Source of the DNA: Aurantiacibacter rhizosphaerae | GTDB taxonomy: Bacteria; Pseudomonadota; Alphaproteobacteria; Sphingomonadales; Sphingomonadaceae | Direction of reading: 5' to 3' | Length of the DNA: 64,000 nt | Assembly: GCF_009807005.1 (NCBI RefSeq) | Contig: NZ_WUBR01000003.1 | Location: 1 to 64,000, forward strand | Shown here: one piece after another, positions 1 to 64,000 of the stretch | Layout of the letters: the number at the start of each line of letters is the position of its first letter | How positions within the stretch are numbered: the stretch's first letter is position 1 | The notes under the pieces: generated by a model | Database searches by the model: none | Told to the model about the DNA's origin: nothing | The model's input: only the letters and a program-made list of their open reading frames with translations | Position numbers and translations under genes: made by a program

Positions 1-122
1 ATCTCGTCAAACGGGTTCATGCTCATCTTGACGTTCGCCAGATCAACACCCGAACCATCGCTCTTCACGCGCGGCTTCACATTGTAATCTATCACCCGCT
101 TAACGGGCACGAGGATTTTCAT
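1..122 (-). CDS. etfB: Electron transfer flavoprotein subunit beta (5' part only)
   Basis: Only the first 40 codons are in the window; the gene runs off the left edge. They read as the start of EtfB, with [14 protein letters not shown] followed by a [20 protein letters not shown]-type segment that is highly conserved in alphaproteobacterial EtfB. EtfB binds AMP and, with EtfA and FAD, passes electrons from acyl-CoA and other dehydrogenases to ETF:ubiquinone oxidoreductase. The ATG at the right end has an AGAGGA ribosome-binding site about 8 nt upstream, which fixes the start. Its promoter must lie in the roughly 270 nt between it and the divergent gene beginning near 390. Confidence 0.9.
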
Positions 123-389
123 GAATTTGTCCTCTCAGTCTTGAGTTCTGCCGTTTGTGTAAACAGCTTAACGTATAGGTCAAGCTGGATATTCGGGCTT
201 GGTCTCAGCGCCCATAGCGGCGAAACGGCTGTTCCATATCCTATAACGCGCGGCAATGAATTTCGGCCATCGACAAGACTCTTTTTTGCAAAACGTGCCA
301 GAAGTCCGTCGAACAAGGCGCTAGAGGGCATACCCTACATTCAAGAAACCACATGTACCGTTCCCGCGTTGTTGCAGGGGAGAGAATCT

Positions 390-1235
390 TTGGCAACAAC
401 ACCACACTCCGTCGGCGATATCCTGGATTGCCTGGACGAACTGGCACAGGAGAACGATGCCGTGTCGGTAGGGCAGGTTTCGCGCGCCTTCGGCTCGCGC
501 ACATTCGGCCCTGCCATCATGGTGCCCGCCCTGCTGGAACTGACGCCGGTCGGCGCCATACCGGGCGTGCCGACCTTTCTGGCCGTCGTCATCGCGCTGG
601 TCGCGGTGCAGAAGATGGCGGGCCGCCAGTCGCTATGGATACCGGGCATCCTTGCTGATCGGCGCGTCTCGGCTAAAAAACTGGACAAGGCGACGAACAA
701 GCTGCGCGGTCTTGGCCGGTTCATGGACAGGCACTTCCACCGGCGATTGAAGGTGATGACGCGCGCGCCCTTCGCGCAGATCGCAGCAGGCATCGTGGTG
801 CTGCTGTGCGCGACCGTGCCGTTCCTTGAGGTGCTGCCCTTCGCCAGCAGCGTACCCATGCTGACCATCGCTGGCATCGGCCTGGCCGTGTTGGCGCGCG
901 ATGGGGTTCTGATGCTCGTCGCGATCAGCGTGAGCGCCGCGGCGATGGGGGCATTGGGATATGATTACTGGGACGGCGGGCTGAGCGATACCGAAGCGGT
1001 GGACGGGCTGGTGGACCAGCGCGACATCGACAACGCCAAGGCGGAAGCGGAAAGCGCCGGTCGCGAAGCCAAGTCGGCAGCCGAGGACACCGAAAGGGCC
1101 GTCGAACAGATCGGTGAGGATACCGAGCGCGCCGTGGAGGAAACGGCGAAGAAGGCCGGTGATGCAGTCAAGAAAGCAGGCGATGAGGCCGCCAGCGCGG
1201 CGGACGAGGCAACGTCCGGCTCCAGCGGAGAATAG
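390..1235 (+). CDS. Exopolysaccharide synthesis protein ExoD family, with charged C-terminal tail
   Basis: The product (281 aa from TTG) matches the ExoD family: an N-terminal helical part (residues 1-36), a conserved FGPAIMVPALLEL segment (about 40-51), PGVPTFLAVVIALVAVQ (58-74), and three further hydrophobic stretches (about 128-150, 154-169, 172-190). ExoD proteins are inner-membrane proteins tied to exopolysaccharide production; the biochemical role is not settled. The frame stays open upstream to 141, but that part has no family similarity, and a GGGGAGAG ribosome-binding site lies just before the TTG, so I start there. Residues 212-281 form an unusual Ala/Glu/Lys tail with near-repeats of EDTERAVE, predicted to be amphipathic helix or coiled coil. 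The gene converges on sucC. Confidence 0.8.
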   Translation: MATTPHSVGDILDCLDELAQENDAVSVGQVSRAFGSRTFGPAIMVPALLELTPVGAIPGVPTFLAVVIALVAVQKMAGRQSLWIPGILADRRVSAKKLDKATNKLRGLGRFMDRHFHRRLKVMTRAPFAQIAAGIVVLLCATVPFLEVLPFASSVPMLTIAGIGLAVLARDGVLMLVAISVSAAAMGALGYDYWDGGLSDTEAVDGLVDQRDIDNAKAEAESAGREAKSAAEDTERAVEQIGEDTERAVEETAKKAGDAVKKAGDEAASAADEATSGSSGE

Positions 1236-1264
1236 CGGCGCGCCAGTCAGCCTGGCACGCCGCT
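1234..1264. terminator. Convergent hairpin between exoD and sucC
   Basis: A hairpin with arms of 7 + 5 bp broken by one C/A mismatch (1234-1246 with 1252-1264, loop TCAGC) overlaps the exoD stop and ends 9 nt before the sucC stop. It lacks a clear U-tract on either strand, so it may stop transcripts from both sides only weakly or protect 3' ends. Seen directly; function inferred from position. Confidence 0.4.
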
Positions 1265-1273
1265 CAATTCAGA

Positions 1274-2473
1274 TTACGCCGCTTCCTTCACCTCTGCGAC
1301 GATTTTCTTGGCGGCATCGCCCAGGTCGTCTGCGCTGACGATGGGCAGGCCGGAGTTGGCGAGGATATCCTTGCCCTGCTGCACATTCGTGCCTTCCAGG
1401 CGCACCACCAGCGGCACGTCCAGTTCCACTTCCTTGGCCGCGATCACGATGCCTTCTGCGATGGTGTCGCAGCGCATGATGCCGCCGAAGATGTTGACAA
1501 GAATGCCCTTCACCGATGGATCCGACAGGATGATCTTGAAGGCTGCCGTCACCTTCTCCGTCGTCGCGCCGCCGCCCACGTCCAGGAAGTTGGCGGGGAA
1601 TGATCCGTTGAGCTTGATGATATCCATCGTCGCCATGGCCAGACCTGCGCCGTTCACCATGCAGCCGATGTCGCCATCCAGCTTGATATAGGCAAGATCG
1701 TGCTTGGAAGCCTCGACCTCCATCGGGTCTTCCTCGGTCTCGTCACGCATGGCTTCCACATCGGGGTGGCGGTACAGCGCGTTGGAATCGAAGCTCATCT
1801 TGGTGTCCAGCACCAGCAATTCTCCGCCTTTGGTTTCCACCAGCGGATTGATCTCCAGCATGTCGCAGTCCAGCGCCGTGAAAGCCTCATAAAGCTTCTT
1901 CGAAAGCTTCTGCGCTTCCTTCGCCAGTTGACCGTCCAGCTTCAGCGCAAAGGCCACGGCGCGGCCGTGATGCGGCATGAAGCCGGTGGCGGGATCGATG
2001 GTGATGGTGGCGATCTTTTCGGGCGTGTTGTGCGCCACGTCCTCGATATCCATGCCGCCCTCGGTGGAAACGATCATGGCAACGCGGCTGCTTTCCCGGT
2101 CGATCACCATGGAAAGATAGTATTCCTTGGCGATGTCCACGCCGTCCGTCACATAGAGGCGGTTGACCTGCTTGCCCTCGTCACCCGTCTGCACGGTGAC
2201 CAGCGTGTTGCCCAGCATATCCTTCGCATCGGCTTCCACCGCATCGATGCTCTGGGCAAGCCGCACGCCGCCCTTGGCATCGGCGGGAAGCTCGGAAAAC
2301 TTGCCCTTGCCGCGGCCACCGGCATGGATCTGCGCCTTCACCACATATAGCGGCCCCGGCAGCTTCTTCGCGCCTTCGACAGCCTCCTCCACGCTCATCG
2401 CAGGATAGCCGGTGGGCACACCAATGCCGAATTTCGCGAGCAGTTCCTTGGCCTGGTATTCATGGATGTTCAT
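1274..2473 (-). CDS. sucC: Succinate-CoA ligase (ADP-forming) subunit beta
   Basis: SucC (399 aa, usual family length) pairs with SucD to convert succinyl-CoA to succinate with ATP formation in the TCA cycle. The N-terminus [12 protein letters not shown], the ATP-grasp segment [12 protein letters not shown] (46-57), and the C-terminal ligase part with [19 protein letters not shown] and GGIMRCD are characteristic. The frame is open for another 129 codons upstream, but MNIHEYQ is the invariant SucC start and has an AAGG ribosome-binding site. sucD is not next to it: the downstream neighbour is the convergent exoD, so sucC is transcribed alone here, divergently from the phosphatase at 2592. Confidence 0.97.
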
Positions 2474-2591
2474 CGGGCGGACCTTCGTTGCAATTAATGA
2501 GAGTCGGTAGGATCGTTCTTTTGCGGGCGCTAAAGCATCATCGCGCGGCGCTTGCAATCGGTTCCGCCCTTGCGCACATGCCAATGTACCG

Positions 2592-3374
2592 ATGATCGAC
2601 AGCATGAAACTCGAACAGATCTGCCGCGAGGCGGGATATATGGCGCTTCGCAAGTGGCCAGCGGGCGGGCATGACCTGCAAAGCTGGGAAAAATCGCCGG
2701 GAAGCCTGGTGTGCGAGGCCGATCTGGAGGTTGATACCTTCCTGCGCCGCGAGCTTGGCGCGTTGCTGCCAGCGGCGGGCTGGCTGTCGGAAGAAACCGC
2801 CGACACTGACGATCGCCTGGAAAAGGGCCTGATCTGGCTGGTGGACCCGATTGATGGCACGCGCGATTACATTCGCGGGCGCAAGGGGTGGGCGGTGAGC
2901 GTTGCGTTGATTTCCGCAGGCCGTCCGCTGATCGGATCGCTGGTTGCCCCGGCGCGGGGGGAAGTGTGGTCTGCCGTGGCGGGGAAGGGCGCGTGGCTGA
3001 ATGGCCAGCGCCTGAAATCCAGCAAGCGCGTGAAATTCCCCGGATCGCGGGTGCCGGTGCATGATCTGCCGAAGGAAGACAGCGACCTTGTGACCGTGGA
3101 GCAGCCCAATTCCATCGCCCTGCGCGTGGCTATGGTTGCCGATGACAGGGCGGATCTTGTGGCGACCCTGCGCTGGGGCTTTGAGTGGGACATCGCCGCC
3201 GCTGCCCTGATCGCGCGGGAGGCAGGCGCCGCGGTTACTGATGCCTTCGGCCAGCCGCTGGCCTATAACAAGCGCGATCCGCGCGCCTTTGGCCTGCTGG
3301 CCAGTGCGCCGGGCATTCACGGTGCGGCGGTGGAGCGGCTGCGCGAACGGGCAGAGCGCCTCGTCAACAAATAG
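2592..3374 (+). CDS. Inositol monophosphatase family protein, CysQ-like 3'(2'),5'-bisphosphate nucleotidase
   Basis: A 260-aa member of the Mg-dependent, Li-sensitive phosphatase superfamily. Metal-binding motifs are present: WLSEE (64-68), [11 protein letters not shown] (83-93) and a C-terminal [15 protein letters not shown] near residue 197. The [14 protein letters not shown] signature and the context-free location fit CysQ-type enzymes, which hydrolyse PAP from sulfate assimilation to AMP, better than SuhB or HisN, but substrate cannot be proven from sequence. A second, more HisN-like paralog lies at 49216. ATG codons at 2592 and 2604 are both possible starts. The gene diverges from sucC and is followed by a bidirectional terminator. 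Confidence 0.85.
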
Positions 3375-3387
3375 AGCCCACAAATAG

Positions 3388-3416
3388 AAAGGCCGCCCCA
3401 AGCGGAGCGGCCCTTC
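3388..3416. terminator. Bidirectional rho-independent terminator
   Basis: GGCCGC (3391-3396) pairs with GCGGCC (3407-3412), extended by flanking A/T pairs, with a short loop. It lies between the converging phosphatase and OmpA-lipoprotein genes and is followed by a T-rich stretch on the minus strand (TTTCTATTTG) and a weaker one on the plus strand. Confidence 0.65.
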
Positions 3417-3437
3417 CTTGCATAAATGTCCGCGCGA

Positions 3438-4121
3438 TCAATAGGCCGCGTTGACATCATCCTGCGTAATCGGCGTGATGCGGATTTCCACGCGGCGGTT
3501 CTCTGAACGGCCGGCTGCGGTGGAATTGTCTGCCACCGGATACTGTTCGCCATAGCCAATCGTTTCAACGCGGGCGCGCGAAACGCCGCGTGACACGAGG
3601 TAGTTGGCAACCGATTCGGCACGGCGGCGCGAGAGATCCAGATTGTACTGCTCGCTACCGGTGGAATCGGTGTGGCCCATCACGTCGATCAGCGAATCGG
3701 GATAGGTCACCATCGATTGTGCCACGCCGTCCAGCGTATCGCGCATCTGCGGCGAAATGCTGGTGGAATCCACGGCGAAGGTCACATCCGGGAAGTTCAC
3801 CAGAATGCCGTCACCTTCAGGCGTCTGGTTCACGTCCACGCCGGTGCCGGCGGTAACTTCTTCCAGTTCCTTGATCTGCTCGTCCATGCGGTAGCCGACA
3901 TAGCCGCCAGCTGCGCCGCCGATGCCTGCGCCTACGATGCGGGCTGTCTTGCCGCCGATAAGGCCGCCCAGCAGATAGCCGAGACCGGCGCCGCCGATGC
4001 CGCCAAGTGCAGTGCGCGAAATTTTGCGCTCACCCGTGTTGGGATCGGTGACGCAGGCGCTGGTGGTGCCGATAAGCGCCAGTGCTGCTGTCGTCGAAAC
4101 AAGCATCTTTTTGATATTCAT
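3438..4121 (-). CDS. OmpA-family outer-membrane lipoprotein with glycine zipper
   Basis: The 227-aa product begins with a lipoprotein signal peptide ending in TTSAC (Cys23). Residues about 40-75 are a glycine zipper (GGIGGAGLGYLLGGLIGG and GAGIGGAAGGYVGY), which can insert in membranes. A C-terminal OmpA-like peptidoglycan-binding domain (about 105-220) carries GHTDSTGS, NLDLSRRRAESVANYLV and the terminal SENRRVEI motif. This architecture is that of YiaD-type proteins linking outer membrane and cell wall. It is transcribed divergently from the CBS-domain protein gene and ends at the terminator at 3388. Confidence 0.88.
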   Translation of the reverse strand: MNIKKMLVSTTAALALIGTTSACVTDPNTGERKISRTALGGIGGAGLGYLLGGLIGGKTARIVGAGIGGAAGGYVGYRMDEQIKELEEVTAGTGVDVNQTPEGDGILVNFPDVTFAVDSTSISPQMRDTLDGVAQSMVTYPDSLIDVMGHTDSTGSEQYNLDLSRRRAESVANYLVSRGVSRARVETIGYGEQYPVADNSTAAGRSENRRVEIRITPITQDDVNAAY

Positions 4122-4267
4122 GAAAAAATTCCTCCATTAATCCGCGCATCCCCAAACCTGAAGTGGCGCGATGTGCTCCCCTTAACGAATGTTCCCGATG
4201 CCAGTTCCGCGAAGCCGTGCTTTCTGGGCTTTTGCGCAATCCCATAAACCTGCTAGCGGGAATCGCG

Positions 4268-5587
4268 ATGAGCCCCTTCCCCTGGCATTACGCGGCCGCG
4301 CTCGCTTTCCTGATCGTTCTCAACGGCGTTTTTGCCATGTCGGAGCTGGCGATCGTCTCTGCGCGCACCGCCCGCCTGCGCATGGCCGCCGAAAAAGGCA
4401 GCAAGAGCGCCGAGGTCGCCATGCGTCTGGCGGCAGAGCCGGGCAAGTTCCTCTCCACCGTGCAGATCGGCATCACGCTGATCAGCATCATTGCTGGTGC
4501 GGTGTCGGGCGCGGCGCTGGGCGCCCCTGTGGGGGAGCGGATCTCTGCCTGGTTCGGCCTGGATGAGGACACGGCCTATAATGTCGGCTTTGCCATCGTG
4601 ATCGGCTTCACCACCTTTGGCACACTGATTGTTGGCGAGCTGGTGCCAAAGCAACTGGCGCTGCGCGCCGCGACACCAATCTCGCTGGTGATGGCAAGGC
4701 CGATGGCGCTGCTGGCGAAGGTGGCCGCGCCCTTCGTCTGGCTGCTGGATGCGTCATCCAGCCTGCTGCTGTCGATGATTGGCATGCGCAACAAGGGCGA
4801 TCACCGGCTGACGGCGGAAGAACTGCACATGATCTTTGCCGATGCCACGCGCACCGGCGTGATAGAAGAGCAGGAGCGCGCCATCCTTTCGGGCATCATG
4901 CGGTTGCAGGATCGCCCCGTCAGAGAATTGATGACGCCGCGCACGCAGATCGACTGGATCGATATCAACGCGGATGACGATGCACTGCGCACGGCGATTG
5001 CCGAATCGCCGCATTCGCTGCTGCCCGTGGCCGAAGGCTCTCCCGACAAGGTTCTGGGCGTGGTGAAGGTGCGCGAGGTGCTGACGCTGCTGATGACAGG
5101 CCGCACGGTCGTGCTGGACGAGCTGATGCGCAAGAGCGAGGTGGTGCCGGACCAGCTGGACGCGATGGATGCGCTGCGCGTGTTGCAGCAATCGGGCACA
5201 GGCATGGCGATGGTGCATGATGAATATGGCCACCTAGACGGCATCGTCACCACGGCGGACCTACTCTCGGCCATCGCCGGTGATTTTGCCAGCCACCAGG
5301 ACGAGGGCGATACGCCCATGTTCACAGAGCGTGAAGACGGCAGCTATCTGGTGTCAGGCGCACTGGCGGCAGATGCGCTGGCAGATCGCCTCGACCTGGA
5401 TTTTCCGGAGAACAAGGAATTCGCCACCGCTGCGGGATACGTTCTGTCCGTGCTTAAGCACCTGCCTGCCGAGGGCGAGTTCTTCATCGATCAGGGATGG
5501 CGTTTCGAGATCGTCGACATGGACGGGCGCAAGATCGACAAATTGCTGGTTGCGCGGGAGAAGCCCGGCGATTTGGTCGACGAATAG
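4268..5587 (+). CDS. Hemolysin-family CNNM/CorC-type membrane protein (DUF21-CBS-CorC)
   Basis: The 439-aa protein has the standard order for this family: an N-terminal DUF21 (CNNM) domain with four hydrophobic segments (about 1-180, including NGVFAMSELAIVSAR), a pair of CBS domains (about 210-330; MTPRTQIDWIDI and HDEYGHLDGIVTTADLL), and a C-terminal CorC/HlyC transporter-associated domain (about 350-435). Family members are implicated in Mg/Co export or resistance; the hemolysin name is historical. The frame extends 35 codons upstream, but homologous sequence starts at the ATG chosen. The 3' end faces the DUF3035 lipoprotein operon, with a dispersed repeat between them. Confidence 0.88.
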   Translation: MSPFPWHYAAALAFLIVLNGVFAMSELAIVSARTARLRMAAEKGSKSAEVAMRLAAEPGKFLSTVQIGITLISIIAGAVSGAALGAPVGERISAWFGLDEDTAYNVGFAIVIGFTTFGTLIVGELVPKQLALRAATPISLVMARPMALLAKVAAPFVWLLDASSSLLLSMIGMRNKGDHRLTAEELHMIFADATRTGVIEEQERAILSGIMRLQDRPVRELMTPRTQIDWIDINADDDALRTAIAESPHSLLPVAEGSPDKVLGVVKVREVLTLLMTGRTVVLDELMRKSEVVPDQLDAMDALRVLQQSGTGMAMVHDEYGHLDGIVTTADLLSAIAGDFASHQDEGDTPMFTEREDGSYLVSGALAADALADRLDLDFPENKEFATAAGYVLSVLKHLPAEGEFFIDQGWRFEIVDMDGRKIDKLLVAREKPGDLVDE

Positions 5588-5594
5588 ATCGGGA

Positions 5595-5837
5595 TTTGTT
5601 TGTTTTTCGATTGCGCCTCCGCGCAATCGTCCTCGCTAGATGCGCAGCAAGTTGCGCCCGCTGCGGGCGGCCAGTCGGCCTTGCGGTGCGCTAGTCGCGG
5701 ACCGATCCAGCACACACCTTAAAGTGGTGCGGAAGAAACGGTCGCGACAAGTGACCGCAAGCGCGAATGCGCGCCCGAGCTTCTGCGAGGAAAGCCAAGC
5801 AGCGCGGACGCGCTGCGCCCGGCGCTTGAGGGCCAAA
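5595..5837 (-). repeat. Dispersed structured repeat, copy A
   Basis: On the minus strand this begins directly at the stop codon of the DUF3035 lipoprotein gene with GGCCCTCAAGCGCCGG and matches copy B (14965-15213) over most of its length, including a GCTCGG block, the GCAAGGCCGACTGGCC block, the GCCCGCAGCGGGC hairpin and the CATCTAGCGAGGA linker. It ends in a perfect 9-bp hairpin (5608-5616 with 5621-5629) with loop GGAG on the minus strand, followed by an A-rich tail (T-rich 5595-5607 on plus). Copy C is at 47657. I do not recognise a named family. The whole stretch between the two convergent genes is this element. Confidence 0.85.
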
Positions 5838-6245
5838 TCAGGAAGGTATTACGGCCCGTGCTGCCTGCCCGTCACCTTCAGGGGCGGCGATGATGGCCTG
5901 CGTCGTGGTGCCCTTGTCCACCGTGTAGGTTTCCGCATCGCCAATGGCAGAGCGGATGCCGGGATCGGCCTGGCCCGCCTGATCCAGCGCGGAGGTTTCG
6001 ATGGTGCTGCGCTGCGATGGGCCGCCGAACAGTGCTTCCAGCGCCTGCTGCGAGGCGGTGCCTTCTGCAGGGCGCGGGGCGCCGGGTGCGGGCGGCTCCA
6101 GGTGGAAATCGGGCGGGATCACCAGCGGCGCCTGGCGCTGCACGGCAAATTCATCCGGACGATCGCGGTCAATACTGATGCCGCCACAGGCGGACAGGCC
6201 AAGCACGGCGGCAGAGGCAATAAGGGCGCGGGTGTGATTACGCAT
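5838..6245 (-). CDS. DUF3035 lipoprotein (BamF-like)
   Basis: A 135-aa lipoprotein with lipobox LSAC (Cys20). The segment DRPDEFAVQRQAPLVIPPDF is the hallmark of DUF3035, a family found in alphaproteobacteria and proposed as BamF, a component of the outer-membrane beta-barrel assembly machine. The rest is Ala/Pro-rich and low in predicted structure. An upstream extension of 46 codons overlaps lspA and lacks support; the chosen ATG precedes a normal signal peptide. It is the last gene of the long minus-strand operon, 34 nt after lspA, an appropriate neighbour because LspA cleaves prolipoproteins. Repeat copy A starts at its stop codon. Confidence 0.8.
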   Translation of the reverse strand: MRNHTRALIASAAVLGLSACGGISIDRDRPDEFAVQRQAPLVIPPDFHLEPPAPGAPRPAEGTASQQALEALFGGPSQRSTIETSALDQAGQADPGIRSAIGDAETYTVDKGTTTQAIIAAPEGDGQAARAVIPS

Positions 6246-6279
6246 AGTTGTCAATTCTCCGGGCTCATGGGCCATCGGT

Positions 6280-6798
6280 CTATTCAGTAGCAGCGTCCTG
6301 CTCATTGGACGGTTTCTCGCGCATGAACAAGGCGCGGGCAAGGATAATAACAACGCCGATCGTGATCGCGGCATCGGCGACATTGAAAATCAGGAATGGA
6401 CGAAAATCGCCGATATGCAGGTCGGCATAGTCGATGACATAGCCGTATAGATACCGGTCGCGGATATTTCCCAGCGCGCCGCCCAGCACCAGCCCCAGGG
6501 CCAGAATTTCGCCCAGCAGCTTTTCACGCAGCATCCACACCAGCACCACCAGCGCGATGGCGGCCGTGCCGGCGACCAGTATCCAGCGCATTTCCATGCT
6601 GGTCGCCTCGAACATGCCGAGCGAGACGCCGTAGTTGTTGGTGCGGGTGAAATCGAAGAAGGGCAGCAGCGGGTAATGGTCACCCACGCGGGTGAGGCCC
6701 AGGTCCTCCACCACGAAGTTTTTCACCCACTGGTCAATCCCGAAAATCGCCAGCGCCAGCACGATGCCATAGATACGGAACTTGGCCAGCGCGCTCAT
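6280..6798 (-). CDS. lspA: Lipoprotein signal peptidase II
   Basis: LspA (172 aa) is the inner-membrane aspartyl protease that removes signal peptides from lipid-modified prolipoproteins. Four hydrophobic segments are visible (about 10-27, 70-90, 96-110, 138-156). The catalytic aspartates are Asp123 in GYVIDYADLH and Asp142 in FNVADAAI, with the conserved GGALGNIRDR between them; TRTNNYGVSLGMF (51-63) is the sphingomonad-type version of the NxGAAFG motif. The start overlaps the ileS stop by 4 nt (ATGA), the classical ileS-lspA coupling. Several likely substrates (lipobox proteins) are encoded in this same window. Confidence 0.96.
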   Translation of the reverse strand: MSALAKFRIYGIVLALAIFGIDQWVKNFVVEDLGLTRVGDHYPLLPFFDFTRTNNYGVSLGMFEATSMEMRWILVAGTAAIALVVLVWMLREKLLGEILALGLVLGGALGNIRDRYLYGYVIDYADLHIGDFRPFLIFNVADAAITIGVVIILARALFMREKPSNEQDAATE

Positions 6799-9686
6799 GA
6801 TGCGGCATCCAGTTCGGCAACCACGCTTTCGCAGCGGTTACACAGGTCGCCATCTTCGGAAACTTCCGGCAGCAGGCGCCAGCAACGGCCGCATTTCGCA
6901 TCGTCGGATTTTGTCACGCTCACGCTGTCGCCATCGCCCAGCGTCACTGTGCCGGTGATGAACAGGGTGGCGAGATCTTCGGCGGTAAAGCCTTCCGGCA
7001 CGGCGCTGGCGGGCACGGTCACCTCGGCCTCCAGCCCGGAACGGATGGTCTTCTCGCGGCGCAGCGGTTCGATGGCTTCCATCACGCGTTCGCGCAAGGA
7101 TCGCAGTGCGTCCCAGCGCGCGGTATCTGCCTCAGCCGACGGAATTTCCGGCCATTCCAGCAGGTGGACGCTGCCGCCTTCCGGGTGGCGCGTGCCCCAC
7201 ACTTCCTCCGCGGTGAACACCAGCACCGGCGCGGCGTAGCGGATCAGCGCGTTGAACAGCGTATCCAGCACGGTGCGATAGGCGCGGCGTTCTGCCGATC
7301 CGGGCGCATCGCAATAGAGCCTGTCCTTGCGGATATCGAAGAAGAAGGCCGAGAGGTCCTCATTCATGAAATCCACCAGCGCGCGGGTGTAGGCATCGAA
7401 ATCGTAATTATCGATATGGGTGCGCAAAGTGGCATCCAGCTCGCCCAGCAGCACGAGTGCGTAGCGCTCCAGTTCCGGCATGTCCGAAACATCCACCCGC
7501 TCGCTCTCGTCGAATTCGCCCAGCGCGCCCAGCATGTAGCGCAGCGTGTTGCGCAGCTTGCGATACTGGTCGGCCACGCCTTTCAGGATCTCCGGCCCGA
7601 TGCGGTGATCTTCGGTGTAATCGACGCTGAGCGCCCACAGGCGGATGATGTCCGCGCCGTATTGCTCCATCACCTTCAGCGGATCGATGGTGTTGCCCAG
7701 ACTCTTCGACATCTTGCGACCGTCTGCGGCCATGGTGAAGCCGTGGGTCAGCACCTGCTTGTAAGGCGCGCGGCCACGGGTGGCGCAGGATTCCAGCAGG
7801 GAGGACTGGAACCAGCCGCGGTGCTGGTCACTGCCTTCGAGGTAGAGATCGGCCGGGCTTTGCAGATCCGGCCAGACATCGCTTTCCAGCACGAAGGCGT
7901 GGGTGGAGCCCGAATCGAACCACACGTCGAGAATGTCGGTGACCATCTCGTAATCCTCGACCGCGTAATCGGGGCCGAGAAGCTGTGCGGCGTTTTCCTG
8001 AGACCACGCGTCCACGCCGTCCTGCCTGATGGCATCGACGATGCGCTGGTTCACGGCCTGGTCGACCAGATATTCGCCGCTTTCGCGGTTCACGAACAGC
8101 GTGATGGGCACGCCCCATGCGCGCTGGCGGGAGAGCACCCAGTCCGGGCGACCGGCGACCATCGAACCGATACGGTTCTTGCCTTTGGCAGGAACGAACC
8201 GCGTCTTCTCGATTTCGGCAAGGGCCGTTTCACGCAGCGTGGCGGTGTTGTCCGCCTGTGTGCCCAGCGCCACTGCGGCGCCCAGCGCATTGGGAACGGC
8301 CACGTCGAAATCGAACGTGCCCAACGGCTTGTCCATCGGCACGAACCACTGCGGCGTGCAGCGAAAGATGATCTTCGCCTTGCTGCGCCAGCTATGTGGA
8401 TAAGAGTGTTTGTAATCGGTGGATGCGCTGAGCAAACCGCCCGCTTCCGCGAGGTCCGAACAGATCGGACCGTCCGGCGCGTTGAACTTGGGATTGATGA
8501 CCGACATGTTGCGCTCATCCGTGCGCGGCAGCCAGCCCCAGTCCTCGCGATAGCGGCCATCGTCGTCGACAACGAACTTGGGCGTGATGCCGTTGGCCTT
8601 GCACAGGTCGAAATCGTCCTCGCCATGGTCGGGCGCCATGTGGACGATTCCCGTACCCGCATCGGTGGTGACAAAATCGCCCGCCAGCATCGGGCGCGGC
8701 TCGGCAAAGAACCCGCCGAGGTGATGCATCGGGTGGCGAACCTTGGTTCCGGCGAGATCGGAGCCTTTGATGACTGCCTCTGGTTCCTTGCGATAAAAAT
8801 AGTCGCCGGGAATTTGATTTGCAGTGCGTTCTAAGAAAGTGTCGGCGAGATCCCGTGCGACTAGATACATCGCTGCATCCCCGCCGCAATTGACTAATAC
8901 ATAGTCCACATCCGGCCCATAAGCCAAAGCCTGGTTCACCGGGATCGTCCACGGCGTCGTCGTCCAGATTACCGCGTGCGCGCCGACCAGTTCCTCGATG
9001 GGCGATTCCACGATCTCGAACGCCACGTCGATCTGCGTCGAGACGATGTCCTCGTACTCGACCTCGGCCTCGGCCAGCGCGGTTTTCTCTACCGGGCTCC
9101 ACATCACCGGCTTCGCGCCGCGATAGAGCTGGCCGCTCTCGGCGAATTTCAGCAGTTCGGCGACGATGCCCGCTTCGGCCTCCGGCGCCATGGTGAGGTA
9201 GGGCTTGTCCCATTCGCCCATCACGCCCAGCCGCTTGAACTGCTCCGCCTGCACCGCCACCCATTCGGCGGCGTATTCGCGGCATTCCTGGCGGAATTCC
9301 TTTGGCGGAACCTCGTCCTTGTTCTTCTTTTTCTTGCGGTACTTTTCCTCGATCTTCCATTCGATCGGCAGGCCGTGGCAATCCCAGCCCGGAACATAGG
9401 GCGCATCCTTGCCCAGCAGCGTCTGCGTGCGGATCACCGCATCCTTCAGCACCTTGTTCAAGGCGTGGCCGATGTGGATGTTGCCATTGGCATAGGGCGG
9501 GCCATCGTGAAGGATGAACTTCTCACGTCCCGCGCGCGCCTTGCGCAGCTGGCCGTAAAGGTCATCCTTTTCCCAGCGCGCCAGAATGCCCGGCTCCTTC
9601 TGGGGGAGGCCCGCCTTCATGGGGAAATCGGTCTTCGGCAGGAAGACGGTGTCCCGGTAATCCCGCTTGGCTGTTTCGTCGGTCAT
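6795..9686 (-). CDS. ileS: Isoleucyl-tRNA synthetase
   Basis: IleRS (963 aa) charges tRNA-Ile and edits misactivated valine. The class-I signatures are GNIHIGHA (HIGH at 71-74) and DGRKMSKSLGN (KMSKS near 658-662); the CP1 editing domain lies between them with WTTTPWTIP; the C-terminal zinc site CGRCWR...CNRC is near 930-952. A frame extension of nine codons overlaps nothing, but MTDETAK is the likelier start, 7 nt after ribF. A patch at about 8770-8960, in the editing domain, uses TTA, CTA and other codons avoided elsewhere in the gene. Confidence 0.97.
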   Translation of the reverse strand: MTDETAKRDYRDTVFLPKTDFPMKAGLPQKEPGILARWEKDDLYGQLRKARAGREKFILHDGPPYANGNIHIGHALNKVLKDAVIRTQTLLGKDAPYVPGWDCHGLPIEWKIEEKYRKKKKNKDEVPPKEFRQECREYAAEWVAVQAEQFKRLGVMGEWDKPYLTMAPEAEAGIVAELLKFAESGQLYRGAKPVMWSPVEKTALAEAEVEYEDIVSTQIDVAFEIVESPIEELVGAHAVIWTTTPWTIPVNQALAYGPDVDYVLVNCGGDAAMYLVARDLADTFLERTANQIPGDYFYRKEPEAVIKGSDLAGTKVRHPMHHLGGFFAEPRPMLAGDFVTTDAGTGIVHMAPDHGEDDFDLCKANGITPKFVVDDDGRYREDWGWLPRTDERNMSVINPKFNAPDGPICSDLAEAGGLLSASTDYKHSYPHSWRSKAKIIFRCTPQWFVPMDKPLGTFDFDVAVPNALGAAVALGTQADNTATLRETALAEIEKTRFVPAKGKNRIGSMVAGRPDWVLSRQRAWGVPITLFVNRESGEYLVDQAVNQRIVDAIRQDGVDAWSQENAAQLLGPDYAVEDYEMVTDILDVWFDSGSTHAFVLESDVWPDLQSPADLYLEGSDQHRGWFQSSLLESCATRGRAPYKQVLTHGFTMAADGRKMSKSLGNTIDPLKVMEQYGADIIRLWALSVDYTEDHRIGPEILKGVADQYRKLRNTLRYMLGALGEFDESERVDVSDMPELERYALVLLGELDATLRTHIDNYDFDAYTRALVDFMNEDLSAFFFDIRKDRLYCDAPGSAERRAYRTVLDTLFNALIRYAAPVLVFTAEEVWGTRHPEGGSVHLLEWPEIPSAEADTARWDALRSLRERVMEAIEPLRREKTIRSGLEAEVTVPASAVPEGFTAEDLATLFITGTVTLGDGDSVSVTKSDDAKCGRCWRLLPEVSEDGDLCNRCESVVAELDAAS

Positions 9687-9693
9687 CGCGCCA

Positions 9694-10635
9694 TTATTCC
9701 TTTGGGCGGGCACCTAGTAGCTCGCGCGCCCGCGCACAATCCTCTTCCATCTGCGCCTTCAGGGCGTCCATGTCGTCAAACTTCGCCTCAGGGCGCAGGA
9801 AGTGATGGAAGGCGATGTCGATTTCCTGCCCGTAAAGATCGCCGGAGAAATCGAAGAAATAGGGCTCCAGCAATTCCTTGGGCGGATCGAAGCTGGGCCG
9901 CACGCCAAGGTTGGCTGCGCCCTGCAATTCCTGCCCCGTTGCCAGCACCCGGCCAGTGACGGCGTAAATGCCGAAGCGCGGGCGGATATAGCTGCCCATG
10001 TCGATATTGGCGGTGGGATAGCCCAGCTCTCGTCCGCGCTTGTCCCCATGGATCACGGTGCCGCGCACGGTGAAAGGGCGGGTGAGCAATTGCGCGGCCA
10101 CATCGCATTCTCCCGCTTTCAGCGCATCACGTATGCGGCTGGAGGAGACGACCTGCCCGCTGGACCCCACCGGGCTGATGGCACGCGCCTCTATGCCGCA
10201 GGTTGCGCCGATTTCGCGCAGCATCTGCGTGTTGCCGCCGCGATCCTTGCCGAAGGTGAAATCCTCCCCCGTCACCACGCCTGCCGCGCCCATCTGTCCG
10301 GCCAGCAGATCGCGCACAAAGCCCGTGGCGGTGGTGGCTGCCAGCGCATCGTCAAAGGCGAACACCATCATCGCCGCGGCACCTGCCTGTTCGAACATCG
10401 CCTCCCGCTGATCCAGCGAGGTGAGGCGGAAGGGCGGCACATGCGGAGCGAAATGGCGGATGGGATGGGGATCGAAGGTGGCGACGATGGCGGGCCGGCC
10501 CTCCGCCCGTGCCCATTCCACGGCCTCTCGCACCACGTGCTGATGGCCAAGATGAAACCCGTCAAAATTGCCGAGCGCAACGATCGCTCCGCGCAGATCA
10601 TCGGGCATGGCATCACGGTGAGAGAGACGGGTCAT
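9694..10635 (-). CDS. ribF: Bifunctional riboflavin kinase / FAD synthetase
   Basis: RibF (313 aa) phosphorylates riboflavin to FMN and adenylates it to FAD. The N-terminal nucleotidyltransferase domain shows GNFDGFHLGHQ (22-32) and SSSRIRDAL; the C-terminal riboflavin kinase domain starts with GTVIHGDKRGRELGYPTANI and contains NLGVRPSF. The frame is open for a further 89 codons upstream inside the dipeptidase gene; the chosen ATG forms an ATGA overlap with the dipeptidase stop. It lies between the M19 dipeptidase and ileS in the long operon, and ribF-ileS-lspA is a widespread bacterial gene order. Confidence 0.96.
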   Translation of the reverse strand: MTRLSHRDAMPDDLRGAIVALGNFDGFHLGHQHVVREAVEWARAEGRPAIVATFDPHPIRHFAPHVPPFRLTSLDQREAMFEQAGAAAMMVFAFDDALAATTATGFVRDLLAGQMGAAGVVTGEDFTFGKDRGGNTQMLREIGATCGIEARAISPVGSSGQVVSSSRIRDALKAGECDVAAQLLTRPFTVRGTVIHGDKRGRELGYPTANIDMGSYIRPRFGIYAVTGRVLATGQELQGAANLGVRPSFDPPKELLEPYFFDFSGDLYGQEIDIAFHHFLRPEAKFDDMDALKAQMEEDCARARELLGARPKE

Positions 10636-11810
10636 GCGTTTGCCTTGCCTTGGGGGCGCAGCCCCTCTTCCAGCACGCGCAGGGCATTCCCGCCCATTAC
10701 CGCGCGAATTTCCTCTGCGCTGAACTGTGCATCCATCAGCGCCTGCGTCACCTGCGCCAGCTGGGCGGTGTCGAAACCGGTGGTGACGGAGCCATCGAAA
10801 TCGCTGCCCAGCGCCACATGGCCGATACCCACCAGATCGCGCACATGCGCCATCGCCGCGACGATCGCCTGCGGAGACGTGTCGCAAACAGCGCCCGGCC
10901 AATAGCCGATGCCGATCACGCCGCCCGTTCTTGCCAGGCCGCGAATCTCTTCATCGGTCAGGTTGCGGTTGACGGGGCATGTCGCCTGCACACCGCCGTG
11001 GCTGGACACGACGGGGCGCGTGGCCATGGCCAGCACATCGGCAACGCAGGCATGGCTGCAATGGGCAATGTCCACGATCATGCCCATCGCCTCCATCTGC
11101 TGCACAGTGTCGCGGCCCATGGGGGTGAGGCCTGATTTCGCCACGCCGTGCATGGACCCGGCCAGATCATTGTCGAAGAAATGCACCAGCCCCGCCATGC
11201 GCACTCCGGCGTCGTAGAGCACATCCAGATTGGCGAGATCGCCCTCCAGATTGTGCAGCCCTTCGACAGAGAGCATGGCGGCAACCGGCGGATCGGCCAC
11301 ATCGGGCGCGCGCACCGGCACGATATCGGCAGGGGTGCGCACCAGCGTCAGCCGCCCGTCAGAACCTTGCGCCGCACGCTCCAGCTTTTCGCCGTGCCAC
11401 AGCGTCCGCTCCAGCAGCGAGCCCCACGTGCGCACAGGCTGCAACTGGCCGATGGCGAGCAGGGTGATGTTATCCGTCTCGTCCGTGTTGCTGTCATAGT
11501 TCTGGTTCTTGGGCGTCTTGGTGACGCTGGAGAATACCTGCAAAGTCACATTGCCCTGTTGCAGCCGCGGCAGGTCTATATGCCCGCGCTCTGCCGGTTC
11601 CAGCATATCGCGTTGCCACAGCAAGGTATCGCCATGCAGATCAACCACGCGCAAGGTTTCATGCAAGGCGCGCGCTTCGGCAGAGATTTGCGGCAGGGGC
11701 TTTGCATCGATCTGGTTGCGCTGGCGTTCCACAACACCGGGCGCCAGCGTGAAGAACGCGATTGCGGCCAGCAGGATCACGCCGCCAAAGCCGATCAGCA
11801 CGCGTTTCAT
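10632..11810 (-). CDS. Membrane dipeptidase, peptidase family M19
   Basis: A 392-aa zinc dipeptidase related to renal dipeptidase. An N-terminal hydrophobic segment (about 3-24) acts as signal anchor or signal peptide, placing the enzyme in the periplasm. Metal ligands are visible: VDLHGDT (His59, Asp61), SVEG (bridging Glu), DIAHCS and SSHGG (two His), and GSDFDG near the C-terminus. Family members cleave dipeptides, including ones with a D-residue. ATGA overlaps with folA upstream and ribF downstream show translational coupling; its functional link to the folate and flavin genes is not evident. Confidence 0.9.
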   Translation of the reverse strand: MKRVLIGFGGVILLAAIAFFTLAPGVVERQRNQIDAKPLPQISAEARALHETLRVVDLHGDTLLWQRDMLEPAERGHIDLPRLQQGNVTLQVFSSVTKTPKNQNYDSNTDETDNITLLAIGQLQPVRTWGSLLERTLWHGEKLERAAQGSDGRLTLVRTPADIVPVRAPDVADPPVAAMLSVEGLHNLEGDLANLDVLYDAGVRMAGLVHFFDNDLAGSMHGVAKSGLTPMGRDTVQQMEAMGMIVDIAHCSHACVADVLAMATRPVVSSHGGVQATCPVNRNLTDEEIRGLARTGGVIGIGYWPGAVCDTSPQAIVAAMAHVRDLVGIGHVALGSDFDGSVTTGFDTAQLAQVTQALMDAQFSAEEIRAVMGGNALRVLEEGLRPQGKANA

Positions 11811-12307
11811 GCAGGGCCAGACCGCTCAAACGTCACGAAATCATAGGGGGGGAAGCCATCCCTGGCAGGGCGGCTTTCGCGGGCGATTTCACGCCACGAT
11901 GGATCATCGGCGGGGGATCGCATTGTCACATCGCCGCGCGTATCCTCAAACACTTCGGTCAGTTCGAAGGTCGTGCCATGATCCCAGAACAGATCAAAGA
12001 TTTCCGCGCCGCCGATTACCGCGATATCGCCATCGCCAGCCAGCTTCATCGCCTCGTCCGGACTGGATGCCGTTTCCGCGCCCTTGGCCTGCCAGCCAGC
12101 CTGCCGCGTCAGCACGATATGACGGCGGCCGGGCAGCAGGCCGGGCAGGCTCTCGAATGTCTTGCGGCCCATGACCATGGGTTTTCCCATGGTCAGGCGT
12201 TTGAACCGCTTCAGATCTTCCGAGATCGCCCAGGGCACATCGCCATCTTGCGCGATGACGCCATTGGTCGCCCGCGCGACGATGAACAGCACGTCACGGC
12301 CCATCAT
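11807..12307 (-). CDS. folA: Dihydrofolate reductase
   Basis: DHFR (166 aa) reduces dihydrofolate to tetrahydrofolate with NADPH, needed for thymidylate, purine and methionine synthesis. Visible motifs are IVARATNGVIAQDGDVPW (7-24, the active-site loop with Asp20-to-Trp region), EDLKRFKRLTMGKPMVMGRKTFESLP with the NADPH-binding GRKT, and AVIGGAEIFDLF. The first of two tandem ATGs overlaps the purK stop as ATGA, and the 3' end overlaps the dipeptidase start. A thyA gene, a common partner, is not present. Placement after purE-purK fits a one-carbon/purine theme. Confidence 0.95.
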   Translation of the reverse strand: MMGRDVLFIVARATNGVIAQDGDVPWAISEDLKRFKRLTMGKPMVMGRKTFESLPGLLPGRRHIVLTRQAGWQAKGAETASSPDEAMKLAGDGDIAVIGGAEIFDLFWDHGTTFELTEVFEDTRGDVTMRSPADDPSWREIARESRPARDGFPPYDFVTFERSGPA

Positions 12308-13362
12308 CCCACCCGCGTGACATGGCCCATCTTGCGGCCTGCACGCGCTTCTGACTTGCCGTAAAGATGCACATGCGCGCCCGGCCGGGACAGGTGGCGG
12401 GCCAGATCCAACGCGCCTTCGCCGATCAGATTGTCCATCATGATCTTTGCAGAAGTGCTGTCCGTCGTGCCCAATGGCAATCCGCAAATGGCGCGGATAT
12501 GGTTCTCGAATTGGCTGGTGACCGCGCCCTCTATCGTCCAGTGGCCGGAATTGTGCACGCGCGGTGCCATTTCGTTGAACACCGGTCCGCCTGCCGTGGC
12601 AAAGAATTCCAGTGTCAGCACGCCGATATAGTTCAGCGCATTGGCAACCTTGCGCGCCATGTCCCGCGCCTGCTCCACCTGCGCAGCCACGATTGCCGGG
12701 GCGGGCAGTTCGCAATGGGCCAGGATGCCATCATCGTGGCGGTTGCGGGTGGAATCCCAGAAGCGCACCTCCCCATCGCGCCCGCGCACCAGGATGACGG
12801 AGAATTCGCATTCGAAATTCATCCGCGCCTCGTAAACGCAGCCGCTTTCCGGGATGCGCACGCCTTGCGCATCGGCACGTTCGTTGATCGACCACTGGCC
12901 CTTGCCGTCATAGCCGTCTCGCCGGGTCTTCAGGATGCCGGGCACACCGATTCGCTCCACCGCATCGGCCAGTTCGCTATCGTGATCGATGGCGACGAAA
13001 TCGGCAGGCGTTCCGCCAGCATCCTGGATGAAGCGTTTCTCGCGCGCGCGATCCTGCGCCACTTCCAGCGCGCGCGGTGCAGGCGCCAGCATATCCTGCG
13101 GCAGTTTCGCCAACGGGCCAACCGGCACGTTCTCGAATTCATAGGTGATGACGTCGCAATCCTGGGCGAATTGCGTCAGCGCCTCTGTATCGTGCCAGTT
13201 GGCGCAGGTGAAGCTGGCGGATACCTCTGCAGCCACGCTTTCGCGTTCCGGCGCAAAGATATGGCAGCGATAGCCCAGCTGCGCGGCAGACATGGCCAGC
13301 ATGCGGCCCAGCTGGCCGCCGCCGAGGATGCCGATCGTGGAACCGGGGGGAAGCGCGCTCAT
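12304..13362 (-). CDS. purK: N5-carboxyaminoimidazole ribonucleotide synthase
   Basis: PurK (352 aa) is an ATP-grasp ligase that makes N5-CAIR from AIR, bicarbonate and ATP in de novo purine synthesis. Start [13 protein letters not shown] (9-21) is the family signature, followed by [19 protein letters not shown] (ATP binding) and the C-terminal [13 protein letters not shown]. It overlaps purE upstream by 4 nt (ATGA) and folA downstream likewise. PurK and PurE form the two-step route, so their coupling is expected. Confidence 0.97.
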
Positions 13363-13874
13363 GCCCCGGCCGATTCAGGGTCCGAGGGTTTTTCTGCCAC
13401 CTTGCCGGTTTGCGCGGCGCGATAGGCTTTCAGCCTTTCGGTCAGCGCGGCATCGTTCAGCGCCAGGATCGATGCGGCCATGATGCCTGCATTGGTGGCA
13501 CCGGCATCGCCGATTGCCAGCGTGCCGGTGGGCACACCTGCGGGCATCTGCACGATGGAAAGCAGGCTATCGAGGCCGGACAGCGTGCGGCTTTGCACCG
13601 GAACGCCCAGCACGGGCAGGTGCGTCAGCGCGGCGATCATGCCGGGCAGGTGGGCAGCGCCGCCCGCGCCTGCGATCACGACCTGGAAGCCGTTTTCCGC
13701 CGCGTTCTTGCCGAATTCATGCAGCCTGTCCGGCGTGCGGTGGGCCGATACGATGCGCGCATCGTAGCTTACGCCCAGTTCGTCCAGAACGGCGGCGGCC
13801 TTCGTCATGGTGGGCCAGTCGGACTGGCTGCCCATGACGATGGCAACGGGGACCTTGGCGGCGGCAGCGCTCAT
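13359..13874 (-). CDS. purE: N5-carboxyaminoimidazole ribonucleotide mutase (class I PurE)
   Basis: PurE (171 aa) rearranges N5-CAIR to CAIR. The core motifs are [10 protein letters not shown] (14-23), [10 protein letters not shown] with the catalytic His, [12 protein letters not shown], and VPVQS...[23 protein letters not shown], the class-I arrangement used with PurK. A short Lys/Glu/Pro tail follows the domain. It starts 4 nt after the gpmA stop and overlaps purK by 4 nt, so it belongs to the same transcription unit. Confidence 0.97.
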
Positions 13875-13878
13875 CAGA

Positions 13879-14565
13879 TCAGGCGTCCTTCAGGTAGTAA
13901 TGCTTGCCCACGGGGGCGGAGCCTTCAAATTCGTAGATGATCGGCTGGCCGGTGGGGATTTCGAGGCCCGTGATCTCATCATCGGAAATATCCGACAGGT
14001 GCTTCACCAGCGCGCGCAGGGAATTGCCATGGGCAGAGATGATCACGGTTTCGCCCGCTTCCAGCTTGGGCAGGATCTCGCTTTGCCAATAGGGCAGCAC
14101 GCGTTCGATCGTCAGCTTCAGGCTTTCGGTCTGCGGCACATCGATCCCGTCATAGCGCGGATCGGCGCCGGGATCATACTTGTCGCCCTTGGGCATTTCC
14201 GGCGGCGGCACGTCAAAGCTGCGACGCCAGACATGCACCTGTTCCTCGCCATGCTTTTCGCGCGTTTCTTCCTTGTTGAGGCCGGTCAAGCCGCCATAGT
14301 GCCGCTCATTCAGGTGCCAGTCCTTGGTTTCCGGGATCCACAGCCGGTCACATTCTTCCAGCGCCAGATGCAGCGTCTTGATCGCGCGTTTCTGGACTGA
14401 GGTGTAGGCCAGCGTGGGCAGAACGTCCTTTTCCTTCAGCAGGCGGCCCGCCGCTTTCGCCTCGGCCACGCCTTTCTCGGTCACGTCGACATCCCACCAG
14501 CCGGTGAAACGGTTTGCCAGATTCCATTCGGACTGGCCGTGGCGCACGAGGATCAGCTTGGGCAA
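13879..14565 (-). CDS. gpmA: 2,3-bisphosphoglycerate-dependent phosphoglycerate mutase
   Basis: GpmA (228 aa) interconverts 3- and 2-phosphoglycerate. The phosphohistidine motif [10 protein letters not shown] (6-15, His9), the [14 protein letters not shown] segment and the second active-site histidine in [11 protein letters not shown] are present, at the normal length for the cofactor-dependent class. The start codon is TTG, preceded by a GAGAGAAAG purine-rich site; no ATG is in frame nearby. It appears to be the first or second gene of the long minus-strand operon, 49 nt after the 56-aa protein. Confidence 0.95.
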
Positions 14566-14614
14566 TGTCTTTCTCTCTCACTTTTACAAGAACAGGCTCG
14601 CAGAAGCGGGCGCA

Positions 14615-14785
14615 CTAGCTTTCGACGTCGGTCTTGGAAAGGTCTGACGATTCGCCTTCCCCATTGGCGGATGGGCCATCGGCGGGCGAATTGGGCGCCA
14701 TCGCCCGCTTTTGCGCCTTGCGCCGTTTCAAATTGGCGCGCAGCTGCGCGGCCAGGCGTTCTTCGCGGGACAAATCCTTGCTCAT
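14615..14785 (-). CDS. Small basic protein (56 aa), conserved type in sphingomonads
   Basis: A short frame encodes MSKDLSREERLAAQLRANL, then KRRKAQKRAM and an acidic, Ser/Pro/Gly-rich tail ending in KTDVES. The N-terminal half is a charged amphipathic helix of the kind seen in many small sphingomonad proteins of unknown role. Coding is supported by the ERLAAQLRANLKRRK pattern and by position: it heads the minus-strand run, 49 nt before gpmA, and is the only ATG-started frame in that gap. No function can be assigned. Confidence 0.65.
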   Translation of the reverse strand: MSKDLSREERLAAQLRANLKRRKAQKRAMAPNSPADGPSANGEGESSDLSKTDVES

Positions 14786-14829
14786 GGCATATACCCTTGG
14801 CCCAAGGCGCGTTTCGGCTCAAGCTTGGC

Positions 14830-14858
14830 TTGACTTTCGCCCGCTACGCGACAATAGG
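14830..14858 (+). promoter_or_regulatory. Possible promoter of tRNA-Thr
   Basis: TTGACT (14830-14835) is a good -35 box; the -10 candidate about 17 nt later (AATAGG, 14853-14858) is weak. The distance to the tRNA 5' end at 14877 is right for a short leader. Confidence 0.35.
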
Positions 14859-14876
14859 GCGCGCCTGTTTCGGTTC

Positions 14877-14951
14877 GCCGCGGTAGCTCAGTGGTAGAGC
14901 GCACCCTTGGTAAGGGTGAGGCCGAGAGTTCAATTCTCTCTCGTGGCACCA
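14877..14951 (+). tRNA. tRNA-Thr (anticodon GGT)
   Basis: Full cloverleaf: acceptor arm GCCGCGG pairs with TCGTGGC (two G-U pairs), D-arm GCTCAGTGGTAGAGC, anticodon arm CACCC-TTGGTAA-GGGTG with anticodon GGT reading ACC/ACU, T-arm with GTTCAATTC, discriminator A at 14948 and an encoded CCA (14949-14951). A run of six T follows immediately. Repeat copy B begins 13 nt after the CCA. Confidence 0.97.
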
Positions 14952-14964
14952 TTTTTTGTTTTGG

Positions 14965-15213
14965 CCTCAAGCGCCGGCGTTCGCGTCCGCTCACTTGGCT
15001 ATCCTCGCATCAGCTCGGACGCGCAGTCGCGCTTGCGGTCGTTATCACGACCGAGCCCTATTTTATGCCTCGTGAATTGGGCAAGAAACGGTCCGCGCCT
15101 AGCGGAGCGCAAGGCCGACTGGCCGCCCGCAGCGGGCGCAGCTTGCTGCGCATCTAGCGAGGACGCACCGGCGGAGGCCGGTGCGCAAAGCATAAATCGC
15201 CCGGCGCTTGAGG
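14965..15213 (+). repeat. Dispersed structured repeat, copy B, with 13-bp inverted ends
   Basis: This is the most complete copy. CCTCAAGCGCCGG (14965-14977) and CCGGCGCTTGAGG (15201-15213) are perfect 13-bp inverted termini. Inside are four hairpins: CGGTCGT/ACGACCG with loop TATC (15036-15053), GCCCG/CGGGC, GCGCAGC/GCTGCGC with loop TT, and a 9-bp stem with GGAG loop (15164-15185) followed by CAAAGCATAAA. Copy A (5595-5837, minus) and the shorter copy C (47657-47806) share the linkers and the final hairpin. The ends resemble a miniature inverted-repeat element; the hairpins suggest a structured transcript. It fills the space between tRNA-Thr and the PH-domain gene. Confidence 0.87.
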
Positions 15214-15251
15214 GGCTTTTCAAAGAGTGTGTTGCGGCTATAGATCACCCG

Positions 15252-15725
15252 ATGGATACGGAACCGCTCACAAAACTCGATCCGGCTTACACCACGGTCA
15301 TGCGAATCGAGGGTGCGCTTACGGTTTTGCCGTTCCTGATCGGCGCAATTGCCCTGGGCGTTGCCGGGATCTTTCCCGAACCCTGGACGTGGGCGCCCAT
15401 GGCGGTGCCGGCCATCTTCGCGGTTCTGTTCATCGGGCTGCTGCCGATAAAGCGCTTCAGATCGCGCGGGTTTCACATGTCGGATGATCGGGTGCGCGTG
15501 GTGAAGGGCGTGATGTTTCATGCCGATACCGTGGTGCCGTTCAGCCGGGTGCAGCACCTGGATGTGGAGCAGGGGCCGCTGGAGCGCGCCTTTGGCATTG
15601 CGCGGCTGATCCTGCACACGGCGGGCACGCACAATGCCTCCGTCACGCTGCCGGGCCTTGCCCATGCCGATGCCGTGGCCATGCGCGAGGAAATCCGCGC
15701 CCATGTGAAACGCGAATCGCTGTGA
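15252..15725 (+). CDS. Bacterial-PH domain membrane protein (YdbS-like)
   Basis: A 157-aa protein with two hydrophobic segments (about 20-40 and 45-63) followed by a bacterial PH (bPH2) domain: RFRSRGFHMSDDRVRVVKG, VVPFSRVQHLDVEQGPLERAFGIARLILHTAG and a closing LPGLAHADAVAMREEI. YdbS/YdbT-type pairs sit in the inner membrane; role unknown. The frame runs open upstream through the repeat element to 14907, so the start is uncertain; the ATG chosen matches where similarity begins, though its ribosome-binding site is poor. It lies 7 nt upstream of the larger PH protein. Confidence 0.8.
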   Translation: MDTEPLTKLDPAYTTVMRIEGALTVLPFLIGAIALGVAGIFPEPWTWAPMAVPAIFAVLFIGLLPIKRFRSRGFHMSDDRVRVVKGVMFHADTVVPFSRVQHLDVEQGPLERAFGIARLILHTAGTHNASVTLPGLAHADAVAMREEIRAHVKRESL

Positions 15726-15732
15726 TGAAGCT

Positions 15733-17286
15733 GTGACCGCTGCTGCAAAAATAGAGGTTGGCGAATGGCGGCGGGTCAACAAGCTCACCCTTGTCGTCAA
15801 CACGCTGCTTACCGCCGGGCGCGCGCTGATACCCATCGGTTTCGCGCTCTATTCCATCAGCGACGATGGCGGTGCCACCGGCATTGCGGCGCTGCTGTTC
15901 GGGTTGGGCGGTATCGCCCTGTTCGCCCTGATGATCGGCGGTGCGTGGCTATCCTGGTATCGCATGCGCTATCGCATCGGTGAAAACGATGTGCGGCTGG
16001 AGCAGGGGATCATCAGCCGCTCGGCCCGGTCCGTCCCCTATGATCGCATTCAGGACGTCAGCCTGGAGCAGAAACTGATCCCGCGCATCCTTGGGCTGGT
16101 GGAGGTGAAGTTCGAGACGGGCGCAGGCGGCAAGGACGAGCTGACGCTGTCCTACGTGTCGGAGGCCGAGGGGGAGCGGCTGCGCGATACCGTTCGCGAA
16201 ATGGCGGAAGGGGAGGGCGCTAGCCCGATTGATGCAGCACATCGGCCCCTATCCGCATCCGCCCCCGCTGCGCAGCAGCAGGGTGAAACGCTGTTCGCCA
16301 TGGGGCCGAAGCGGTTATTCATCTTCGGCCTGTTCAATTTCTCGCTGGTGGTGTTTGCCGTGCTGCTGGGCGCGATGCAGCAGCTGGAATTCCTGCTGCC
16401 GTTCGATTTGTGGGATTACTTGAGCGACTGGCTGCGCGATGGCCGCATTGTGGAGGCGGGTAAGGCCGTCTCCGGCTATGGACTGGCGGCGAAGATTATC
16501 GCGGCGATCTATGCTCTTGGCGTGGTGATCGTGGTGGGCATGGCCAGCGGAATGGTGCGCACCTTCGTGCGGGATTGGGAATTCCGGCTGGACCGCACGC
16601 CAAAGGGCTTTCGCCGCCGCCGTGGTCTGTTGACGAAAACGGACGTCGTCATGCCGGTTCAGCGGGTGCAGGCGCTGGTGGTGAAAACGGGCGTCATCCG
16701 CCGCCGCTTCGGCTGGCACGGGCTTTCCGTCATCAGCCTGGCGCAGGATAACGGCAGCTCCAATCACGATATCGCGCCCTTTGCCACCATGGCAGAGATC
16801 GCCCCCATCGCCCGCGAGGCCGGCTTCACCCTGCCGGATGACAGCGCGCTCTGGCGACGCGCCAGCAGCGACTATTACTTCGATCGCGCCATCCTGCGCG
16901 CGTTTTTCCCAGCAACGGCGGCGCTGCTGGCGTTTGTGACGGGATTTGTGCCCGTGGGGCTGGCGCTGGCGGCTGTGACTATGTTTATCGCGGCGGGCGA
17001 ATATTTCCTTTGGCGTTTCGTGCGCCATGCCCTCGATCCAGAGCAGGTGATTTCGCGTAGGGGATGGCTGGCACCCAGCCTGCGCATCGCCAACCGGGTG
17101 AAGCTGCATTCGGTGGAAATCACCCAAGGCCCGCTGGCCCGCTGGCGCGGCTATTGCACGCTGCGATTCGGCCTGGCGGGCGGGCGGCTGGCATTTCCCG
17201 GCCTTGGTCTGGAAGATGCGCGGGAAATGCGCAGCGCGGCGCTCAACTCGATTGCCGCTGTCGATTTCGCCAAATTGCCGAAATAG
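15733..17286 (+). CDS. Bacterial-PH domain membrane protein (YdbT-like)
   Basis: A 517-aa protein with about six hydrophobic segments arranged as pairs, and three bPH2-type modules: one after the first pair (RYRIGENDVRLEQGIISR...VPYDRIQDVSLEQ, about 78-140), one in the middle (RLDRTPKGFRRRRGLLTKTDVVMPVQRVQALVV, about 285-350), and one at the C-terminus (RHALDPEQVISRRGWLAP). Start GTG at 15733. It forms a two-gene unit with the smaller PH protein upstream, as ydbS-ydbT do in many bacteria. Function is unknown; a membrane-protein or lipid-related role is only inferred. Confidence 0.82.
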   Translation: MTAAAKIEVGEWRRVNKLTLVVNTLLTAGRALIPIGFALYSISDDGGATGIAALLFGLGGIALFALMIGGAWLSWYRMRYRIGENDVRLEQGIISRSARSVPYDRIQDVSLEQKLIPRILGLVEVKFETGAGGKDELTLSYVSEAEGERLRDTVREMAEGEGASPIDAAHRPLSASAPAAQQQGETLFAMGPKRLFIFGLFNFSLVVFAVLLGAMQQLEFLLPFDLWDYLSDWLRDGRIVEAGKAVSGYGLAAKIIAAIYALGVVIVVGMASGMVRTFVRDWEFRLDRTPKGFRRRRGLLTKTDVVMPVQRVQALVVKTGVIRRRFGWHGLSVISLAQDNGSSNHDIAPFATMAEIAPIAREAGFTLPDDSALWRRASSDYYFDRAILRAFFPATAALLAFVTGFVPVGLALAAVTMFIAAGEYFLWRFVRHALDPEQVISRRGWLAPSLRIANRVKLHSVEITQGPLARWRGYCTLRFGLAGGRLAFPGLGLEDAREMRSAALNSIAAVDFAKLPK

Positions 17287-17310
17287 TCCGGCGTCGTGTC
17301 AGCGCGCAGC

Positions 17311-17607
17311 CTAGCTTGGGGTATCGGCCAGCACGTCTGACCATTCCTCGTGCTGTCGGAATTGCGCCGCGACATAGGGGCACTGCGGCACGATGGTGAA
17401 ACCCTTATCGCGCGCATCCTTCACCATGAATTCCACCAGGTCGAAGGCGATGCCCTTTCCGCGTGCTGCGGGCGGGGTGAAGGTGTGGTCTGCGATTCGC
17501 GCTTCGCCGCGTGCCTGCCATGTCAGCTCTGCAGGCTGGTCTGCCCCCTCCACCTCCACGCGGTAGGCGCCATGGGTGGTTTCGTCGGTTACTTTTATGT
17601 CTGACAT
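17311..17607 (-). CDS. Small GNAT-family N-acetyltransferase (YjdJ type)
   Basis: A 98-aa single-domain member of the short GCN5-related acetyltransferases. The acetyl-CoA loop is PAARGKGIAFDLVEFMVKDARDKG (about 48-71), and FTIVPQCPYVAAQFRQH is the characteristic C-terminal end of this subfamily. The ATG is preceded by a strong AAGGAG site. The substrate is unknown. It converges with the PH-protein gene and diverges from the threonine aldolase gene 50 nt away, so the two divergent genes share a short promoter region. Confidence 0.85.
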   Translation of the reverse strand: MSDIKVTDETTHGAYRVEVEGADQPAELTWQARGEARIADHTFTPPAARGKGIAFDLVEFMVKDARDKGFTIVPQCPYVAAQFRQHEEWSDVLADTPS

Positions 17608-17657
17608 GAGTGTCTCCTTCTTGCGCTGAACGATCCCCAAGGCCATGGCGTTCCGCG

Positions 17658-18653
17658 ATGCAATTCCTGTCCGACAATGCCGCACCCGTACATCCCCGCT
17701 TGTGGGATGCGATGCGTGCTGCCGACAGCGCCGATACGCCGTATGATACCGACGCGCTGAGCCGGGAGCTGGATGCGCGCTTTACCGCGATGTTCGGGCG
17801 CGAATGCGCAGCGTTATGGGTGGCGACGGGCACGGCGGCGAACTGCCTGGCGCTGGCGACGATGGTCGATCCGCATGGCGGCGTGGTGTGCCACGAAGAA
17901 GCGCATGTCGAGATGGACGAATGCGGCGCGCCCGGTTTTTACCTGCACGGCGCAAAGCTGCTGCTGGCCAGTGGCGAGGGCGCGAAGCTGACGCCGGAGA
18001 CGATTGGCGATGTCCTGTCCGGCATCACGCGCGGCGTGCACCAGGTTCCGGCGCAGGCGATCTCGATCACGCAGGCGAGCGAATACGGGCTTTGCTATCG
18101 GCCTGAAGAACTGGCCGCCATCGGTGCGCTGGCACGCGAGCATGGCCTTGGCCTGCACATAGATGGTGCGCGGTTCGGCAATGCTGCGGCGCACCTCGGC
18201 GTGTCACCGGCAGAGGCGGCTGGCCCTGCGGATGCCCTCAGCTTCGGGTTCGTGAAGAACGGTGGGATGGGCGCAGAGGCGGTGATCCTGTTCGACACTG
18301 AAAAGGCAGAGATGCTCCGCTTCCGCCGCAAGCGCGCCGGTCATCTGCAAAGCAAGGGCAGGTTTCTCGCGGCGCAGATCCACGCCATGCTGGATGACGA
18401 CTTGTGGCTGGAAAATGCGCGTGCCGCCAATGCGGCAGCCGCGATCATCGCCGATGCAGCGGGTGACCGGCTTATCCATCCCGCCCAGATCAACGAACTG
18501 TTCGTGGCGATGAACGCCGATGAGCGCGCGGCACTGCGCGCGCAGGGTTTCTCCTTTTACGACTGGGATGACTCCAGCATCCGCCTCGTCACCAGCTGGG
18601 CGACCGATCACGATCATGCGGATGCGCTGAGCAAGGCCATCGCGTCTTTATGA
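17658..18653 (+). CDS. Low-specificity L-threonine aldolase-type PLP enzyme
   Basis: A 331-aa fold-type I PLP enzyme of the threonine aldolase/beta-eliminating lyase family, which splits L-threonine or allo-threonine to glycine and acetaldehyde. N-terminal FLSDNAAPVHPRLWDAM, the GTAAN phosphate-binding region (58-62), HIDGARFGNA (Asp169) and the PLP lysine Lys200 in FGFVKNGGMGAEAV are present. A 16-codon upstream extension has no ribosome-binding support. It overlaps the EamA transporter by 4 nt (ATGA), so the two are co-translated. Confidence 0.88.
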   Translation: MQFLSDNAAPVHPRLWDAMRAADSADTPYDTDALSRELDARFTAMFGRECAALWVATGTAANCLALATMVDPHGGVVCHEEAHVEMDECGAPGFYLHGAKLLLASGEGAKLTPETIGDVLSGITRGVHQVPAQAISITQASEYGLCYRPEELAAIGALAREHGLGLHIDGARFGNAAAHLGVSPAEAAGPADALSFGFVKNGGMGAEAVILFDTEKAEMLRFRRKRAGHLQSKGRFLAAQIHAMLDDDLWLENARAANAAAAIIADAAGDRLIHPAQINELFVAMNADERAALRAQGFSFYDWDDSSIRLVTSWATDHDHADALSKAIASL

Positions 18654-19603
18654 GCCTGCCGCATCCCGATCACACGTTGCTGCGGCTGCGGGTGATTGTG
18701 CCCTTTTTGCTGACCGGACTGATCTGGGGCAGCACGTGGTGGGTGATCACGGACCAGATCGACGGTGTGCCGCCAAGCTGGTCTGTCGCCATCCGCTTCA
18801 TGGTGGCGACGCCAGCCATCTTCATCGTCGCGCGGCTGATGGGCAAATCGCTGGCCATCGGCAAGGCCGGGCACTGGCTGGCGCTGGCGGTGGGCATCGC
18901 GCAGTTCTGCGGCAATTTCAATTTCGTCTATCGCGCCGAACTGCATCTGACATCGGGCATCGTGGCGGTGATGTTCACCCTGCTGATCGTCTCCAACGCC
19001 GTGCTCGGCTGGCTGCTTCTGGGGCAGAGGATCACGCGCAATTTCGTGATCGGCACGTTCATCGCGATGGCGGGCATCAGCCTGCTGCTGTGGCATGAGG
19101 CGGGGCTGAACCCGCTGGGCGGATCGATCCCGCTGGGCATTTTCTGGGCCGCATTGGGCATTCTGGCGGCCAGCATCGCCAATGTGGTGCAGGCGAACGA
19201 GACGGGCCGCGCCCTGCCGATGGTCAGCCTGCTGGCATGGGCCATGCTGTATGGCACCATCGCCGATCTGGCGCTGGCATGGTTCACCGCCGGGCCGCCC
19301 ACATTGCCGGATCGCACCACGTTCTGGCTGGGCATCGGCTGGCTGGCGCTGGCGGGCAGCGTGGTCACCTTCCCGCTGCATTACACGCTTGTGCGAGAGA
19401 TCGGCGCGGGCCGGGCGGCCTATAACGGCATTGTTACGGTTATCGTGGCCATGCTGCTGACCACCATGTTCGAGGATTATCGCTGGAACGCGCTGACGGT
19501 TTCGGGCGCGCTGCTGGCGGTGGTCGGCCTGGTGATTGCCCTGCGCGCACGGCAGGCAAAGGCGCAGCCGGTGCCGACCAAGCCTATGGCTTCAGAGAGC
19601 TGA
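18650..19603 (+). CDS. EamA/DMT-family metabolite exporter
   Basis: A 317-aa protein of the drug/metabolite transporter superfamily with about ten transmembrane helices in two EamA repeats (first repeat with LTGLIWGSTWW near residue 21, second starting near 155). Such proteins export amino acids or related metabolites; substrate unknown. Its coupling to the threonine aldolase gene by an ATGA overlap hints at amino-acid export, but this is inference. The last 20 nt overlap the 3' end of the convergent epimerase-like gene. Confidence 0.87.
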   Translation: MSLPHPDHTLLRLRVIVPFLLTGLIWGSTWWVITDQIDGVPPSWSVAIRFMVATPAIFIVARLMGKSLAIGKAGHWLALAVGIAQFCGNFNFVYRAELHLTSGIVAVMFTLLIVSNAVLGWLLLGQRITRNFVIGTFIAMAGISLLLWHEAGLNPLGGSIPLGIFWAALGILAASIANVVQANETGRALPMVSLLAWAMLYGTIADLALAWFTAGPPTLPDRTTFWLGIGWLALAGSVVTFPLHYTLVREIGAGRAAYNGIVTVIVAMLLTTMFEDYRWNALTVSGALLAVVGLVIALRARQAKAQPVPTKPMASES

Positions 19604-20369
19604 GCCCCTCGCGATACGTCGGGTAGGCAGGCTGCCAGCCCAGCACCCGCTTCGCCTTGCCATTCGCCACCCGCCGGTTCTCGGCATAGAAGCCGCGCGC
19701 CATGGGGGAAAGGCCCGCCTCCTCAATGCTCTGCAATGGAGGAGGCGAAACGCCCAGCAGGCGGCAGGCTTCCTCGATTACGCTGTTCTGGCTGGTGGGC
19801 AGGTCATCGGACAGATTGTAGGCCCCCGGCGGCGCATCGCTGGCGAGCGCGGCCATCACACCGCTGGCGATGTCATCCACGTGAACGCGGCTGAATACCT
19901 GCCCCGGCAGATCAATGCGGTGGGCCTTGCCGCTCTCCACCCGGTCGAACGCGCTGCGACCGGGGCCATAAATGCCCGGCAGGCGGAACACACGTGCGCC
20001 CAGATCCAGCCACAGCGCGTCCGCCTCACTGCGGGCCGACCGCCTGCCCGTTCCGGTGGAGGACGCTTCATCGACCCACGCGCCCTCAGCATCGCCATAC
20101 ACTCCGGTGGAGGACAAATAGCCGTACCACGCCGTTGGGAAGTCCCGCCCATAGGTGTCCAGCACCGGATCGAGGCCGCTCTCCCTGTCGGGCGGAACGG
20201 AGGAGAGAACGTGGCTCGCCTGCTCCAGCGCGGCCTGCACCGAATCGCGATTTGCAAAATCCACTTCGCCGTCAGAACCCGTGGCTGAAACCTGCCAGCC
20301 TGCCGCGTCGGCAAGCTTCGCAATGCGTTTTGCGGTATATCCAAGACCAAATATGAACAGATGCGCCAT
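19584..20369 (-). CDS. NAD(P)-dependent epimerase/dehydratase-like protein (YeeZ type)
   Basis: A 261-aa extended SDR-like protein. It begins with the Rossmann motif IFGLGYTAKRIAKL (6-19) in place of GxxGxxG, contains YGYLSSTGVYGD with the catalytic-type Tyr, RLPGIYGPGRSAFDR and an HVDDIASGV segment, as in the YeeZ group of uncharacterised reductase/epimerases. A start ten codons upstream is possible. The 3' end overlaps the convergent transporter gene by 20 nt, leaving no room for a terminator, and the 5' end diverges from pepN. Confidence 0.85.
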   Translation of the reverse strand: MAHLFIFGLGYTAKRIAKLADAAGWQVSATGSDGEVDFANRDSVQAALEQASHVLSSVPPDRESGLDPVLDTYGRDFPTAWYGYLSSTGVYGDAEGAWVDEASSTGTGRRSARSEADALWLDLGARVFRLPGIYGPGRSAFDRVESGKAHRIDLPGQVFSRVHVDDIASGVMAALASDAPPGAYNLSDDLPTSQNSVIEEACRLLGVSPPPLQSIEEAGLSPMARGFYAENRRVANGKAKRVLGWQPAYPTYREGLSSLKP

Positions 20370-20422
20370 ATCGTGCGTTCTATACACTCGACGCGCCAAC
20401 CCAAGGATTTTAGGCCAGCATC

Positions 20423-23077
20423 ATGGATATCGCCCGCACACCCTCCACCCCCGATGGAAACCCCGAACTCGCCGATGCCGCGCGCACTCCGCAAGAGCCG
20501 CCCACGATCCGGCGAGAGGATTACCAGCCGTTCCCCTGGACCGTGCCCGAAGTATCGCTGGATTTCGACCTTGGGCTGGAAGCGACGCGCATCGTCTCCA
20601 CGCTCAAAGTTGCGCGCAACCCCGCCGCCGAAGCATCCCCCACGATCCGCCTGAATGGCGATGGGCTGGAGGTTGTCTCTGTCGCCATCGATGGTGAGCC
20701 GAGCAATGGCTGGACGATGGATGGCGACGATCTGCTCCTCACCCTGCCGGGCGAGGCGCATGAAATCAGGATCGTGACCGAGATCGACCCATCGGCAAAC
20801 ACGCAGCTGATGGGCCTCTATGCCTCTGACGGCATGCTGTGTACCCAGTGCGAGGCGCAGGGCTTTCGCCGCATCACCTTCTTCCCCGATCGCCCCGATG
20901 TGCTGTCCACCTACCGCGTGAAAATGCACGGTGATGCAGAGACATTCCCCGTATTGCTGTGCAACGGCAATCTGGAATCCACCGGCAAGGATGAGGATGG
21001 CACCCATTGGGCCGAATGGCATGATCCCTGGCCCAAGCCGAGCTACCTGTTCGCGCTGGTGGCCGGGCAACTGGTTGCCAATACCGACAGCTTCACCACC
21101 ATGAACGGCCGCGAAGTCACGCTGAACATCTACGTGCGCGACGGCGATCTCGACCGCACCGGCCACGCGATGGAATCGCTGAAGAAGTCGATGCGCTGGG
21201 ACGAGGAAACCTTTGGCCGCGAATATGACCTGGACCTGTTCAACATCGTGGCCGTTTCTGATTTCAACATGGGCGCGATGGAGAACAAGGGCCTCAACGT
21301 CTTCAACACCAAATATGTGCTGGCGGACGAGGATACCGCCACCGATGGCGATTTTGACGGTGTAGAAGGCGTGATCGCGCATGAATATTTCCACAACTGG
21401 TCCGGCAATCGCATCACCTGCCGTGACTGGTTCCAGCTTTCGCTGAAGGAAGGCTTCACCGTCTTGCGCGATCAGCTGTTCAGCCAGGACATGGGAAGCG
21501 CGCCGGTGAAGCGCATAGAGGATGTGCGTGTCCTTCGCGGGGCGCAGTTCCCCGAGGATTCCGGCCCGCTGGCGCATCCCATCCGGCCTGACAGCTATCG
21601 CGAGATCAGCAATTTCTACACCGCCACAGTCTACAACAAGGGCGCCGAAGTCATCCGCATGATGCGGACCATGTGCGGGGAAGAACGCTTCCGCAAGGGA
21701 ACCGATCTCTATTTCGATCGCCACGATGGGGAGGCGGCAACCTGCGAGGATTTCGTCCGCGCGATAGAGGAAGGTGCCGGGCTGGATCTGGAACAGTTCC
21801 GCCGCTGGTATTCGCAGGCCGGCACGCCGAAGATCACGGTCAGGCTGGAGCATGCTGGCAATACGGCCACGCTGCATCTCTCGCAGGATGTGCCGGCAAC
21901 GCCCGGTCAGCCGGAAAAGCAGCCCATGCCAATCCCGCTTAAACTGGCGCTGTTCGATCGCGAATCGAAATCGCATCGCGGCGAGGAGTTGATCGTTCTC
22001 GATTCGCAGGAGGCCAGTTTTACCTTCGAAGGCTTCGCGCAGCCTCCCGTCCTCTCCATCAATCGCGGCTTCTCCGCGCCGGTGGTGATAGAGCGGGACA
22101 TTGCGCAGGACGATCTGGTTTTCCTGGCCGCGCATGACGATGATCCCTTCGCCCGTTACGAGGCGCTGCAGGACCTGATCGTCTCCCATCTCAAGCAGTC
22201 GGTGAATGGCGATCTTGCCGATGCGGAGCGTGATTCTGCGCGTACCGCGATTGCCGCAGCGATCAGGGCCGTGTTGCAGGATGATGCGCTGGACGATCTG
22301 ATGCGCGGGGAACTGCTGGTTCTGCCAAGTGAAACCTATCTGGCAGAGACCATGGCCGTGGCCGATCCGGGTCGCATCCATGAAGAGCGCCAGGCTCTGC
22401 GCGCAGCCATCGGTGCCACGCTGAAGGACGATTTCTCCGCCCTGCATAAACGTGCCAGCGCCGTACCCTACAGCTTGCAGCCGGAGGCGCGCGGTGCCCG
22501 CAAGGTGAAGACGCAGGCGCTGATGTTTCTTGCCGCAGGCGATCCAGAGCTGGGCCGTGCAATGGCATGGGCGCAATATGAGGCTGCCGATAACATGACG
22601 GACCGGCAGGGCGCGCTGATGGTGCTGACCGGTGTGGACGGCATAGAGCGCACCAATGCGCTGCTGGATTTCTACAACCGGTACAAGGGCAATGCGCTGG
22701 TGGTGGACAAGTGGTTTGCCCTGCAGGCAGGATCCATGCATCCCAATACGATTGAACATGTGAAGGCGCTGGCAGAGCATCCGGATTTCACCATGAAGAA
22801 CCCCAATCGCGTCCGCTCGCTCTTCATGGCGTTTGCCTATAACCCGCACGCCTTCCACGCCGCAGATGGGGAAGGGTACAGGCTGGTGGCCGATGTGATC
22901 CTGGCGCTGGACCCGATCAATCCGCAAACCGCCGCCCGATTCGTGCCGCAGCTTGGCAAATGGCGAAGGATGGAGCCGAAAAGGTCCGCGATGATGAAGG
23001 AGCAGCTTGAACGCATCGCCTCTGCGCCTGCATTGTCTCGCGATACATATGAGCAGGTGAGCCGGAGCCTTGGCTAA
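20423..23077 (+). CDS. pepN: Aminopeptidase N, peptidase family M1
   Basis: PepN (884 aa) is a cytosolic zinc aminopeptidase of broad specificity. The exopeptidase motif GAMEN is at 284-288, the zinc site HEYFH at 320-324 with the third ligand Glu343 (SLKEG). The proteobacterial PepN layout with a C-terminal helical domain starting near 540 is preserved. The N-terminus has an extra Pro/Asp-rich stretch of about 30 residues before the PFPWTVPEVSLDFDL homology. It overlaps pgeF by 8 nt at the 3' end and diverges from the epimerase gene. Confidence 0.96.
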   Translation: MDIARTPSTPDGNPELADAARTPQEPPTIRREDYQPFPWTVPEVSLDFDLGLEATRIVSTLKVARNPAAEASPTIRLNGDGLEVVSVAIDGEPSNGWTMDGDDLLLTLPGEAHEIRIVTEIDPSANTQLMGLYASDGMLCTQCEAQGFRRITFFPDRPDVLSTYRVKMHGDAETFPVLLCNGNLESTGKDEDGTHWAEWHDPWPKPSYLFALVAGQLVANTDSFTTMNGREVTLNIYVRDGDLDRTGHAMESLKKSMRWDEETFGREYDLDLFNIVAVSDFNMGAMENKGLNVFNTKYVLADEDTATDGDFDGVEGVIAHEYFHNWSGNRITCRDWFQLSLKEGFTVLRDQLFSQDMGSAPVKRIEDVRVLRGAQFPEDSGPLAHPIRPDSYREISNFYTATVYNKGAEVIRMMRTMCGEERFRKGTDLYFDRHDGEAATCEDFVRAIEEGAGLDLEQFRRWYSQAGTPKITVRLEHAGNTATLHLSQDVPATPGQPEKQPMPIPLKLALFDRESKSHRGEELIVLDSQEASFTFEGFAQPPVLSINRGFSAPVVIERDIAQDDLVFLAAHDDDPFARYEALQDLIVSHLKQSVNGDLADAERDSARTAIAAAIRAVLQDDALDDLMRGELLVLPSETYLAETMAVADPGRIHEERQALRAAIGATLKDDFSALHKRASAVPYSLQPEARGARKVKTQALMFLAAGDPELGRAMAWAQYEAADNMTDRQGALMVLTGVDGIERTNALLDFYNRYKGNALVVDKWFALQAGSMHPNTIEHVKALAEHPDFTMKNPNRVRSLFMAFAYNPHAFHAADGEGYRLVADVILALDPINPQTAARFVPQLGKWRRMEPKRSAMMKEQLERIASAPALSRDTYEQVSRSLG

Positions 23078-23753
23078 CGCGGGCCGGGTCATAAAGGCGG
23101 AGAACCTGTCCGTCCCGCATGGCTTTCTGGATGCGGCGCAAAGCGATACCCGCGCTTATGATCTGGCCGTGGGCGATGCCAGCGTGGTGATGGTGAAGCA
23201 GGTGCATTCGCCCGATGCCATCGCTGTCACGGCTCCCTTTGCTGAAGGTGAACGGCCTGAGGCGGACGCCATGGCCACGGCAACGCCGGGCATCGCGCTT
23301 GGCATCGTCACCGCCGATTGCGCGCCGATCCTGCTGGCCGATGAAGCCGGCGGCGTGATTGGCGCGGCTCACGCGGGCTGGCGCGGTGCGCAGGGCGGCG
23401 TGGTGGAAGCGGTTATCGCGCAAATGGAAAAGCTGGGCGCGCGGCGGGAACGGATTGCCGCCGCCATCGGCCCGTGCATCGCGCAGGACAGCTATGAAGT
23501 GGGCGCAGACATGCGCGCCAATTTCGCCGCTGCCGATCACGAATTTTTCCAGGCCACCGGGCCGGGCAAGTGGCATTTCGACCTGGAAGCCCTTGTGGCG
23601 CAACGTCTTTCCTCCGCCGGAATCGAATCGGTTTGCCCTCTGGAAATGGACACTTACTCCGCCGCGCGGCGTTTTCATTCCTATCGCCGCGCCACCCATC
23701 GCGGGGAACCGACAGGGGGTCGGCAGGTTTCGCTGATACGCCTCCCGACCTAG
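23070..23753 (+). CDS. pgeF: Peptidoglycan editing factor / multicopper-oxidase-like purine nucleoside phosphorylase (PgeF, YfiH)
   Basis: A 227-aa DUF152 protein. VKQVHS (His46), VTADCAPILL (Cys84), AAHAGWRG (His101) and IGPCIAQDSYEVG are the conserved metal-site motifs. In E. coli the family acts in cleaning mis-made muropeptides; others show purine nucleoside phosphorylase or adenosine deaminase activity. The only plausible start near the homology is a TTG at 23070, preceded by GGAG, lying inside the last codons of pepN; this gives an 8-nt overlap. Confidence 0.88.
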   Translation: MANAGRVIKAENLSVPHGFLDAAQSDTRAYDLAVGDASVVMVKQVHSPDAIAVTAPFAEGERPEADAMATATPGIALGIVTADCAPILLADEAGGVIGAAHAGWRGAQGGVVEAVIAQMEKLGARRERIAAAIGPCIAQDSYEVGADMRANFAAADHEFFQATGPGKWHFDLEALVAQRLSSAGIESVCPLEMDTYSAARRFHSYRRATHRGEPTGGRQVSLIRLPT

Positions 23754-23804
23754 ATTGTGGGGGGCTTCCTTGCTGCGCTTGTCACATTAGAGCCAAAAGG
23801 CGGG

Positions 23805-23833
23805 TTGGCAGCGCGGGTTTGCTCGTCTATCAG
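23805..23833 (+). promoter_or_regulatory. Possible sigma-70 promoter of petABC
   Basis: TTGGCA (23805-23810) and TATCAG (23828-23833) are spaced by 17 nt in the 187-nt gap before petA. No other good pair is seen there. Weak evidence without transcript data. Confidence 0.3.
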
Positions 23834-23940
23834 CCGCGCCAAGCCGCCGCCCGGCAACGGTTCGTCGCGCGGTTTTTGAACGAATCTCATCGTCACCACG
23901 GGCCAGCATGGCATCTGGTGGCGGCAGGCAAGGCAAGGGT

Positions 23941-24525
23941 ATGGCATCCACCACTGGTATTGCTGACACGACTCCTGATGTAACCGAAGGTGTCGAAGGC
24001 GAAGACGGCGTTCGTCGTCGCGATTTTATCAATATCGCCGCGGTTTCCGCAGCGGGCGTGGGCGGTCTTGCCGTACTGCTGCCGCTGGTAAGCCAGATGG
24101 CGCCTTCGAAAGACGTGCTGGCCGAAAGCACGACGGAACTGGATATCTCCAGCCTGGACGTGGGCCAGTCGATCAAGGCCGTGTTCCGCAAGCAGCCGAT
24201 CTTCGTGCGCCGCTTGACCCCGGCAGAGATTGAGGCGGCCAATGCCGTCAACACCTCCTCCCTGCGTGATCCGCAGACGCTGGAAGAACGCACCAAGCCG
24301 GGCCATGAAAGCGTGCTGGTGGTGATGGGCGTTTGTACCCACCTTGGCTGTGTGCCGCTTGGCGCACAGGAAGGTGAGAACAAGGGCGAGTTCGGCGGAT
24401 ATTTCTGCCCCTGCCACGGTTCGCACTACGACACGGCAGCCCGTATCCGTAAGGGTCCGGCGCCTTCCAACCTTGTCGTTCCCGACTATGAATTCACGTC
24501 CGACACGACCCTCGTGATCGGCTGA
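23941..24525 (+). CDS. petA: Ubiquinol-cytochrome c reductase iron-sulfur (Rieske) subunit
   Basis: The 194-aa Rieske subunit of the cytochrome bc1 complex. A twin-arginine signal/anchor (RRRDFI, 25-30, then a hydrophobic helix to about 50) exports the folded protein by Tat. Cluster ligands are Cys132 and His134 in CTHLGC and Cys156 and His159 in CPCHGSHYD; Cys137 and Cys158 form the usual disulfide. An ATG 11 codons upstream is possible, but AAGG sites lie directly before the ATG chosen. First gene of petA-petB-petC. Confidence 0.96.
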
Positions 24526-24541
24526 GGCGAGAGAGAAGAAA

Positions 24542-25837
24542 ATGAGCTTCCCCTGGGCCAAGGAATACACCCCGCAAAACGGCGTGATGAAGTTTTTCGA
24601 CGAGAAGCTGCCGCTTCCTCGCTTCATCTACAACGCGGTGGGCGCCGGCTATCCGGTGCCGCGCAACCTCTCCTATTTCTGGAATTTCGGCGTTCTCGCC
24701 GGGTTCTTCCTGGTTTTGCAGATCGTCACCGGCGTCGTGCTGGCGATGCATTATGCCGCGAACACGCAGGTCGCCTTCGCCACGGTGGAGCACATTGCGC
24801 GTGATGTGAACTGGGGTTGGCTGATGCGTTATACGCACGCCAACGGCGCCAGCTTCTTCTTCGTCGTCATCTACATCCACATCTTCCGCGGCCTGTTTTA
24901 CGCATCGTACAAGCCGCCGCGCGAAATGATCTGGCTGATCGGCGTCGTTATCTTCCTGCTGATGATGGCCACCGCCTTCATGGGCTATGTGCTGCCGTGG
25001 GGCCAGATGAGCTTCTGGGGCGCGCAGGTTATCACCGGCCTGTTCGAGGCGATCCCGCTGGTCGGCCCGCCGCTGAAGACCTGGCTGCTGGGTGGTTTTG
25101 CGCCGGACAATGCCGCGCTGAACCGCTTCTTCAGCCTGCACTTCCTGCTGCCCTTCGTGATTGCAGGTGCCGTTATCCTGCACATCTGGGCGCTGCATAT
25201 TCCCGGCTCCAGCAACCCCACGGGCGTTGAAGTGAAGACCGAGAGCGACACTGTGCCGTTCCACCCTTACTACACCGCCAAGGATGGCTTCGGACTGGGC
25301 GTTGCGCTGATCGTGTTCATGACCTTCGTGTTCTTCCTGCCGAACACGCTGGGCCACCCCGATAACTATATCGAGGCGAACCCGCTCTCCACGCCTGCGC
25401 ACATCGTGCCGGAATGGTATTTCTATCCGTTCTACGCGATTCTGCGTGCCTTCACCTTCGACTTCATCCTGCCGGCAAAGCTGTGGGGCGTGCTGGCCAT
25501 GTTCAGCGCAATCCTGGTGTGGTTCTTCCTGCCCTGGCTGGACAAGGGTCCGGTCCGCAGCGGCCACTATCGCCCGCTGTTCCGCAAGTTCTTCTGGTTC
25601 GGCCTGATCCCGGTCATGGCAGTGCTGTTCTATTGCGGCGGCGCCCCGGCTGAAGAACCCTATGTGATGATCAGCCAGATCGCGACTGCATATTACTTCC
25701 TCCATTTCCTGGTGATCCTACCAATCATCTCCTCGATTGAACGGCCCGATCCGCTGCCGTTCTCTATCACCGAGGCGGTGCTGGGATCCGACAAGAAAGC
25801 CGTGCTGGGCGAAAACGCCGAGCCGGTGGCCACCTGA
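24542..25837 (+). CDS. petB: Cytochrome b of the bc1 complex
   Basis: A 431-aa cytochrome b with eight expected transmembrane helices. Landmarks include [34 protein letters not shown] and HIFRGLFY (heme-binding His residues), [14 protein letters not shown] at the Qo site, and [14 protein letters not shown] (PEWY motif). It carries the quinol-oxidising and quinone-reducing sites. It starts 16 nt after petA with a GAGAGAAGAA purine-rich site. Confidence 0.97.
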
Positions 25838-25866
25838 CGAGCCGAGATTAAGGGAAAGACGAAAAA

Positions 25867-26724
25867 ATGATCCGCCTTGTTGGTATCCTTGTTGGTCTTG
25901 GCTTCACCTTTGTGGTGTTGCTCGCCTTCGTCACCGGCGCTTACACCGCTGCGACCGAAGAAGTGGCCGAAACCGCAGAACACGCCTTCCATGAAGAGGC
26001 CCACGGCCCTGAAGCTGGCTATTCCTTCGATGGTGTCTTCGGCACCTGGAATTATGCCCAGCTGCAGCGCGGCTATCAGGTCTACAAGGAAGTGTGCTCC
26101 GCCTGTCACTCGCTGAAATTCGTGGCCTTCCGCGATCTTGCGCAGCTCGGCTATTCCGAAGCGCAGGTGAAGGCGGAAGCCGCCACCTGGCAGGTGCCCG
26201 GCATCAATCCGGACACGGGTGAAAACGAAATGCGTCAGGCTCTGCCGACCGATTATTTCCCTTCGCCCTATCCCAATGCCGTGGCTGCCGCTGCTGCCAA
26301 CAACAACGCGATCCCGCCTGATCTTTCGCTGATGACGAAGGCCCGCCATCACGGCAGCAATTACGTCTACAGCCTGCTGACCGGCTATCAGCAGCCGCCA
26401 GAGCGCATGCTGGAAGATTTCCCTGACGCAGCGCCGGGCACAGGCCTGTATTACAACCCGTATTTCGCCAACCTCAACCTGGCGATGGCACCGCCGCTTA
26501 CCAGCGACGGTCAGGTAACCTATGCCGATGGCACCGATGCCACGATCTCGCAGATGTCGCAGGATGTGGCTGCCTTCCTCACTTGGACTGCAGAGCCTGC
26601 GCTGATCAAGCGCAAGCAGACCGGCCTGCCGGTGCTGGGCTTCCTGCTGTTCGCAACGATCCTTGCCTGGTTCGCCAAGAAGCAGGTCTGGGCCGACGTG
26701 AAGCCCAAGCGCCGCAAGGACTAG
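25867..26724 (+). CDS. petC: Cytochrome c1 of the bc1 complex
   Basis: A 285-aa cytochrome c1 with an N-terminal hydrophobic signal (about 3-26), heme c site CSACH (77-81), the likely axial Met in NLNLAMAPPL, and a C-terminal membrane anchor (about 253-270) ending in a basic KPKRRKD tail. It hands electrons from the Rieske protein to cytochrome c. Spacing to petB is 29 nt and to apt 8 nt, so apt is likely read from the same transcript. Confidence 0.96.
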   Translation: MIRLVGILVGLGFTFVVLLAFVTGAYTAATEEVAETAEHAFHEEAHGPEAGYSFDGVFGTWNYAQLQRGYQVYKEVCSACHSLKFVAFRDLAQLGYSEAQVKAEAATWQVPGINPDTGENEMRQALPTDYFPSPYPNAVAAAAANNNAIPPDLSLMTKARHHGSNYVYSLLTGYQQPPERMLEDFPDAAPGTGLYYNPYFANLNLAMAPPLTSDGQVTYADGTDATISQMSQDVAAFLTWTAEPALIKRKQTGLPVLGFLLFATILAWFAKKQVWADVKPKRRKD

Positions 26725-26732
26725 AGGCAAAA

Positions 26733-27290
26733 TTGCCGGATACAGATCCGGGGCTGGGGCGTGATGGGTTGAAAGACCTGATCCGCACGGTCCCGGATTT
26801 TCCGTCTCCGGGTATTCAGTTCCGCGATATCACCACGCTGCTCGCCGATGCCGAAGGGCTGGCGGCTTCTGTCGATATGCTGGCCGAACTTGCCAGCGAT
26901 CTGCGCGTGGACAAGGTGGCCGGGGTGGAAGCGCGCGGCTTCATCTTCGGAACCGCGCTCGCCATTCGCCTTGGCAAAGGCTTTGTCCCCTTGCGCAAGG
27001 CCAACAAATTGCCGGTGGAGTGCATCGGCGAAGATTACGCGCTGGAATATGGCGAGGCGCGGCTGGAACTCGATCCTTCCATCATTACCGCAGACGAGAA
27101 CGTGCTGCTGGTGGATGATCTGCTGGCAACAGGCGGCACTGCCCTGGCAGGGGCGCGCCTGCTGCGCCGGGCCGGGGCCATGGTGTCACATGCACTGTTC
27201 GTGATAGAGCTGCCCGAACTGGGCGGTGCGCAAGCTTTGGCCGATGCCGGATTAGAGGCCAAGGCGTTGCTCCAATTCGGCGGCCGTTGA
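26733..27290 (+). CDS. apt: Adenine phosphoribosyltransferase
   Basis: Apt (185 aa) salvages adenine to AMP with PRPP. PDFPSPGIQFRDITTLL is the N-terminal signature, GVEARGFIFG the base-binding segment, and VLLVDDLLATGGTALAG the PRPP loop. The frame is open far upstream inside petC; no ATG or GTG occurs near the homology. A TTG at 26733 with GAGG five nt upstream gives a normal-length protein, while TTG 26769 would truncate the N-terminus. The tight coupling to petABC is conserved in related genomes as far as I recall. Confidence 0.92.
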   Translation: MPDTDPGLGRDGLKDLIRTVPDFPSPGIQFRDITTLLADAEGLAASVDMLAELASDLRVDKVAGVEARGFIFGTALAIRLGKGFVPLRKANKLPVECIGEDYALEYGEARLELDPSIITADENVLLVDDLLATGGTALAGARLLRRAGAMVSHALFVIELPELGGAQALADAGLEAKALLQFGGR

Positions 27291-27301
27291 CGTTCCTCCC
27301 C

Positions 27302-27322
27302 CATGGGACCTAGGTCCCTATG
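27302..27322. promoter_or_regulatory. Palindrome GGGACCTAGGTCCC upstream of the antiporter
   Basis: A perfect 14-bp palindrome (27305-27318) is flanked by CAT and ATG (extending the symmetry with one inserted base), followed by two direct TATGGGAA repeats (27319-27340 region). It is the only notable structure in the 95-nt gap between apt and the antiporter and could be an operator for the antiporter-OmpA pair. It is not followed by a T-run, so a terminator is less likely. Confidence 0.45.
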
Positions 27323-27385
27323 GGAAAGTTATGGGAAGTCAGGCATTATTGCTGATTATCGGGGCTTCATGAAGGCGGGCGACTA

Positions 27386-29239
27386 ATGGAAGAACAGGCG
27401 ATCGTGATCGCGCTGGTCGGTGTTTTGGGCATCGGCGCGCAATGGGTGGCTTGGCGCACCGGTTGGCCGGCCATCGTGCTGATGCTGGCCGCAGGTTTTC
27501 TTGCCGGCCCCGTTCTTGGTATCATGGACCCGGAGACTGCCTTTGGCGGAATGCTGGAGCCGATGATCTCCATCGGTGTTGCGCTGATCCTGTTCGAAGG
27601 CGGCCTGAGCCTGGAATTCCGCGAATTCCGCAAATATGGCGGCGGCGTGTGGCGCCTCGTCATATTCGGCGTTCCGCTTGGCTGGCTGTTCGGCTCGCTT
27701 GCGGGCTATTACATCGCCGGCCTCGTCTGGCCGGTTGCCATCCTGTTTGCCGGCATCCTGGTGGTCACCGGCCCTACCGTGGTTATTCCGCTGCTGCGGC
27801 AGAGCGCCGTGCAACAGCGGCCCGCCGCACTTCTGAGATGGGAAGCTATCGTAAACGATCCCTTCGGCGCGCTGTGTGCCGTGATCGCTTATGAATATTT
27901 CCGCAGCACCGCCGCTACTGGCGGCACGGCCTATGAAGTGGTGCCCGAAATCGCCATCGCCGCGGGCATCTCCGGCCTGATCGGCTTTGCCGCGGCATGG
28001 ATCATCGCATGGAGCTTCCCGCGCGGCTTCGTGCCTGAATTCCTGAAAGTGCCGGTACTGCTGGTGGCCGTGGTCGGCACTTTCGTGATCTGTAACAAGA
28101 TCGAGCATGAGGCTGGCCTGCTGGCCGTGACCGTGATGGGCATCGCGCTTGCCAACATGCATGTCTCCAGCTTGCGCAGTATCCATCCGTTCAAACAGAA
28201 CATCGCCGTGCTGCTGGTGTCGGGCATCTTTATCCTGCTGTCGGCCAGTCTGGATCTCGATCAGTTGCGCCAGTTCGAATGGCAATTCGGCCTGTTCCTG
28301 CTCGCCCTGCTGTTCCTGGTGCGCCCGGCAACGGTTCTGCTCAGTCTGCTGTTCTCCGACGTGCCCTGGAACGAGCGATTGTTCCTGGCGTGGATTGCGC
28401 CGCGCGGCATCGTGCTGGTGGCCATCTGCGGCCTGTTCGCGCTGCGCCTGGAAGATCTTGGCTATGCCGATGGCACGATCCTGATCGGGCTGAGCTTTGC
28501 CGTGGTCGTCACCACCATCGTGGCGCATGGCTTCACCATCGACATCGTGGCAAAGCTGCTGAAGGTGAAGGGCGCAACGCAGCCCGGCATCGTCATCGTG
28601 GGTGCAACGCAGTGGACGGTTGCCCTTGCGCGGCAGCTGCATGATCTGGGCACGCCCGTGATGCTGGTGGATTCAAGCTGGCAGAAGCTGAAGCCCGCAC
28701 GGGCCGCTGGCCTGCCCACCTATCACGGCGAAATCCTGAACGAAGCGACCGAGCACAATCTGGATATGACGCCGTATCAGGTGCTGATCGCGGCCACCGA
28801 TAATGAGGCGTATAACACCCTCGTGTGCTCTGAATTCGCGCCGGAAATCGGCACGGACAGGGTCTATCAGCTGGGCGAGGGTGCGGATCATGACGATCAC
28901 CGCGCCATCCCTTCCAGCCTGCGTGGCCGGTCGCTCTTCCATTCCGGCTTCGGAGTGGACGATGTGCAGCAACGGCAGATGGAAGGGTGGGAGTTCCGCC
29001 GCACCAAGCTGTCCGACAAGTTCAGTGTCGAGGATGCGCGCGAAGCTCTGCCAGAGGCGGCCAGCATGCTGATGCTGGTGGAATCGGATGGCGACCTGCG
29101 CTTCTTCACCCACGCCGCCGCACCAGAACCGCAACCGGGAGATACGATCATCTCCTATTCTCCGCCACGCGCCAGCACGGCCGAGGAAAAGGCTGCGAAA
29201 CGCAATGGAAAAGGCGGCAACAAGCCGCAACCGGCATGA
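27386..29239 (+). CDS. Cation:proton antiporter with C-terminal TrkA-N domain
   Basis: A 617-aa monovalent cation/H+ antiporter (CPA1/NhaP-like). About 12 hydrophobic helices span residues 5-390, including LFEGGLSLEFREF and WEAIVNDPFGALCAV, where the acidic pair near NDP is the usual ion site. A Rossmann-type RCK/TrkA-N domain follows (about 395-515; IVIVGATQWTVALARQL), able to bind nucleotides, then a small C-terminal part. Such proteins exchange Na+ or K+ for protons in pH and salt balance. The stop overlaps an ATG of the OmpA-like lipoprotein frame, implying co-expression. Confidence 0.87.
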   Translation: MEEQAIVIALVGVLGIGAQWVAWRTGWPAIVLMLAAGFLAGPVLGIMDPETAFGGMLEPMISIGVALILFEGGLSLEFREFRKYGGGVWRLVIFGVPLGWLFGSLAGYYIAGLVWPVAILFAGILVVTGPTVVIPLLRQSAVQQRPAALLRWEAIVNDPFGALCAVIAYEYFRSTAATGGTAYEVVPEIAIAAGISGLIGFAAAWIIAWSFPRGFVPEFLKVPVLLVAVVGTFVICNKIEHEAGLLAVTVMGIALANMHVSSLRSIHPFKQNIAVLLVSGIFILLSASLDLDQLRQFEWQFGLFLLALLFLVRPATVLLSLLFSDVPWNERLFLAWIAPRGIVLVAICGLFALRLEDLGYADGTILIGLSFAVVVTTIVAHGFTIDIVAKLLKVKGATQPGIVIVGATQWTVALARQLHDLGTPVMLVDSSWQKLKPARAAGLPTYHGEILNEATEHNLDMTPYQVLIAATDNEAYNTLVCSEFAPEIGTDRVYQLGEGADHDDHRAIPSSLRGRSLFHSGFGVDDVQQRQMEGWEFRRTKLSDKFSVEDAREALPEAASMLMLVESDGDLRFFTHAAAPEPQPGDTIISYSPPRASTAEEKAAKRNGKGGNKPQPA

Positions 29240-29250
29240 GGATGCAGGAT

Positions 29251-29892
29251 ATGAAGACCAAACTCACCATCGCCGCGGCGGCATCGCTTGCACTGTTCCT
29301 GTCCGCCTGCGAATTGCGGCAGGACGCTGACGGTGAAGAGCCCGTGGCGGCGGAAGAGGGCAATACCCTCGATCCATCGGCCACGCCCGTGCCTTCGCCC
29401 ACGCCCAGTGGTAGCGCATCGCCTGTCGCCTCCATCATTCGCGAGGATGCTGCGCCCGATACCAAGACCGCGGAACTGCCGGTGCAGCCTGTTGAGATGA
29501 CGCTGCCGTTTCCCGATGGCTCCGACATTTCGGAGGCAGCGGAACGGCGCCTTGCCGGCCTGATGAAACAGCGGGCGATAGAGGAAGACTGGCCGGTGAT
29601 CCTTGGCGGTCACACCGATTCGGGCGGAAACGATCAGGCCAATCTGCGGGCATCGCGTGCCCGTGCCGAAGCCGTGGCCGCCTGGCTGGTGGAGCGCGGC
29701 GTGGACGATGACAGGATCGAGATCATCGCCTTTGGCGAGCAGAACCCCATCGCCCCCAACGCCATGCCCGATGGCACCGCCAATGAAGAGGGCCGCCGCA
29801 AGAACAGGCGCGTGGTTATCCGCATCGCTCCGCCAGAGCCGGCTGACGGCGATACGGACGAAGAAAACGCGAGCAGCGATCAGGACGCTTGA
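29251..29892 (+). CDS. OmpA-family lipoprotein
   Basis: A 213-aa lipoprotein: signal peptide with lipobox LSAC (Cys20), a Pro/Ser/Ala-rich linker (about 30-70), then an OmpA-like peptidoglycan-binding domain with GGHTDSGGNDQANLRASRARAEAV and a terminal EGRRKNRRVVIRI, ending in an acidic tail. ATG codons at 29236 (overlapping the antiporter stop) and 29242 are alternatives; the one chosen has GAGGA eight nt upstream. Its coupling to the antiporter is unusual. tRNA-Gly follows 40 nt downstream. Confidence 0.82.
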   Translation: MKTKLTIAAAASLALFLSACELRQDADGEEPVAAEEGNTLDPSATPVPSPTPSGSASPVASIIREDAAPDTKTAELPVQPVEMTLPFPDGSDISEAAERRLAGLMKQRAIEEDWPVILGGHTDSGGNDQANLRASRARAEAVAAWLVERGVDDDRIEIIAFGEQNPIAPNAMPDGTANEEGRRKNRRVVIRIAPPEPADGDTDEENASSDQDA

Positions 29893-29932
29893 CGAGAGCC
29901 CGGTTCCGGTGGCATCGGCGTGGGCCGAGCGG

Positions 29933-30006
29933 GCGGGTATAGCTTAGTGGTAAAGCCCCAGCCTTCCAAGCTGGTTATGCGGGTTCGATTCCCGCTACCC
30001 GCTCCA
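29933..30006 (+). tRNA. tRNA-Gly (anticodon TCC)
   Basis: Complete cloverleaf: acceptor GCGGGTA with TACCCGC, D-arm GCTTAGTGGTAAAGC, anticodon arm CCAGC-CTTCCAA-GCTGG with anticodon TCC reading GGA/GGG, T-arm CGGGTTCGATTCCCG, discriminator T (30003) and encoded CCA (30004-30006). Confidence 0.98.
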
Positions 30007-30144
30007 ACTCCTTCTCCCTGAAATTGCAGACTGTCGCCAATATAGGCAACTGCGACCGGTGATCGGCCGCGGAAGAGGGCCATTCGCAAACTCCCAGACA
30101 GCTTTCGCTTAAATTGTGATAAGATGCTGGCGGGAGAGAATACT

Positions 30145-30756
30145 ATGGCCAGCAAATATGAAGCCGAAGTCTACCGCTGCATGGATCCGGCAATCGCCCT
30201 TGTCGAAAGCCTGGATAATCCAATGCACCGGGCGATCCTGAAAAACTATTGCCGCCACGTGCATCTTGAAGGCGGCGGCATGTTCAAGGAAATCACCGCG
30301 CCCGACATGATGGCCGATGATCCGGTCTACCATTTCACCTGGGGTGACGGCTTCGTCGTCAAGGGACGGGCGGGCGTGTCCGATTTTTACGCCAGCATCG
30401 GCGACGTGGTGCTGTGGAACAGCGGTGACCAGATCGCGGTGGCCGATTGGGGCATTGCCGATGAAATGTGGTTTCACCAGATGGCGACCGGCGCAGAGCT
30501 GAAGAAGCTGGGTCAGCAGGTGGAGAAGGACGACGGGCTGTATATCGCGCATTCGCGGCAGGCCTTCATCTGGCCTTATGACGAGAACGCGCTGTTGAAG
30601 GGCGAACACATCTACGAGGACAAGGCCACGCTGACGATCGAGGAGATCGATCCGGCCGAATATATGACGCCGCAACGCGTGCGGGAAATTCACCGCGAAT
30701 GCCTGACCGATCTGGAAGAACGCTGGGGCGCCGAATACTGGGTCTATCGCCCCTGA
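30145..30756 (+). CDS. Conserved protein, probable NTF2/SnoaL-like fold
   Basis: A 203-aa soluble protein. The pattern of an N-terminal helical segment, an HFTWGDGFVVKGRAGVSDFYASIGD stretch and alternating hydrophobic strands to VYRP suggests the cone-like NTF2/SnoaL fold used by small hydrolases, isomerases and binding proteins, but I cannot identify a catalytic set or substrate. An ATG seven codons upstream exists; the chosen ATG has GGGAGAGA at good spacing. It lies between tRNA-Gly and the convergent panC, 20 nt from panC's stop, without a clear terminator. Confidence 0.6.
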   Translation: MASKYEAEVYRCMDPAIALVESLDNPMHRAILKNYCRHVHLEGGGMFKEITAPDMMADDPVYHFTWGDGFVVKGRAGVSDFYASIGDVVLWNSGDQIAVADWGIADEMWFHQMATGAELKKLGQQVEKDDGLYIAHSRQAFIWPYDENALLKGEHIYEDKATLTIEEIDPAEYMTPQRVREIHRECLTDLEERWGAEYWVYRP

Positions 30757-30776
30757 TTGCCTCGCAAGTAATCAGT

Positions 30777-31631
30777 CTACGCTGACGAGACCGGCTTGTT
30801 GTCGATCAGCCGGGTCTGGCCGATGCGCGCGGCCACGAACAGCCGCGCATTGCCATTGTCGCCATCCAGCGCGGCAATACTGTCGGCATCGCGAAGTTCG
30901 GCGTAATCGACGCGGGAGAAGCCTGCGCCCAGCAGTTCATCCTCGAGCATGGCAAGCGTGGCAGCAGTTTCCTGTCCGTCGCGGATGCGGGCAATCGCCT
31001 CGTCCATGGCGCGGGGCAGGGTGGCGGCGGCGGCGCGGTGCGTTGCAGAGAGGTAGGCGTTGCGGCTGCTCATCGCCAGGCCATCGGGATCGCGCACGAT
31101 TGCCGCGCCGTGAATGGCATCGGCGTGGGGCTGCACAAGGTCCAGATCGCGGGCCATGCGGCGGATCACGGCGAGCTGCTGCCAGTCCTTTTCCCCGAAC
31201 AGCGCAATGTCTGGGCGGACCTGGTTGAACAATTTGCACACCACCGTTGCCACACCGTCAAAATGGCCGGGTCGATCCGCGCCGCACAGCCCGTCGCTCA
31301 CACCGTTGACGGAGATGTTGGTGGCATAGCCTTGCGGATACATCGCGCTGGCATCGGGCGCCCACAGTAGGACCACTCCCTCCGCCTCCAGCTTGGCGCT
31401 ATCCTCTGCCAGCTGGCGGGGATAGGCGTCCAGATCCTCCCCTTCGCCAAACTGGCGGGGGTTCACGAAAATCGAAACCGCCACGTGATCGGCCAGCTTT
31501 GCCGCCTCCCGCACCAGCGTCAGATGCCCTTCGTGCAGCGCGCCCATCGTGGGGACGAGCGCGATTGTGCCCGTTTTGCGGATTTCATCCACAGCTAGGC
31601 GAAGGTTGGGCAGGGTGGTGACGGTTTGCAT
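30777..31631 (-). CDS. panC: Pantothenate synthetase
   Basis: PanC (284 aa) condenses pantoate and beta-alanine with ATP, the last step to vitamin B5. LVPTMGALHEGHLTLV (25-40; HEGH-type HIGH motif), NPRQFGEGEDLDAYPR, FGEKDWQQLAVIRRM and the KMSKS-like AMSSRNAYLS are present. The chosen ATG begins the homology; the longer frame overlaps the divergent promoter region. It is divergent from mipZ (68 nt apart). panB is not next to it. Confidence 0.96.
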   Translation of the reverse strand: MQTVTTLPNLRLAVDEIRKTGTIALVPTMGALHEGHLTLVREAAKLADHVAVSIFVNPRQFGEGEDLDAYPRQLAEDSAKLEAEGVVLLWAPDASAMYPQGYATNISVNGVSDGLCGADRPGHFDGVATVVCKLFNQVRPDIALFGEKDWQQLAVIRRMARDLDLVQPHADAIHGAAIVRDPDGLAMSSRNAYLSATHRAAAATLPRAMDEAIARIRDGQETAATLAMLEDELLGAGFSRVDYAELRDADSIAALDGDNGNARLFVAARIGQTRLIDNKPVSSA

Positions 31632-31699
31632 GGGCGCGGCGCTCCGATAGACTGTGTGCCACGGCCTAGCGCCCAAGACAGCTAAGAGAAAGACCGCCT

Positions 31700-32530
31700 G
31701 TGACAGCCCCGCATCGTATCGTGTTCGCCAATGAAAAGGGTGGCACCGGCAAATCCACCACTGCCGTGCACATCGCGGTGGCGCTGGCCTATCAGGGCGC
31801 AAGGGTTGCTGCCCTCGATCTGGATACGCGGCAGAAGACCTTCTTCCGTTATTGCGAGAACCGCGCCGAAACGCAGCGCAGGCGCAAGGTGCAACTGGCC
31901 GGCCCCAAGTTCGATATCTGCCACGGCGACACCATCGAAGCGCTGGAGGAGGAAGCCGCGCGCATTGGCGAAGGCATGGATTTCCTGCTGTTCGATACGC
32001 CGGGCCGTGACGATCCCTTCGCCCGCCACGTGGCCGCCAGCGCGGATACGCTGGTTACGCCGATGAACGACAGCTTCGTGGATTTTGACCTGATCGGGCA
32101 GGTGGATGCGGAGAATTTCAAGGTTCGCAAGCTCAGCTTCTATGCCGAACTGATCTGGGAGGCGCGGATCAAGCGCAGCCGGGTGCAGCTGGAGGAGCAG
32201 AAGCGCGAGATGGACTGGGTGGTTGTGCGCAACCGCACCGGCTACACCGATGCCCGCAACCAGCGCCGCATTGACGAGGCGCTGACTGAGCTTTCCAAGC
32301 GCGTGGGCTTTCGCGCGGTGCAGGGCCTGTCCGAACGCGTCGTCTATCGTGAGCTGTTTCCATCCGGACTTACCTTGCTGGACAAGGGGCACCTGGGGGA
32401 ACTGGGCACCAGCCACCTGGTGGCCCGGCAGGAATTGCGCAACCTTGTGGCCAACCTGAAGCTGCGGGTGCCCAAGCATGGCGACGATGCCCCAAAGCTG
32501 GCGACAACGCCGATGGTTGAGCCTGCTTGA
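31700..32530 (+). CDS. mipZ: Division-plane positioning ATPase MipZ-like (ParA family)
   Basis: A 276-aa ParA/MinD-superfamily ATPase. The deviant Walker A KGGTGKST (13-20) and the DLDTRQKTFFRYCENR segment are the signature of MipZ, which in alphaproteobacteria forms a gradient from the ParB-bound poles and inhibits FtsZ assembly away from midcell. LLFDTPGRDDPFARH is the Walker B region. Start is GTG with a purine-rich AAGAGAAAG upstream. The membrane-anchored DnaJ protein gene follows 7 nt downstream, then the phosphohexomutase. Confidence 0.9.
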   Translation: MTAPHRIVFANEKGGTGKSTTAVHIAVALAYQGARVAALDLDTRQKTFFRYCENRAETQRRRKVQLAGPKFDICHGDTIEALEEEAARIGEGMDFLLFDTPGRDDPFARHVAASADTLVTPMNDSFVDFDLIGQVDAENFKVRKLSFYAELIWEARIKRSRVQLEEQKREMDWVVVRNRTGYTDARNQRRIDEALTELSKRVGFRAVQGLSERVVYRELFPSGLTLLDKGHLGELGTSHLVARQELRNLVANLKLRVPKHGDDAPKLATTPMVEPA

Positions 32531-32537
32531 CCCGCGG

Positions 32538-32822
32538 ATGAGCAAGTTCATCATCATCATCGGCATCGTGATCCTGATGTATTACTGGATCTTCAAACGC
32601 TGGCCGTGGCAACCCAGGATCTCCACCCGGCAGCAGGCCGTGTTCAACGCGCGCAAGACGTTGGGCGTGGAGCAGAACGCCAACCGAAATGAAATAATTG
32701 CCGCGCATAAGCGCCTTGTCGCCATGGTCCACCCGGATCGGGGCGGCACCAATGCGCAGGTTCATGAGGCGAATGCCGCAAGGGACCTGTTGCTGGATGA
32801 GCTGCCCGATCAATTGCCCTGA
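32538..32822 (+). CDS. Membrane-anchored small J-domain protein
   Basis: A 94-aa protein: one N-terminal transmembrane helix (about 4-19, FIIIIGIVILMYYW), a basic linker, then a shortened J-domain with HPD at 65-67 (VHPDRGG), resembling the TIM14/Pam18 arrangement where a small J-domain is tethered to a membrane to stimulate an Hsp70. Upstream codons back to 32478 overlap mipZ and are unlikely. Translational coupling to mipZ (7-nt gap) is clear; any role in division is inference. Confidence 0.85.
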   Translation: MSKFIIIIGIVILMYYWIFKRWPWQPRISTRQQAVFNARKTLGVEQNANRNEIIAAHKRLVAMVHPDRGGTNAQVHEANAARDLLLDELPDQLP

Positions 32823-32854
32823 TGGCGCGCCCGCGGGCGTTCTAGGAAAGACCC

Positions 32855-34297
32855 ATGAATCACCAATTCGATTCCACCGTCCTGCGCGAATATGACATTC
32901 GCGGCATTATCGGTGCAACGCTTGGCGCGGATGATGCGCGGGCCATCGGGCGCAGTTTCGGTACGCTGCTGCGCCGCGATTTGGAGCGGGAAGAGACGGG
33001 CCGCGAACGTGCGCCGCTGGTGGCCGTGGGCTATGATGGCCGCGTCAGCTCTCCCATGCTGGAACACGCCCTGATCGAAGGGCTTACAGGCAGCGGCTGC
33101 GATGTGCGGCGCATCGGCATGGGGGCAACGCCCATGCTGTATTACGCCGAAGCCTCAGCCGAAGAGGTGGATGGCGGCATTCAGATAACTGGCAGCCACA
33201 ATCCCGCCAATTACAATGGCTTCAAGATGGTATTTCGTGGCCGACCGTTCTTCGGCGTCGATATCCAGCGGATCGGGGAACTCGCGGCCGGTGGCGATTG
33301 GCTCGACGGGACCGGCAGCGTTGAAAGCCTCGAAATCATCGAAGAGTATGTCGAGCGTCTCCTGGCTGCACTCTCCGGGGTGGACGCATCGGCGCTCTCC
33401 GGGCTTAAGGTCGGCTGGGACGCAGGGAACGGTGCTGCCGGCCCCGCGCTCGAGCTCCTCGCCAAGCGCCTTCCGGGTGAGCATCACCTGCTGTTTACTG
33501 AAGTCGACGGTAGTTTTCCCAATCATCATCCTGATCCCACTGTTGAGGCCAACCTTGCCGACCTCAGAAAACTTGTCGCGGAGAAGAACCTCCACTTCGG
33601 AGTGGCTTTCGACGGCGATGGCGACCGGATCGGCGCCATCGATGGCGAAGGCCGTGTCATCTGGGGGGATCAGTTACTCATGATTTACGCGGAGGACCTC
33701 CTCGCAAGACTACCTAGTTCCACGATTATCGCCGATGTGAAGGCCAGCCGCGCGCTGTTTGACGCGGTAGAAAAACACGGCGGCAAGCCCGTGATGTGGA
33801 AGACCGGCCACTCGCTGATTAAATCCAAAATGAAGGAAGTTTCCGCGCCGCTGGCAGGGGAAATGAGCGGCCACGTGTTTTTTGCCGACGATTATTACGG
33901 TTTCGACGATGCGCTGTACGCCGGCGTGCGCCTGATCGCCGCCTCTGCCCGGCTGGGCCGTACGGTTACGCAGTTGCGCGAAGAAATGCCCGCCATGCTC
34001 AACACGCCGGAATTGCGCTTTCAGGTGGACGAAAGCCGCAAGTTTGCCGCGATCGAGGAGGTGAAGGCGCGTTTGACAGGTCCGGATGTGCCCGAAGGCA
34101 TAGAGGTCAACAAAATCGATGGCGTGCGGGTGAACACGCCCGACGGCTGGTGGCTGCTGCGCGCATCCAACACGCAGGATGTGCTGGTGGCCCGCGCCGA
34201 AAGCGATACCGAGGAAGGGCTGGCACGATTGTTGGGCCTGATTGACGAACAACTGGCACTAAGCGGCCTGCAACGCGGCGAAAGCGTGGGGCATTGA
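32855..34297 (+). CDS. Phosphomannomutase/phosphoglucomutase
   Basis: A 480-aa alpha-D-phosphohexomutase (AlgC/ManB type), interconverting hexose 1- and 6-phosphates for sugar-nucleotide and polysaccharide synthesis. The phosphoserine is Ser114 in TGSHNP; the Mg loop is DGDGDR (253-258); the sugar-binding loop is GEMSGHVFF; the phosphate-binding end is LRASNTQDVLVARAES. Codons between about 33240 and 33730 are rich in CTC, CTT, TTA, CTA and AGA, unlike the CTG-dominated flanks, which suggests a replaced internal segment. It overlaps the start region of the DUF2059 gene. Confidence 0.92.
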   Translation: MNHQFDSTVLREYDIRGIIGATLGADDARAIGRSFGTLLRRDLEREETGRERAPLVAVGYDGRVSSPMLEHALIEGLTGSGCDVRRIGMGATPMLYYAEASAEEVDGGIQITGSHNPANYNGFKMVFRGRPFFGVDIQRIGELAAGGDWLDGTGSVESLEIIEEYVERLLAALSGVDASALSGLKVGWDAGNGAAGPALELLAKRLPGEHHLLFTEVDGSFPNHHPDPTVEANLADLRKLVAEKNLHFGVAFDGDGDRIGAIDGEGRVIWGDQLLMIYAEDLLARLPSSTIIADVKASRALFDAVEKHGGKPVMWKTGHSLIKSKMKEVSAPLAGEMSGHVFFADDYYGFDDALYAGVRLIAASARLGRTVTQLREEMPAMLNTPELRFQVDESRKFAAIEEVKARLTGPDVPEGIEVNKIDGVRVNTPDGWWLLRASNTQDVLVARAESDTEEGLARLLGLIDEQLALSGLQRGESVGH

Positions 34298-34302
34298 GAA
34301 AT

Positions 34303-35118
34303 ATGAATATGATGATCCGCAAAACGGCATTTGCACTGTTTGGCGCCGCAACGCTGGCGCTGTCCCCCGTGGCGGCAATTGCGCAGGACGACCCGGATAT
34401 GGAACAGCTGGCGATGCTGGGCACCATGTTCGAGGTGGAACCGCTGACGCCGGAGCAGGAGGCTCGCCTGCCGATGGCGCGCGGCGTGGTGGAAAAGATC
34501 CTTCCCGAAGGTGCGATGATGGAAGTCATGGGCTCTGCCTTCAACGGCGTGCTTGGCCCGATCCTGGAAATGACGAATGAGGATGAAGGCGCGGCGCTGC
34601 AAGGCGCGCTGGGATATGCGCCGGAAGAGCTGGCAATTGGCGAGGACGCCTCTGCCGAGATCCTGAAAATGATCGATCCCGCCTGGAGGGAGCGTAACCA
34701 GGCGATCAGCACCATGACGCAGACCATGATGAGCGACATGATGACACGGATGGAGCCGATCATGCGGAACGTGATGAGCGAGCTTTACGCCATCCATTTC
34801 ACGCAGGAAGAACTGGTCGACATCGATGGCTTCTTCTCCACGCCAAGCGGCCTCAGCTATGCGCGGCAATCCTATGCCATGGCGGGCGATCCGCGGATCA
34901 TGGCGGCCATGTTCTCCGAACCGGACCTGTTGTTCGGCTCCTTCGCGCAAATGCCCGCCATGATGGAAGAAGCGCTGGCCGATGTGCCCCAGATGCGCAG
35001 CTATGCGGAGCTGAGCGAAACCGATCGCGCGCGCCTGATGAAACTGACGGGCCTTTCTGCAGAGGCGCTGGAAGAAGCCATGCAGGCGGCTGCGGAAACC
35101 AGCGCGATAGGCATGTAG
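34303..35118 (+). CDS. Secreted DUF2059-type protein
   Basis: A 271-aa exported protein with a clear signal peptide (cleavage near AIAQDD, about 29). It is rich in Met and acidic residues. The C-terminal half contains the DUF2059-like pattern ELYAIHFTQEELVDIDGFFSTPSGLSYARQ, followed by a helix-rich Met segment. Several starts are possible (TTG 34294, ATG 34303, 34309, 34312); the first ATG after the previous stop was chosen. Located 5 nt after the phosphohexomutase stop, so probably co-transcribed. Function unknown. Confidence 0.75.
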   Translation: MNMMIRKTAFALFGAATLALSPVAAIAQDDPDMEQLAMLGTMFEVEPLTPEQEARLPMARGVVEKILPEGAMMEVMGSAFNGVLGPILEMTNEDEGAALQGALGYAPEELAIGEDASAEILKMIDPAWRERNQAISTMTQTMMSDMMTRMEPIMRNVMSELYAIHFTQEELVDIDGFFSTPSGLSYARQSYAMAGDPRIMAAMFSEPDLLFGSFAQMPAMMEEALADVPQMRSYAELSETDRARLMKLTGLSAEALEEAMQAAAETSAIGM

Positions 35119-35298
35119 ACAGGGCAGGCATCGCCGCGATGCAACCATCGCCGTGGCTGGCGCGTTACTTCTACGAAGTGACAAGGCACCCGATGCACCA
35201 ACCCCTGGCCAGTGAACCCGCCGCCCGATGTGGCGGTGCCAGACATATCTGCTCCTCAGGACGTGCCGATACGCACGTCTGCGCACGGGCCTGTGCGT

Positions 35299-37758
35299 AT
35301 GACTGAACCCGCAATTCCGCCTGAAATCACCGACTGGTTCGCCAGCCGTGACTGGCGCGTGCGGCGGCACCAGGCGGAAATGCTGGCCGCGTCCGATGCC
35401 GGCAAGCACGCGATGCTGGTGGCCGATACGGGCGCGGGCAAGACGCTGGCGGGTTTCCTGCCGACGCTGGCAGCCTTCTGCCCATCCCGCATCGGGGAAG
35501 GGGAGCGACCGCAAGGATTGCACACCCTCTATATCTCGCCATTGAAGGCACTGGCGCATGATGTGCAGCGCAACCTGTTCACGCCCGTGGAGGAGATGGG
35601 GCTGGACCTGCGCATCGAAACGCGCAGCGGAGATACCCCGTCGGATCGCAAGCGCCGCCAGCGTGTGAAGCCGCCCAACATCCTGCTCACCACGCCGGAA
35701 AGCCTCTCTCTTCTGCTCAGTTTCGAGGATAGCCTCACCCTGTTCGAAGGGCTGAAACGCGTGGTGGTGGACGAGATCCACGCCTTCGCCACCCAGAAGC
35801 GCGGCGATCTGCTGGCGCTGGCGCTGTCCCGCCTGCAAGCCATCGCGCCCGATATGCAACGCGCCGCCCTTTCGGCCACGGTGGCTGATCCCGAAGGCTA
35901 TCGCGGATGGATCGCGCCGTGGGGCGATCTGGATTGCGTGGAACTGGTGCAGGGGGAACAGGGCGCGGAGCCGGAGGTGGAGATCCTGCTGCCCGATGGC
36001 GAACGCGTTCCATGGGGTGGCCATGCTGCCACATGGTCCATCCCTCAGCTTTACGAACGGATCGCGAAGAACAACACCACGCTGGTGTTCACCAACACGC
36101 GCTTTCTGGCCGAGTACATCTTTCAGCATTTGTGGGATGCCAACGAGGAGAACCTGCCAATCGGCATCCATCACGGCTCTCTATCGAAAGAAGCGCGCCG
36201 CAAGGTGGAAGGCGCCATGGCGCGCGGCGAGTTGCGCGCATTGGTGTGTACGGCCAGCCTGGATCTGGGTGTCGACTGGGGCGATATAGACATGGTCGTG
36301 CAGATGGGCGCGCCCAAGGGATCGTCACGGCTGTTGCAGCGCATTGGCCGCGCCAATCACCGGCTGGATCAGCCCAGCCGTGCGCTGCTGGTGCCGGGCA
36401 ATCGCTTTGAATTTCTGGAAGCCACCGCCGCCATGCAGGCCGTGGACGAGGGGCAGCGCGATGGCGAGGATTTCCGCCCCGGCGGGCTGGATGTGCTGGC
36501 GCAGCACGTGATGGCCTGTGCCTGCGCCGCGCCGTTTCGGGAGGATGAGCTGCTATCCGAAATCCGCTCCTGCTGGCCCTATGCCATGATCGATGCAGAG
36601 CAGTTCTCCCGCGTTCTGGAATTCGTGGCCACGGGTGGATACGCGCTGAAGGCCTACGACAAGTTCAAGCGGATCACGCGCGACGCGCAAGGCGTGTGGC
36701 GGCTCACCCACCCCGAACAGGCGCAGCGCCACCGCATGAATGCAGGGATCATCATCGATTCAGAGATGCTGGACGTGCGTTTCCGCAACGGCCGATCACT
36801 GGGGAAGGTGGAGGAGCGCTTCGCCGCATCGCTGCGCCCCGGTGACACCTTCCAGTTCAGCGGCGTGAACCTTGAGGTGGAGCAGATCAAGGACATGGAG
36901 CTGACGGTGCGCGCCAGTTCCAAGGCTGCGATGATCCCCAGCTATGGCGGCCTGCGCCTGCCGCTCACCACCCATCTGGCGGACCGCGTGCGCGCCCTGC
37001 TGGTGGACCGCGCGGGCTGGTCTCGCTTTCCCGATGATGTGCGCGAATGGCTGGAGGTGCAGGACTGGCGCAGTCACCTGCCGGGGCCGGACAATCTGCT
37101 GGTGGAAAGCTTCCCCCACGCGAAACGCCACTACACCGTCTATTACACCTTCGTAGGCTGGAATGCGAACCAGTCGCTGGGCATGCTGATCACCAAGCGG
37201 ATGGAGGATCTGGGCCTGATGCCCGGTGGCTTCGTTGCCAATGATTACTCGCTGGCCGTCTGGGGGCTGAAGCCGGTGGAAGACCCACGCCCATTGCTAT
37301 CGCCCGATATCCTGACGGAGGAATTCATCGACTGGGTGCAGGAATCGCACCTTCTGCGCCGCGCCTTTCGTGAAGTGGCAGTGATCGGCGGGCTGGTGGA
37401 GCGGCAGCATCCGGGCAAGCGCAAGACCGGGCGGCAGGTCACCTTCAGCACGGACCTGATCTATGACGTACTGCGCAAGTATGAGCCGGACCACGTGCTG
37501 ATCGAGGCGGCATGGGCCGATGCCCGCACGCGCATGACGGATATTGGCCGGCTGGGCGATTTGCTCGATAGCGCGGCGGAGCGGCTGGACCACGTCACGC
37601 TGGATCGCGTCAGCCCGTTGGCGGTGCCGGTGATGGTGATGATCGGCCGTGAGGCAGTTCCGCAAGGCGCGCAGGATGACGAGCTGTTGCTGGAGGCGGA
37701 GACGCTGGCAGGCGCGGCGATGAGGGTGGACGGCCTGCCGGAAGATTTGAGCGACTAA
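35299..37758 (+). CDS. Lhr-like DEXH-box helicase (ligase-associated DNA damage response type)
   Basis: An 819-aa superfamily 2 helicase. Q-like start RRHQAEML, Walker A DTGAGKT (43-49), DEIH box (158-161), SAT-type LSATVADP, and motif VI QRIGRANHR; then an Lhr-type winged-helix and C-terminal region with GMLITKRMEDLGLMPGGF. This matches helicases usually found with an ATP-dependent DNA ligase and exonuclease in a repair cassette, but those partners are absent here. The frame extends to 35212 via a GTG start; homology begins at the ATG chosen. Its 3' end is 4 nt from the convergent PhyH gene. Confidence 0.87.
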   Translation: MTEPAIPPEITDWFASRDWRVRRHQAEMLAASDAGKHAMLVADTGAGKTLAGFLPTLAAFCPSRIGEGERPQGLHTLYISPLKALAHDVQRNLFTPVEEMGLDLRIETRSGDTPSDRKRRQRVKPPNILLTTPESLSLLLSFEDSLTLFEGLKRVVVDEIHAFATQKRGDLLALALSRLQAIAPDMQRAALSATVADPEGYRGWIAPWGDLDCVELVQGEQGAEPEVEILLPDGERVPWGGHAATWSIPQLYERIAKNNTTLVFTNTRFLAEYIFQHLWDANEENLPIGIHHGSLSKEARRKVEGAMARGELRALVCTASLDLGVDWGDIDMVVQMGAPKGSSRLLQRIGRANHRLDQPSRALLVPGNRFEFLEATAAMQAVDEGQRDGEDFRPGGLDVLAQHVMACACAAPFREDELLSEIRSCWPYAMIDAEQFSRVLEFVATGGYALKAYDKFKRITRDAQGVWRLTHPEQAQRHRMNAGIIIDSEMLDVRFRNGRSLGKVEERFAASLRPGDTFQFSGVNLEVEQIKDMELTVRASSKAAMIPSYGGLRLPLTTHLADRVRALLVDRAGWSRFPDDVREWLEVQDWRSHLPGPDNLLVESFPHAKRHYTVYYTFVGWNANQSLGMLITKRMEDLGLMPGGFVANDYSLAVWGLKPVEDPRPLLSPDILTEEFIDWVQESHLLRRAFREVAVIGGLVERQHPGKRKTGRQVTFSTDLIYDVLRKYEPDHVLIEAAWADARTRMTDIGRLGDLLDSAAERLDHVTLDRVSPLAVPVMVMIGREAVPQGAQDDELLLEAETLAGAAMRVDGLPEDLSD

Positions 37759-37762
37759 TTGT

Positions 37763-38473
37763 CTAAACGGCCAGCCATTGGAGCGGGCTCGGCAGTTCTT
37801 CGGCGCAATAATCTATTTGCAACACCCGGCGAGTGCGCGGCTTGATGCTTGCGGCAGAGGCGTGGAGGATTGGCGTCGAATAGGCCCAGACATCGCCTGC
37901 TTGGGCAATGCATCTCCGGATGGTGGACATGCCGACGACTTTGGCGATTTCAGGTTCTGGAATGAGACCCAATAGATGCGAACCTGCTGCGATATCGAGC
38001 GGGCCGTTGTCGAGGTTCACCTGATCCAGATGGATGCGTAAGGTTGCCATGCCCGCCAGCAGACCGAACGGAGGCTCCACGTGATGTATGCCCTGTTTGA
38101 TTGTCCAGGTACTGAAGCCCGGCAATCGTATCGGTTTGCGCACTGCAATGGTTCTATCCTGATGCCAGGCCAGCGACCAATTGTGTTTCGCAGTCTTGTC
38201 GAATAGCACGGCGCGCACAGCCCGGGCCGGCCCGATCAGGTTTTGCGCAATGTTGTTGCAAACGCCCTGAGAGATTATCGGTGCAAGCTGGCGCAGGTCT
38301 GCCAATCGATGGCCCGCAGCATCGCCCGACCAAGGCGCAACGATTGCCTCGATTGCCGCAACGTTGCCAGCCAGGGCGCCGGGAAAATGTGCGGCCCCGA
38401 TCGTCTTGAACTTGTTTAGCTGATCGTCATCCACGCGGACATGATGGGACTTTGCCGTTCGCGATGCAAACAC
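37763..38473 (-). CDS. Phytanoyl-CoA dioxygenase (PhyH) family protein
   Basis: A 236-aa member of the non-heme Fe(II)/2-oxoglutarate oxygenases. The facial triad is His104 and Asp106 in WHQDRT and His204 in ILHAS, with Arg216 in RRVLQIDY as the 2-oxoglutarate anchor. The substrate is unknown; bacterial relatives act on varied small molecules. The start is GTG; another GTG at codon 14 is possible. It lies 21 nt after an ExbD gene, in a unit with its own promoter, an odd pairing. Codon use is less CTG-biased than neighbours, hinting at acquisition. Confidence 0.82.
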   Translation of the reverse strand: MFASRTAKSHHVRVDDDQLNKFKTIGAAHFPGALAGNVAAIEAIVAPWSGDAAGHRLADLRQLAPIISQGVCNNIAQNLIGPARAVRAVLFDKTAKHNWSLAWHQDRTIAVRKPIRLPGFSTWTIKQGIHHVEPPFGLLAGMATLRIHLDQVNLDNGPLDIAAGSHLLGLIPEPEIAKVVGMSTIRRCIAQAGDVWAYSTPILHASAASIKPRTRRVLQIDYCAEELPSPLQWLAV

Positions 38474-38494
38474 AGCTCTTAATGGTAACGATCG

Positions 38495-38938
38495 TCAGTC
38501 CGCATCGAACTCGCGATATCGCTCATTCCCGACAAATGCGAACTTGTCGAGCTTTGCATCAGCCACCGCGTTGATGACCTTCACGCTATCGTTGTAGCTG
38601 GCATTCGCTTCGGGTTCGAACCGGATCACCGGCATTTCGGACTGCGTCCTTGCGCTGGCAAGGCGGGTCTCCAGTTGGCTTTGCGATACCGTTTCACCAT
38701 TCCACAGCACGCCGCCGTTTTGCTGCACGACCAGCGCCACGCTTTCATAGTCGCTGGCGATCCCCTTTGGCGGGCCCGGCAGGTCCACGTCCAGCCGATG
38801 TGCGGCGATGGGGATGGAGAGGATGAGCATGACGAGCAGGACAAGCAGCACATCGATGAGCGGCGTGATATTGAGCGCGCTCATCGGCTGCGGCGTTGTG
38901 TTGAAGCTGCGATCAAGCATGCGAGAACGTATGGCCAT
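38495..38938 (-). CDS. exbD: ExbD-family biopolymer transport protein (third copy)
   Basis: A 147-aa ExbD: one transmembrane helix (about 28-46) with the key Asp in NITPLIDVLLVLLVML, then a periplasmic domain ending in FVGNERYREFDAD. ExbD works with ExbB to feed proton-motive force to TonB. AAGGAAGG precedes the ATG; an ATG seven codons upstream is less likely. It is separated from the other ExbD genes by a terminator and has its own promoter, and is followed by the PhyH oxygenase gene. Confidence 0.9.
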   Translation of the reverse strand: MAIRSRMLDRSFNTTPQPMSALNITPLIDVLLVLLVMLILSIPIAAHRLDVDLPGPPKGIASDYESVALVVQQNGGVLWNGETVSQSQLETRLASARTQSEMPVIRFEPEANASYNDSVKVINAVADAKLDKFAFVGNERYREFDAD

Positions 38939-38962
38939 GATACCTTCCTTATGTGTCACAAC

Positions 38963-38991
38963 ATAACATCACACATTACCGAAGGTGTCAA
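38963..38991 (-). promoter_or_regulatory. Sigma-70-type promoter of the exbD-phyH unit, overlapped by an inverted repeat
   Basis: On the minus strand TTGACA (38991-38986) and TGTTAT (38968-38963) are separated by exactly 17 nt. The -10 box sits inside an imperfect palindrome, ATGTGT-N14-ACACAT (about 38951-38976), a plausible operator. The start codon is 24 nt beyond the -10 box, allowing a short leader with the AAGGAAGG site. Confidence 0.6.
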
Positions 38992-39024
38992 ATTGCGGGG
39001 GGTGAGGCGCGGATGACAGGCACG

Positions 39025-39050
39025 AAAAAGGGGCGGATCGCTCCGCCCCT
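39025..39050 (-). terminator. Rho-independent terminator after the second ExbD gene
   Basis: On the minus strand GGGGCGGA pairs with TCCGCCCC (39049-39042 with 39037-39030) around a 4-nt loop, followed by five T (39029-39025). It should end the tonB-exbB-exbD-exbD transcript and isolate the downstream exbD-phyH unit. Confidence 0.85.
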
Positions 39051-39076
39051 GATTTCTTCAGCTTATGCCAGAGGGA

Positions 39077-39514
39077 CTATTCGCCCTTGGAGAAGCTGCG
39101 ATATTTCTCGTTTCCAACGAAGCCGAACTTCGTGACACCGCTTGCCTTGATGATGTTGAGCACCTTGGCAGACAGATCGTAGCTGGCATTTGCTTCCGGC
39201 TCGAACTGCAGTTCGGGTTCCACCGCGAAGCCCAGTGACTCCTGCAGATTGCCAACCAGTTCACCCTGGCTGATCGGATCTGAATTCCAGAGAATCTGGC
39301 CGTCCGGGGTCAACACGATCTTGTTCTTTACCGGGTCGACATCCGGGGTGTTAGGATTGTTCGTGGGCGAAGGAAGATCGATATTGATCGCATGTGTCGC
39401 GACCGGGATCGTGATGATGAACATGATGAGGAGCACGAGCAGGACGTCGATCAACGGCGTCATGTTCATGTCCATCATCGGTTCGCCGTCGTCGCCGCCA
39501 CCTGACATTGCCAT
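39077..39514 (-). CDS. exbD: ExbD-family biopolymer transport protein (second copy)
   Basis: A 145-aa ExbD with the transmembrane segment MTPLIDVLLVLLIMFIITIPV (about 17-38) containing the essential Asp, and the C-terminal FVGNEKYRSF that closely matches the third copy, so these two are the nearest paralogs. A strong AAGGAG site precedes the ATG. It is 35 nt downstream of the first ExbD gene and is the last gene before the terminator at 39025. Confidence 0.93.
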   Translation of the reverse strand: MAMSGGGDDGEPMMDMNMTPLIDVLLVLLIMFIITIPVATHAINIDLPSPTNNPNTPDVDPVKNKIVLTPDGQILWNSDPISQGELVGNLQESLGFAVEPELQFEPEANASYDLSAKVLNIIKASGVTKFGFVGNEKYRSFSKGE

Positions 39515-39549
39515 GGGTTTTTACTCCTTGAAACTCTCTACCGCGCCGA

Positions 39550-40089
39550 TCAACCGTTGGGGTCGACGGGGTTGGAAATAAATCCGATGGTCGGATAACC
39601 GGCCGCCTGGACGTTGAAAATCGTACCGGCAACACAGCGCCACGGCGCATCCTGGTCACCACGGATATGCACCTGCGGGATCAGGTCCGGATCAGCCATG
39701 ATGGCATCGGCCCCGCCGGCACGCTGCACGATCGCATCGAGACGTTCGAAGGCGCGGTCGTAAAGTTCGCCGGAATCCACAAGCGTGGTGTTGTTCAGGA
39801 AGATCCGGCACTCTCCGTCGCGGCTCGCACCGGTGTACGCGGTGTTCAGCGTGCTGGGCGTGCGGCCTTCGGGGTCGGTGGTGGTCACCGTGATCAGCAG
39901 GTTCTCGACCTTGTCGTCGGACTCGATCGATTCGAAAATCGGGATTTCGAGTTCTTCGACGGTCTGGATGGCAACGGGAACCGCGATCAGGAAGATGATC
40001 AGCAGCACCAGCATGACATCCACCAGCGGCGTGGTGTTGATGTCTGACATCGGCGTTTCGCCGGCGCCATCTCCCATCGCTATGGCCAT
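39550..40089 (-). CDS. exbD: ExbD-family biopolymer transport protein (first copy)
   Basis: A 179-aa ExbD, longer than the other two. The membrane helix carries TTPLVDVMLVLLIIFLIAVPV (about 20-40) with the conserved Asp. The periplasmic domain is distinct, with an insertion containing RIFLNNTTLVDSGELYDRAFERLDAIV and two Cys residues (near 94 and about 157) that could form a disulfide. It follows exbB by 85 nt. Its divergence from the other ExbDs suggests a different role in the motor complex. Confidence 0.92.
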   Translation of the reverse strand: MAIAMGDGAGETPMSDINTTPLVDVMLVLLIIFLIAVPVAIQTVEELEIPIFESIESDDKVENLLITVTTTDPEGRTPSTLNTAYTGASRDGECRIFLNNTTLVDSGELYDRAFERLDAIVQRAGGADAIMADPDLIPQVHIRGDQDAPWRCVAGTIFNVQAAGYPTIGFISNPVDPNG

Positions 40090-40174
40090 GTCTCTTGTCC
40101 TATCTCAGGTTACGTAATCTGGTGGCGGGCGCCTGCATGCGAAAGCGCCCGCCAATTCGGTTTAAGCCGGTGGC

Positions 40175-40993
40175 TTACTTCCTCGGTGCGTTCGGTGCAG
40201 TCGAGGTAGTGGTCGCACCCATCTTGGTGGTTGCGGGCTTTGCAGCCGTAGCTGGCTTGGCGGTCGCCGTGGTGGGCTTGGCCTGAACCATGGCAGGCTT
40301 CACGGCACCGTTCGAGGTGATGTTGGCCTGCAGATCGGTGGAGAAGCCGGAAAGCATCGCTGCGATCTTGCGGTTGCGGCTCATCAGGTAGTTGTAGGCG
40401 AACACAGCCGGCACAGCCACGATCAGGCCGATGGCGGTCATGATCAGTGCTTCACCAACCGGACCTGCAACCTTGTCGATCGAGGCAGAGCCCGAAATAC
40501 CGATGTTGATCAGGGCGCGGTAAATACCGATCACGGTACCGAGCAGACCGACGAAGGGAGCGGTTGCACCCACCGTGGCGAGGAACGGCAGGCCGCCGTT
40601 GAGGCGTGCCATGATCGAGCTTTCCGAACGCTGCAGCGTACCGTGCAGCCAATCGTGCGATTCCAGGCTGTCATCCATCTTGGACGATTCGTCGCCGGCA
40701 CGGATGCCGTCGTCAACCAGCTGGCGCCAGGCGCTGTTCTTGTCGAACTTGGAAGCGCCTTCCTTCAGCGAACCGGCACGCCAGAAATTGGCACGGTTCG
40801 AACGGTATTCCTTCATCACCTTGTTCTGTTCGAAAATCTTCGTGAACAGGATGTAGAAGGAGCCAACCGACATGATGATCATGATGGCAAGGATGGTCCA
40901 GGCGACGGGGCCGCCTTCTTCCATAGCTTTGATGAAGCCGAATTCGTTGACGGGGGCTTCGCCACCCGTGGCTGCTAGAATTTCGATAAGCAT
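40175..40993 (-). CDS. exbB: ExbB/TolQ/MotA-family proton channel protein
   Basis: A 272-aa ExbB with three transmembrane helices (about 29-51, 138-160, 185-206) and the MotA/TolQ/ExbB core LPFLATVGATAPFVGLLGTVIGIYRALINIG and GEALIMTAIGLIVAVPAVFAYN. The C-terminal 45 residues are a low-complexity Ala/Thr/Lys/Pro tail in the cytoplasm, also common in related genera. With ExbD it forms the proton channel powering TonB. It lies 36 nt after tonB. Confidence 0.95.
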   Translation of the reverse strand: MLIEILAATGGEAPVNEFGFIKAMEEGGPVAWTILAIMIIMSVGSFYILFTKIFEQNKVMKEYRSNRANFWRAGSLKEGASKFDKNSAWRQLVDDGIRAGDESSKMDDSLESHDWLHGTLQRSESSIMARLNGGLPFLATVGATAPFVGLLGTVIGIYRALINIGISGSASIDKVAGPVGEALIMTAIGLIVAVPAVFAYNYLMSRNRKIAAMLSGFSTDLQANITSNGAVKPAMVQAKPTTATAKPATAAKPATTKMGATTTSTAPNAPRK

Positions 40994-41029
40994 GCGATTA
41001 AGTCCTCTTCCTAGAGAAAATCTGTTCGA

Positions 41030-41704
41030 TCAGTTGATCTGGTAAACGATGTTGGTCGACCAGCTGCCCGAAGTCGGGTTGCCAGCGTCGTCCAAAGCAG
41101 GGTTGAACCGGGCGTAGCGCGTCACGTCGTCACAGGCCGCCTGATCCAGGGTCGGATCTGCAGCACGGGTAACCCGGCAGGACGATACGCGTCCGTCGGC
41201 TCCCACTGTAACAGCAACACCCACCGTACCCTCGATCTCACGACGCAGAGCGCGCGAAGGGTAGTTCTCGATGATGCGACGGGTCCAGCGTGCCTGGCCA
41301 TCCGGCGTTGCCGGCCGTGCCTTCGAAGGTGGCGGCGGCGCTGGTGGCGGTGCCGGAGGTGCAGCCGGTGCCGGCGGCGGAATCCGCAGTGCCGGGGGTG
41401 CCGGTGGCGGGATGTTCGCCTGCGTCCGGATTGGCGGTGGTGCGACGCTCACATTAATAGGTGGCGGAGGTGCAACCGGCGGTGGCGGTGCAACTTCCTG
41501 TTCCGGCGGCGGGGGCGGGGGTTCCTCCTCCGGCTCCGGTTCCGGCTCCTCAATATCCACGGTGGTGACCCGCTCTGCAATCTCCTTCACCGCCGAAATG
41601 GCGAGTCCGGAAATAAGCAGGTAGCCCACGGCCACGTGGATGAGGGCAACGATGACAATCGAGATTACTCGACTGCCGCTCATCTCTTGGTCAGCGTAAG
41701 CCAT
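41030..41704 (-). CDS. tonB: Energy transducer TonB
   Basis: A 224-aa TonB: cytoplasmic start, one membrane anchor (about 13-36; VALIHVAVGYLLISGLAI), a Glu/Pro then Pro-rich periplasmic spacer (about 50-130), and a C-terminal TonB domain (about 138-224) with YPSRALRREIEGTVGVAVTVGADGRVSSCRV and a Cys pair typical of sphingomonads. It energises TonB-dependent receptors. First gene of the tonB-exbB-exbD-exbD operon. None of the receptors is in this window. Confidence 0.95.
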   Translation of the reverse strand: MAYADQEMSGSRVISIVIVALIHVAVGYLLISGLAISAVKEIAERVTTVDIEEPEPEPEEEPPPPPPEQEVAPPPPVAPPPPINVSVAPPPIRTQANIPPPAPPALRIPPPAPAAPPAPPPAPPPPSKARPATPDGQARWTRRIIENYPSRALRREIEGTVGVAVTVGADGRVSSCRVTRAADPTLDQAACDDVTRYARFNPALDDAGNPTSGSWSTNIVYQIN

Positions 41705-42049
41705 CCAGTCCCTTCACTCCAGTTTAACGTCCAGCCAGACCGAAATCCGGCTCTCCAAGGGTAGTCCAAACATAGTCCGGACAACCCAGCTTGAAAATCT
41801 TGCCTACCGTTTTGATACCTTGTGACACCGACCCGGCACAACAGTTAATGTGCCAAAAACGCCACAGCGGGAATTTTTTGTTTTCTCCCGGACAGACTTG
41901 GGCGGCTCTTAACGAGCCTGAAGGGTTCGGGCAAACCCTTTGTTGATTAAGTCATGATTCAGGACACAGGCCTGACTTGCCGATTAAACCGGACCCCAAG
42001 GGCAGGATTACGCATTGTCCTATGGACACCAACGCGCAGAAGGATTGCC
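41705..42049. other. Divergent promoter region between tonB and a lipoprotein gene
   Basis: No gene is seen in these 345 nt. The region is AT-richer than its surroundings and must contain the promoters for tonB (minus) and the lipoprotein gene (plus). A direct TAGTCC repeat (about 41764 and 41776) and an A/T-rich block AATTTTTTGTTTTCTC (about 41872-41887) stand out. I found no convincing Fur-type or CtrA-type site by eye. Confidence 0.5.
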
Positions 42050-42940
42050 ATGTCGACCCGCTCTTTTTCACGTAAAGCTTCACGTATTACGCGCGCCGCA
42101 CTTGGCGCCACACTGGCTTTTACCGTCACGGCCTGCGTCAGCTCCGGCACTGCCATGTCGCAGAATGTGCCCATGACGGAATTGCCCGATGCACAGGCGC
42201 CTACCTATGCCGATCTGGTGACCATGGCGATGGAGGCGGACACCGTCGCCATCGTTGCGGTGGAGGAGCAGATTGCCTTCCCGCAAGAGCGCGCGCCGGA
42301 TGTGCCGCCATCGGAAATTCGCCTTTATATAGAGTCGCTTACGCAAAGCCTGCTGGCCGGTCCGCAGGCGGTTGGCGCGCAGCTGGCCTATGTGGTGGAT
42401 CAGCGCCGCGATGCAGATGGCAAGGCGCCCGATCTGGAGGGGCGGCAGTTCCTGGTGTTCGGAGATCTGTCCCAAACCCAGCCGGGTGCGCTGCAGCTTT
42501 TGTCATCCGATTCGATGCTGCCCGCCGGCCCGCAGATCGAGGCCCGCGTGCGCCGGGTGCTGACCCAGCTTGCCGCGGCCGATGCGCCACCGATGATCAC
42601 CGGCCTGCGCGATGTAATCTCCGTTCCCGGTAATCTGGTGGGCGAATCGGAAACGCAGATGTTCGTTGAAACCAGCACCGGCCAGCCGGTGTCGCTCACG
42701 GTGATTCGCCGCCCCGGCATGGCACCGCAATGGGGCGTGTCACTGGGGGAGCTGGTGGACGCCGCGGCTGAGGCGCCAGAGCGTGATACCCTCGTCTGGT
42801 ATCGCCTGGCGTGCTCTCTTCCACGCGAATTGCCCGCCGACGCGTTTTTGCAGAGCGACCGCACTTCGCAGGATCAGGCGCGGGCGGATTACGCCTATAT
42901 CCTGTCCGAGCTGGGCAACTGCGAGCGGCGCTTCACCTGA
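42050..42940 (+). CDS. Hypothetical lipoprotein
   Basis: A 296-aa predicted lipoprotein with a basic N-region and lipobox VTAC (Cys29). The mature part holds an all-purpose alpha/beta pattern with YADLVTMAMEADTVAIVAVEEQ near the start and a C-terminal YRLACSLPRELPADAF segment; two later Cys residues could pair. I do not recognise a family. AGAAGGA precedes the ATG, favouring it over the longer frame from 41954. It lies 100 nt upstream of hom on the same strand. Confidence 0.7.
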   Translation: MSTRSFSRKASRITRAALGATLAFTVTACVSSGTAMSQNVPMTELPDAQAPTYADLVTMAMEADTVAIVAVEEQIAFPQERAPDVPPSEIRLYIESLTQSLLAGPQAVGAQLAYVVDQRRDADGKAPDLEGRQFLVFGDLSQTQPGALQLLSSDSMLPAGPQIEARVRRVLTQLAAADAPPMITGLRDVISVPGNLVGESETQMFVETSTGQPVSLTVIRRPGMAPQWGVSLGELVDAAAEAPERDTLVWYRLACSLPRELPADAFLQSDRTSQDQARADYAYILSELGNCERRFT

Positions 42941-43040
42941 ATTCACGATAAATCGATGCAACACTGCTCTGGCCAAGCGGCGCGGGCTTGCCTAACGCCT
43001 GCGCCGCACAAAACACGTCACAGGACAGGCAGGAATTTCG

Positions 43041-44351
43041 ATGGCTGAGAATTTGCGAATCGCATTGGCGGGGCTGGGTACGGTGGGTGCAGGCGTGCTG
43101 CGCCTGCTGGCTGAAAACTCGGAAGTGATTGCGAACCGCGCCGGGCGGGCCATAGAAGTGGTGGCGGTTTCCGCGCGTGACCGGGCCAAGGATCGCGGTG
43201 TGGACCTGTCTCCCTATGCCTGGGAGGACGACATGACGGTGCTGGCCGCCCGTGACGATATCGATGTGGTGGTGGAACTGGTCGGCGGTTCTGACGGGCC
43301 TGCCCTGACGCTGGCGCGAAAATCGCTGGCCAGCGGCAAGGGCCTGGTCACGGCGAACAAGGCGATGGTGGCCCATCACGGGCTGGAACTGGCAAAACTG
43401 GCAGAAGGCAATGGCGCGCCCTTGCGGTATGAGGCGGCGGTGGCTGGCGGCATCCCTGTGATAAAGGGGCTGGCAGAAGGCGCAGCTGCGAACCGGATCG
43501 AACGGATTTACGGCATCCTCAACGGCACCTGCAATTACATCCTCTCCGAAATGGAGACGACGGGACGCGATTTCTCCGATGTTCTCGCCGATGCGCAGGC
43601 GCTGGGCTATGCAGAGGCGGACCCAACCTTCGATATCGAAGGGGTGGATGCAGCGCACAAGCTCTCCATTCTGGCCAGCATTGCCTATGGTACGGAGCTT
43701 GATTTCGCGGCGGTGGACACATCCGGCATCAGCCGCATTCGCGCCGCCGATATCTCTCAGGCGCGCGATCTTGGCTATGTCATCCGCCTGATCGGCCTTT
43801 CCGATTGCACCGACAAGGACGGCACGCGTCACCTGTTCCAGCGCGTTGCGCCATATCTGGTGCCCGTAAAACATCCGCTGGCCGCGGTGGACGGCCCCAC
43901 CAATGCCGTGGTGGCAGAGGGCAATCACGTGGGTCGCCTGCTGTTCCAGGGTGCGGGCGCGGGCGATGGCCCCACCGCCAGCGCCGTGGTGGCTGACCTT
44001 GTCGATATCGCCCGTGGCAGCAGCATGGCGCCGTTCTCGCAGCCGGTGGATACGCTGCAATCCAGCACGCCCGCCGATCCGGGTGACCGCCGCAACCGCG
44101 CCTATGTGCGTTTCACTGTGGCAGATCGGCCCGGCGTGCTGGCAGAGATTACCGCCGCCATGCGCGATGCAGGCGTCTCCATCGAGAGCATGATCCAGCA
44201 CGGCCAGCCGGATGATAGCGGCGATGAACCCGTGCTGGTTGCCATCGTCACCCACGAAGGACCGGAAAGCGGCGTGGCCAAGGCCCTCGAGCTGCTGGAA
44301 GGTTCGGCAAGCCTGGTGGAAGAACCGCTGGTGATGCGCCTGATCGGCTAG
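43041..44351 (+). CDS. hom: Homoserine dehydrogenase
   Basis: A 436-aa NAD(P)-dependent homoserine dehydrogenase, reducing aspartate semialdehyde to homoserine on the way to threonine, methionine and isoleucine. Nucleotide-binding GLGTVGAGVLRLL (11-23), VTANKAMVAHHG, the catalytic-domain ILNGTCNYILSEM and EADPTFDIEGVDAAHKL are present; a C-terminal ACT domain (about 353-430; VADRPGVLAEITAAMRDAGVSIESM) allows threonine feedback. Good GGCAGGAA ribosome-binding site. glpX follows after a minus-strand gene; hom-glpX proximity is common in alphaproteobacteria. Confidence 0.97.
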   Translation: MAENLRIALAGLGTVGAGVLRLLAENSEVIANRAGRAIEVVAVSARDRAKDRGVDLSPYAWEDDMTVLAARDDIDVVVELVGGSDGPALTLARKSLASGKGLVTANKAMVAHHGLELAKLAEGNGAPLRYEAAVAGGIPVIKGLAEGAAANRIERIYGILNGTCNYILSEMETTGRDFSDVLADAQALGYAEADPTFDIEGVDAAHKLSILASIAYGTELDFAAVDTSGISRIRAADISQARDLGYVIRLIGLSDCTDKDGTRHLFQRVAPYLVPVKHPLAAVDGPTNAVVAEGNHVGRLLFQGAGAGDGPTASAVVADLVDIARGSSMAPFSQPVDTLQSSTPADPGDRRNRAYVRFTVADRPGVLAEITAAMRDAGVSIESMIQHGQPDDSGDEPVLVAIVTHEGPESGVAKALELLEGSASLVEEPLVMRLIG

Positions 44352-44413
44352 TCACCGGCCGGGGTGGCACGAGGGAGCGCCACCACTGCTATCTCGCTGC
44401 TGCTGCTCGCCGC

Positions 44414-44911
44414 CTAATCATCGCCAGAGATATCTATCGGCACCCGCTTCCCCGTCAGTTCGGCGGCAGGCGCGTCTGCCTCTATCGCGCTCACCGCCGC
44501 GGCTTCCTCCTCGCTTAGGGGTTCGGGAAACGCGGTCGTATCCACCAGCGGTGGATAGGGCGGGACGGAGCCGACGCGAATGCAACTGGGCGGGCCGAGG
44601 CCGAGGACCCAGCATGGCGGATCGGTTAGGCCGGGAACATGCCGCCGGTCCGATTGCACGGGCCGTGGCAGGGGTGAAAGATAGCGTTCGGTCTCGGGCA
44701 GTTCGCGGCACACCACGATTGCGCCGTCTTCACGGATATCTTCCTCGCAACGCTTGGGCTCCACCAGCGGAACCGGCGCATCGTCGTCAAATGCACCGCC
44801 GCTTTCATTGGCAATATCGGTGGGGCCGTACACCTCTTGCGTGAATGCCGGTGATGCAGGAACACCCATTATAAGTAGCGGTGCGAAAATTACGGCTGAT
44901 AGCCTCGACAT
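44414..44911 (-). CDS. Small exported hypothetical protein
   Basis: A 165-aa protein with a signal peptide (cleavage near PAFTQ, about 23). The mature part is Pro- and acidic-rich with four Cys (EPKRCEED, IVVCRELPE, DPPCWVLG, PPSCIRVG), consistent with two disulfides. The CEED...IVVC pattern occurs in many short sphingomonad periplasmic proteins of unknown role. It lies on the opposite strand between hom and glpX, diverging from glpX by 70 nt. Confidence 0.65.
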   Translation of the reverse strand: MSRLSAVIFAPLLIMGVPASPAFTQEVYGPTDIANESGGAFDDDAPVPLVEPKRCEEDIREDGAIVVCRELPETERYLSPLPRPVQSDRRHVPGLTDPPCWVLGLGPPSCIRVGSVPPYPPLVDTTAFPEPLSEEEAAAVSAIEADAPAAELTGKRVPIDISGDD

Positions 44912-44981
44912 TCACACCCCCTCGACCTAAGCGGCATTGCTTTAAGTCCCGGCCAGTTTCCGATGGGAGCCTGAATTACTT

Positions 44982-45971
44982 ATGAACTCCGATAATTCCG
45001 CCAAGAGCGTTCTCGATCGCGTACTCGTCATGGAAATGGTGCGCGTTACGGAGGCTGCTGCCGTTGCCGCCTCCACACTGGTTGGGCGCGGCGATGAAAA
45101 AGCCGCCGATGCCGCCGCCGTGGAAGCGATGCGCCAGACATTCGATACGCTTGATATCGATGGCACCGTGGTAATCGGGGAAGGCGAACGTGACGAAGCG
45201 CCCATGCTCTATATCGGTGAAAAGGTCGGCGGTGCGCCGGGCAAGGGCCCCAAGATCGATATCGCGCTGGACCCGCTGGAAGGCACCACCATCACCGCCA
45301 AGGCCGGGCCCAATGCGCTGGCCGTGCTGGCCGCTGCCGAAGAGGGCTGCCTGCTGAACGCGCCTGACGTTTACATGGACAAGATCGCGGTTGGCCCCGG
45401 CTATCCCGAAGACGTGATCAGCCTGGACAACAGCGTTACGCAGAACGTGGAAGCCGTTGCCGCCGCCAAGGGTGTGAAGCCGTCTGAAATCATCGTGTGC
45501 GTGCTGGATCGCCCGCGCCATGCAGAACTGATCGCGGAACTGCGCAGCATCGGCTGCGGCGTGGTGCTGATCGGCGATGGCGATGTGGCCGGCGTGATCG
45601 CCACCACCGATCAGGACACCACGATCGACATCTATATGGGTTCAGGCGGCGCGCCCGAAGGCGTGCTGGCCGCGGCCGCGCTTCGCTGCGTGGGCGGGCA
45701 GTTCAATGGCCGCCTATTGTTCCGCAATGATGATGAGCGCAAGCGTGCCGCCAAGTGGGGCATCGAGGACCTGGATCGCATCTACAAGCTGCACGATCTT
45801 GCCAAAGGCGACGTTATCTTTGCTGCCACGGGCGTAACCGACGGCTCGCTGCTGGACGGCGTGAAGAAGATCAAACGCCCCAATGGCGAACGCATCATGA
45901 CCACTGAAAGCGTGGTGATGCGCGCTTCGTCCGGCACGGTGCGCTGGGTTAAGGGTGAGCACCGGATCTAG
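44982..45971 (+). CDS. glpX: Class II fructose-1,6-bisphosphatase
   Basis: GlpX (329 aa) removes the 1-phosphate of fructose 1,6-bisphosphate in gluconeogenesis (some relatives also act on sedoheptulose bisphosphate). VIGEGERDEAPML and ALDPLEGTTITAK are the metal/substrate motifs of the Li-sensitive phosphatase fold; YMGSGGAPEGVLAAAALRCVGG is class-II specific. Length and start are typical. A membrane protein gene follows 42 nt later. Confidence 0.96.
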   Translation: MNSDNSAKSVLDRVLVMEMVRVTEAAAVAASTLVGRGDEKAADAAAVEAMRQTFDTLDIDGTVVIGEGERDEAPMLYIGEKVGGAPGKGPKIDIALDPLEGTTITAKAGPNALAVLAAAEEGCLLNAPDVYMDKIAVGPGYPEDVISLDNSVTQNVEAVAAAKGVKPSEIIVCVLDRPRHAELIAELRSIGCGVVLIGDGDVAGVIATTDQDTTIDIYMGSGGAPEGVLAAAALRCVGGQFNGRLLFRNDDERKRAAKWGIEDLDRIYKLHDLAKGDVIFAATGVTDGSLLDGVKKIKRPNGERIMTTESVVMRASSGTVRWVKGEHRI

Positions 45972-46013
45972 GGTTCACCCGGACCCCCGAATCCAGTTGA
46001 GCAAGGCCGGTCG

Positions 46014-46577
46014 ATGGCGAAAATCAAGGTCATGAAATTCGGCGGTAGCGCCCTTGGCCTTTCGGCTGTCGGCATCGTCGTGCTTCTGGCGATTATCGCC
46101 GTGCCCGTGCTGCTGCTGTTCGGCGCTGCCAAGTTCAGCGTCTGGACGCTTGGCTGGATGCCCGATCTGATCGGGATTGCGGCGCTGGTGTCTCTGGCAC
46201 TCGTCCCGCTGGCCATCATCCCGGCGATGCGCGGGGTGGCCAGCAGCCTGCTAGGCTTCGCATCGCTGCTTTTCGGCGTCAGCCTGTGGCTCTATTCGCT
46301 GGCGTCGACCTATATCGAATGGGGCATGCTGGGCGTTATCCTTGGCGTGCTGCTGGCAGGCATCGGCGTGGTGTTTACAGGCGTGCTGGCCGCGCTGTTC
46401 TCTGCCAGCTGGGGCGTGCTGGGCAATATCGCCGCCCTGTTGGCCCTGACCATCGCAACACGCTTTGCCGCCAGCTTCCTGCGCGCATCGGCATTGCGCG
46501 AAACCTTGCGCAAACGCGTGCAGGAGAACCCTTCCGAAGCCATCATAGATCAGCCTGATCCCGGCGATCATCGCTGA
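46014..46577 (+). CDS. Hypothetical polytopic membrane protein
   Basis: A 187-aa protein with about four strongly hydrophobic stretches (about 13-38, 48-66, 76-98, 103-145 possibly two helices) and a short polar C-terminal tail ending in IDQPDPGDHR. I do not recognise a family. Coding is supported by steady third-position GC and its place 42 nt after glpX on the same strand. Confidence 0.65.
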   Translation: MAKIKVMKFGGSALGLSAVGIVVLLAIIAVPVLLLFGAAKFSVWTLGWMPDLIGIAALVSLALVPLAIIPAMRGVASSLLGFASLLFGVSLWLYSLASTYIEWGMLGVILGVLLAGIGVVFTGVLAALFSASWGVLGNIAALLALTIATRFAASFLRASALRETLRKRVQENPSEAIIDQPDPGDHR

Positions 46578-46699
46578 GGCGATTACGTGGGGTTTGCGCC
46601 CCGCCAAAAGCGGCCTGTCGGCTAACGACCCGACAAAGGACCTTGCAATGGGACTGTCCCCTGCTTTCGCCTCACTTTGCGAGCCGGCCAGTCGCAGTA

Positions 46700-47491
46700 T
46701 TATCCCGATGCCGAGGTGCTCATTGCATGCAGAATCACGCGAATGGTCTCCTCTGGCTGATCCCACATGGGAAAGTGTCCGCTACGTTCGAACCAGTGCA
46801 GCGTCGCTTCGGGAAATGCTTTGATCGCGCGATCCGCCTGCTGCGGTAGACACAGCCGATCCTTGCGTCCCCAGCCGATGACAACGGGCTCAGCTGTTTT
46901 CGCAGGTCCCTCTTGCATTGCGCCGTCGGCGAGGTCCTTCACGAGCGAGTTGACGGTCCGCGTATTAGCCAATGACCTGAGTTCACGCGCGACGAAGGCC
47001 GGGTCGAGTTTCCAAGGCCTTGCAGAAAGCTGGGCCATCAGCGCGGTCCGGCCTGCGACATTTCCGGTAATGGCAGAAAGCGCCGGTCGCAGCGCGCGAA
47101 CCAGGGCAACCGATGGCGTTATGGTCGCTTTGAAGAAGTTACGCTCCCACCCCTGCCAGAAGCCGCCCGGATCCAACGCGACAACCGCGCCCGCTCGGCC
47201 GCGCCGCGCCATCTCGAGCACCAGGCGAGCGCCCAACGAACTGCCAACCATATCAATATCTGTGAGATTCTTCGCGCCGAGCCAGTCGTCCAGACTCCGC
47301 GCGAGACCGTCGAACGTTCCGCTGTCGGCCTCTTCGGGTGTCTGCCCATGGCCGGGTAGGTCTATGGCGATCACATCCCTGACTTGAGAAAGCGCAGGCG
47401 AGATCGTGTCCCACGAGCCGGAAGTAGCCCCTAGTCCGTGGACAAGGAGAAGGGGTTTTCCGCGCCCTGCGCGGGTAATGTGCATGGTCAT
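46700..47491 (-). CDS. Alpha/beta-fold hydrolase
   Basis: A 263-aa hydrolase. The oxyanion region LLVHGLGATSGSW (15-27), nucleophile Ser85 in GSSLGAR, an acid in GWGRKDRLCLP and His in RSGHFPMWDQPE give a full catalytic triad. Substrate unknown. Codon use differs from the neighbours, with more TTC/CTC/TCG mixtures and fewer CTG, and it sits alone on the minus strand between glpX-linked genes and prs, so it may be a recent arrival. Confidence 0.8.
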   Translation of the reverse strand: MTMHITRAGRGKPLLLVHGLGATSGSWDTISPALSQVRDVIAIDLPGHGQTPEEADSGTFDGLARSLDDWLGAKNLTDIDMVGSSLGARLVLEMARRGRAGAVVALDPGGFWQGWERNFFKATITPSVALVRALRPALSAITGNVAGRTALMAQLSARPWKLDPAFVARELRSLANTRTVNSLVKDLADGAMQEGPAKTAEPVVIGWGRKDRLCLPQQADRAIKAFPEATLHWFERSGHFPMWDQPEETIRVILHAMSTSASG

Positions 47492-47656
47492 GTAATGGTA
47501 ACGTCTCGCACCGACTTATGGCCCCGTAGATGTCGTCATCGCCCGAGGTGAGACCAAGAACGGACAGTCCGGTATCGGCCCAGTTGGGGTCGCTCAATCT
47601 CGTATCTTCGACGTCCGCTAACCACCCCAATCCCAGTCATTCGGCAATGTCCGCTT
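47492..47656. other. Gene-free stretch upstream of the hydrolase
   Basis: No frame with coding character is visible. On the minus strand a stretch reading GLTSGDDDIYGA looks protein-like but is short and stops before the hydrolase start. This should hold the hydrolase promoter; together with repeat copy C it fills the 379 nt before prs. Confidence 0.4.
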
Positions 47657-47806
47657 TTGCCCTCAATGCCAATTGGAGGCACAAGCTCGGTCGGCACCTC
47701 GCCGACCGCAAGGACGAACGCCCGATCGCAGCGGGCGCGTAGCGTAGCGGAGCGCGTCTAGCGAGGAAGCAGCCGCGGAGGCGGCTGCGCAAAACAACGG
47801 GCCTCC
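47657..47806 (+). repeat. Dispersed structured repeat, copy C (short variant)
   Basis: A roughly 150-bp variant of copies A and B. It opens with TTTTGCCCTCAATGCC, keeps the AGCTCGG block, a first hairpin GGTCGGC/GCCGACC (47689-47707, loop ACCTC), CGCAGCGGGCGC and the TCTAGCGAGGA linker, and ends with an 8-bp hairpin (47769-47776 with 47781-47788) whose loop is GGAG, followed by GCAAAAC. The final stem sequence differs completely from A and B although pairing is kept. It ends about 65 nt before prs. Confidence 0.8.
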
Positions 47807-47870
47807 ACATTGCAATTCCATGACTCTCGGCTAGGGCGAAGCCTCCAGCACCACACAGGGATTCGCATCC

Positions 47871-48806
47871 ATGAAAATCATGTCCGGCAATTCGAATTTG
47901 CCCCTCGCCCGTGCCATTGCCGGCTATCTTGAAGTTCCCCTCACCGATGCCAGCGTTCGCCGCTTTGCCGATGAAGAGGTGTTCATCGAGATTCACGAGA
48001 ACGTGCGTGGGGAGGACGTGTTCATCGTTCAGTCCACCAGCTTCCCGGCGAATGACAATCTGATGGAACTGCTGATCGGCATCGATGCGCTGCGCCGCGC
48101 GTCTGCCAAGCGGATCACCGCTGTGGTGCCCTATTTCGGCTATGCCCGGCAGGATCGCAAACCCGGCCCGCGCACGCCGATCTCGGCCAAGCTGGTGGCA
48201 AACCTGATTACAGAGGCAGGCGCGGATCGCGTGCTGGCGGTGGATCTGCACGCAGGCCAGATCCAGGGCTTCTTCGATATCCCGACCGACAATCTCTATG
48301 CCGCGCCCACCATGGCTGCCGATATCCAGGCACGTTATGGCGAGAAGGACCTGATGGTCGTCTCCCCCGATGTGGGCGGCGTGGTGCGCGCCCGCGCCCT
48401 GGCAAAGCGGCTGGACAACGCCCCGCTCGCCATCGTGGACAAGCGCCGCGATCGCCCCGGCGAAAGCGAAGTGATGAACATCATCGGTGATGTGAAGGGC
48501 CGCTGCTGCATCCTAATTGACGATATCGTCGATTCGGGCGGCACGCTGTGCAATGCTGCGCAGGCGCTGCTGGATCAGGGCGCGAAAAGCGTGACGGCCT
48601 ATATCACGCACGGCGTGCTGTCGGGCGGTGCGGTGGCGCGGGTGAACAAGTCCGCGCTGAAGGAGCTGGTAATTTCCGATTCCATCCAGCCGACCGATGC
48701 GGCCAAGGATTCAGACCGCATCCGCATCCTGCCCATCGCCCCGCTGCTGGGCGAGGCGATTCGCCGCATTGCGGATGAAAGCAGCGTCTCCAGCCTGTTC
48801 GATTGA
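47871..48806 (+). CDS. prs: Ribose-phosphate pyrophosphokinase
   Basis: PRPP synthetase (311 aa) makes PRPP from ribose 5-phosphate and ATP for nucleotide, histidine and tryptophan synthesis. [54 protein letters not shown] and the PRPP loop [18 protein letters not shown] are all present. It is the first gene of a unit with the cupin lipoprotein and hisN, the latter a use of PRPP-derived histidine synthesis. Confidence 0.97.
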
Positions 48807-49219
48807 TGCGCGCTGCGGCTGCCCTGCTTGCCATAACATTGGCGGGCTGCACGGCGGCCGCACCTGCGCCGGTCAGCTGGCAGCCACCGCTGGGGCCAAA
48901 TCCGGTTTTTAATGCCGCACCCGGTGCAGCGCCCGATCATCGCCTGCTGGTGACAGACCTGAACCTGCCGCCCGATGCCGTTGGCGCTGCGCATTTCCAT
49001 CCGTGGGAGGAATATCTCTACGTGATCGAAGGCAGCGCCCTGCTCGACATGGAGGGATCGCCGCCGCGGACCCTGACCGCCGGAGAAAGCTTCGTCATCC
49101 CCGCAAGGCAGGTGCACACGCCGCGCGCAGGCGGCGATGGGGTGCGCGCCATCGTGATCCGCCTGCATGACGAAGGCGATCCGGAACGACTGCCCGCAGA
49201 TGGGGTTGAAGCCGAATGA
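48806..49219 (+). CDS. Cupin-domain lipoprotein
   Basis: A 137-aa exported cupin: lipobox LAGC (Cys15), then a single conserved beta-barrel with AAHFHPWEEYLYVIEGSALLDMEG (cupin motif 1, His/His/Glu) and FVIPARQVHTPRAGG (motif 2 His). Metal binding is likely; activity unknown. The ATG shares one base with the prs stop (TGATG), and the 3' end overlaps hisN by 4 nt, so it is translated with both neighbours. Confidence 0.82.
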   Translation: MRAAAALLAITLAGCTAAAPAPVSWQPPLGPNPVFNAAPGAAPDHRLLVTDLNLPPDAVGAAHFHPWEEYLYVIEGSALLDMEGSPPRTLTAGESFVIPARQVHTPRAGGDGVRAIVIRLHDEGDPERLPADGVEAE

Positions 49220-49995
49220 AACTTGATGCCGAAATCGCCCTTGCTCACCGCCTTGCCGATGTTGCGCGCGAGGAAATCCGCCCGCTGTTCCGCTCCGGCG
49301 TGGAGAGCGAGGCGAAGGACGATGCCTCCCCCGTCACGATAGCGGATCGCAATGCCGAAGAGGCGATGCGCAAGCTGATCGAGGCGGAGTTTTCGGGCGA
49401 CGGCATTCACGGCGAGGAATTCGGCGTGAAGGAAGGCGTTTCCGGGCGGCAATGGGTGCTGGATCCGATCGATGGCACCACCGCCTTTCTGGCCGGACGC
49501 CCCATTTTCGGCACGCTGATCGCGCTGCTGGTGGATGGCTTCCCCGTGCTGGGCATGATCGATCAGCCGATTGCCTCGGAACGCTGGCTGGGTGTTGCCG
49601 GAGAGCCGACGACCTTCAACGGCAGCCGGGTGGAAACGCGCCGTTGCCGCGAACTCTCCGCCGCCAGCCTTGCCACCACCGGCCCGCATTATTTCACGCA
49701 AGGCCAGGGCGATGTGTTCATGGCGCTGGCCGCGAAGACCGATCACAAGCGCATGGTGATGGGCGGCGATTGCTACAATTACGCCTGCCTCGCGTCGGGC
49801 CAGATCGACGTGGTGTGCGAAGCGGGGCTGAAGTTGCATGATTACGCGGCTCTGGTGCCGGTCGTCGAAGGCGCAGGCGGCATGATGTGCGACTGGGCGG
49901 GCGAACCGCTGCACGCAGGCTCCGACGGCACCGTGCTGGCGCTGGGCGATCCGGCGCGGCTGGAAGATGTGCTGGAGGCCATGGGCGGACAGTAG
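49216..49995 (+). CDS. hisN: Inositol monophosphatase family protein, probable histidinol-phosphatase
   Basis: A 259-aa member of the same superfamily as the gene at 2592. HGEEFG, WVLDPIDGTTAFLAGRPIFGTLIAL and GLKLHDYAALVPVVEGAGG are close to the HisN-type histidinol-phosphatases (the TTAFLAGRPIFGTLIAL block is typical), which complete L-histidinol formation. Substrate is inferred, not proven. It overlaps the cupin gene by ATGA in the prs unit. Confidence 0.85.
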   Translation: MKLDAEIALAHRLADVAREEIRPLFRSGVESEAKDDASPVTIADRNAEEAMRKLIEAEFSGDGIHGEEFGVKEGVSGRQWVLDPIDGTTAFLAGRPIFGTLIALLVDGFPVLGMIDQPIASERWLGVAGEPTTFNGSRVETRRCRELSAASLATTGPHYFTQGQGDVFMALAAKTDHKRMVMGGDCYNYACLASGQIDVVCEAGLKLHDYAALVPVVEGAGGMMCDWAGEPLHAGSDGTVLALGDPARLEDVLEAMGGQ

Positions 49996-50101
49996 GGGGC
50001 GGACAATAGGGGGCGGCCAGAAGGCTCCCGCACGCGCCGACCAAAAAGTAAGCAAATCATGCGATTGCATAGCCCGTTCGACTTTTGAGCGAGGGGTATT
50101 T

Positions 50102-50842
50102 ATGCGCATTGGCGGGATGATCTGGGTTTTGCTGGCGGCGCTGTCTTTGGGCGGCTGCGGGGTTGCGCAGGATGAACCGCATGACAGCGGCCCACCGGAT
50201 TACCGCTATCGCCTGACAGTGGAAGTCGACACACCCGAAGGTGTGCGCAGCGGCTCCAGCGTGATCGAGGTCACGCAAAGGCTGGGCCGGTCTGGCGCCA
50301 GCCCCGCCCACCAGGCTGTATATCGCCGCCTACAGGGTAAGGCGGTTGCTGTAGACCTTCCTGATAACCGTGTGCTGTTCGCCTTGCTGCGCTCCGACGA
50401 TAATATCGAATGGGCGAGCTATGTGATGCAGGATATTGCACCGGACATCGAGTGGGAAAGCTGGTCGGAGCGGCTGGACAATATGCTGCTACTTGAAGGG
50501 CCGCAGGATTTGCCGCGATATTGGCCGCGCGCTGGAAAGCCGGGGACGAGATCGGCGCTGCCGATGCTGGTGACCTTTGGCGAACTGGACGATCCGACCA
50601 GCGTGGAGCGGGTCGACCCGGATGACTTCGCAGCCAGCTTTGGCGAAGGCGTGAGCCTGAAGCGCATCAGGGTGCAGATGACCGATGATCCGGTGACGAC
50701 CGGTATCGAGGAGCGGTTGGGGTGGTTGCCGAACTACTATGACAAGATGCTTGATGGGCAACGGCTAAATTCGGTTCATGCGGAGCATCGATTAGCCAAC
50801 GATCTGTCCCAAGGTGCTTTTAGCAAGGGGATATTACAATGA
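50102..50842 (+). CDS. Hypothetical lipoprotein
   Basis: A 246-aa predicted lipoprotein (lipobox LGGC, Cys19). The mature part begins with strands YRYRLTVEVDTPEGVRSGSSVIEV and continues with FALLRSDDNIEWASYVM and FAASFGEGVSLKRIRVQMTDDPVTTGIEERLGWLPNY. I recognise the pattern as a conserved proteobacterial family without a function. A GAGGGG site precedes the ATG. Upstream codons to 49967 overlap hisN and are unsupported. Confidence 0.7.
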   Translation: MRIGGMIWVLLAALSLGGCGVAQDEPHDSGPPDYRYRLTVEVDTPEGVRSGSSVIEVTQRLGRSGASPAHQAVYRRLQGKAVAVDLPDNRVLFALLRSDDNIEWASYVMQDIAPDIEWESWSERLDNMLLLEGPQDLPRYWPRAGKPGTRSALPMLVTFGELDDPTSVERVDPDDFAASFGEGVSLKRIRVQMTDDPVTTGIEERLGWLPNYYDKMLDGQRLNSVHAEHRLANDLSQGAFSKGILQ

Positions 50843-51247
50843 ACCGCGAAGCTCTTTTTTCCTCTTCTGGCTCTCGACTCGTATGATCGCGGCTTTGGCT
50901 ACAGCTTGCTTTTAAATTGAGGGCTCGGAGAGAAATCAGCTTGAAACTGCACGAAAGCTCGGCACAGATGTCGAAGACCCTTCGCAAGTTCGCGTTCCTG
51001 CCCACTGGGCCGTTTCCTACGGCCAACCACAAGGGCAGGATCGCGAATCGCTCTTTCACATCGTCGACGCCCACGAACATCTGGGCCGCATTATCAGCGC
51101 CTCACCCCCGCATGTAGTTCATCAACTAACTTGCATTCCTGCGCAGAATCGCTAATTGCGCGGCCTTCACCGACACGTAATCATCTGCCGGTCTGGCCGT
51201 AAGGGCTGCCAGGGCTGGTTAGGACGTGTCTCTGCAAGGAGATGAAA
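50843..51247. other. Gene-free region before rpmI
   Basis: About 405 nt without a supported gene. Short frames exist on both strands (plus 50917-51117, minus 50820-51080) but neither has a ribosome-binding site, codon bias or recognisable similarity. A GGCCGT/ACGGCC hairpin occurs near 51008-51024. The last 100 nt should be the promoter and leader of rpmI-rplT; infC, the usual upstream partner, is absent. Confidence 0.45.
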
Positions 51248-51451
51248 ATGCCCAAGCTGAAGACCAAGAGCGGCGTTAAAAAACGCTTCAAGCTCACTGC
51301 CACCGGCAAGGTCAAGCATGGTGTCGCTGGTAAGCGTCACCGCCTGATCAGCCACAATGCGAAGTATATCCGCCAGCAGCGCGGCACCAAAGTCTTGTCG
51401 AAGGCCGATTGGTCCGCCGTCAAGAAATGGGCGCCCTACGGCCTTAGTTAA
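51248..51451 (+). CDS. rpmI: 50S ribosomal protein L35
   Basis: L35 (67 aa): [23 protein letters not shown] at the start, [16 protein letters not shown] in the middle. A component of the large ribosomal subunit. AAGGAGATGAAA precedes the ATG; a second in-frame ATG two codons upstream is unlikely because mature L35 proteins start MPK. It is 23 nt upstream of rplT. Confidence 0.97.
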
Positions 51452-51474
51452 GCCGCAGCTTAGGAGATAAAGAT

Positions 51475-51834
51475 ATGCCTCGCATTAAACGCGGCGTGAC
51501 CACACGCCAGAAGCACAAGCGCTTACTCGATCAGGCCAAGGGCTATCGCGGTCGTCGCAAGAATACGATCCGCGTGGCTCGTCAGGCCGTCGAAAAGGCC
51601 GGCCAGTACGCCTATCGCGACCGCAAGGTTAAGAAGCGCAACTTCCGCGCCCTGTGGATCCAGCGTATCAACGCTGCGGTTCGCGCCGAAGGCCTCACCT
51701 ATTCGCAGTTCATGCATGGTGTGAAGCTTGCCGGGATCGAGCTGGACCGGAAGGTCATGGCCGATCTGGCGATGAACGAAGGCGATGCCTTCGGCCTCAT
51801 CATCAAGCAGGCGAAGGACGCACTTCCCGCTTAA
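51475..51834 (+). CDS. rplT: 50S ribosomal protein L20
   Basis: L20 (119 aa), an RNA-binding protein needed early in large-subunit assembly: [28 protein letters not shown], and [40 protein letters not shown] lies before the start. Followed within 30 nt by a strong terminator, so pheST is not read from this transcript. Confidence 0.98.
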
Positions 51835-51860
51835 GAACAACATCGGTTTTGCCGATAGCA

Positions 51861-51900
51861 AAAGGGCGCGGTTGGTTTGGTCCAGCCGCGCCCTTTTCTT
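51861..51900 (+). terminator. Rho-independent terminator after rplT
   Basis: GGGCGCGG (51864-51871) pairs with CCGCGCCC (51886-51893), extended inward by GTTGG/CCAGC-type pairs to about 15 bp with a small loop, flanked by AAA and TTTTCTTT. A textbook terminator. A small ATCGG/CCGAT hairpin lies just before it (51842-51856). Confidence 0.93.
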
Positions 51901-52021
51901 TGCCAATTTCAGCCTTGAATATCAGGACTGGTTCGGAGAACATTCAGAGTGCCGTTCGTAATTTGATTGCTTAAAGGTCAAAACTTTGCCTTTTATCGGG
52001 ATTGCAGGTTGGATCGCAATC

Positions 52022-52903
52022 ATGGGGGGCCGAGTAATTCCAAACGAAGACGCCTGTAACGGAACAGTGCGGGTAACAGCTTATGAGCTGTCTCCCGCTC
52101 TACAGCCGTTCTTCAGCGCGCTTTACAACTTCGATGTCCATACTGACGGATCATCAATTGTTCGCGATTGTCATTACCCGGATTGGGCAGGCCTTCATTT
52201 TCGCGCACACGGCCTTCCGCAACTGGTGTCTATCGGTGACGCTCCGACAGAGGAGAACACACCCTTCGCGGCTAATGGCCCCACCAGCCAATCGTTAAGG
52301 GTAGGCTTTCGCACCTCCCAAACATGGAGCGTCGGGCTGAGCCCGGTGGGCTGGGCACGATATGCAAACGGCCCGGCGAGCGCGATCGCCAACAGCATCG
52401 TGGATGCATCAACCCATCCGGCGTTCAAGATCTTCACCGCCATTCCAGAGATCATCGCCGCGACGCCGGATGATGCGGATGCCGTTGTCCGCCAGATTGA
52501 CACGTTTCTGTGCCAGATCGATTCTCCACGCAGCCCGCATGAAGAAAAGGTGATCGCCATGCACGAGGCGCTGCGCGATCCATCCGTCGGCGATGTCGAA
52601 ACCCTTTCGGAGCGTGTCGGCATCAGCCGCCGCACGCTGGAAAGGCTGGCGTCGCGTTTCTTCGGCTTTCCTCCCAAAACCCTGCTGCGCCGCCAGCGTT
52701 TCCTGCGCAGCCTAGGCAAGTTCACGATCGAACCGGGGCGCAGCTGGAGCGCATCGCTGGATGGCCACTATGTCGACCAGGCGCATTTCGTGCGTGAATT
52801 TCGCGCGTTCATGGAAATGACGCCCAGCGAATATGCACAGATGCCGCATCCGGTTCTTGGCAACATCTTCACCAAGCGATTGACGGAGCAGGGCGCGCAT
52901 TAG
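52022..52903 (+). CDS. AraC-family transcriptional regulator
   Basis: A 293-aa regulator. The C-terminal third has the AraC double helix-turn-helix: VETLSERVGISRRTLERLASRFFGFPPKTLLRRQRFLRSL (about 196-236) and HYVDQAHFVREFRAFMEMTPSEY (about 252-274). The N-terminal part is a DUF6597-like sensing domain of unknown ligand. The start is uncertain: TTG 51986 gives 12 more residues. It lies between rplT and pheS, interrupting the usual rpmI-rplT-pheST order. Confidence 0.82.
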   Translation: MGGRVIPNEDACNGTVRVTAYELSPALQPFFSALYNFDVHTDGSSIVRDCHYPDWAGLHFRAHGLPQLVSIGDAPTEENTPFAANGPTSQSLRVGFRTSQTWSVGLSPVGWARYANGPASAIANSIVDASTHPAFKIFTAIPEIIAATPDDADAVVRQIDTFLCQIDSPRSPHEEKVIAMHEALRDPSVGDVETLSERVGISRRTLERLASRFFGFPPKTLLRRQRFLRSLGKFTIEPGRSWSASLDGHYVDQAHFVREFRAFMEMTPSEYAQMPHPVLGNIFTKRLTEQGAH

Positions 52904-53009
52904 GGGCGGGCGGCCCGGGCGCTGAGAGAATTAGGGCTTGGGCGCGGGCGGCAGGGCGGCTAACAGGCGCGGCCTGTCGTCAAACAAATCGAAGTACCGC
53001 AAAGCACCC

Positions 53010-54110
53010 ATGTCCGACCACGATCAAACAGGCCAAGAGGCCCAGTCCCGCATTTCCGCTGCTGAAGACTTAAGCGCGCTGGAGGCCTTGCGCGTCGAAT
53101 ATCTCGGCAAGCAGGGCAGCATTTCCGGCTTGCTGAAGACGCTGGGCAAGATGACCCCGGAGGAACGGCAGGAGAAGGCTCCGGCGATCCAGGCGCTGCG
53201 CCAGTCGGTGACGGACGCCATCACCGCGCGCAAGGCAGAGCTGGAAGCCGCCGAACTCGAAGCGCGGCTGGCAACGGAGACGCTGGATCTCACCCTGCCT
53301 GCTCCCCAGGCACCGCAGGGCAGCGTGCACCCGGTAAGCCAGGTGATGGACGAGCTGGCAGAGATTTTCGCCGACCTTGGCTTTGCCGTGGCTACCGGAC
53401 CGGAGATCGAGGACGACTGGTACAATTTCACCGCGCTCAACATGCCCGAAAGCCATCCGGCGCGCGCGATGCACGATACCTTCTATTTCCCCGACACCGC
53501 GCCCAAGGGTGGCAAGATGCTGCTGCGCACGCACACCAGCCCCGTGCAGGTGCGCACCATGCTGGCCGAAGGTGCGCCGCTTCGCATCATCGCGCCGGGC
53601 CGCGTGTATCGCAGTGACAGCGATGCCACCCACACGCCGATGTTCCACCAGATCGAAGGGCTGGTAATCGACAAGGGCATTCACCTTGGCCACCTGAAAT
53701 GGACGCTGGAAACCTTCCTCAAGGCCTTCTTCGAGACAGAGGATATCGTCCTGCGCCTTCGCCCCAGCTATTTCCCCTTCACCGAACCCAGCGTGGAGGT
53801 GGACGTCGGCTTCGCGATCGAAAACGGCAAACGCATCCTGGGCGGCAGCGGCGATGAAGCCGGCCACGGCTGGATGGAACTGCTCGGCAGCGGCATGGTG
53901 AACCGCCGCGTGATCGAAATGAGCGGCCTTGATCCCGACGAATGGCAGGGCTTTGCCTTTGGCGTGGGCGTGGATCGGCTGGCCATGCTGAAATACGGCA
54001 TGGACGATCTGCGCGCCTTCTTCGATGGCGATACGCGCTGGCTGAACCATTACGGCTTCAGCCCGTTCGACCAGCCCACCCTTTCCGCCGGTGTAGGAGC
54101 GCGGTCATGA
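53010..54110 (+). CDS. pheS: Phenylalanyl-tRNA synthetase subunit alpha
   Basis: PheS (366 aa), catalytic subunit of the (alpha-beta)2 enzyme. N-terminal coiled-coil arm (about 1-100) with [15 protein letters not shown]; class-II motifs [43 protein letters not shown] (motif 2) and [17 protein letters not shown] (motif 3). The upstream frame to 52938 is GC-rich noncoding. Overlaps pheT by 4 nt. Confidence 0.97.
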
Positions 54111-56497
54111 AGTTCTCGCTCGAATGGCTCACCTATTTCCTCGAAACTGATGCGAGCACCGCTGAAATCGCCGCCAAGCTGAATGCGATCGGCATCGAGG
54201 TGGAGGATATCGAGGACCCGGCAGAGAAGCTGGAAGGCTTCCGCGTGGCCGAGGTTCTTACCGCCAAGCCGCATCCCGATGCGGACCGGTTGCAGGTGCT
54301 TTCCGTCAACACGGGGGAGGGCGATCCGCTGCAAGTCGTCTGCGGCGCGCCCAATGCGCGTGCCGGGATGAAGGGCGTGCTGGGCCTTCCGGGTGCAGAG
54401 GTGCCCGCAAACGGCATGAAGCTGCGCAAGTCCGAGATCCGCGGCGTCGAATCCAATGGCATGATGTGCTCCGTGCGTGAGCTTGAGCTGGGCGAGGAGC
54501 ACGACGGCATCATCGAATTGCCCGCCGATGCGCCCGTAGGAACAAGCTTTGCCGAATATCACGGTGCCTCGCCCGTGTTCGACGTGGCGATCACGCCGAA
54601 CCGGCCCGATTGCATGGGCGTTTACGGCATTGCCCGCGATCTGGCGGCGGCCGGCATGGGCACGCTGAAACCGCTGCGCGAGCATGACATTGCCGCCAGC
54701 TTCGCCTGTCCGGTGGAAATCCGCACGGACGATGCCGAGGGCTGCCCCGCTTTCTATGGCCGCGTCGTCAAGGGTGTGACCAATGGCGCAAGCCCCGAAT
54801 GGATGCAGAAGCGCCTCCTCTCGGCGGGCCAGCGCCCGATCAGCGCGTTGGTGGACATCACCAATTACATGATGCTGGCCTTCGGTCGTCCGGCGCACGT
54901 CTATGACCTGAACAAGCTTTCCGGGCCGGTCGTCGCCCGCCGCGCGCGCGATGGCGAGAAGGTGCTGGCGCTGAACGAGAAGACCTACACGCTCGATCCC
55001 AGCATGACCGTGATCGCCGATGACAGTGGCGTGCACGATATCGCCGGGATCATGGGCGGCGAGGAAAGCTCCGTGCAGCCGGAAACCACCGATGTGCTGC
55101 TGGAAATCGCCTATTTCGATCCGGAAGCCATCGGCGTGACGGGCCGCAAGCTGGGCCTTGCCACCGATGCGCGCACCCGGTTCGAGCGCGGCGTGGACCC
55201 TGCCTGGCTGGACGAGGGGCTGGAAAGCCTCACCAGCCTGATTCAGCGGTTCTGCGGCGGAGAGGCGAGCGAGATCGTTCGCGCCGGAACGCCGCCGACC
55301 GATCCGAAGGTCATTGCTTTTGATCCTGCACTCACCGCGCGGCTTGGCGGTGTGGAGGTGCCCGAAGCCGAGCAGAAGCGCATTCTGGAAGCGCTGGGTT
55401 TCTCGGTTGGCTCTGACTGGCAGGTCACCTGCCCGCTGCGCCGCCACGATATCGAGGGCGCTGCCGATCTGGTTGAAGAAGTCGTGCGCATCCATGGCCT
55501 CGGCAATGTGGAAAGCGTCGCGCTGCCGCGTGCTGACGGCGTTGCCCGCCCCACCGCCACGCCGATGCAGGCGCTGGAACGTCGCCTCCGCCGTGCTGCT
55601 GCGGCGCGCGGGCTGAATGAGGCGGTGACGTGGTCCTTCCTGCCTACGGCCCAGGCCGAACATTTTGCTGATGGCGATGCGCTGTGGGTACTGGACAACC
55701 CCATCAGTGAGGACATGAAGGCCATGCGTCCGTCGCTGATCCCCGGCCTGCTGAGCGCGGCGAAGCGCAATGCCGACAGGTGCGCTGCGGGATCGCGATT
55801 GTTCGAGATCGGCCGCCGCTATTTGCGCGCCGAGGATGGCTCCAGCGATGAGCGGTCCACCCTTGCCGTACTGTTGTCGGGCGAAAAGACACTGCGCGGC
55901 TGGTCTACCGGCAAGGCTGCGCCGTTCGATGCGTTCGACGGCAAGGCCGAGGCCGAGGCGCTGCTTGCCGATGCCGGTGCGCCTGTAGAAAAGCTGATGG
56001 TGTTTGGCGAAGCGGGCGGCCAGTTCCACCCCGGCCAGTCTGCCACTTTGCGGCTTGGCCCCAAGAACATACTCGCCCGCTTTGGCGCGCTGCATCCGGC
56101 GACGCTGGATGCCTTCGATATCGATGGAACGGTGATCGCCGTGGAAATCTATCTCGACGCCATTCCCGCAAAGAAGGGCAAGAGCGGTTTCGAAAAACCC
56201 GCCTACGCGCCGCCCGCATTGCAATCGGTGGAGCGCGACTTCGCTTTCCTGGTGCCGCAGGATCTTGCGGCCGGTGATCTGCTGCGCGCGGTGAAGGGTG
56301 CGGACAAGGCCAACATCGTCGATGCCCGCGTGTTTGACGTGTTTGCCGGTCAGGGCGTGCCCGAAGGCAAGAAGAGCGTGGCCATCGAAGTCACGCTCCA
56401 GCCGGGCGAGAAGAGCTACAAGGACGAAGAACTGAAAGCGATCAGCGACAAGGTGGTGGCCGCGGCTGCAAAGCAGGGAGCGGAACTGCGGGGCTAG
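54107..56497 (+). CDS. pheT: Phenylalanyl-tRNA synthetase subunit beta
   Basis: PheT (796 aa) carries the tRNA-binding and editing functions. An N-terminal tRNA-binding (EMAP-type) domain (about 38-150; [20 protein letters not shown]), B3/B4 editing domain (about 210-380; [14 protein letters not shown]), B5 domain, a catalytic-like core and a C-terminal FDX-ACB anticodon-binding domain (about 700-794; [22 protein letters not shown]). The ATG overlaps the pheS stop (ATGA). Confidence 0.97.
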
Positions 56498-56536
56498 CGC
56501 AGCCTTGCAATCCATTTTGGCGCGCTGGCGGGTAGC

Positions 56537-57271
56537 CTAATAACCGACGCCCCAGTCGTCCGCGCTGCTGCCGGTTTCGTCGCCCCAGCCGCTGACTGCA
56601 CTGGGCGCGGCGTAGGAGCCTTGTTCGCTGCGTGACCATTCATCGGCGGCACGGTTTGCGCTTTCAACCTCTGAGGCAGCGTCCGGCATTGCGCCGATCA
56701 TGGCGTTGGCAGCCGGGTTCATCGCCAGCATGTTGAACGGCCGTTTCTCGATCGCCGCGGCAACATGCTCGTCCGCCACCAGCGCCAGCAAGGATACAGC
56801 GTAGCCCTGCTTCTTCATCGCCTCCACGGCGCGCTCGGCATTCTCGCCTTGCGGCGGCTCGATCTCGGTATCGACGAGTGAACCCGTGCCGTCCGCCTCC
56901 ACGGTGGTGACGAAGCGCATCAGTTCATTGTGGTTTTCGTCAAGCAAGGCGGTGACGATTGTGTTGTCGTCTGGCGTGGTGACGCGGGAGCCCATCACAT
57001 AGCTGCCCAGCACGTGAAGAGGCACGCTCGCCTGCTTCAGCGACGCCCGCACCTGATCTGGTGGCTGCTCGAAATGCTTGCCGCCGCCGCTCCAGCCCAT
57101 CCACAGGATACTGGCCAGGAACGGCACAAACATCATCAGTAGGCGTATTTTGAAGAAACCCCAGGCCAAAACGATAGCTCCCCAGCCGTAACGGCGAAGA
57201 GCATCCCGCCGATTTGCTAAATTGTGGTAAAACGGCAGAAAATCGTGTGGCCACGGGCGGGAAAGGCCCAT
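56537..57271 (-). CDS. Hypothetical membrane protein
   Basis: A 244-aa protein with one or two hydrophobic segments near the N-terminus (about 26-60; GAIVLAWGFFKIRLLMMFVPFLASILWMGW), a soluble middle containing TPDDNTIVTALLDENHNELMRFVTTVEADGTGSLVDTEI, and a low-complexity Ser/Ala/Gly-rich C-terminus ending GWGDETGSSADDWGVGY. No family recognised. Start uncertain: the ATG at 57271 avoids overlap with the divergent prfC. Converges with pheT, 39 nt away. Confidence 0.6.
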   Translation of the reverse strand: MGLSRPWPHDFLPFYHNLANRRDALRRYGWGAIVLAWGFFKIRLLMMFVPFLASILWMGWSGGGKHFEQPPDQVRASLKQASVPLHVLGSYVMGSRVTTPDDNTIVTALLDENHNELMRFVTTVEADGTGSLVDTEIEPPQGENAERAVEAMKKQGYAVSLLALVADEHVAAAIEKRPFNMLAMNPAANAMIGAMPDAASEVESANRAADEWSRSEQGSYAAPSAVSGWGDETGSSADDWGVGY

Positions 57272-57326
57272 TTGCACAACGCCCGAGTGGACGGCAACTG
57301 ATAGCGGCGCTATCTGCGCGCCTCCC

Positions 57327-58862
57327 ATGACTTCCAATCGCCGCACCTTCGCCATCATTTCGCACCCTGACGCGGGCAAGACCACGCTGACGGAAAAGCT
57401 GTTGCTGCAAGGCGGGGCTATCCATCAGGCGGGCCTGGTAAAGGCGCGCGGGCAGGCGCGGCGTGCCCGGTCCGACTGGATGAAGATCGAGCAGCAGCGC
57501 GGCATTTCCGTCACCTCCAGCGTGATGACGTTCGAAAAGGACTATGATGGTGAGACGATCACCTTCAACCTGCTCGATACGCCGGGGCATGAGGATTTCT
57601 CCGAAGATACCTATCGCACGCTGACCGCGGTGGATTCCGCCATCATGGTGATCGATGCTGCCAAGGGTATCGAGCCGCAGACGCGCAAGCTGTTCGAAGT
57701 GTGCCGTCTGCGATCCGTGCCGATCATCACCTTCGTCAACAAGGTGGACCGCGAAGGCCGCGACCCGTTCGAGACGCTGGACGAAGTGGCCGATATGCTG
57801 GCGCTGGATGTCAGCCCGCAGATGTGGCCCATCGGCATGGGCGGCCTGTTCGAAGGCCTGCTTGATTTCCGCACCGGCGAAGTGGCCCGGCCCGAAGGCG
57901 GTTCGAGCGAATATCTGGGCAAGCGCGATGTCGATGCGGAGATCCCGGAGAATTTCGAGGAAGAATACCAGCTGGCACAGGCAGGCTATCCAGAGTTTGA
58001 CCTGGAAGCCTATCGCAATGGCGATCTGACGCCGGTCTATTTCGGATCGGCCCTGAAGAATTTCGGTGTGGAGGAGCTGATCGATGCCATCGCGCGCCTC
58101 GCCCCGCCGCCGCGCCCGCAGCCGGCCGGGGATGAACTGATCGAGCCGAGCCTTGACGAGGTGACAGGCTTCATCTTCAAGGTGCAGGCCAACATGGACC
58201 CGAACCACCGCGACCGCATCGCCTTCATGCGGCAGGTTTCGGGCACCTTCAAACGCGGCATGAAGCTGACGCCAAGCGGCCTTGGCAAACCTATTGCCGT
58301 GCATTCGCCCATCCTGTTCTTCGCGCAGGACCGCGAGATTGCTGACACCGCAGAGCCGGGCGACATCATCGGCATTCCGAACCACGGTACATTGCGCGTG
58401 GGCGATACGCTGAGCGAAAAGAACGAGATCCGTTTCACCGGCCTGCCAAACTTCGCGCCGGAAATCCTGCGCCGCGTGCAGTTGAAGGATCCCACCAAGA
58501 CCAAGCAATTGCGAAAGGCGCTGGACGATCTTTCCGAAGAGGGCGTGATTCAGGTCTTCTATCCCGAAATCGGCGGCAGCAGCATCGTGGGCGTCGTCGG
58601 CCAGTTGCAGCTGGACGTGCTGGTTTCGCGCCTCTCCGCAGAATACAAGGTGGAGGCAGGGCTTGAGGCATCGCCCTTCGCCACCGCCCGCTGGCTGAAG
58701 GGCAGCGATGCGGCGCTGCGCGATTTCGAGAAGTTCAACCAGGGCAATCTGGCGCGGGACCGGGACAATGATCTTGTGTTCATGGCGAAAAGCGCGTGGG
58801 ACGTGGGCTATCAGGAAGAGAAAAATCCCGACCTGAAGTTCTCCGCCACCAAGGAGCGGTGA
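57327..58862 (+). CDS. prfC: Peptide chain release factor 3
   Basis: RF3 (511 aa), a translational GTPase that removes RF1/RF2 from ribosomes after termination. G1 HPDAGKTTLTEKLL (13-26), G2 region with QQRGISVTSSVM, G3 DTPGHEDFSEDTYRTL, G4 NKVDREGRDP; then domain 2 and an RF3 C-terminal domain (VVGQLQLDVLVSRLSAEYKVE). Length matches the family. The divergent membrane-protein gene lies 55 nt upstream. Confidence 0.97.
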   Translation: MTSNRRTFAIISHPDAGKTTLTEKLLLQGGAIHQAGLVKARGQARRARSDWMKIEQQRGISVTSSVMTFEKDYDGETITFNLLDTPGHEDFSEDTYRTLTAVDSAIMVIDAAKGIEPQTRKLFEVCRLRSVPIITFVNKVDREGRDPFETLDEVADMLALDVSPQMWPIGMGGLFEGLLDFRTGEVARPEGGSSEYLGKRDVDAEIPENFEEEYQLAQAGYPEFDLEAYRNGDLTPVYFGSALKNFGVEELIDAIARLAPPPRPQPAGDELIEPSLDEVTGFIFKVQANMDPNHRDRIAFMRQVSGTFKRGMKLTPSGLGKPIAVHSPILFFAQDREIADTAEPGDIIGIPNHGTLRVGDTLSEKNEIRFTGLPNFAPEILRRVQLKDPTKTKQLRKALDDLSEEGVIQVFYPEIGGSSIVGVVGQLQLDVLVSRLSAEYKVEAGLEASPFATARWLKGSDAALRDFEKFNQGNLARDRDNDLVFMAKSAWDVGYQEEKNPDLKFSATKER

Positions 58863-58893
58863 CACGCGCCGCGTTCGAGCGTAGTCTTTGGCG

Positions 58894-59466
58894 ATGGAAT
58901 TTTTCGACGCCCTGAACTTCAAGCATGTCGAGATGATCGAATCGCAGCCGGTCTTCTTCGTCGCCACCGCCGCCGATGACGCGCGCATCAATCTTTCGCC
59001 CAAGGGCCTGCAGGACACTTTCCGCGTCATCTCTCCCACGCGCGTCGCCTATCTGGATCTTGGCGGCTCCGGCAACGAGACGAACGCGCACCTGCTGGCC
59101 GATGGCCGCATCACCGTGATGTTCTGCAATTTTCAGCAGCCCGCACTGATCCTGCGCATCTATGGCACGGGCAAGCCGGTACTGCCGTGGGAAAGCGGGT
59201 GGGACGAGATTTCGCAGCACTTCACTATGCTTCCCGGCACGCGGCAGATCTTCGATATCGCGGTGGAAAGCGTGCAGACATCATGCGGCTGGGGCGTTCC
59301 GATCATGGAGCATGACCGCGAGCGCAAAACGCTGATCAAGGCGCATAGCAATGCCGATCCGCAGGAATGGGCAGGCAAGCACAAGCGCCGCCGGGAAAGC
59401 ATAGACGGGCTGCCAACGCGCACCACCGATCGCTATATCGCCGGTGAAACACCGACAGACAGCTGA
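58894..59466 (+). CDS. Pyridoxamine 5'-phosphate oxidase-fold protein
   Basis: A 190-aa FMN-binding split-barrel protein: QPVFFVATAADDARINLSPKGLQDTFRV, VAYLDLGGSGNETNAHL and ITVMFCNFQQPALILRIYGTGKPV are the usual motifs of the PNPOx-like family with the conserved Asn-rich flavin region. It is not PdxH itself, lacking the C-terminal PdxH signature. A TTG two codons upstream is an alternative start. The ATG of the next gene overlaps its stop by one base. Confidence 0.82.
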   Translation: MEFFDALNFKHVEMIESQPVFFVATAADDARINLSPKGLQDTFRVISPTRVAYLDLGGSGNETNAHLLADGRITVMFCNFQQPALILRIYGTGKPVLPWESGWDEISQHFTMLPGTRQIFDIAVESVQTSCGWGVPIMEHDRERKTLIKAHSNADPQEWAGKHKRRRESIDGLPTRTTDRYIAGETPTDS

Positions 59467-60179
59467 TGCAGCTCACCTTCGCCAGCTACAATATTCACAA
59501 GGGCATCGGCGCGGATCGCCGGCGCGATCCCGATCGCATCCTCTCCGTTATCGAGGAGGTCGATGCCGATATCATCGCGCTGCAGGAAGTGGACGAACGC
59601 TTCGGCTCTCGCCGTGCAGTGCTGGACAAGGATGATATCGCCGCGCTGGGATGGAATGTGGCGGCCCACTCCACCAAGCCTGCCAGCATGGGTTGGCACG
59701 GCAATGCGCTGCTGGTGCGCAGCCATATCAACGTGCTGAAAGTGGATGCCGAAACCCTGCCACGGCTGGAGCCGCGCGGCGCAGTGCGGGTGAAGCTGGA
59801 CACCGGCGGCGGTGAAATCTGCGTTACCTGCATGCATCTGGACCTGTCCGGCCTCAGGCGAAAACGGCAGTTCGCGCATCTTTGCACCAACAGCCGCGCA
59901 CCCGGCCTGCCTGCGGTGATGATGGGTGATTGCAACGAATGGATCCGCCCCATCGGCGAGGAGCGCGGCCTTGCCGCACACTGGCAGATGGTGGAACCCG
60001 GACCCAGCTTTCCCGCGCGCCGACCGCTGCTGGCGCTGGATCGGGTGATGCACACACCGCATTGGGAGATGCTGGGCGCAGAGGTGCATTCCAGCCGCAT
60101 GGCGCGGCAGGCATCCGATCACCTGCCCATAAAGGTAACATTGCGATTGCAGGATGCGCCTAATGTGCACGATTCTTAG
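59466..60179 (+). CDS. Endonuclease/exonuclease/phosphatase family protein
   Basis: A 237-aa DNase I-like fold protein. FASYNIHKGIGADRRRDPDRIL at the start, IIALQEVDERFG (metal-binding Glu), MMGDCNEW (Asp/Asn) and ASRMARQASDHLPIKVTL ending (catalytic His in SDHLP). Members cleave phosphodiesters in nucleic acids, lipids or inositol phosphates; substrate cannot be told. It starts on the last base of the upstream stop (TGATG), so the two genes are translated together. An inverted repeat overlaps the stop. Confidence 0.85.
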   Translation: MQLTFASYNIHKGIGADRRRDPDRILSVIEEVDADIIALQEVDERFGSRRAVLDKDDIAALGWNVAAHSTKPASMGWHGNALLVRSHINVLKVDAETLPRLEPRGAVRVKLDTGGGEICVTCMHLDLSGLRRKRQFAHLCTNSRAPGLPAVMMGDCNEWIRPIGEERGLAAHWQMVEPGPSFPARRPLLALDRVMHTPHWEMLGAEVHSSRMARQASDHLPIKVTLRLQDAPNVHDS

Positions 60180-60196
60180 GCACGCTGCCTGAGAAT
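60172..60196. repeat. Inverted repeat at the end of the EEP-family gene
   Basis: ATTCTTAGGCA (60172-60182) and TGCCTGAGAAT (60186-60196) are 11-nt arms with one G/T wobble and a CGC loop, overlapping the stop codon. There is no T-run, so this may be an attenuated terminator or a protein-binding site upstream of the sigma-54 promoter, about 80 nt away, where an NtrC-type activator would be expected. Confidence 0.55.
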
Positions 60197-60277
60197 TAGG
60201 CGCGGCGCCCGGTTCGGTGGGCAGCATGAACGCCGAATGTTCGCTCAAGTTCCCGAAATATAACCTTTCATCACTTC

Positions 60278-60293
60278 TGGCACGGCTGTTGCA
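60278..60293 (+). promoter_or_regulatory. Sigma-54 (RpoN) promoter of glnB-amtB
   Basis: TGGCACGGCTGTTGCA matches the -24/-12 consensus TGGCACG-N4-TTGC exactly. Transcription should start near 60305, giving a leader of about 35-40 nt before glnB. Sigma-54 promoters need an enhancer-binding activator; NtrC under nitrogen limitation is the expected one for this operon. Confidence 0.9.
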
Positions 60294-60332
60294 TTGCACA
60301 ATCGCGGCCGGGAGCGACCCGGCAAGTCATAG

Positions 60333-60680
<348 letters not shown>

Positions 60681-60697
60681 TCAGGGGGTCAGACACA

Positions 60698-62038
60698 ATG
60701 AAATCTGCACTAATGAAATTTGGCGCTGTCGGTGCGATGGCACTGATGGCCACCAGCCCGGCTCATGCCGCCGCGCCTGCTGTCGATGCTGCGGCAGAGG
60801 CAGTGGGCGGCGGAACGGCCTATATCTTCAACACGCTGCTGTTCCTTATCGGCGGCTTCCTGGTCATGTGGATGGCAGCGGGCTTTGCCATGCTGGAGGC
60901 GGGCCTCGTGCGCGCCAAAAACACCTCCACGCAGTGCCTCAAGAACATCGGCCTCTATTCCATTGCCGGCCTGATGTTCTGGGTAATCGGCTATAACATC
61001 GCCTACCCTGGCGACATGGGCACCGACTGGAACGGCTTTATCGGCGGCTTCAGCGGCGTTTATTCGATGCAGGGCGTTGGCGAGGCTGACACCGGCACGG
61101 GCTATTCCGTTGCTTCCGACTGGTTCTTCCAGATGGTGTTCTGCGCCACCACGGCCTCGATCGTTTCGGGCACGCTGGCCGAACGCATCAAGATCGTGCC
61201 GTTCTTCATCTTCGTCACCATCCTTACCGCCGTGATCTATCCGGTCGTGGTGAGCTGGGAATGGGGCGGCGGCTTCCTTGATACCGACTGGGGCTTCTCC
61301 GACTTTGCAGGTTCCACGCTGGTTCACTCTACCGGCGGCTGGGCTGCCCTGGTTGGCGCGCTGATCCTGGGGCCACGTCTTGGCCGCTATGTGGACGGCA
61401 AGGTGCAGGTCTTCCCCGGCACCAACATCCCGCTGGCAACGCTGGGTACCTTTATCCTGTGGCTCGGCTGGTTCGGCTTCAACGGCGCCTCGCAGCTTGC
61501 GATGGGCACCGTGGGTGACGTGTCCGACGTGTCGAAGATCTTCGTGAACACCAACATGGCTGCCTGTGGCGGCGTGGTGATCGCGATCATCCTGACGCAG
61601 ATCCGTTACAAGAAGGCCGACGTTACCATGGCCATGAACGGCGCGCTGGCCGGCCTCGTGTCGATCACCGCAGAGCCGCTGGCACCCACCGTTGGCCAGT
61701 CGATCCTGATCGGCATGATCGGCGGCGCCATCGTGGTGTTCACCGTTCCGCTGCTCGACAAGCTGAAGATCGACGATGTTGTCGGCGCCATTCCGGTCCA
61801 CCTCGTGGCTGGCATCTGGGGCACGCTGATCGTGGCCTGGACGGGCGATGCCACCTTCGTGGGTCAGCTGGTTGGCGTTCTTGCCACCATGGTCTGGGTC
61901 TCGGTTGTCTCGGCAATCGTCTGGACGGTCCTCAAGGTCACCATTGGTCTGCGCCCATCCGAGGAAATCGAGCTTGCTGGTCTCGATATCCATGAGACCG
62001 GCGTGGAAGCCTATCCGGGGCTCGCCAACCAGGCGTAA
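60698..62038 (+). CDS. amtB: Ammonium transporter
   Basis: Amt (446 aa). A cleavable signal peptide (about 1-26, MATSPAHAAAP) precedes 11 transmembrane helices. The conserved pore histidines are His210 (TLVHSTGGWAALVG) and His368 (IPVHLVAGIWG); FALMLEAGLVRAKN-type start AMLEAGLVRAKN and the DIHETGVEAYPG tail, where PII binds nearby, are typical. The start has an AGGGGG site 10 nt upstream. Ends the sigma-54 transcript before a candidate sRNA and a strong terminator. Confidence 0.96.
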   Translation: MKSALMKFGAVGAMALMATSPAHAAAPAVDAAAEAVGGGTAYIFNTLLFLIGGFLVMWMAAGFAMLEAGLVRAKNTSTQCLKNIGLYSIAGLMFWVIGYNIAYPGDMGTDWNGFIGGFSGVYSMQGVGEADTGTGYSVASDWFFQMVFCATTASIVSGTLAERIKIVPFFIFVTILTAVIYPVVVSWEWGGGFLDTDWGFSDFAGSTLVHSTGGWAALVGALILGPRLGRYVDGKVQVFPGTNIPLATLGTFILWLGWFGFNGASQLAMGTVGDVSDVSKIFVNTNMAACGGVVIAIILTQIRYKKADVTMAMNGALAGLVSITAEPLAPTVGQSILIGMIGGAIVVFTVPLLDKLKIDDVVGAIPVHLVAGIWGTLIVAWTGDATFVGQLVGVLATMVWVSVVSAIVWTVLKVTIGLRPSEEIELAGLDIHETGVEAYPGLANQA

Positions 62039-62050
62039 CCCCACACCGAA

Positions 62051-62163
62051 TTGGCGGGGGCGGGACCTTCCTCCTCTCCCCCCGACCCCGCCAACAATCG
62101 TTCCTCCTGCGAACGTACAACTTGACAAGGGCCGGAGCCGTAAAGCTCCGGCCCCTTTTTTTG
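62051..62163 (+). ncRNA. Candidate CU-rich (anti-SD loop) small RNA downstream of amtB
   Basis: Three hairpins follow the amtB stop: a 13-bp stem with one G/A mismatch (62051-62064 with 62081-62094) holding a 16-nt loop with CCTTCCTCCTCTCCC; a 5-bp stem (62099-62103 with 62111-62115) with loop CTCCTGC; and a 10-bp terminator stem with U-tract. Display of CUCCU anti-Shine-Dalgarno motifs in the loops of short hairpins before a terminator is the plan of several alphaproteobacterial sRNA families (CUCCUCCC-type). It could be processed from the amtB mRNA or have its own promoter; neither is shown. Confidence 0.5.
62129..62162 (+). terminator. Strong rho-independent terminator
   Basis: GGGCCGGAGC (62129-62138) pairs fully with GCTCCGGCCC (62145-62154) around CGTAAA, followed by C and seven T. 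It ends the glnB-amtB transcript and defines the 3' end of the candidate sRNA. Confidence 0.95.
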
Positions 62164-62190
62164 CCTGTTTGCAGGGTCCGATCTTTTTAG

Positions 62191-62613
<423 letters not shown>

Positions 62614-62890
62614 ATTGACGCTGCCAAAGAATTGTCACTGAAGAACGCGCGGCTGCTTAAGCCAGGATTGTGACATTCCGGCAACAGCAACCAGGCGCTG
62701 GCCCGCATTGACCGGGCGAAGCACTTGAATTACATGGCCGATCTGTGCCGCGCAATATCAGGAAAAGCGAAAACAGAATTACTATCCTGATGTGTCTGGC
62801 GCTAGGGAACAATACAGTCAAAGGTCACTTTAGATTGTCACGTTCGGTCCGCGCTCTTATGGGCTGAACAGAACTACTTGGGGAAACAAT
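62614..62890. other. Upstream region of the OmpA barrel gene
   Basis: No gene is seen in this 277-nt gap. AATTGTCAC (about 62629) and GTGACATT (about 62670) form distant inverted copies. A weak promoter-like pair, TTGTCA (about 62836) and TATGGG (about 62859) with 17-nt spacing, sits upstream of the OmpA start. An A-rich GGGGAAACAAT with GGGG provides the ribosome-binding site. Confidence 0.4.
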
Positions 62891-64000
62891 ATGATACGTA
62901 AGAGTGCTCTGGCCATCGGCGTTGCCGCAACGGCGCTTGCCGTTCCGGCAATGGCGCGTGATGGCGATGTGTACATCGGCCTTGATGCCGGTGCCATTGA
63001 GGTTGGTGAAACCGATCTCGATATTCCTGGCGTCTCCAGCGCCACCATCGATTACGACGCCGGCTTCGATGTCGATGCCGTCCTCGGTTACGACTGGGGC
63101 CCGATCCGTACGGAAATCGAAGGCTCCTACAAGGAAGTCGGCAGCGAAGATCTCAGCAGTGCTGCAGTTGGCGCGCCGATCCCTCCGCAGACGATTCCTT
63201 TCGCCGGTGTTGAGCAGCGCCTCACCTCCGTGATGGCCAATGCACTGCTCGATCTGGGCGGTGAAGAAGGCAAGGTCGGCTTCGCACTTGGTGGTGGTTT
63301 CGGCCGCACCTGGACCGGCATCGACACGGACAACACCGTGCTTGGCGGCAACCTGCTCGACGATGAAGACAATGCCTGGGCATACCAGGGTCTGGCGCAG
63401 GTTCGCCTGCCGGTTTCGGACAATATCGAGCTGGGCCTGAAGTATCGCTACTTCCGCACTGCCGAGCTGCGCGTCACCGATTCGCTGGGTCGTGACATCG
63501 ATTACAATGTCGATTCGCACTCTGGCCTGGTGAGCTTCATCTACAACTTCGGTGCAGCAGAAGTGGCTCCGCCGCCTCCGCCGCCGCCGCCTCCGCCTCC
63601 GCCGCCTCCGCCGCCGCCTCCTCCCCCGCCGCCGCCGCCTCCGGCCGCAGTGTGTGAGCAGGGCCCGTACATCGTGTTCTTCGATTGGGATCAGTCGGAC
63701 ATCACGCCGGAAGCAGCCACGGTTCTGAACTCTGCAATCACCGCCTATGGCGATTGCGGCACGGCAGCAATCATGCTGGCCGGTCACACTGACCGTTCGG
63801 GCAGCGTCCAGTACAACATCGGTCTCGCCGAACGTCGTAACGACTCGGTCGAGAACTACCTGACCGGTCGCGGCATTCCGTCGACCCGCATCACGACCGA
63901 AGCCTTTGGCGAAAGCATGCCTCGCGTGCCGACCGCTGACGGTGTTCGTGAACTGCAGAACCGGCGCGTGGAAATCACCTACGGTCCGGGTTCGGGGATG
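62891..64000 (+). CDS. OmpA-family outer-membrane barrel protein with polyproline linker (3' end cut)
   Basis: The frame is open for 370 codons to the window edge, so the stop lies just outside or further on. A signal peptide (cleavage after AMA, about 23) leads into an eight-stranded-type beta-barrel (about 24-222; DGDVYIGLDAG..., SGLVSFIYNFG). Then comes a run of 25 consecutive prolines (63569-63643), then a peptidoglycan-binding OmpA domain with YIVFFDWDQSDITPEA, AGHTDRSGSVQYNIGLAERR and NRRVEITYGPGSG. It tethers the outer membrane to the wall. The polyproline stretch should need EF-P for translation. Confidence 0.92.
   Translation, partial: MIRKSALAIGVAATALAVPAMARDGDVYIGLDAGAIEVGETDLDIPGVSSATIDYDAGFDVDAVLGYDWGPIRTEIEGSYKEVGSEDLSSAAVGAPIPPQTIPFAGVEQRLTSVMANALLDLGGEEGKVGFALGGGFGRTWTGIDTDNTVLGGNLLDDEDNAWAYQGLAQVRLPVSDNIELGLKYRYFRTAELRVTDSLGRDIDYNVDSHSGLVSFIYNFGAAEVAPPPPPPPPPPPPPPPPPPPPPPPPPAAVCEQGPYIVFFDWDQSDITPEAATVLNSAITAYGDCGTAAIMLAGHTDRSGSVQYNIGLAERRNDSVENYLTGRGIPSTRITTEAFGESMPRVPTADGVRELQNRRVEITYGPGSGM

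Follow-up and report, generated by a model that had tools for sequence, protein, structure and literature searches.

Palindromic mosaic elements between the genes of Aurantiacibacter rhizosphaerae carry covarying hairpin stems that look exchanged as blocks

BIMEs of E. coli and the RIMEs of Rhizobium are intergenic mosaics of palindromic modules. REPs are generally located at gene ends, between unidirectional and convergent genes, and the CGTC-tagged REPs of alphaproteobacteria, sphingomonads included, have stems of 8-9 bp and loops of 4-5 nt, are mostly arranged as inverted dimers and come without a transposase gene (PMC3733652, in the part of that source available). A second body of work concerns template-switch compensatory mutations, in which several bases change in a single event without G-U intermediates; in the available part of PMC8794818 these are described for RNA genes and within a locus.

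Here, we describe three copies of an intergenic palindromic element in the genome of Aurantiacibacter rhizosphaerae (GCF_009807005.1), together with their relatives. The window, i.e. the whole stretch of DNA that was analysed, comprises 64,000 nt (contig NZ_WUBR01000003.1, positions 1 to 64,000). A sequence-only reading of this window had claimed three copies with shared linkers, each ending in a hairpin whose perfect stem closes on GGAG, and re-reading of the window bore out the positions, the linkers and this ending, in which GCGAGGA precedes the stem. Copy 1 (5597-5837, minus strand; ends placed by eye) fills the gap between two convergent genes, after the stop codon of a DUF3035 gene (5838-6383, minus) and facing a CNNM/CorC gene (4163-5587, plus). 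Its outer hairpin CGATTGCGC-GGAG-GCGCAATCG (5608-5629, minus) has 9 bp and is followed by an A-rich tail. A central variable spacer of 34 nt (5705-5738, minus; by eye, unparsed by the spacer script) separates two inverted arms, the other of which (5739-5837, minus; by eye) has a type II end with CCCTCAAGCGCCGGGCG, a hairpin GCAGCGCG/GCGCTGC and a TCCTCGC linker. This other arm is a weak inverted match (5740-5842, plus, E 0.029) to R1, a covariance model built from seven copies of the own genome. Copy 2 (14965-15213, plus) stands directly after a tRNA-Thr gene (14877-14951, plus) and has a 9-bp outer hairpin CGCACCGGC-GGAG-GCCGGTGCG (15164-15185, plus), a central variable spacer of 35 nt (15054-15088, plus; again by eye and unparsed by the script) and an inverted arm that weakly matches R1 (14955-15052, minus, E 0.0025). 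Copy 3 (47657-47806, plus) is a shortened element between divergent genes encoding an alpha/beta hydrolase (46700-47491, minus) and a ribose-phosphate pyrophosphokinase (47871-48806, plus); it matches R1 at 47689-47798 (E 2.1e-15) and its outer hairpin GCAGCCGC-GGAG-GCGGCTGC (47769-47788, plus) has 8 bp. Judged by eye, copies 1 and 2 measure about 240-250 nt with two inverted arms, and copy 3 retains little of the left arm.

The statement that two of the three copies stand behind a gene end and share its orientation was right, copy 1 following DUF3035 and copy 2 tRNA-Thr. The A-rich tail is clear in copies 1 and 3 and less so in copy 2. The GGTC/GACC hairpin that had been said to covary is ambiguous, as two such hairpins exist in different arms: the one beside CAAG is perfect in copy 3 and mismatched in copies 1 and 2, which have the second one paired, in the opposite arm. 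Apart from the stems of the three copies, the window holds only three perfect stems of ≥ 8 bp on a 4-nt loop, the loops of all six being GGAG in three (with CTCC as mirror in three) and GCCG, TTTT and TCGC in one each, plus their mirrors. All three copies fold as RNA into more stable structures than their dinucleotide shuffles (z -6.5, -4.0 and -2.75 for copies 1, 2 and 3, respectively).

When the copies and their relatives are compared side by side, many elements consist of two inverted multi-hairpin arms that flank a variable centre. From the centre outward, a type I arm comprises h1 (for example CGGTCCGCGCCTAGCGGACCG), CAAG, h2 (GGCC-GACT-GGCC or GGGC-GAAC-GCCC), h3/h4 (either CCCGCAGCGGG with a second hairpin or, alternatively, a GGTGC...GCACC hairpin), then GCGAGGA or CACCGAGGA, h5 as the outer hairpin, and the A-rich tail. 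The hairpins are joined by conserved linkers, and the type I end can be written as CGAGGA-(9-bp stem)-GGA(G/T)-(stem')-A-rich tail. Some arms carry a type II end, in which GCGAGGAAAGCCAAG is followed by its own variable hairpin and by CGCCCGGCGCTTGAGGGC. Central spacers differ between copies: 34 of the 49 that were parsed measure 32-37 nt, 25 of these 33-34 nt, with a script that accepted only 15-70 nt, could read 49 out of no more than 187 modules and took five loci in both directions. No steady T run occurs in 38 spacers, so that the spacer was rejected as the U-tract of a terminator; T makes up 37-47% at each of the first three positions beyond the right h1, read outward. A central promoter was likewise rejected, since no sigma-70-like site was found around copies 1 and 2.

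Outer-hairpin candidates were selected on the presence of GGA, which left out 85 of 295 context hits. The GGA stands at offset 9 in 192 of the 210 candidates that have it at offset 6-14, and the 18 with other offsets were left out, as were five of the 192 with fewer than six pairs. The loops of these 192 are GGAG (127), GGAT (57), GGAA (six) and GGAC (two). A different GC-rich palindrome (ACCCCGGACTTGATC...GGGG) was observed inside or replacing a hairpin, at an inner hairpin tip in locus L131 and also in L302, which suggests that hairpin tips are insertion hot spots. At the tRNA-Thr site of one relative (L168), a hairpin array is followed by CCTACTG/CCTATTG-like units in a short tandem array.

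The elements resemble the CGTC-tagged REPs in stem and loop size, inverted pairing, gene-end location and the lack of an associated transposase, as far as these are described in the available part of PMC3733652. They differ from them in that no unpaired CGTC tag precedes the stem: here, CG from GACG forms part of the paired stem, and on the CGTC-bearing strand CGTC stands after it. Whereas the same part of PMC3733652 gives A/T at the first two stem positions and a CCA tail, these positions are mostly C-G and G-C in our modules (158 of 187 at pair 1 and 185 of 187 at pair 2, respectively) and the tail is A-rich; in addition, the elements form a chain of about 240 nt with several hairpins per arm. 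The likeness to REPINs and GTAG REPs, within the same portion of PMC3733652, lies in inverted hairpin doublets that are dispersed and intergenic and in subfamilies with alternative complementary stem residues, but G-T pairs, 'often observed' in GTAG stems, make up 2.1% of cells here. No GTAG was seen by eye beside the outer hairpin, and copy 3 has GTAG within an inner hairpin. A search for a Y1 transposase (RAYT) in the own genome gave no match at E up to 1, which takes out membership of a RAYT-driven REPIN family. With BIMEs and RIMEs the elements share their kind, an intergenic palindromic mosaic, a likeness of description and not of modules compared by sequence. They are dispersed, intergenic, palindromic and close to gene ends, which are broad REP/BIME traits, but tag, first stem residues and tail all differ, and they are therefore placed in the REP/BIME kind, outside the CGTC-tagged and REPIN families. 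The copies are best read as belonging to a new family of mosaic palindromes of the REP/BIME type, one without a RAYT.

A DNA search of the own genome with copy 2 returned 23 places at E up to 1, of which 15 at E < 1e-5 (query included), and with R1, 25 matches were obtained at E up to 10, of which 14 at E < 1e-8; some of the weaker matches fall on the second, inverted arms of elements that also match strongly. R1 matches every one of the 25 same-genus genomes searched, 1 to 50 times in each, and not one of the 16 genomes taken from other families of the order. The larger searches used stricter filters and scored few candidates per genome, so that their counts are lower bounds: the family has matches in at least 79 of 298 genomes, spread over 31 of 96 genera, and a draw from the order has them in at least 54 of 246 genomes, all 54 from the same family, although how many genomes of other families were drawn is not given. 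Copy 2 had no match among phage sequences at E 1e-3, and a phage origin was discarded on that ground. A plasmid search retrieved only a 74-nt type II end, in seven Sphingobium records at 76-77% identity; this end, occurring beyond the present group, may be older and more widespread than the type I arm.

The sequence-only reading knew of no named family, and Rfam agrees: at the gathering score, its covariance models find only two tRNAs in the window, with nothing for copies 1 and 2 at E up to 1 and copy 3 searched at the gathering score only. No description of this palindrome family was found in the open-licence literature searched. RepRanger tabulates REP numbers for Erythrobacter cryptus, without sequences in the part of PMC12306157 available, and none of four genus terms for the group of the host, nor Caulobacter or Zymomonas, occurs in the available part of PMC2267715. 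The copies belong to a dispersed intergenic family that was found neither in Rfam nor in the literature searched.

Pairing in these hairpins is preserved to a high degree. Among the seven own-genome copies, 97.0% of 201 cells are paired and six are unpaired; 15 cells changed on both sides and none changed on one side only to another standard pair. In 187 modules chosen by their linkers, the interior cells of h5 are Watson-Crick in 1459 cases, G-T in 18, A-C in nine and other in ten, and the terminal pair is Watson-Crick in 164, G-T in six, A-C in 13 and other in four. For h2, 655 of 664 cells in 166 modules are Watson-Crick, three G-T, one A-C and five other. To avoid selecting for pairing, ten genomes were also searched with a pattern that leaves six stem pairs free, which yielded 161 matches against one for the reversed control. 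The pattern set analysed consists of 150 of these (the remaining 11 are all from genome G011): 847 of its 900 free cells are Watson-Crick, 19 G-T, 11 A-C and 23 other, against 50%, 6.2%, 5.3% and 38.6%, respectively, when arms are shuffled. With 847 of 900 cells paired where shuffling gives half, the covariation of the outer stem is real and strong. It also extends far beyond the three copies on which it had been proposed, as 193 modules hold 100 distinct 9-bp outer stems; the lack of covariation across the genome that would have overturned the proposal was not observed. The stems of the three copies, which had been called unrelated in sequence, are so only in part: most family members start with CG.

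To follow how stems change, copies were treated as orthologous on the basis of the sequence beyond the tail, resulting in 344 between-genome pairs in 26 groups; these pairs and the modules are phylogenetically non-independent, and the modules retrieved are mostly the top-scoring ones. In 22 orthologous pairs from 10 loci with a linker identity ≥ 0.9, stems are identical in 11, differ at one pair in none and differ at two to six pairs in 11, and seven of the 10 loci include a change of at least three pairs. A binomial of equal mean predicts exactly one change in 22% of pairs (observed in 0 of 22), this null ignoring age differences among pairs, which alone add zeros. When an inner-part identity of 0.7 is added, 16 pairs are left, nine identical and seven with three to six changes. 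Over all 344 pairs, differences range from 0 to 7 with every value present and 22 pairs at one, as gradual change would also give. Two sites aligned in full illustrate such changes. Between genomes G013 and G011, spacer and arms align at the CNNM/DUF3035 site (identity over the gap 262 of 308, gaps counted), one outer stem differs at three pairs and another hairpin tip differs as well, with a 12-nt insertion. At a second convergent site of the same two genomes, flanked by genes that are presumably MarC-like and LON-like, four pairs are changed in one outer stem and none in the other (245 of 308, gaps counted). The outer stems look as if they had been exchanged as blocks, by conversion between copies or by template switching. 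Single-pair compensation also occurs, since 26 of 28 perfect distinct stems have a neighbour one pair away.

Identical stems recur at non-orthologous positions, and more so within a genome: 40 of 768 comparisons of non-orthologous modules within genomes share a stem versus 397 of 17356 between genomes, a level reached in none of 500 label shuffles (four of 197 modules carry no genome label and were left out). In the pattern set, with orthologs included, sharing is weaker (87 of 1491 within versus 380 of 9684 between). The G011 stem at the CNNM site, for instance, is found at one more place in G011 and in five other genomes of 40 when one mismatch is allowed. Template-switch changes in RNA genes were described within a locus in the available text of PMC8794818, whereas here the same stems occur in other copies too, which suggests exchange among the repeats. 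Together with the recurrence of stems, within-genome sharing favours exchange between copies, with template switching as an alternative or as a source of new stems. We infer exchange from donor to recipient from these patterns and not from any single proven event. Chimeric stems were set aside as proof of exchange, as only one case is convincing: a stem of genome G346 matches one pool stem with its 5' arm and another with its 3' arm, with two mismatches. Six further stems with one mismatch have both arms in the pool, which point mutation could explain. As a separate observation, imperfect stems with one arm in the pool have the 3' arm there in 19 of 24 cases, the 5' arm seeming to carry more mismatches; the count is 18 of 23 when a six-mismatch G011 match is omitted (p 0.01) and 15 of 20 for distinct stems (p 0.04). 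The chances are about even that a genus-wide pool of interchangeable perfect stems exists, which the repeats trade as blocks via recombination of their DNA or template switching and which generates strong covariation poor in G-U pairs without stepwise compensatory selection on RNA.

Taken as a whole, we read the copies, with a probability of about 0.57, as non-autonomous intergenic palindromic mosaic elements of REP/BIME/RIME-like kind, in which stems are replaced as blocks and which might, less certainly, act at the RNA 3' end. New stems would mostly form through changes of single pairs and would spread afterwards, and the replacement of whole stems, through exchange between linker-sharing copies and/or template switching at the hairpin, would keep the hairpins perfect yet diverse. 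Any cellular function we can only infer: in a transcript, the element might form a structured 3' boundary that shields the upstream mRNA and dampens read-through between converging genes, and its gene-end position might be kept by selection for such a role or merely by avoidance of harm.

The elements favour positions behind genes, most of all between convergent ones, a placement that bears on these proposals. Gene contexts were determined with a simple codon-usage gene caller and include orthologs, so that the 184 distinct contexts (84 convergent, 86 tandem, 14 divergent) are non-independent; compared with the 62 adjacent gene pairs of the window (10 convergent, 42 tandem, 10 divergent), convergent contexts are in excess (p 2e-5) and divergent ones in short supply (p 0.08). 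Where the tail points at a gene end (128 modules), h5 stands exactly 9 nt from the stop codon in 35. TAG accounts for 50 of 98 such stop codons within 25 nt, against 218 of 648 in the genes of the retrieved loci (p 0.001), a background that includes the tail-facing genes themselves and extra loci. At two intergenic sites the model finds the element in 18 of 25 and in 19 of 29 loci; the own genome is counted, and five of 30 and one of 30 loci with an unmatched second flank are left out. At both sites, modules, spacers and stems vary, as does orientation once, and at the first the genes abut with nothing between them in four relatives. The sites persist while the sequence of the element turns over, and this persistence could reflect selection. 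Opposite orientations were observed in relatives at the same gap, in G346 at the CNNM/DUF3035 site (L135) and in G345 at the tRNA-Thr site (L158), so inversion or independent insertion occurs. In three loci (L297, L301 and L307), a small ORF flanked by CTCCCGC...GCGGGAG palindromes replaces the element in the convergent gap; we take this ORF to resemble a DUF559-type cassette.

Overlapping with the reading preferred here is a possible, though less probable, alternative: a selfish miniature transposon, spread by some transposase that needs DNA hairpins, for which gene ends are the least harmful places. Such an element would fit with sites that are filled in some genomes and empty in others and with the one orthologous site where the orientation is opposite, and also with the inverted organisation, the genome-specific sharing of stems and the over-representation of TAG beside the tail, where the element end could supply the stop. 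The Y1 transposase, the only class searched for, is however absent from the own genome and present in just three of 40 genomes of the genus, and most of the relatives examined have kept the element at the same sites. Mobility is plausible, with no candidate enzyme among the Y1 transposases sought.

Covariation is standard evidence for structured RNA, and the sequence-only reading took kept pairing with changed sequence as the mark of selection on RNA; the covariation is strong, but this inference does not follow here. Tolerance of G-U on one RNA strand would leave more G-T than A-C mismatches, whereas in double-stranded DNA each is the mirror image of the other. An alternative that is on balance unlikely is selection on RNA structure alone, with hairpins acting in the 3' part of the transcript and stems evolving by ordinary compensatory substitution. 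It would account for the strong conservation of pairing, the placement after genes with the 9-nt spacing from stops, the repeated occupation of the same gene ends and the single-pair neighbours among perfect stems. The excess of G-T over A-C in interior cells (18 to nine) and in the pattern set (19 to 11) points the same way. In the latter, G-T makes up 19 of 53 non-Watson-Crick cells (36%) against 12% in shuffles, which leaves room for tolerance at the RNA level, and A-C 11 of 53 (21%) against 11%; when every cell is counted, the G-T share falls below that of shuffles, though only because nearly all cells pair. The excess of G-T over A-C is however not significant, being 15 to eight for distinct interior pairs (p 0.21) and 23 to 17 with terminal pairs (p 0.43), and at the terminal pair it is reversed, with 13 A-C against six G-T. 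At orthologous sites, 761 of 914 non-independent double changes (83%) are purine-pyrimidine flips, which no single G-U step can bridge, and 153 could pass via G-T; among the 100 distinct stems, flips account for a share of only 0.75, where equal base frequencies would give 0.67. The none-or-several differences at closely matched loci and the greater sharing of stems within genomes also argue against this alternative, and it is the non-significant G-T excess, the dominance of flips and the change of several pairs at once that weaken the inference of RNA selection. G-U tolerance at the RNA level may nevertheless contribute, a DNA cruciform may be the structure concerned, and selection on structure may act jointly with stem exchange.

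It is quite improbable that the elements are bidirectional transcription terminators between convergent genes: the convergent enrichment and the terminator-like matches around copy 1 (three, two of them inside, versus 0.6 expected) and at one copy 2 hairpin (two, overlapping, versus 0.6 expected) would agree with this, but the matches in these two scanned copies are few and lie at other hairpins, and the outer hairpin has an A-rich instead of a U-rich tail, with the U-rich tract on the strand of the facing gene standing before it, between stop codon and hairpin, so that it is no standard terminator.

If stems are indeed replaced as blocks, a pattern usually taken as proof of a working RNA may partly stem from DNA copying between repeats. 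The family would then speak, as a natural counter-example, against taking covariation as proof of functional RNA, and would let the process be observed: block changes between close relatives, mostly flips, would show covariation arising at the DNA level, and orthologous gene ends offer many natural replicates. It also adds to the genomes of this group a family of intergenic elements with a preferred distance to the stop codon.
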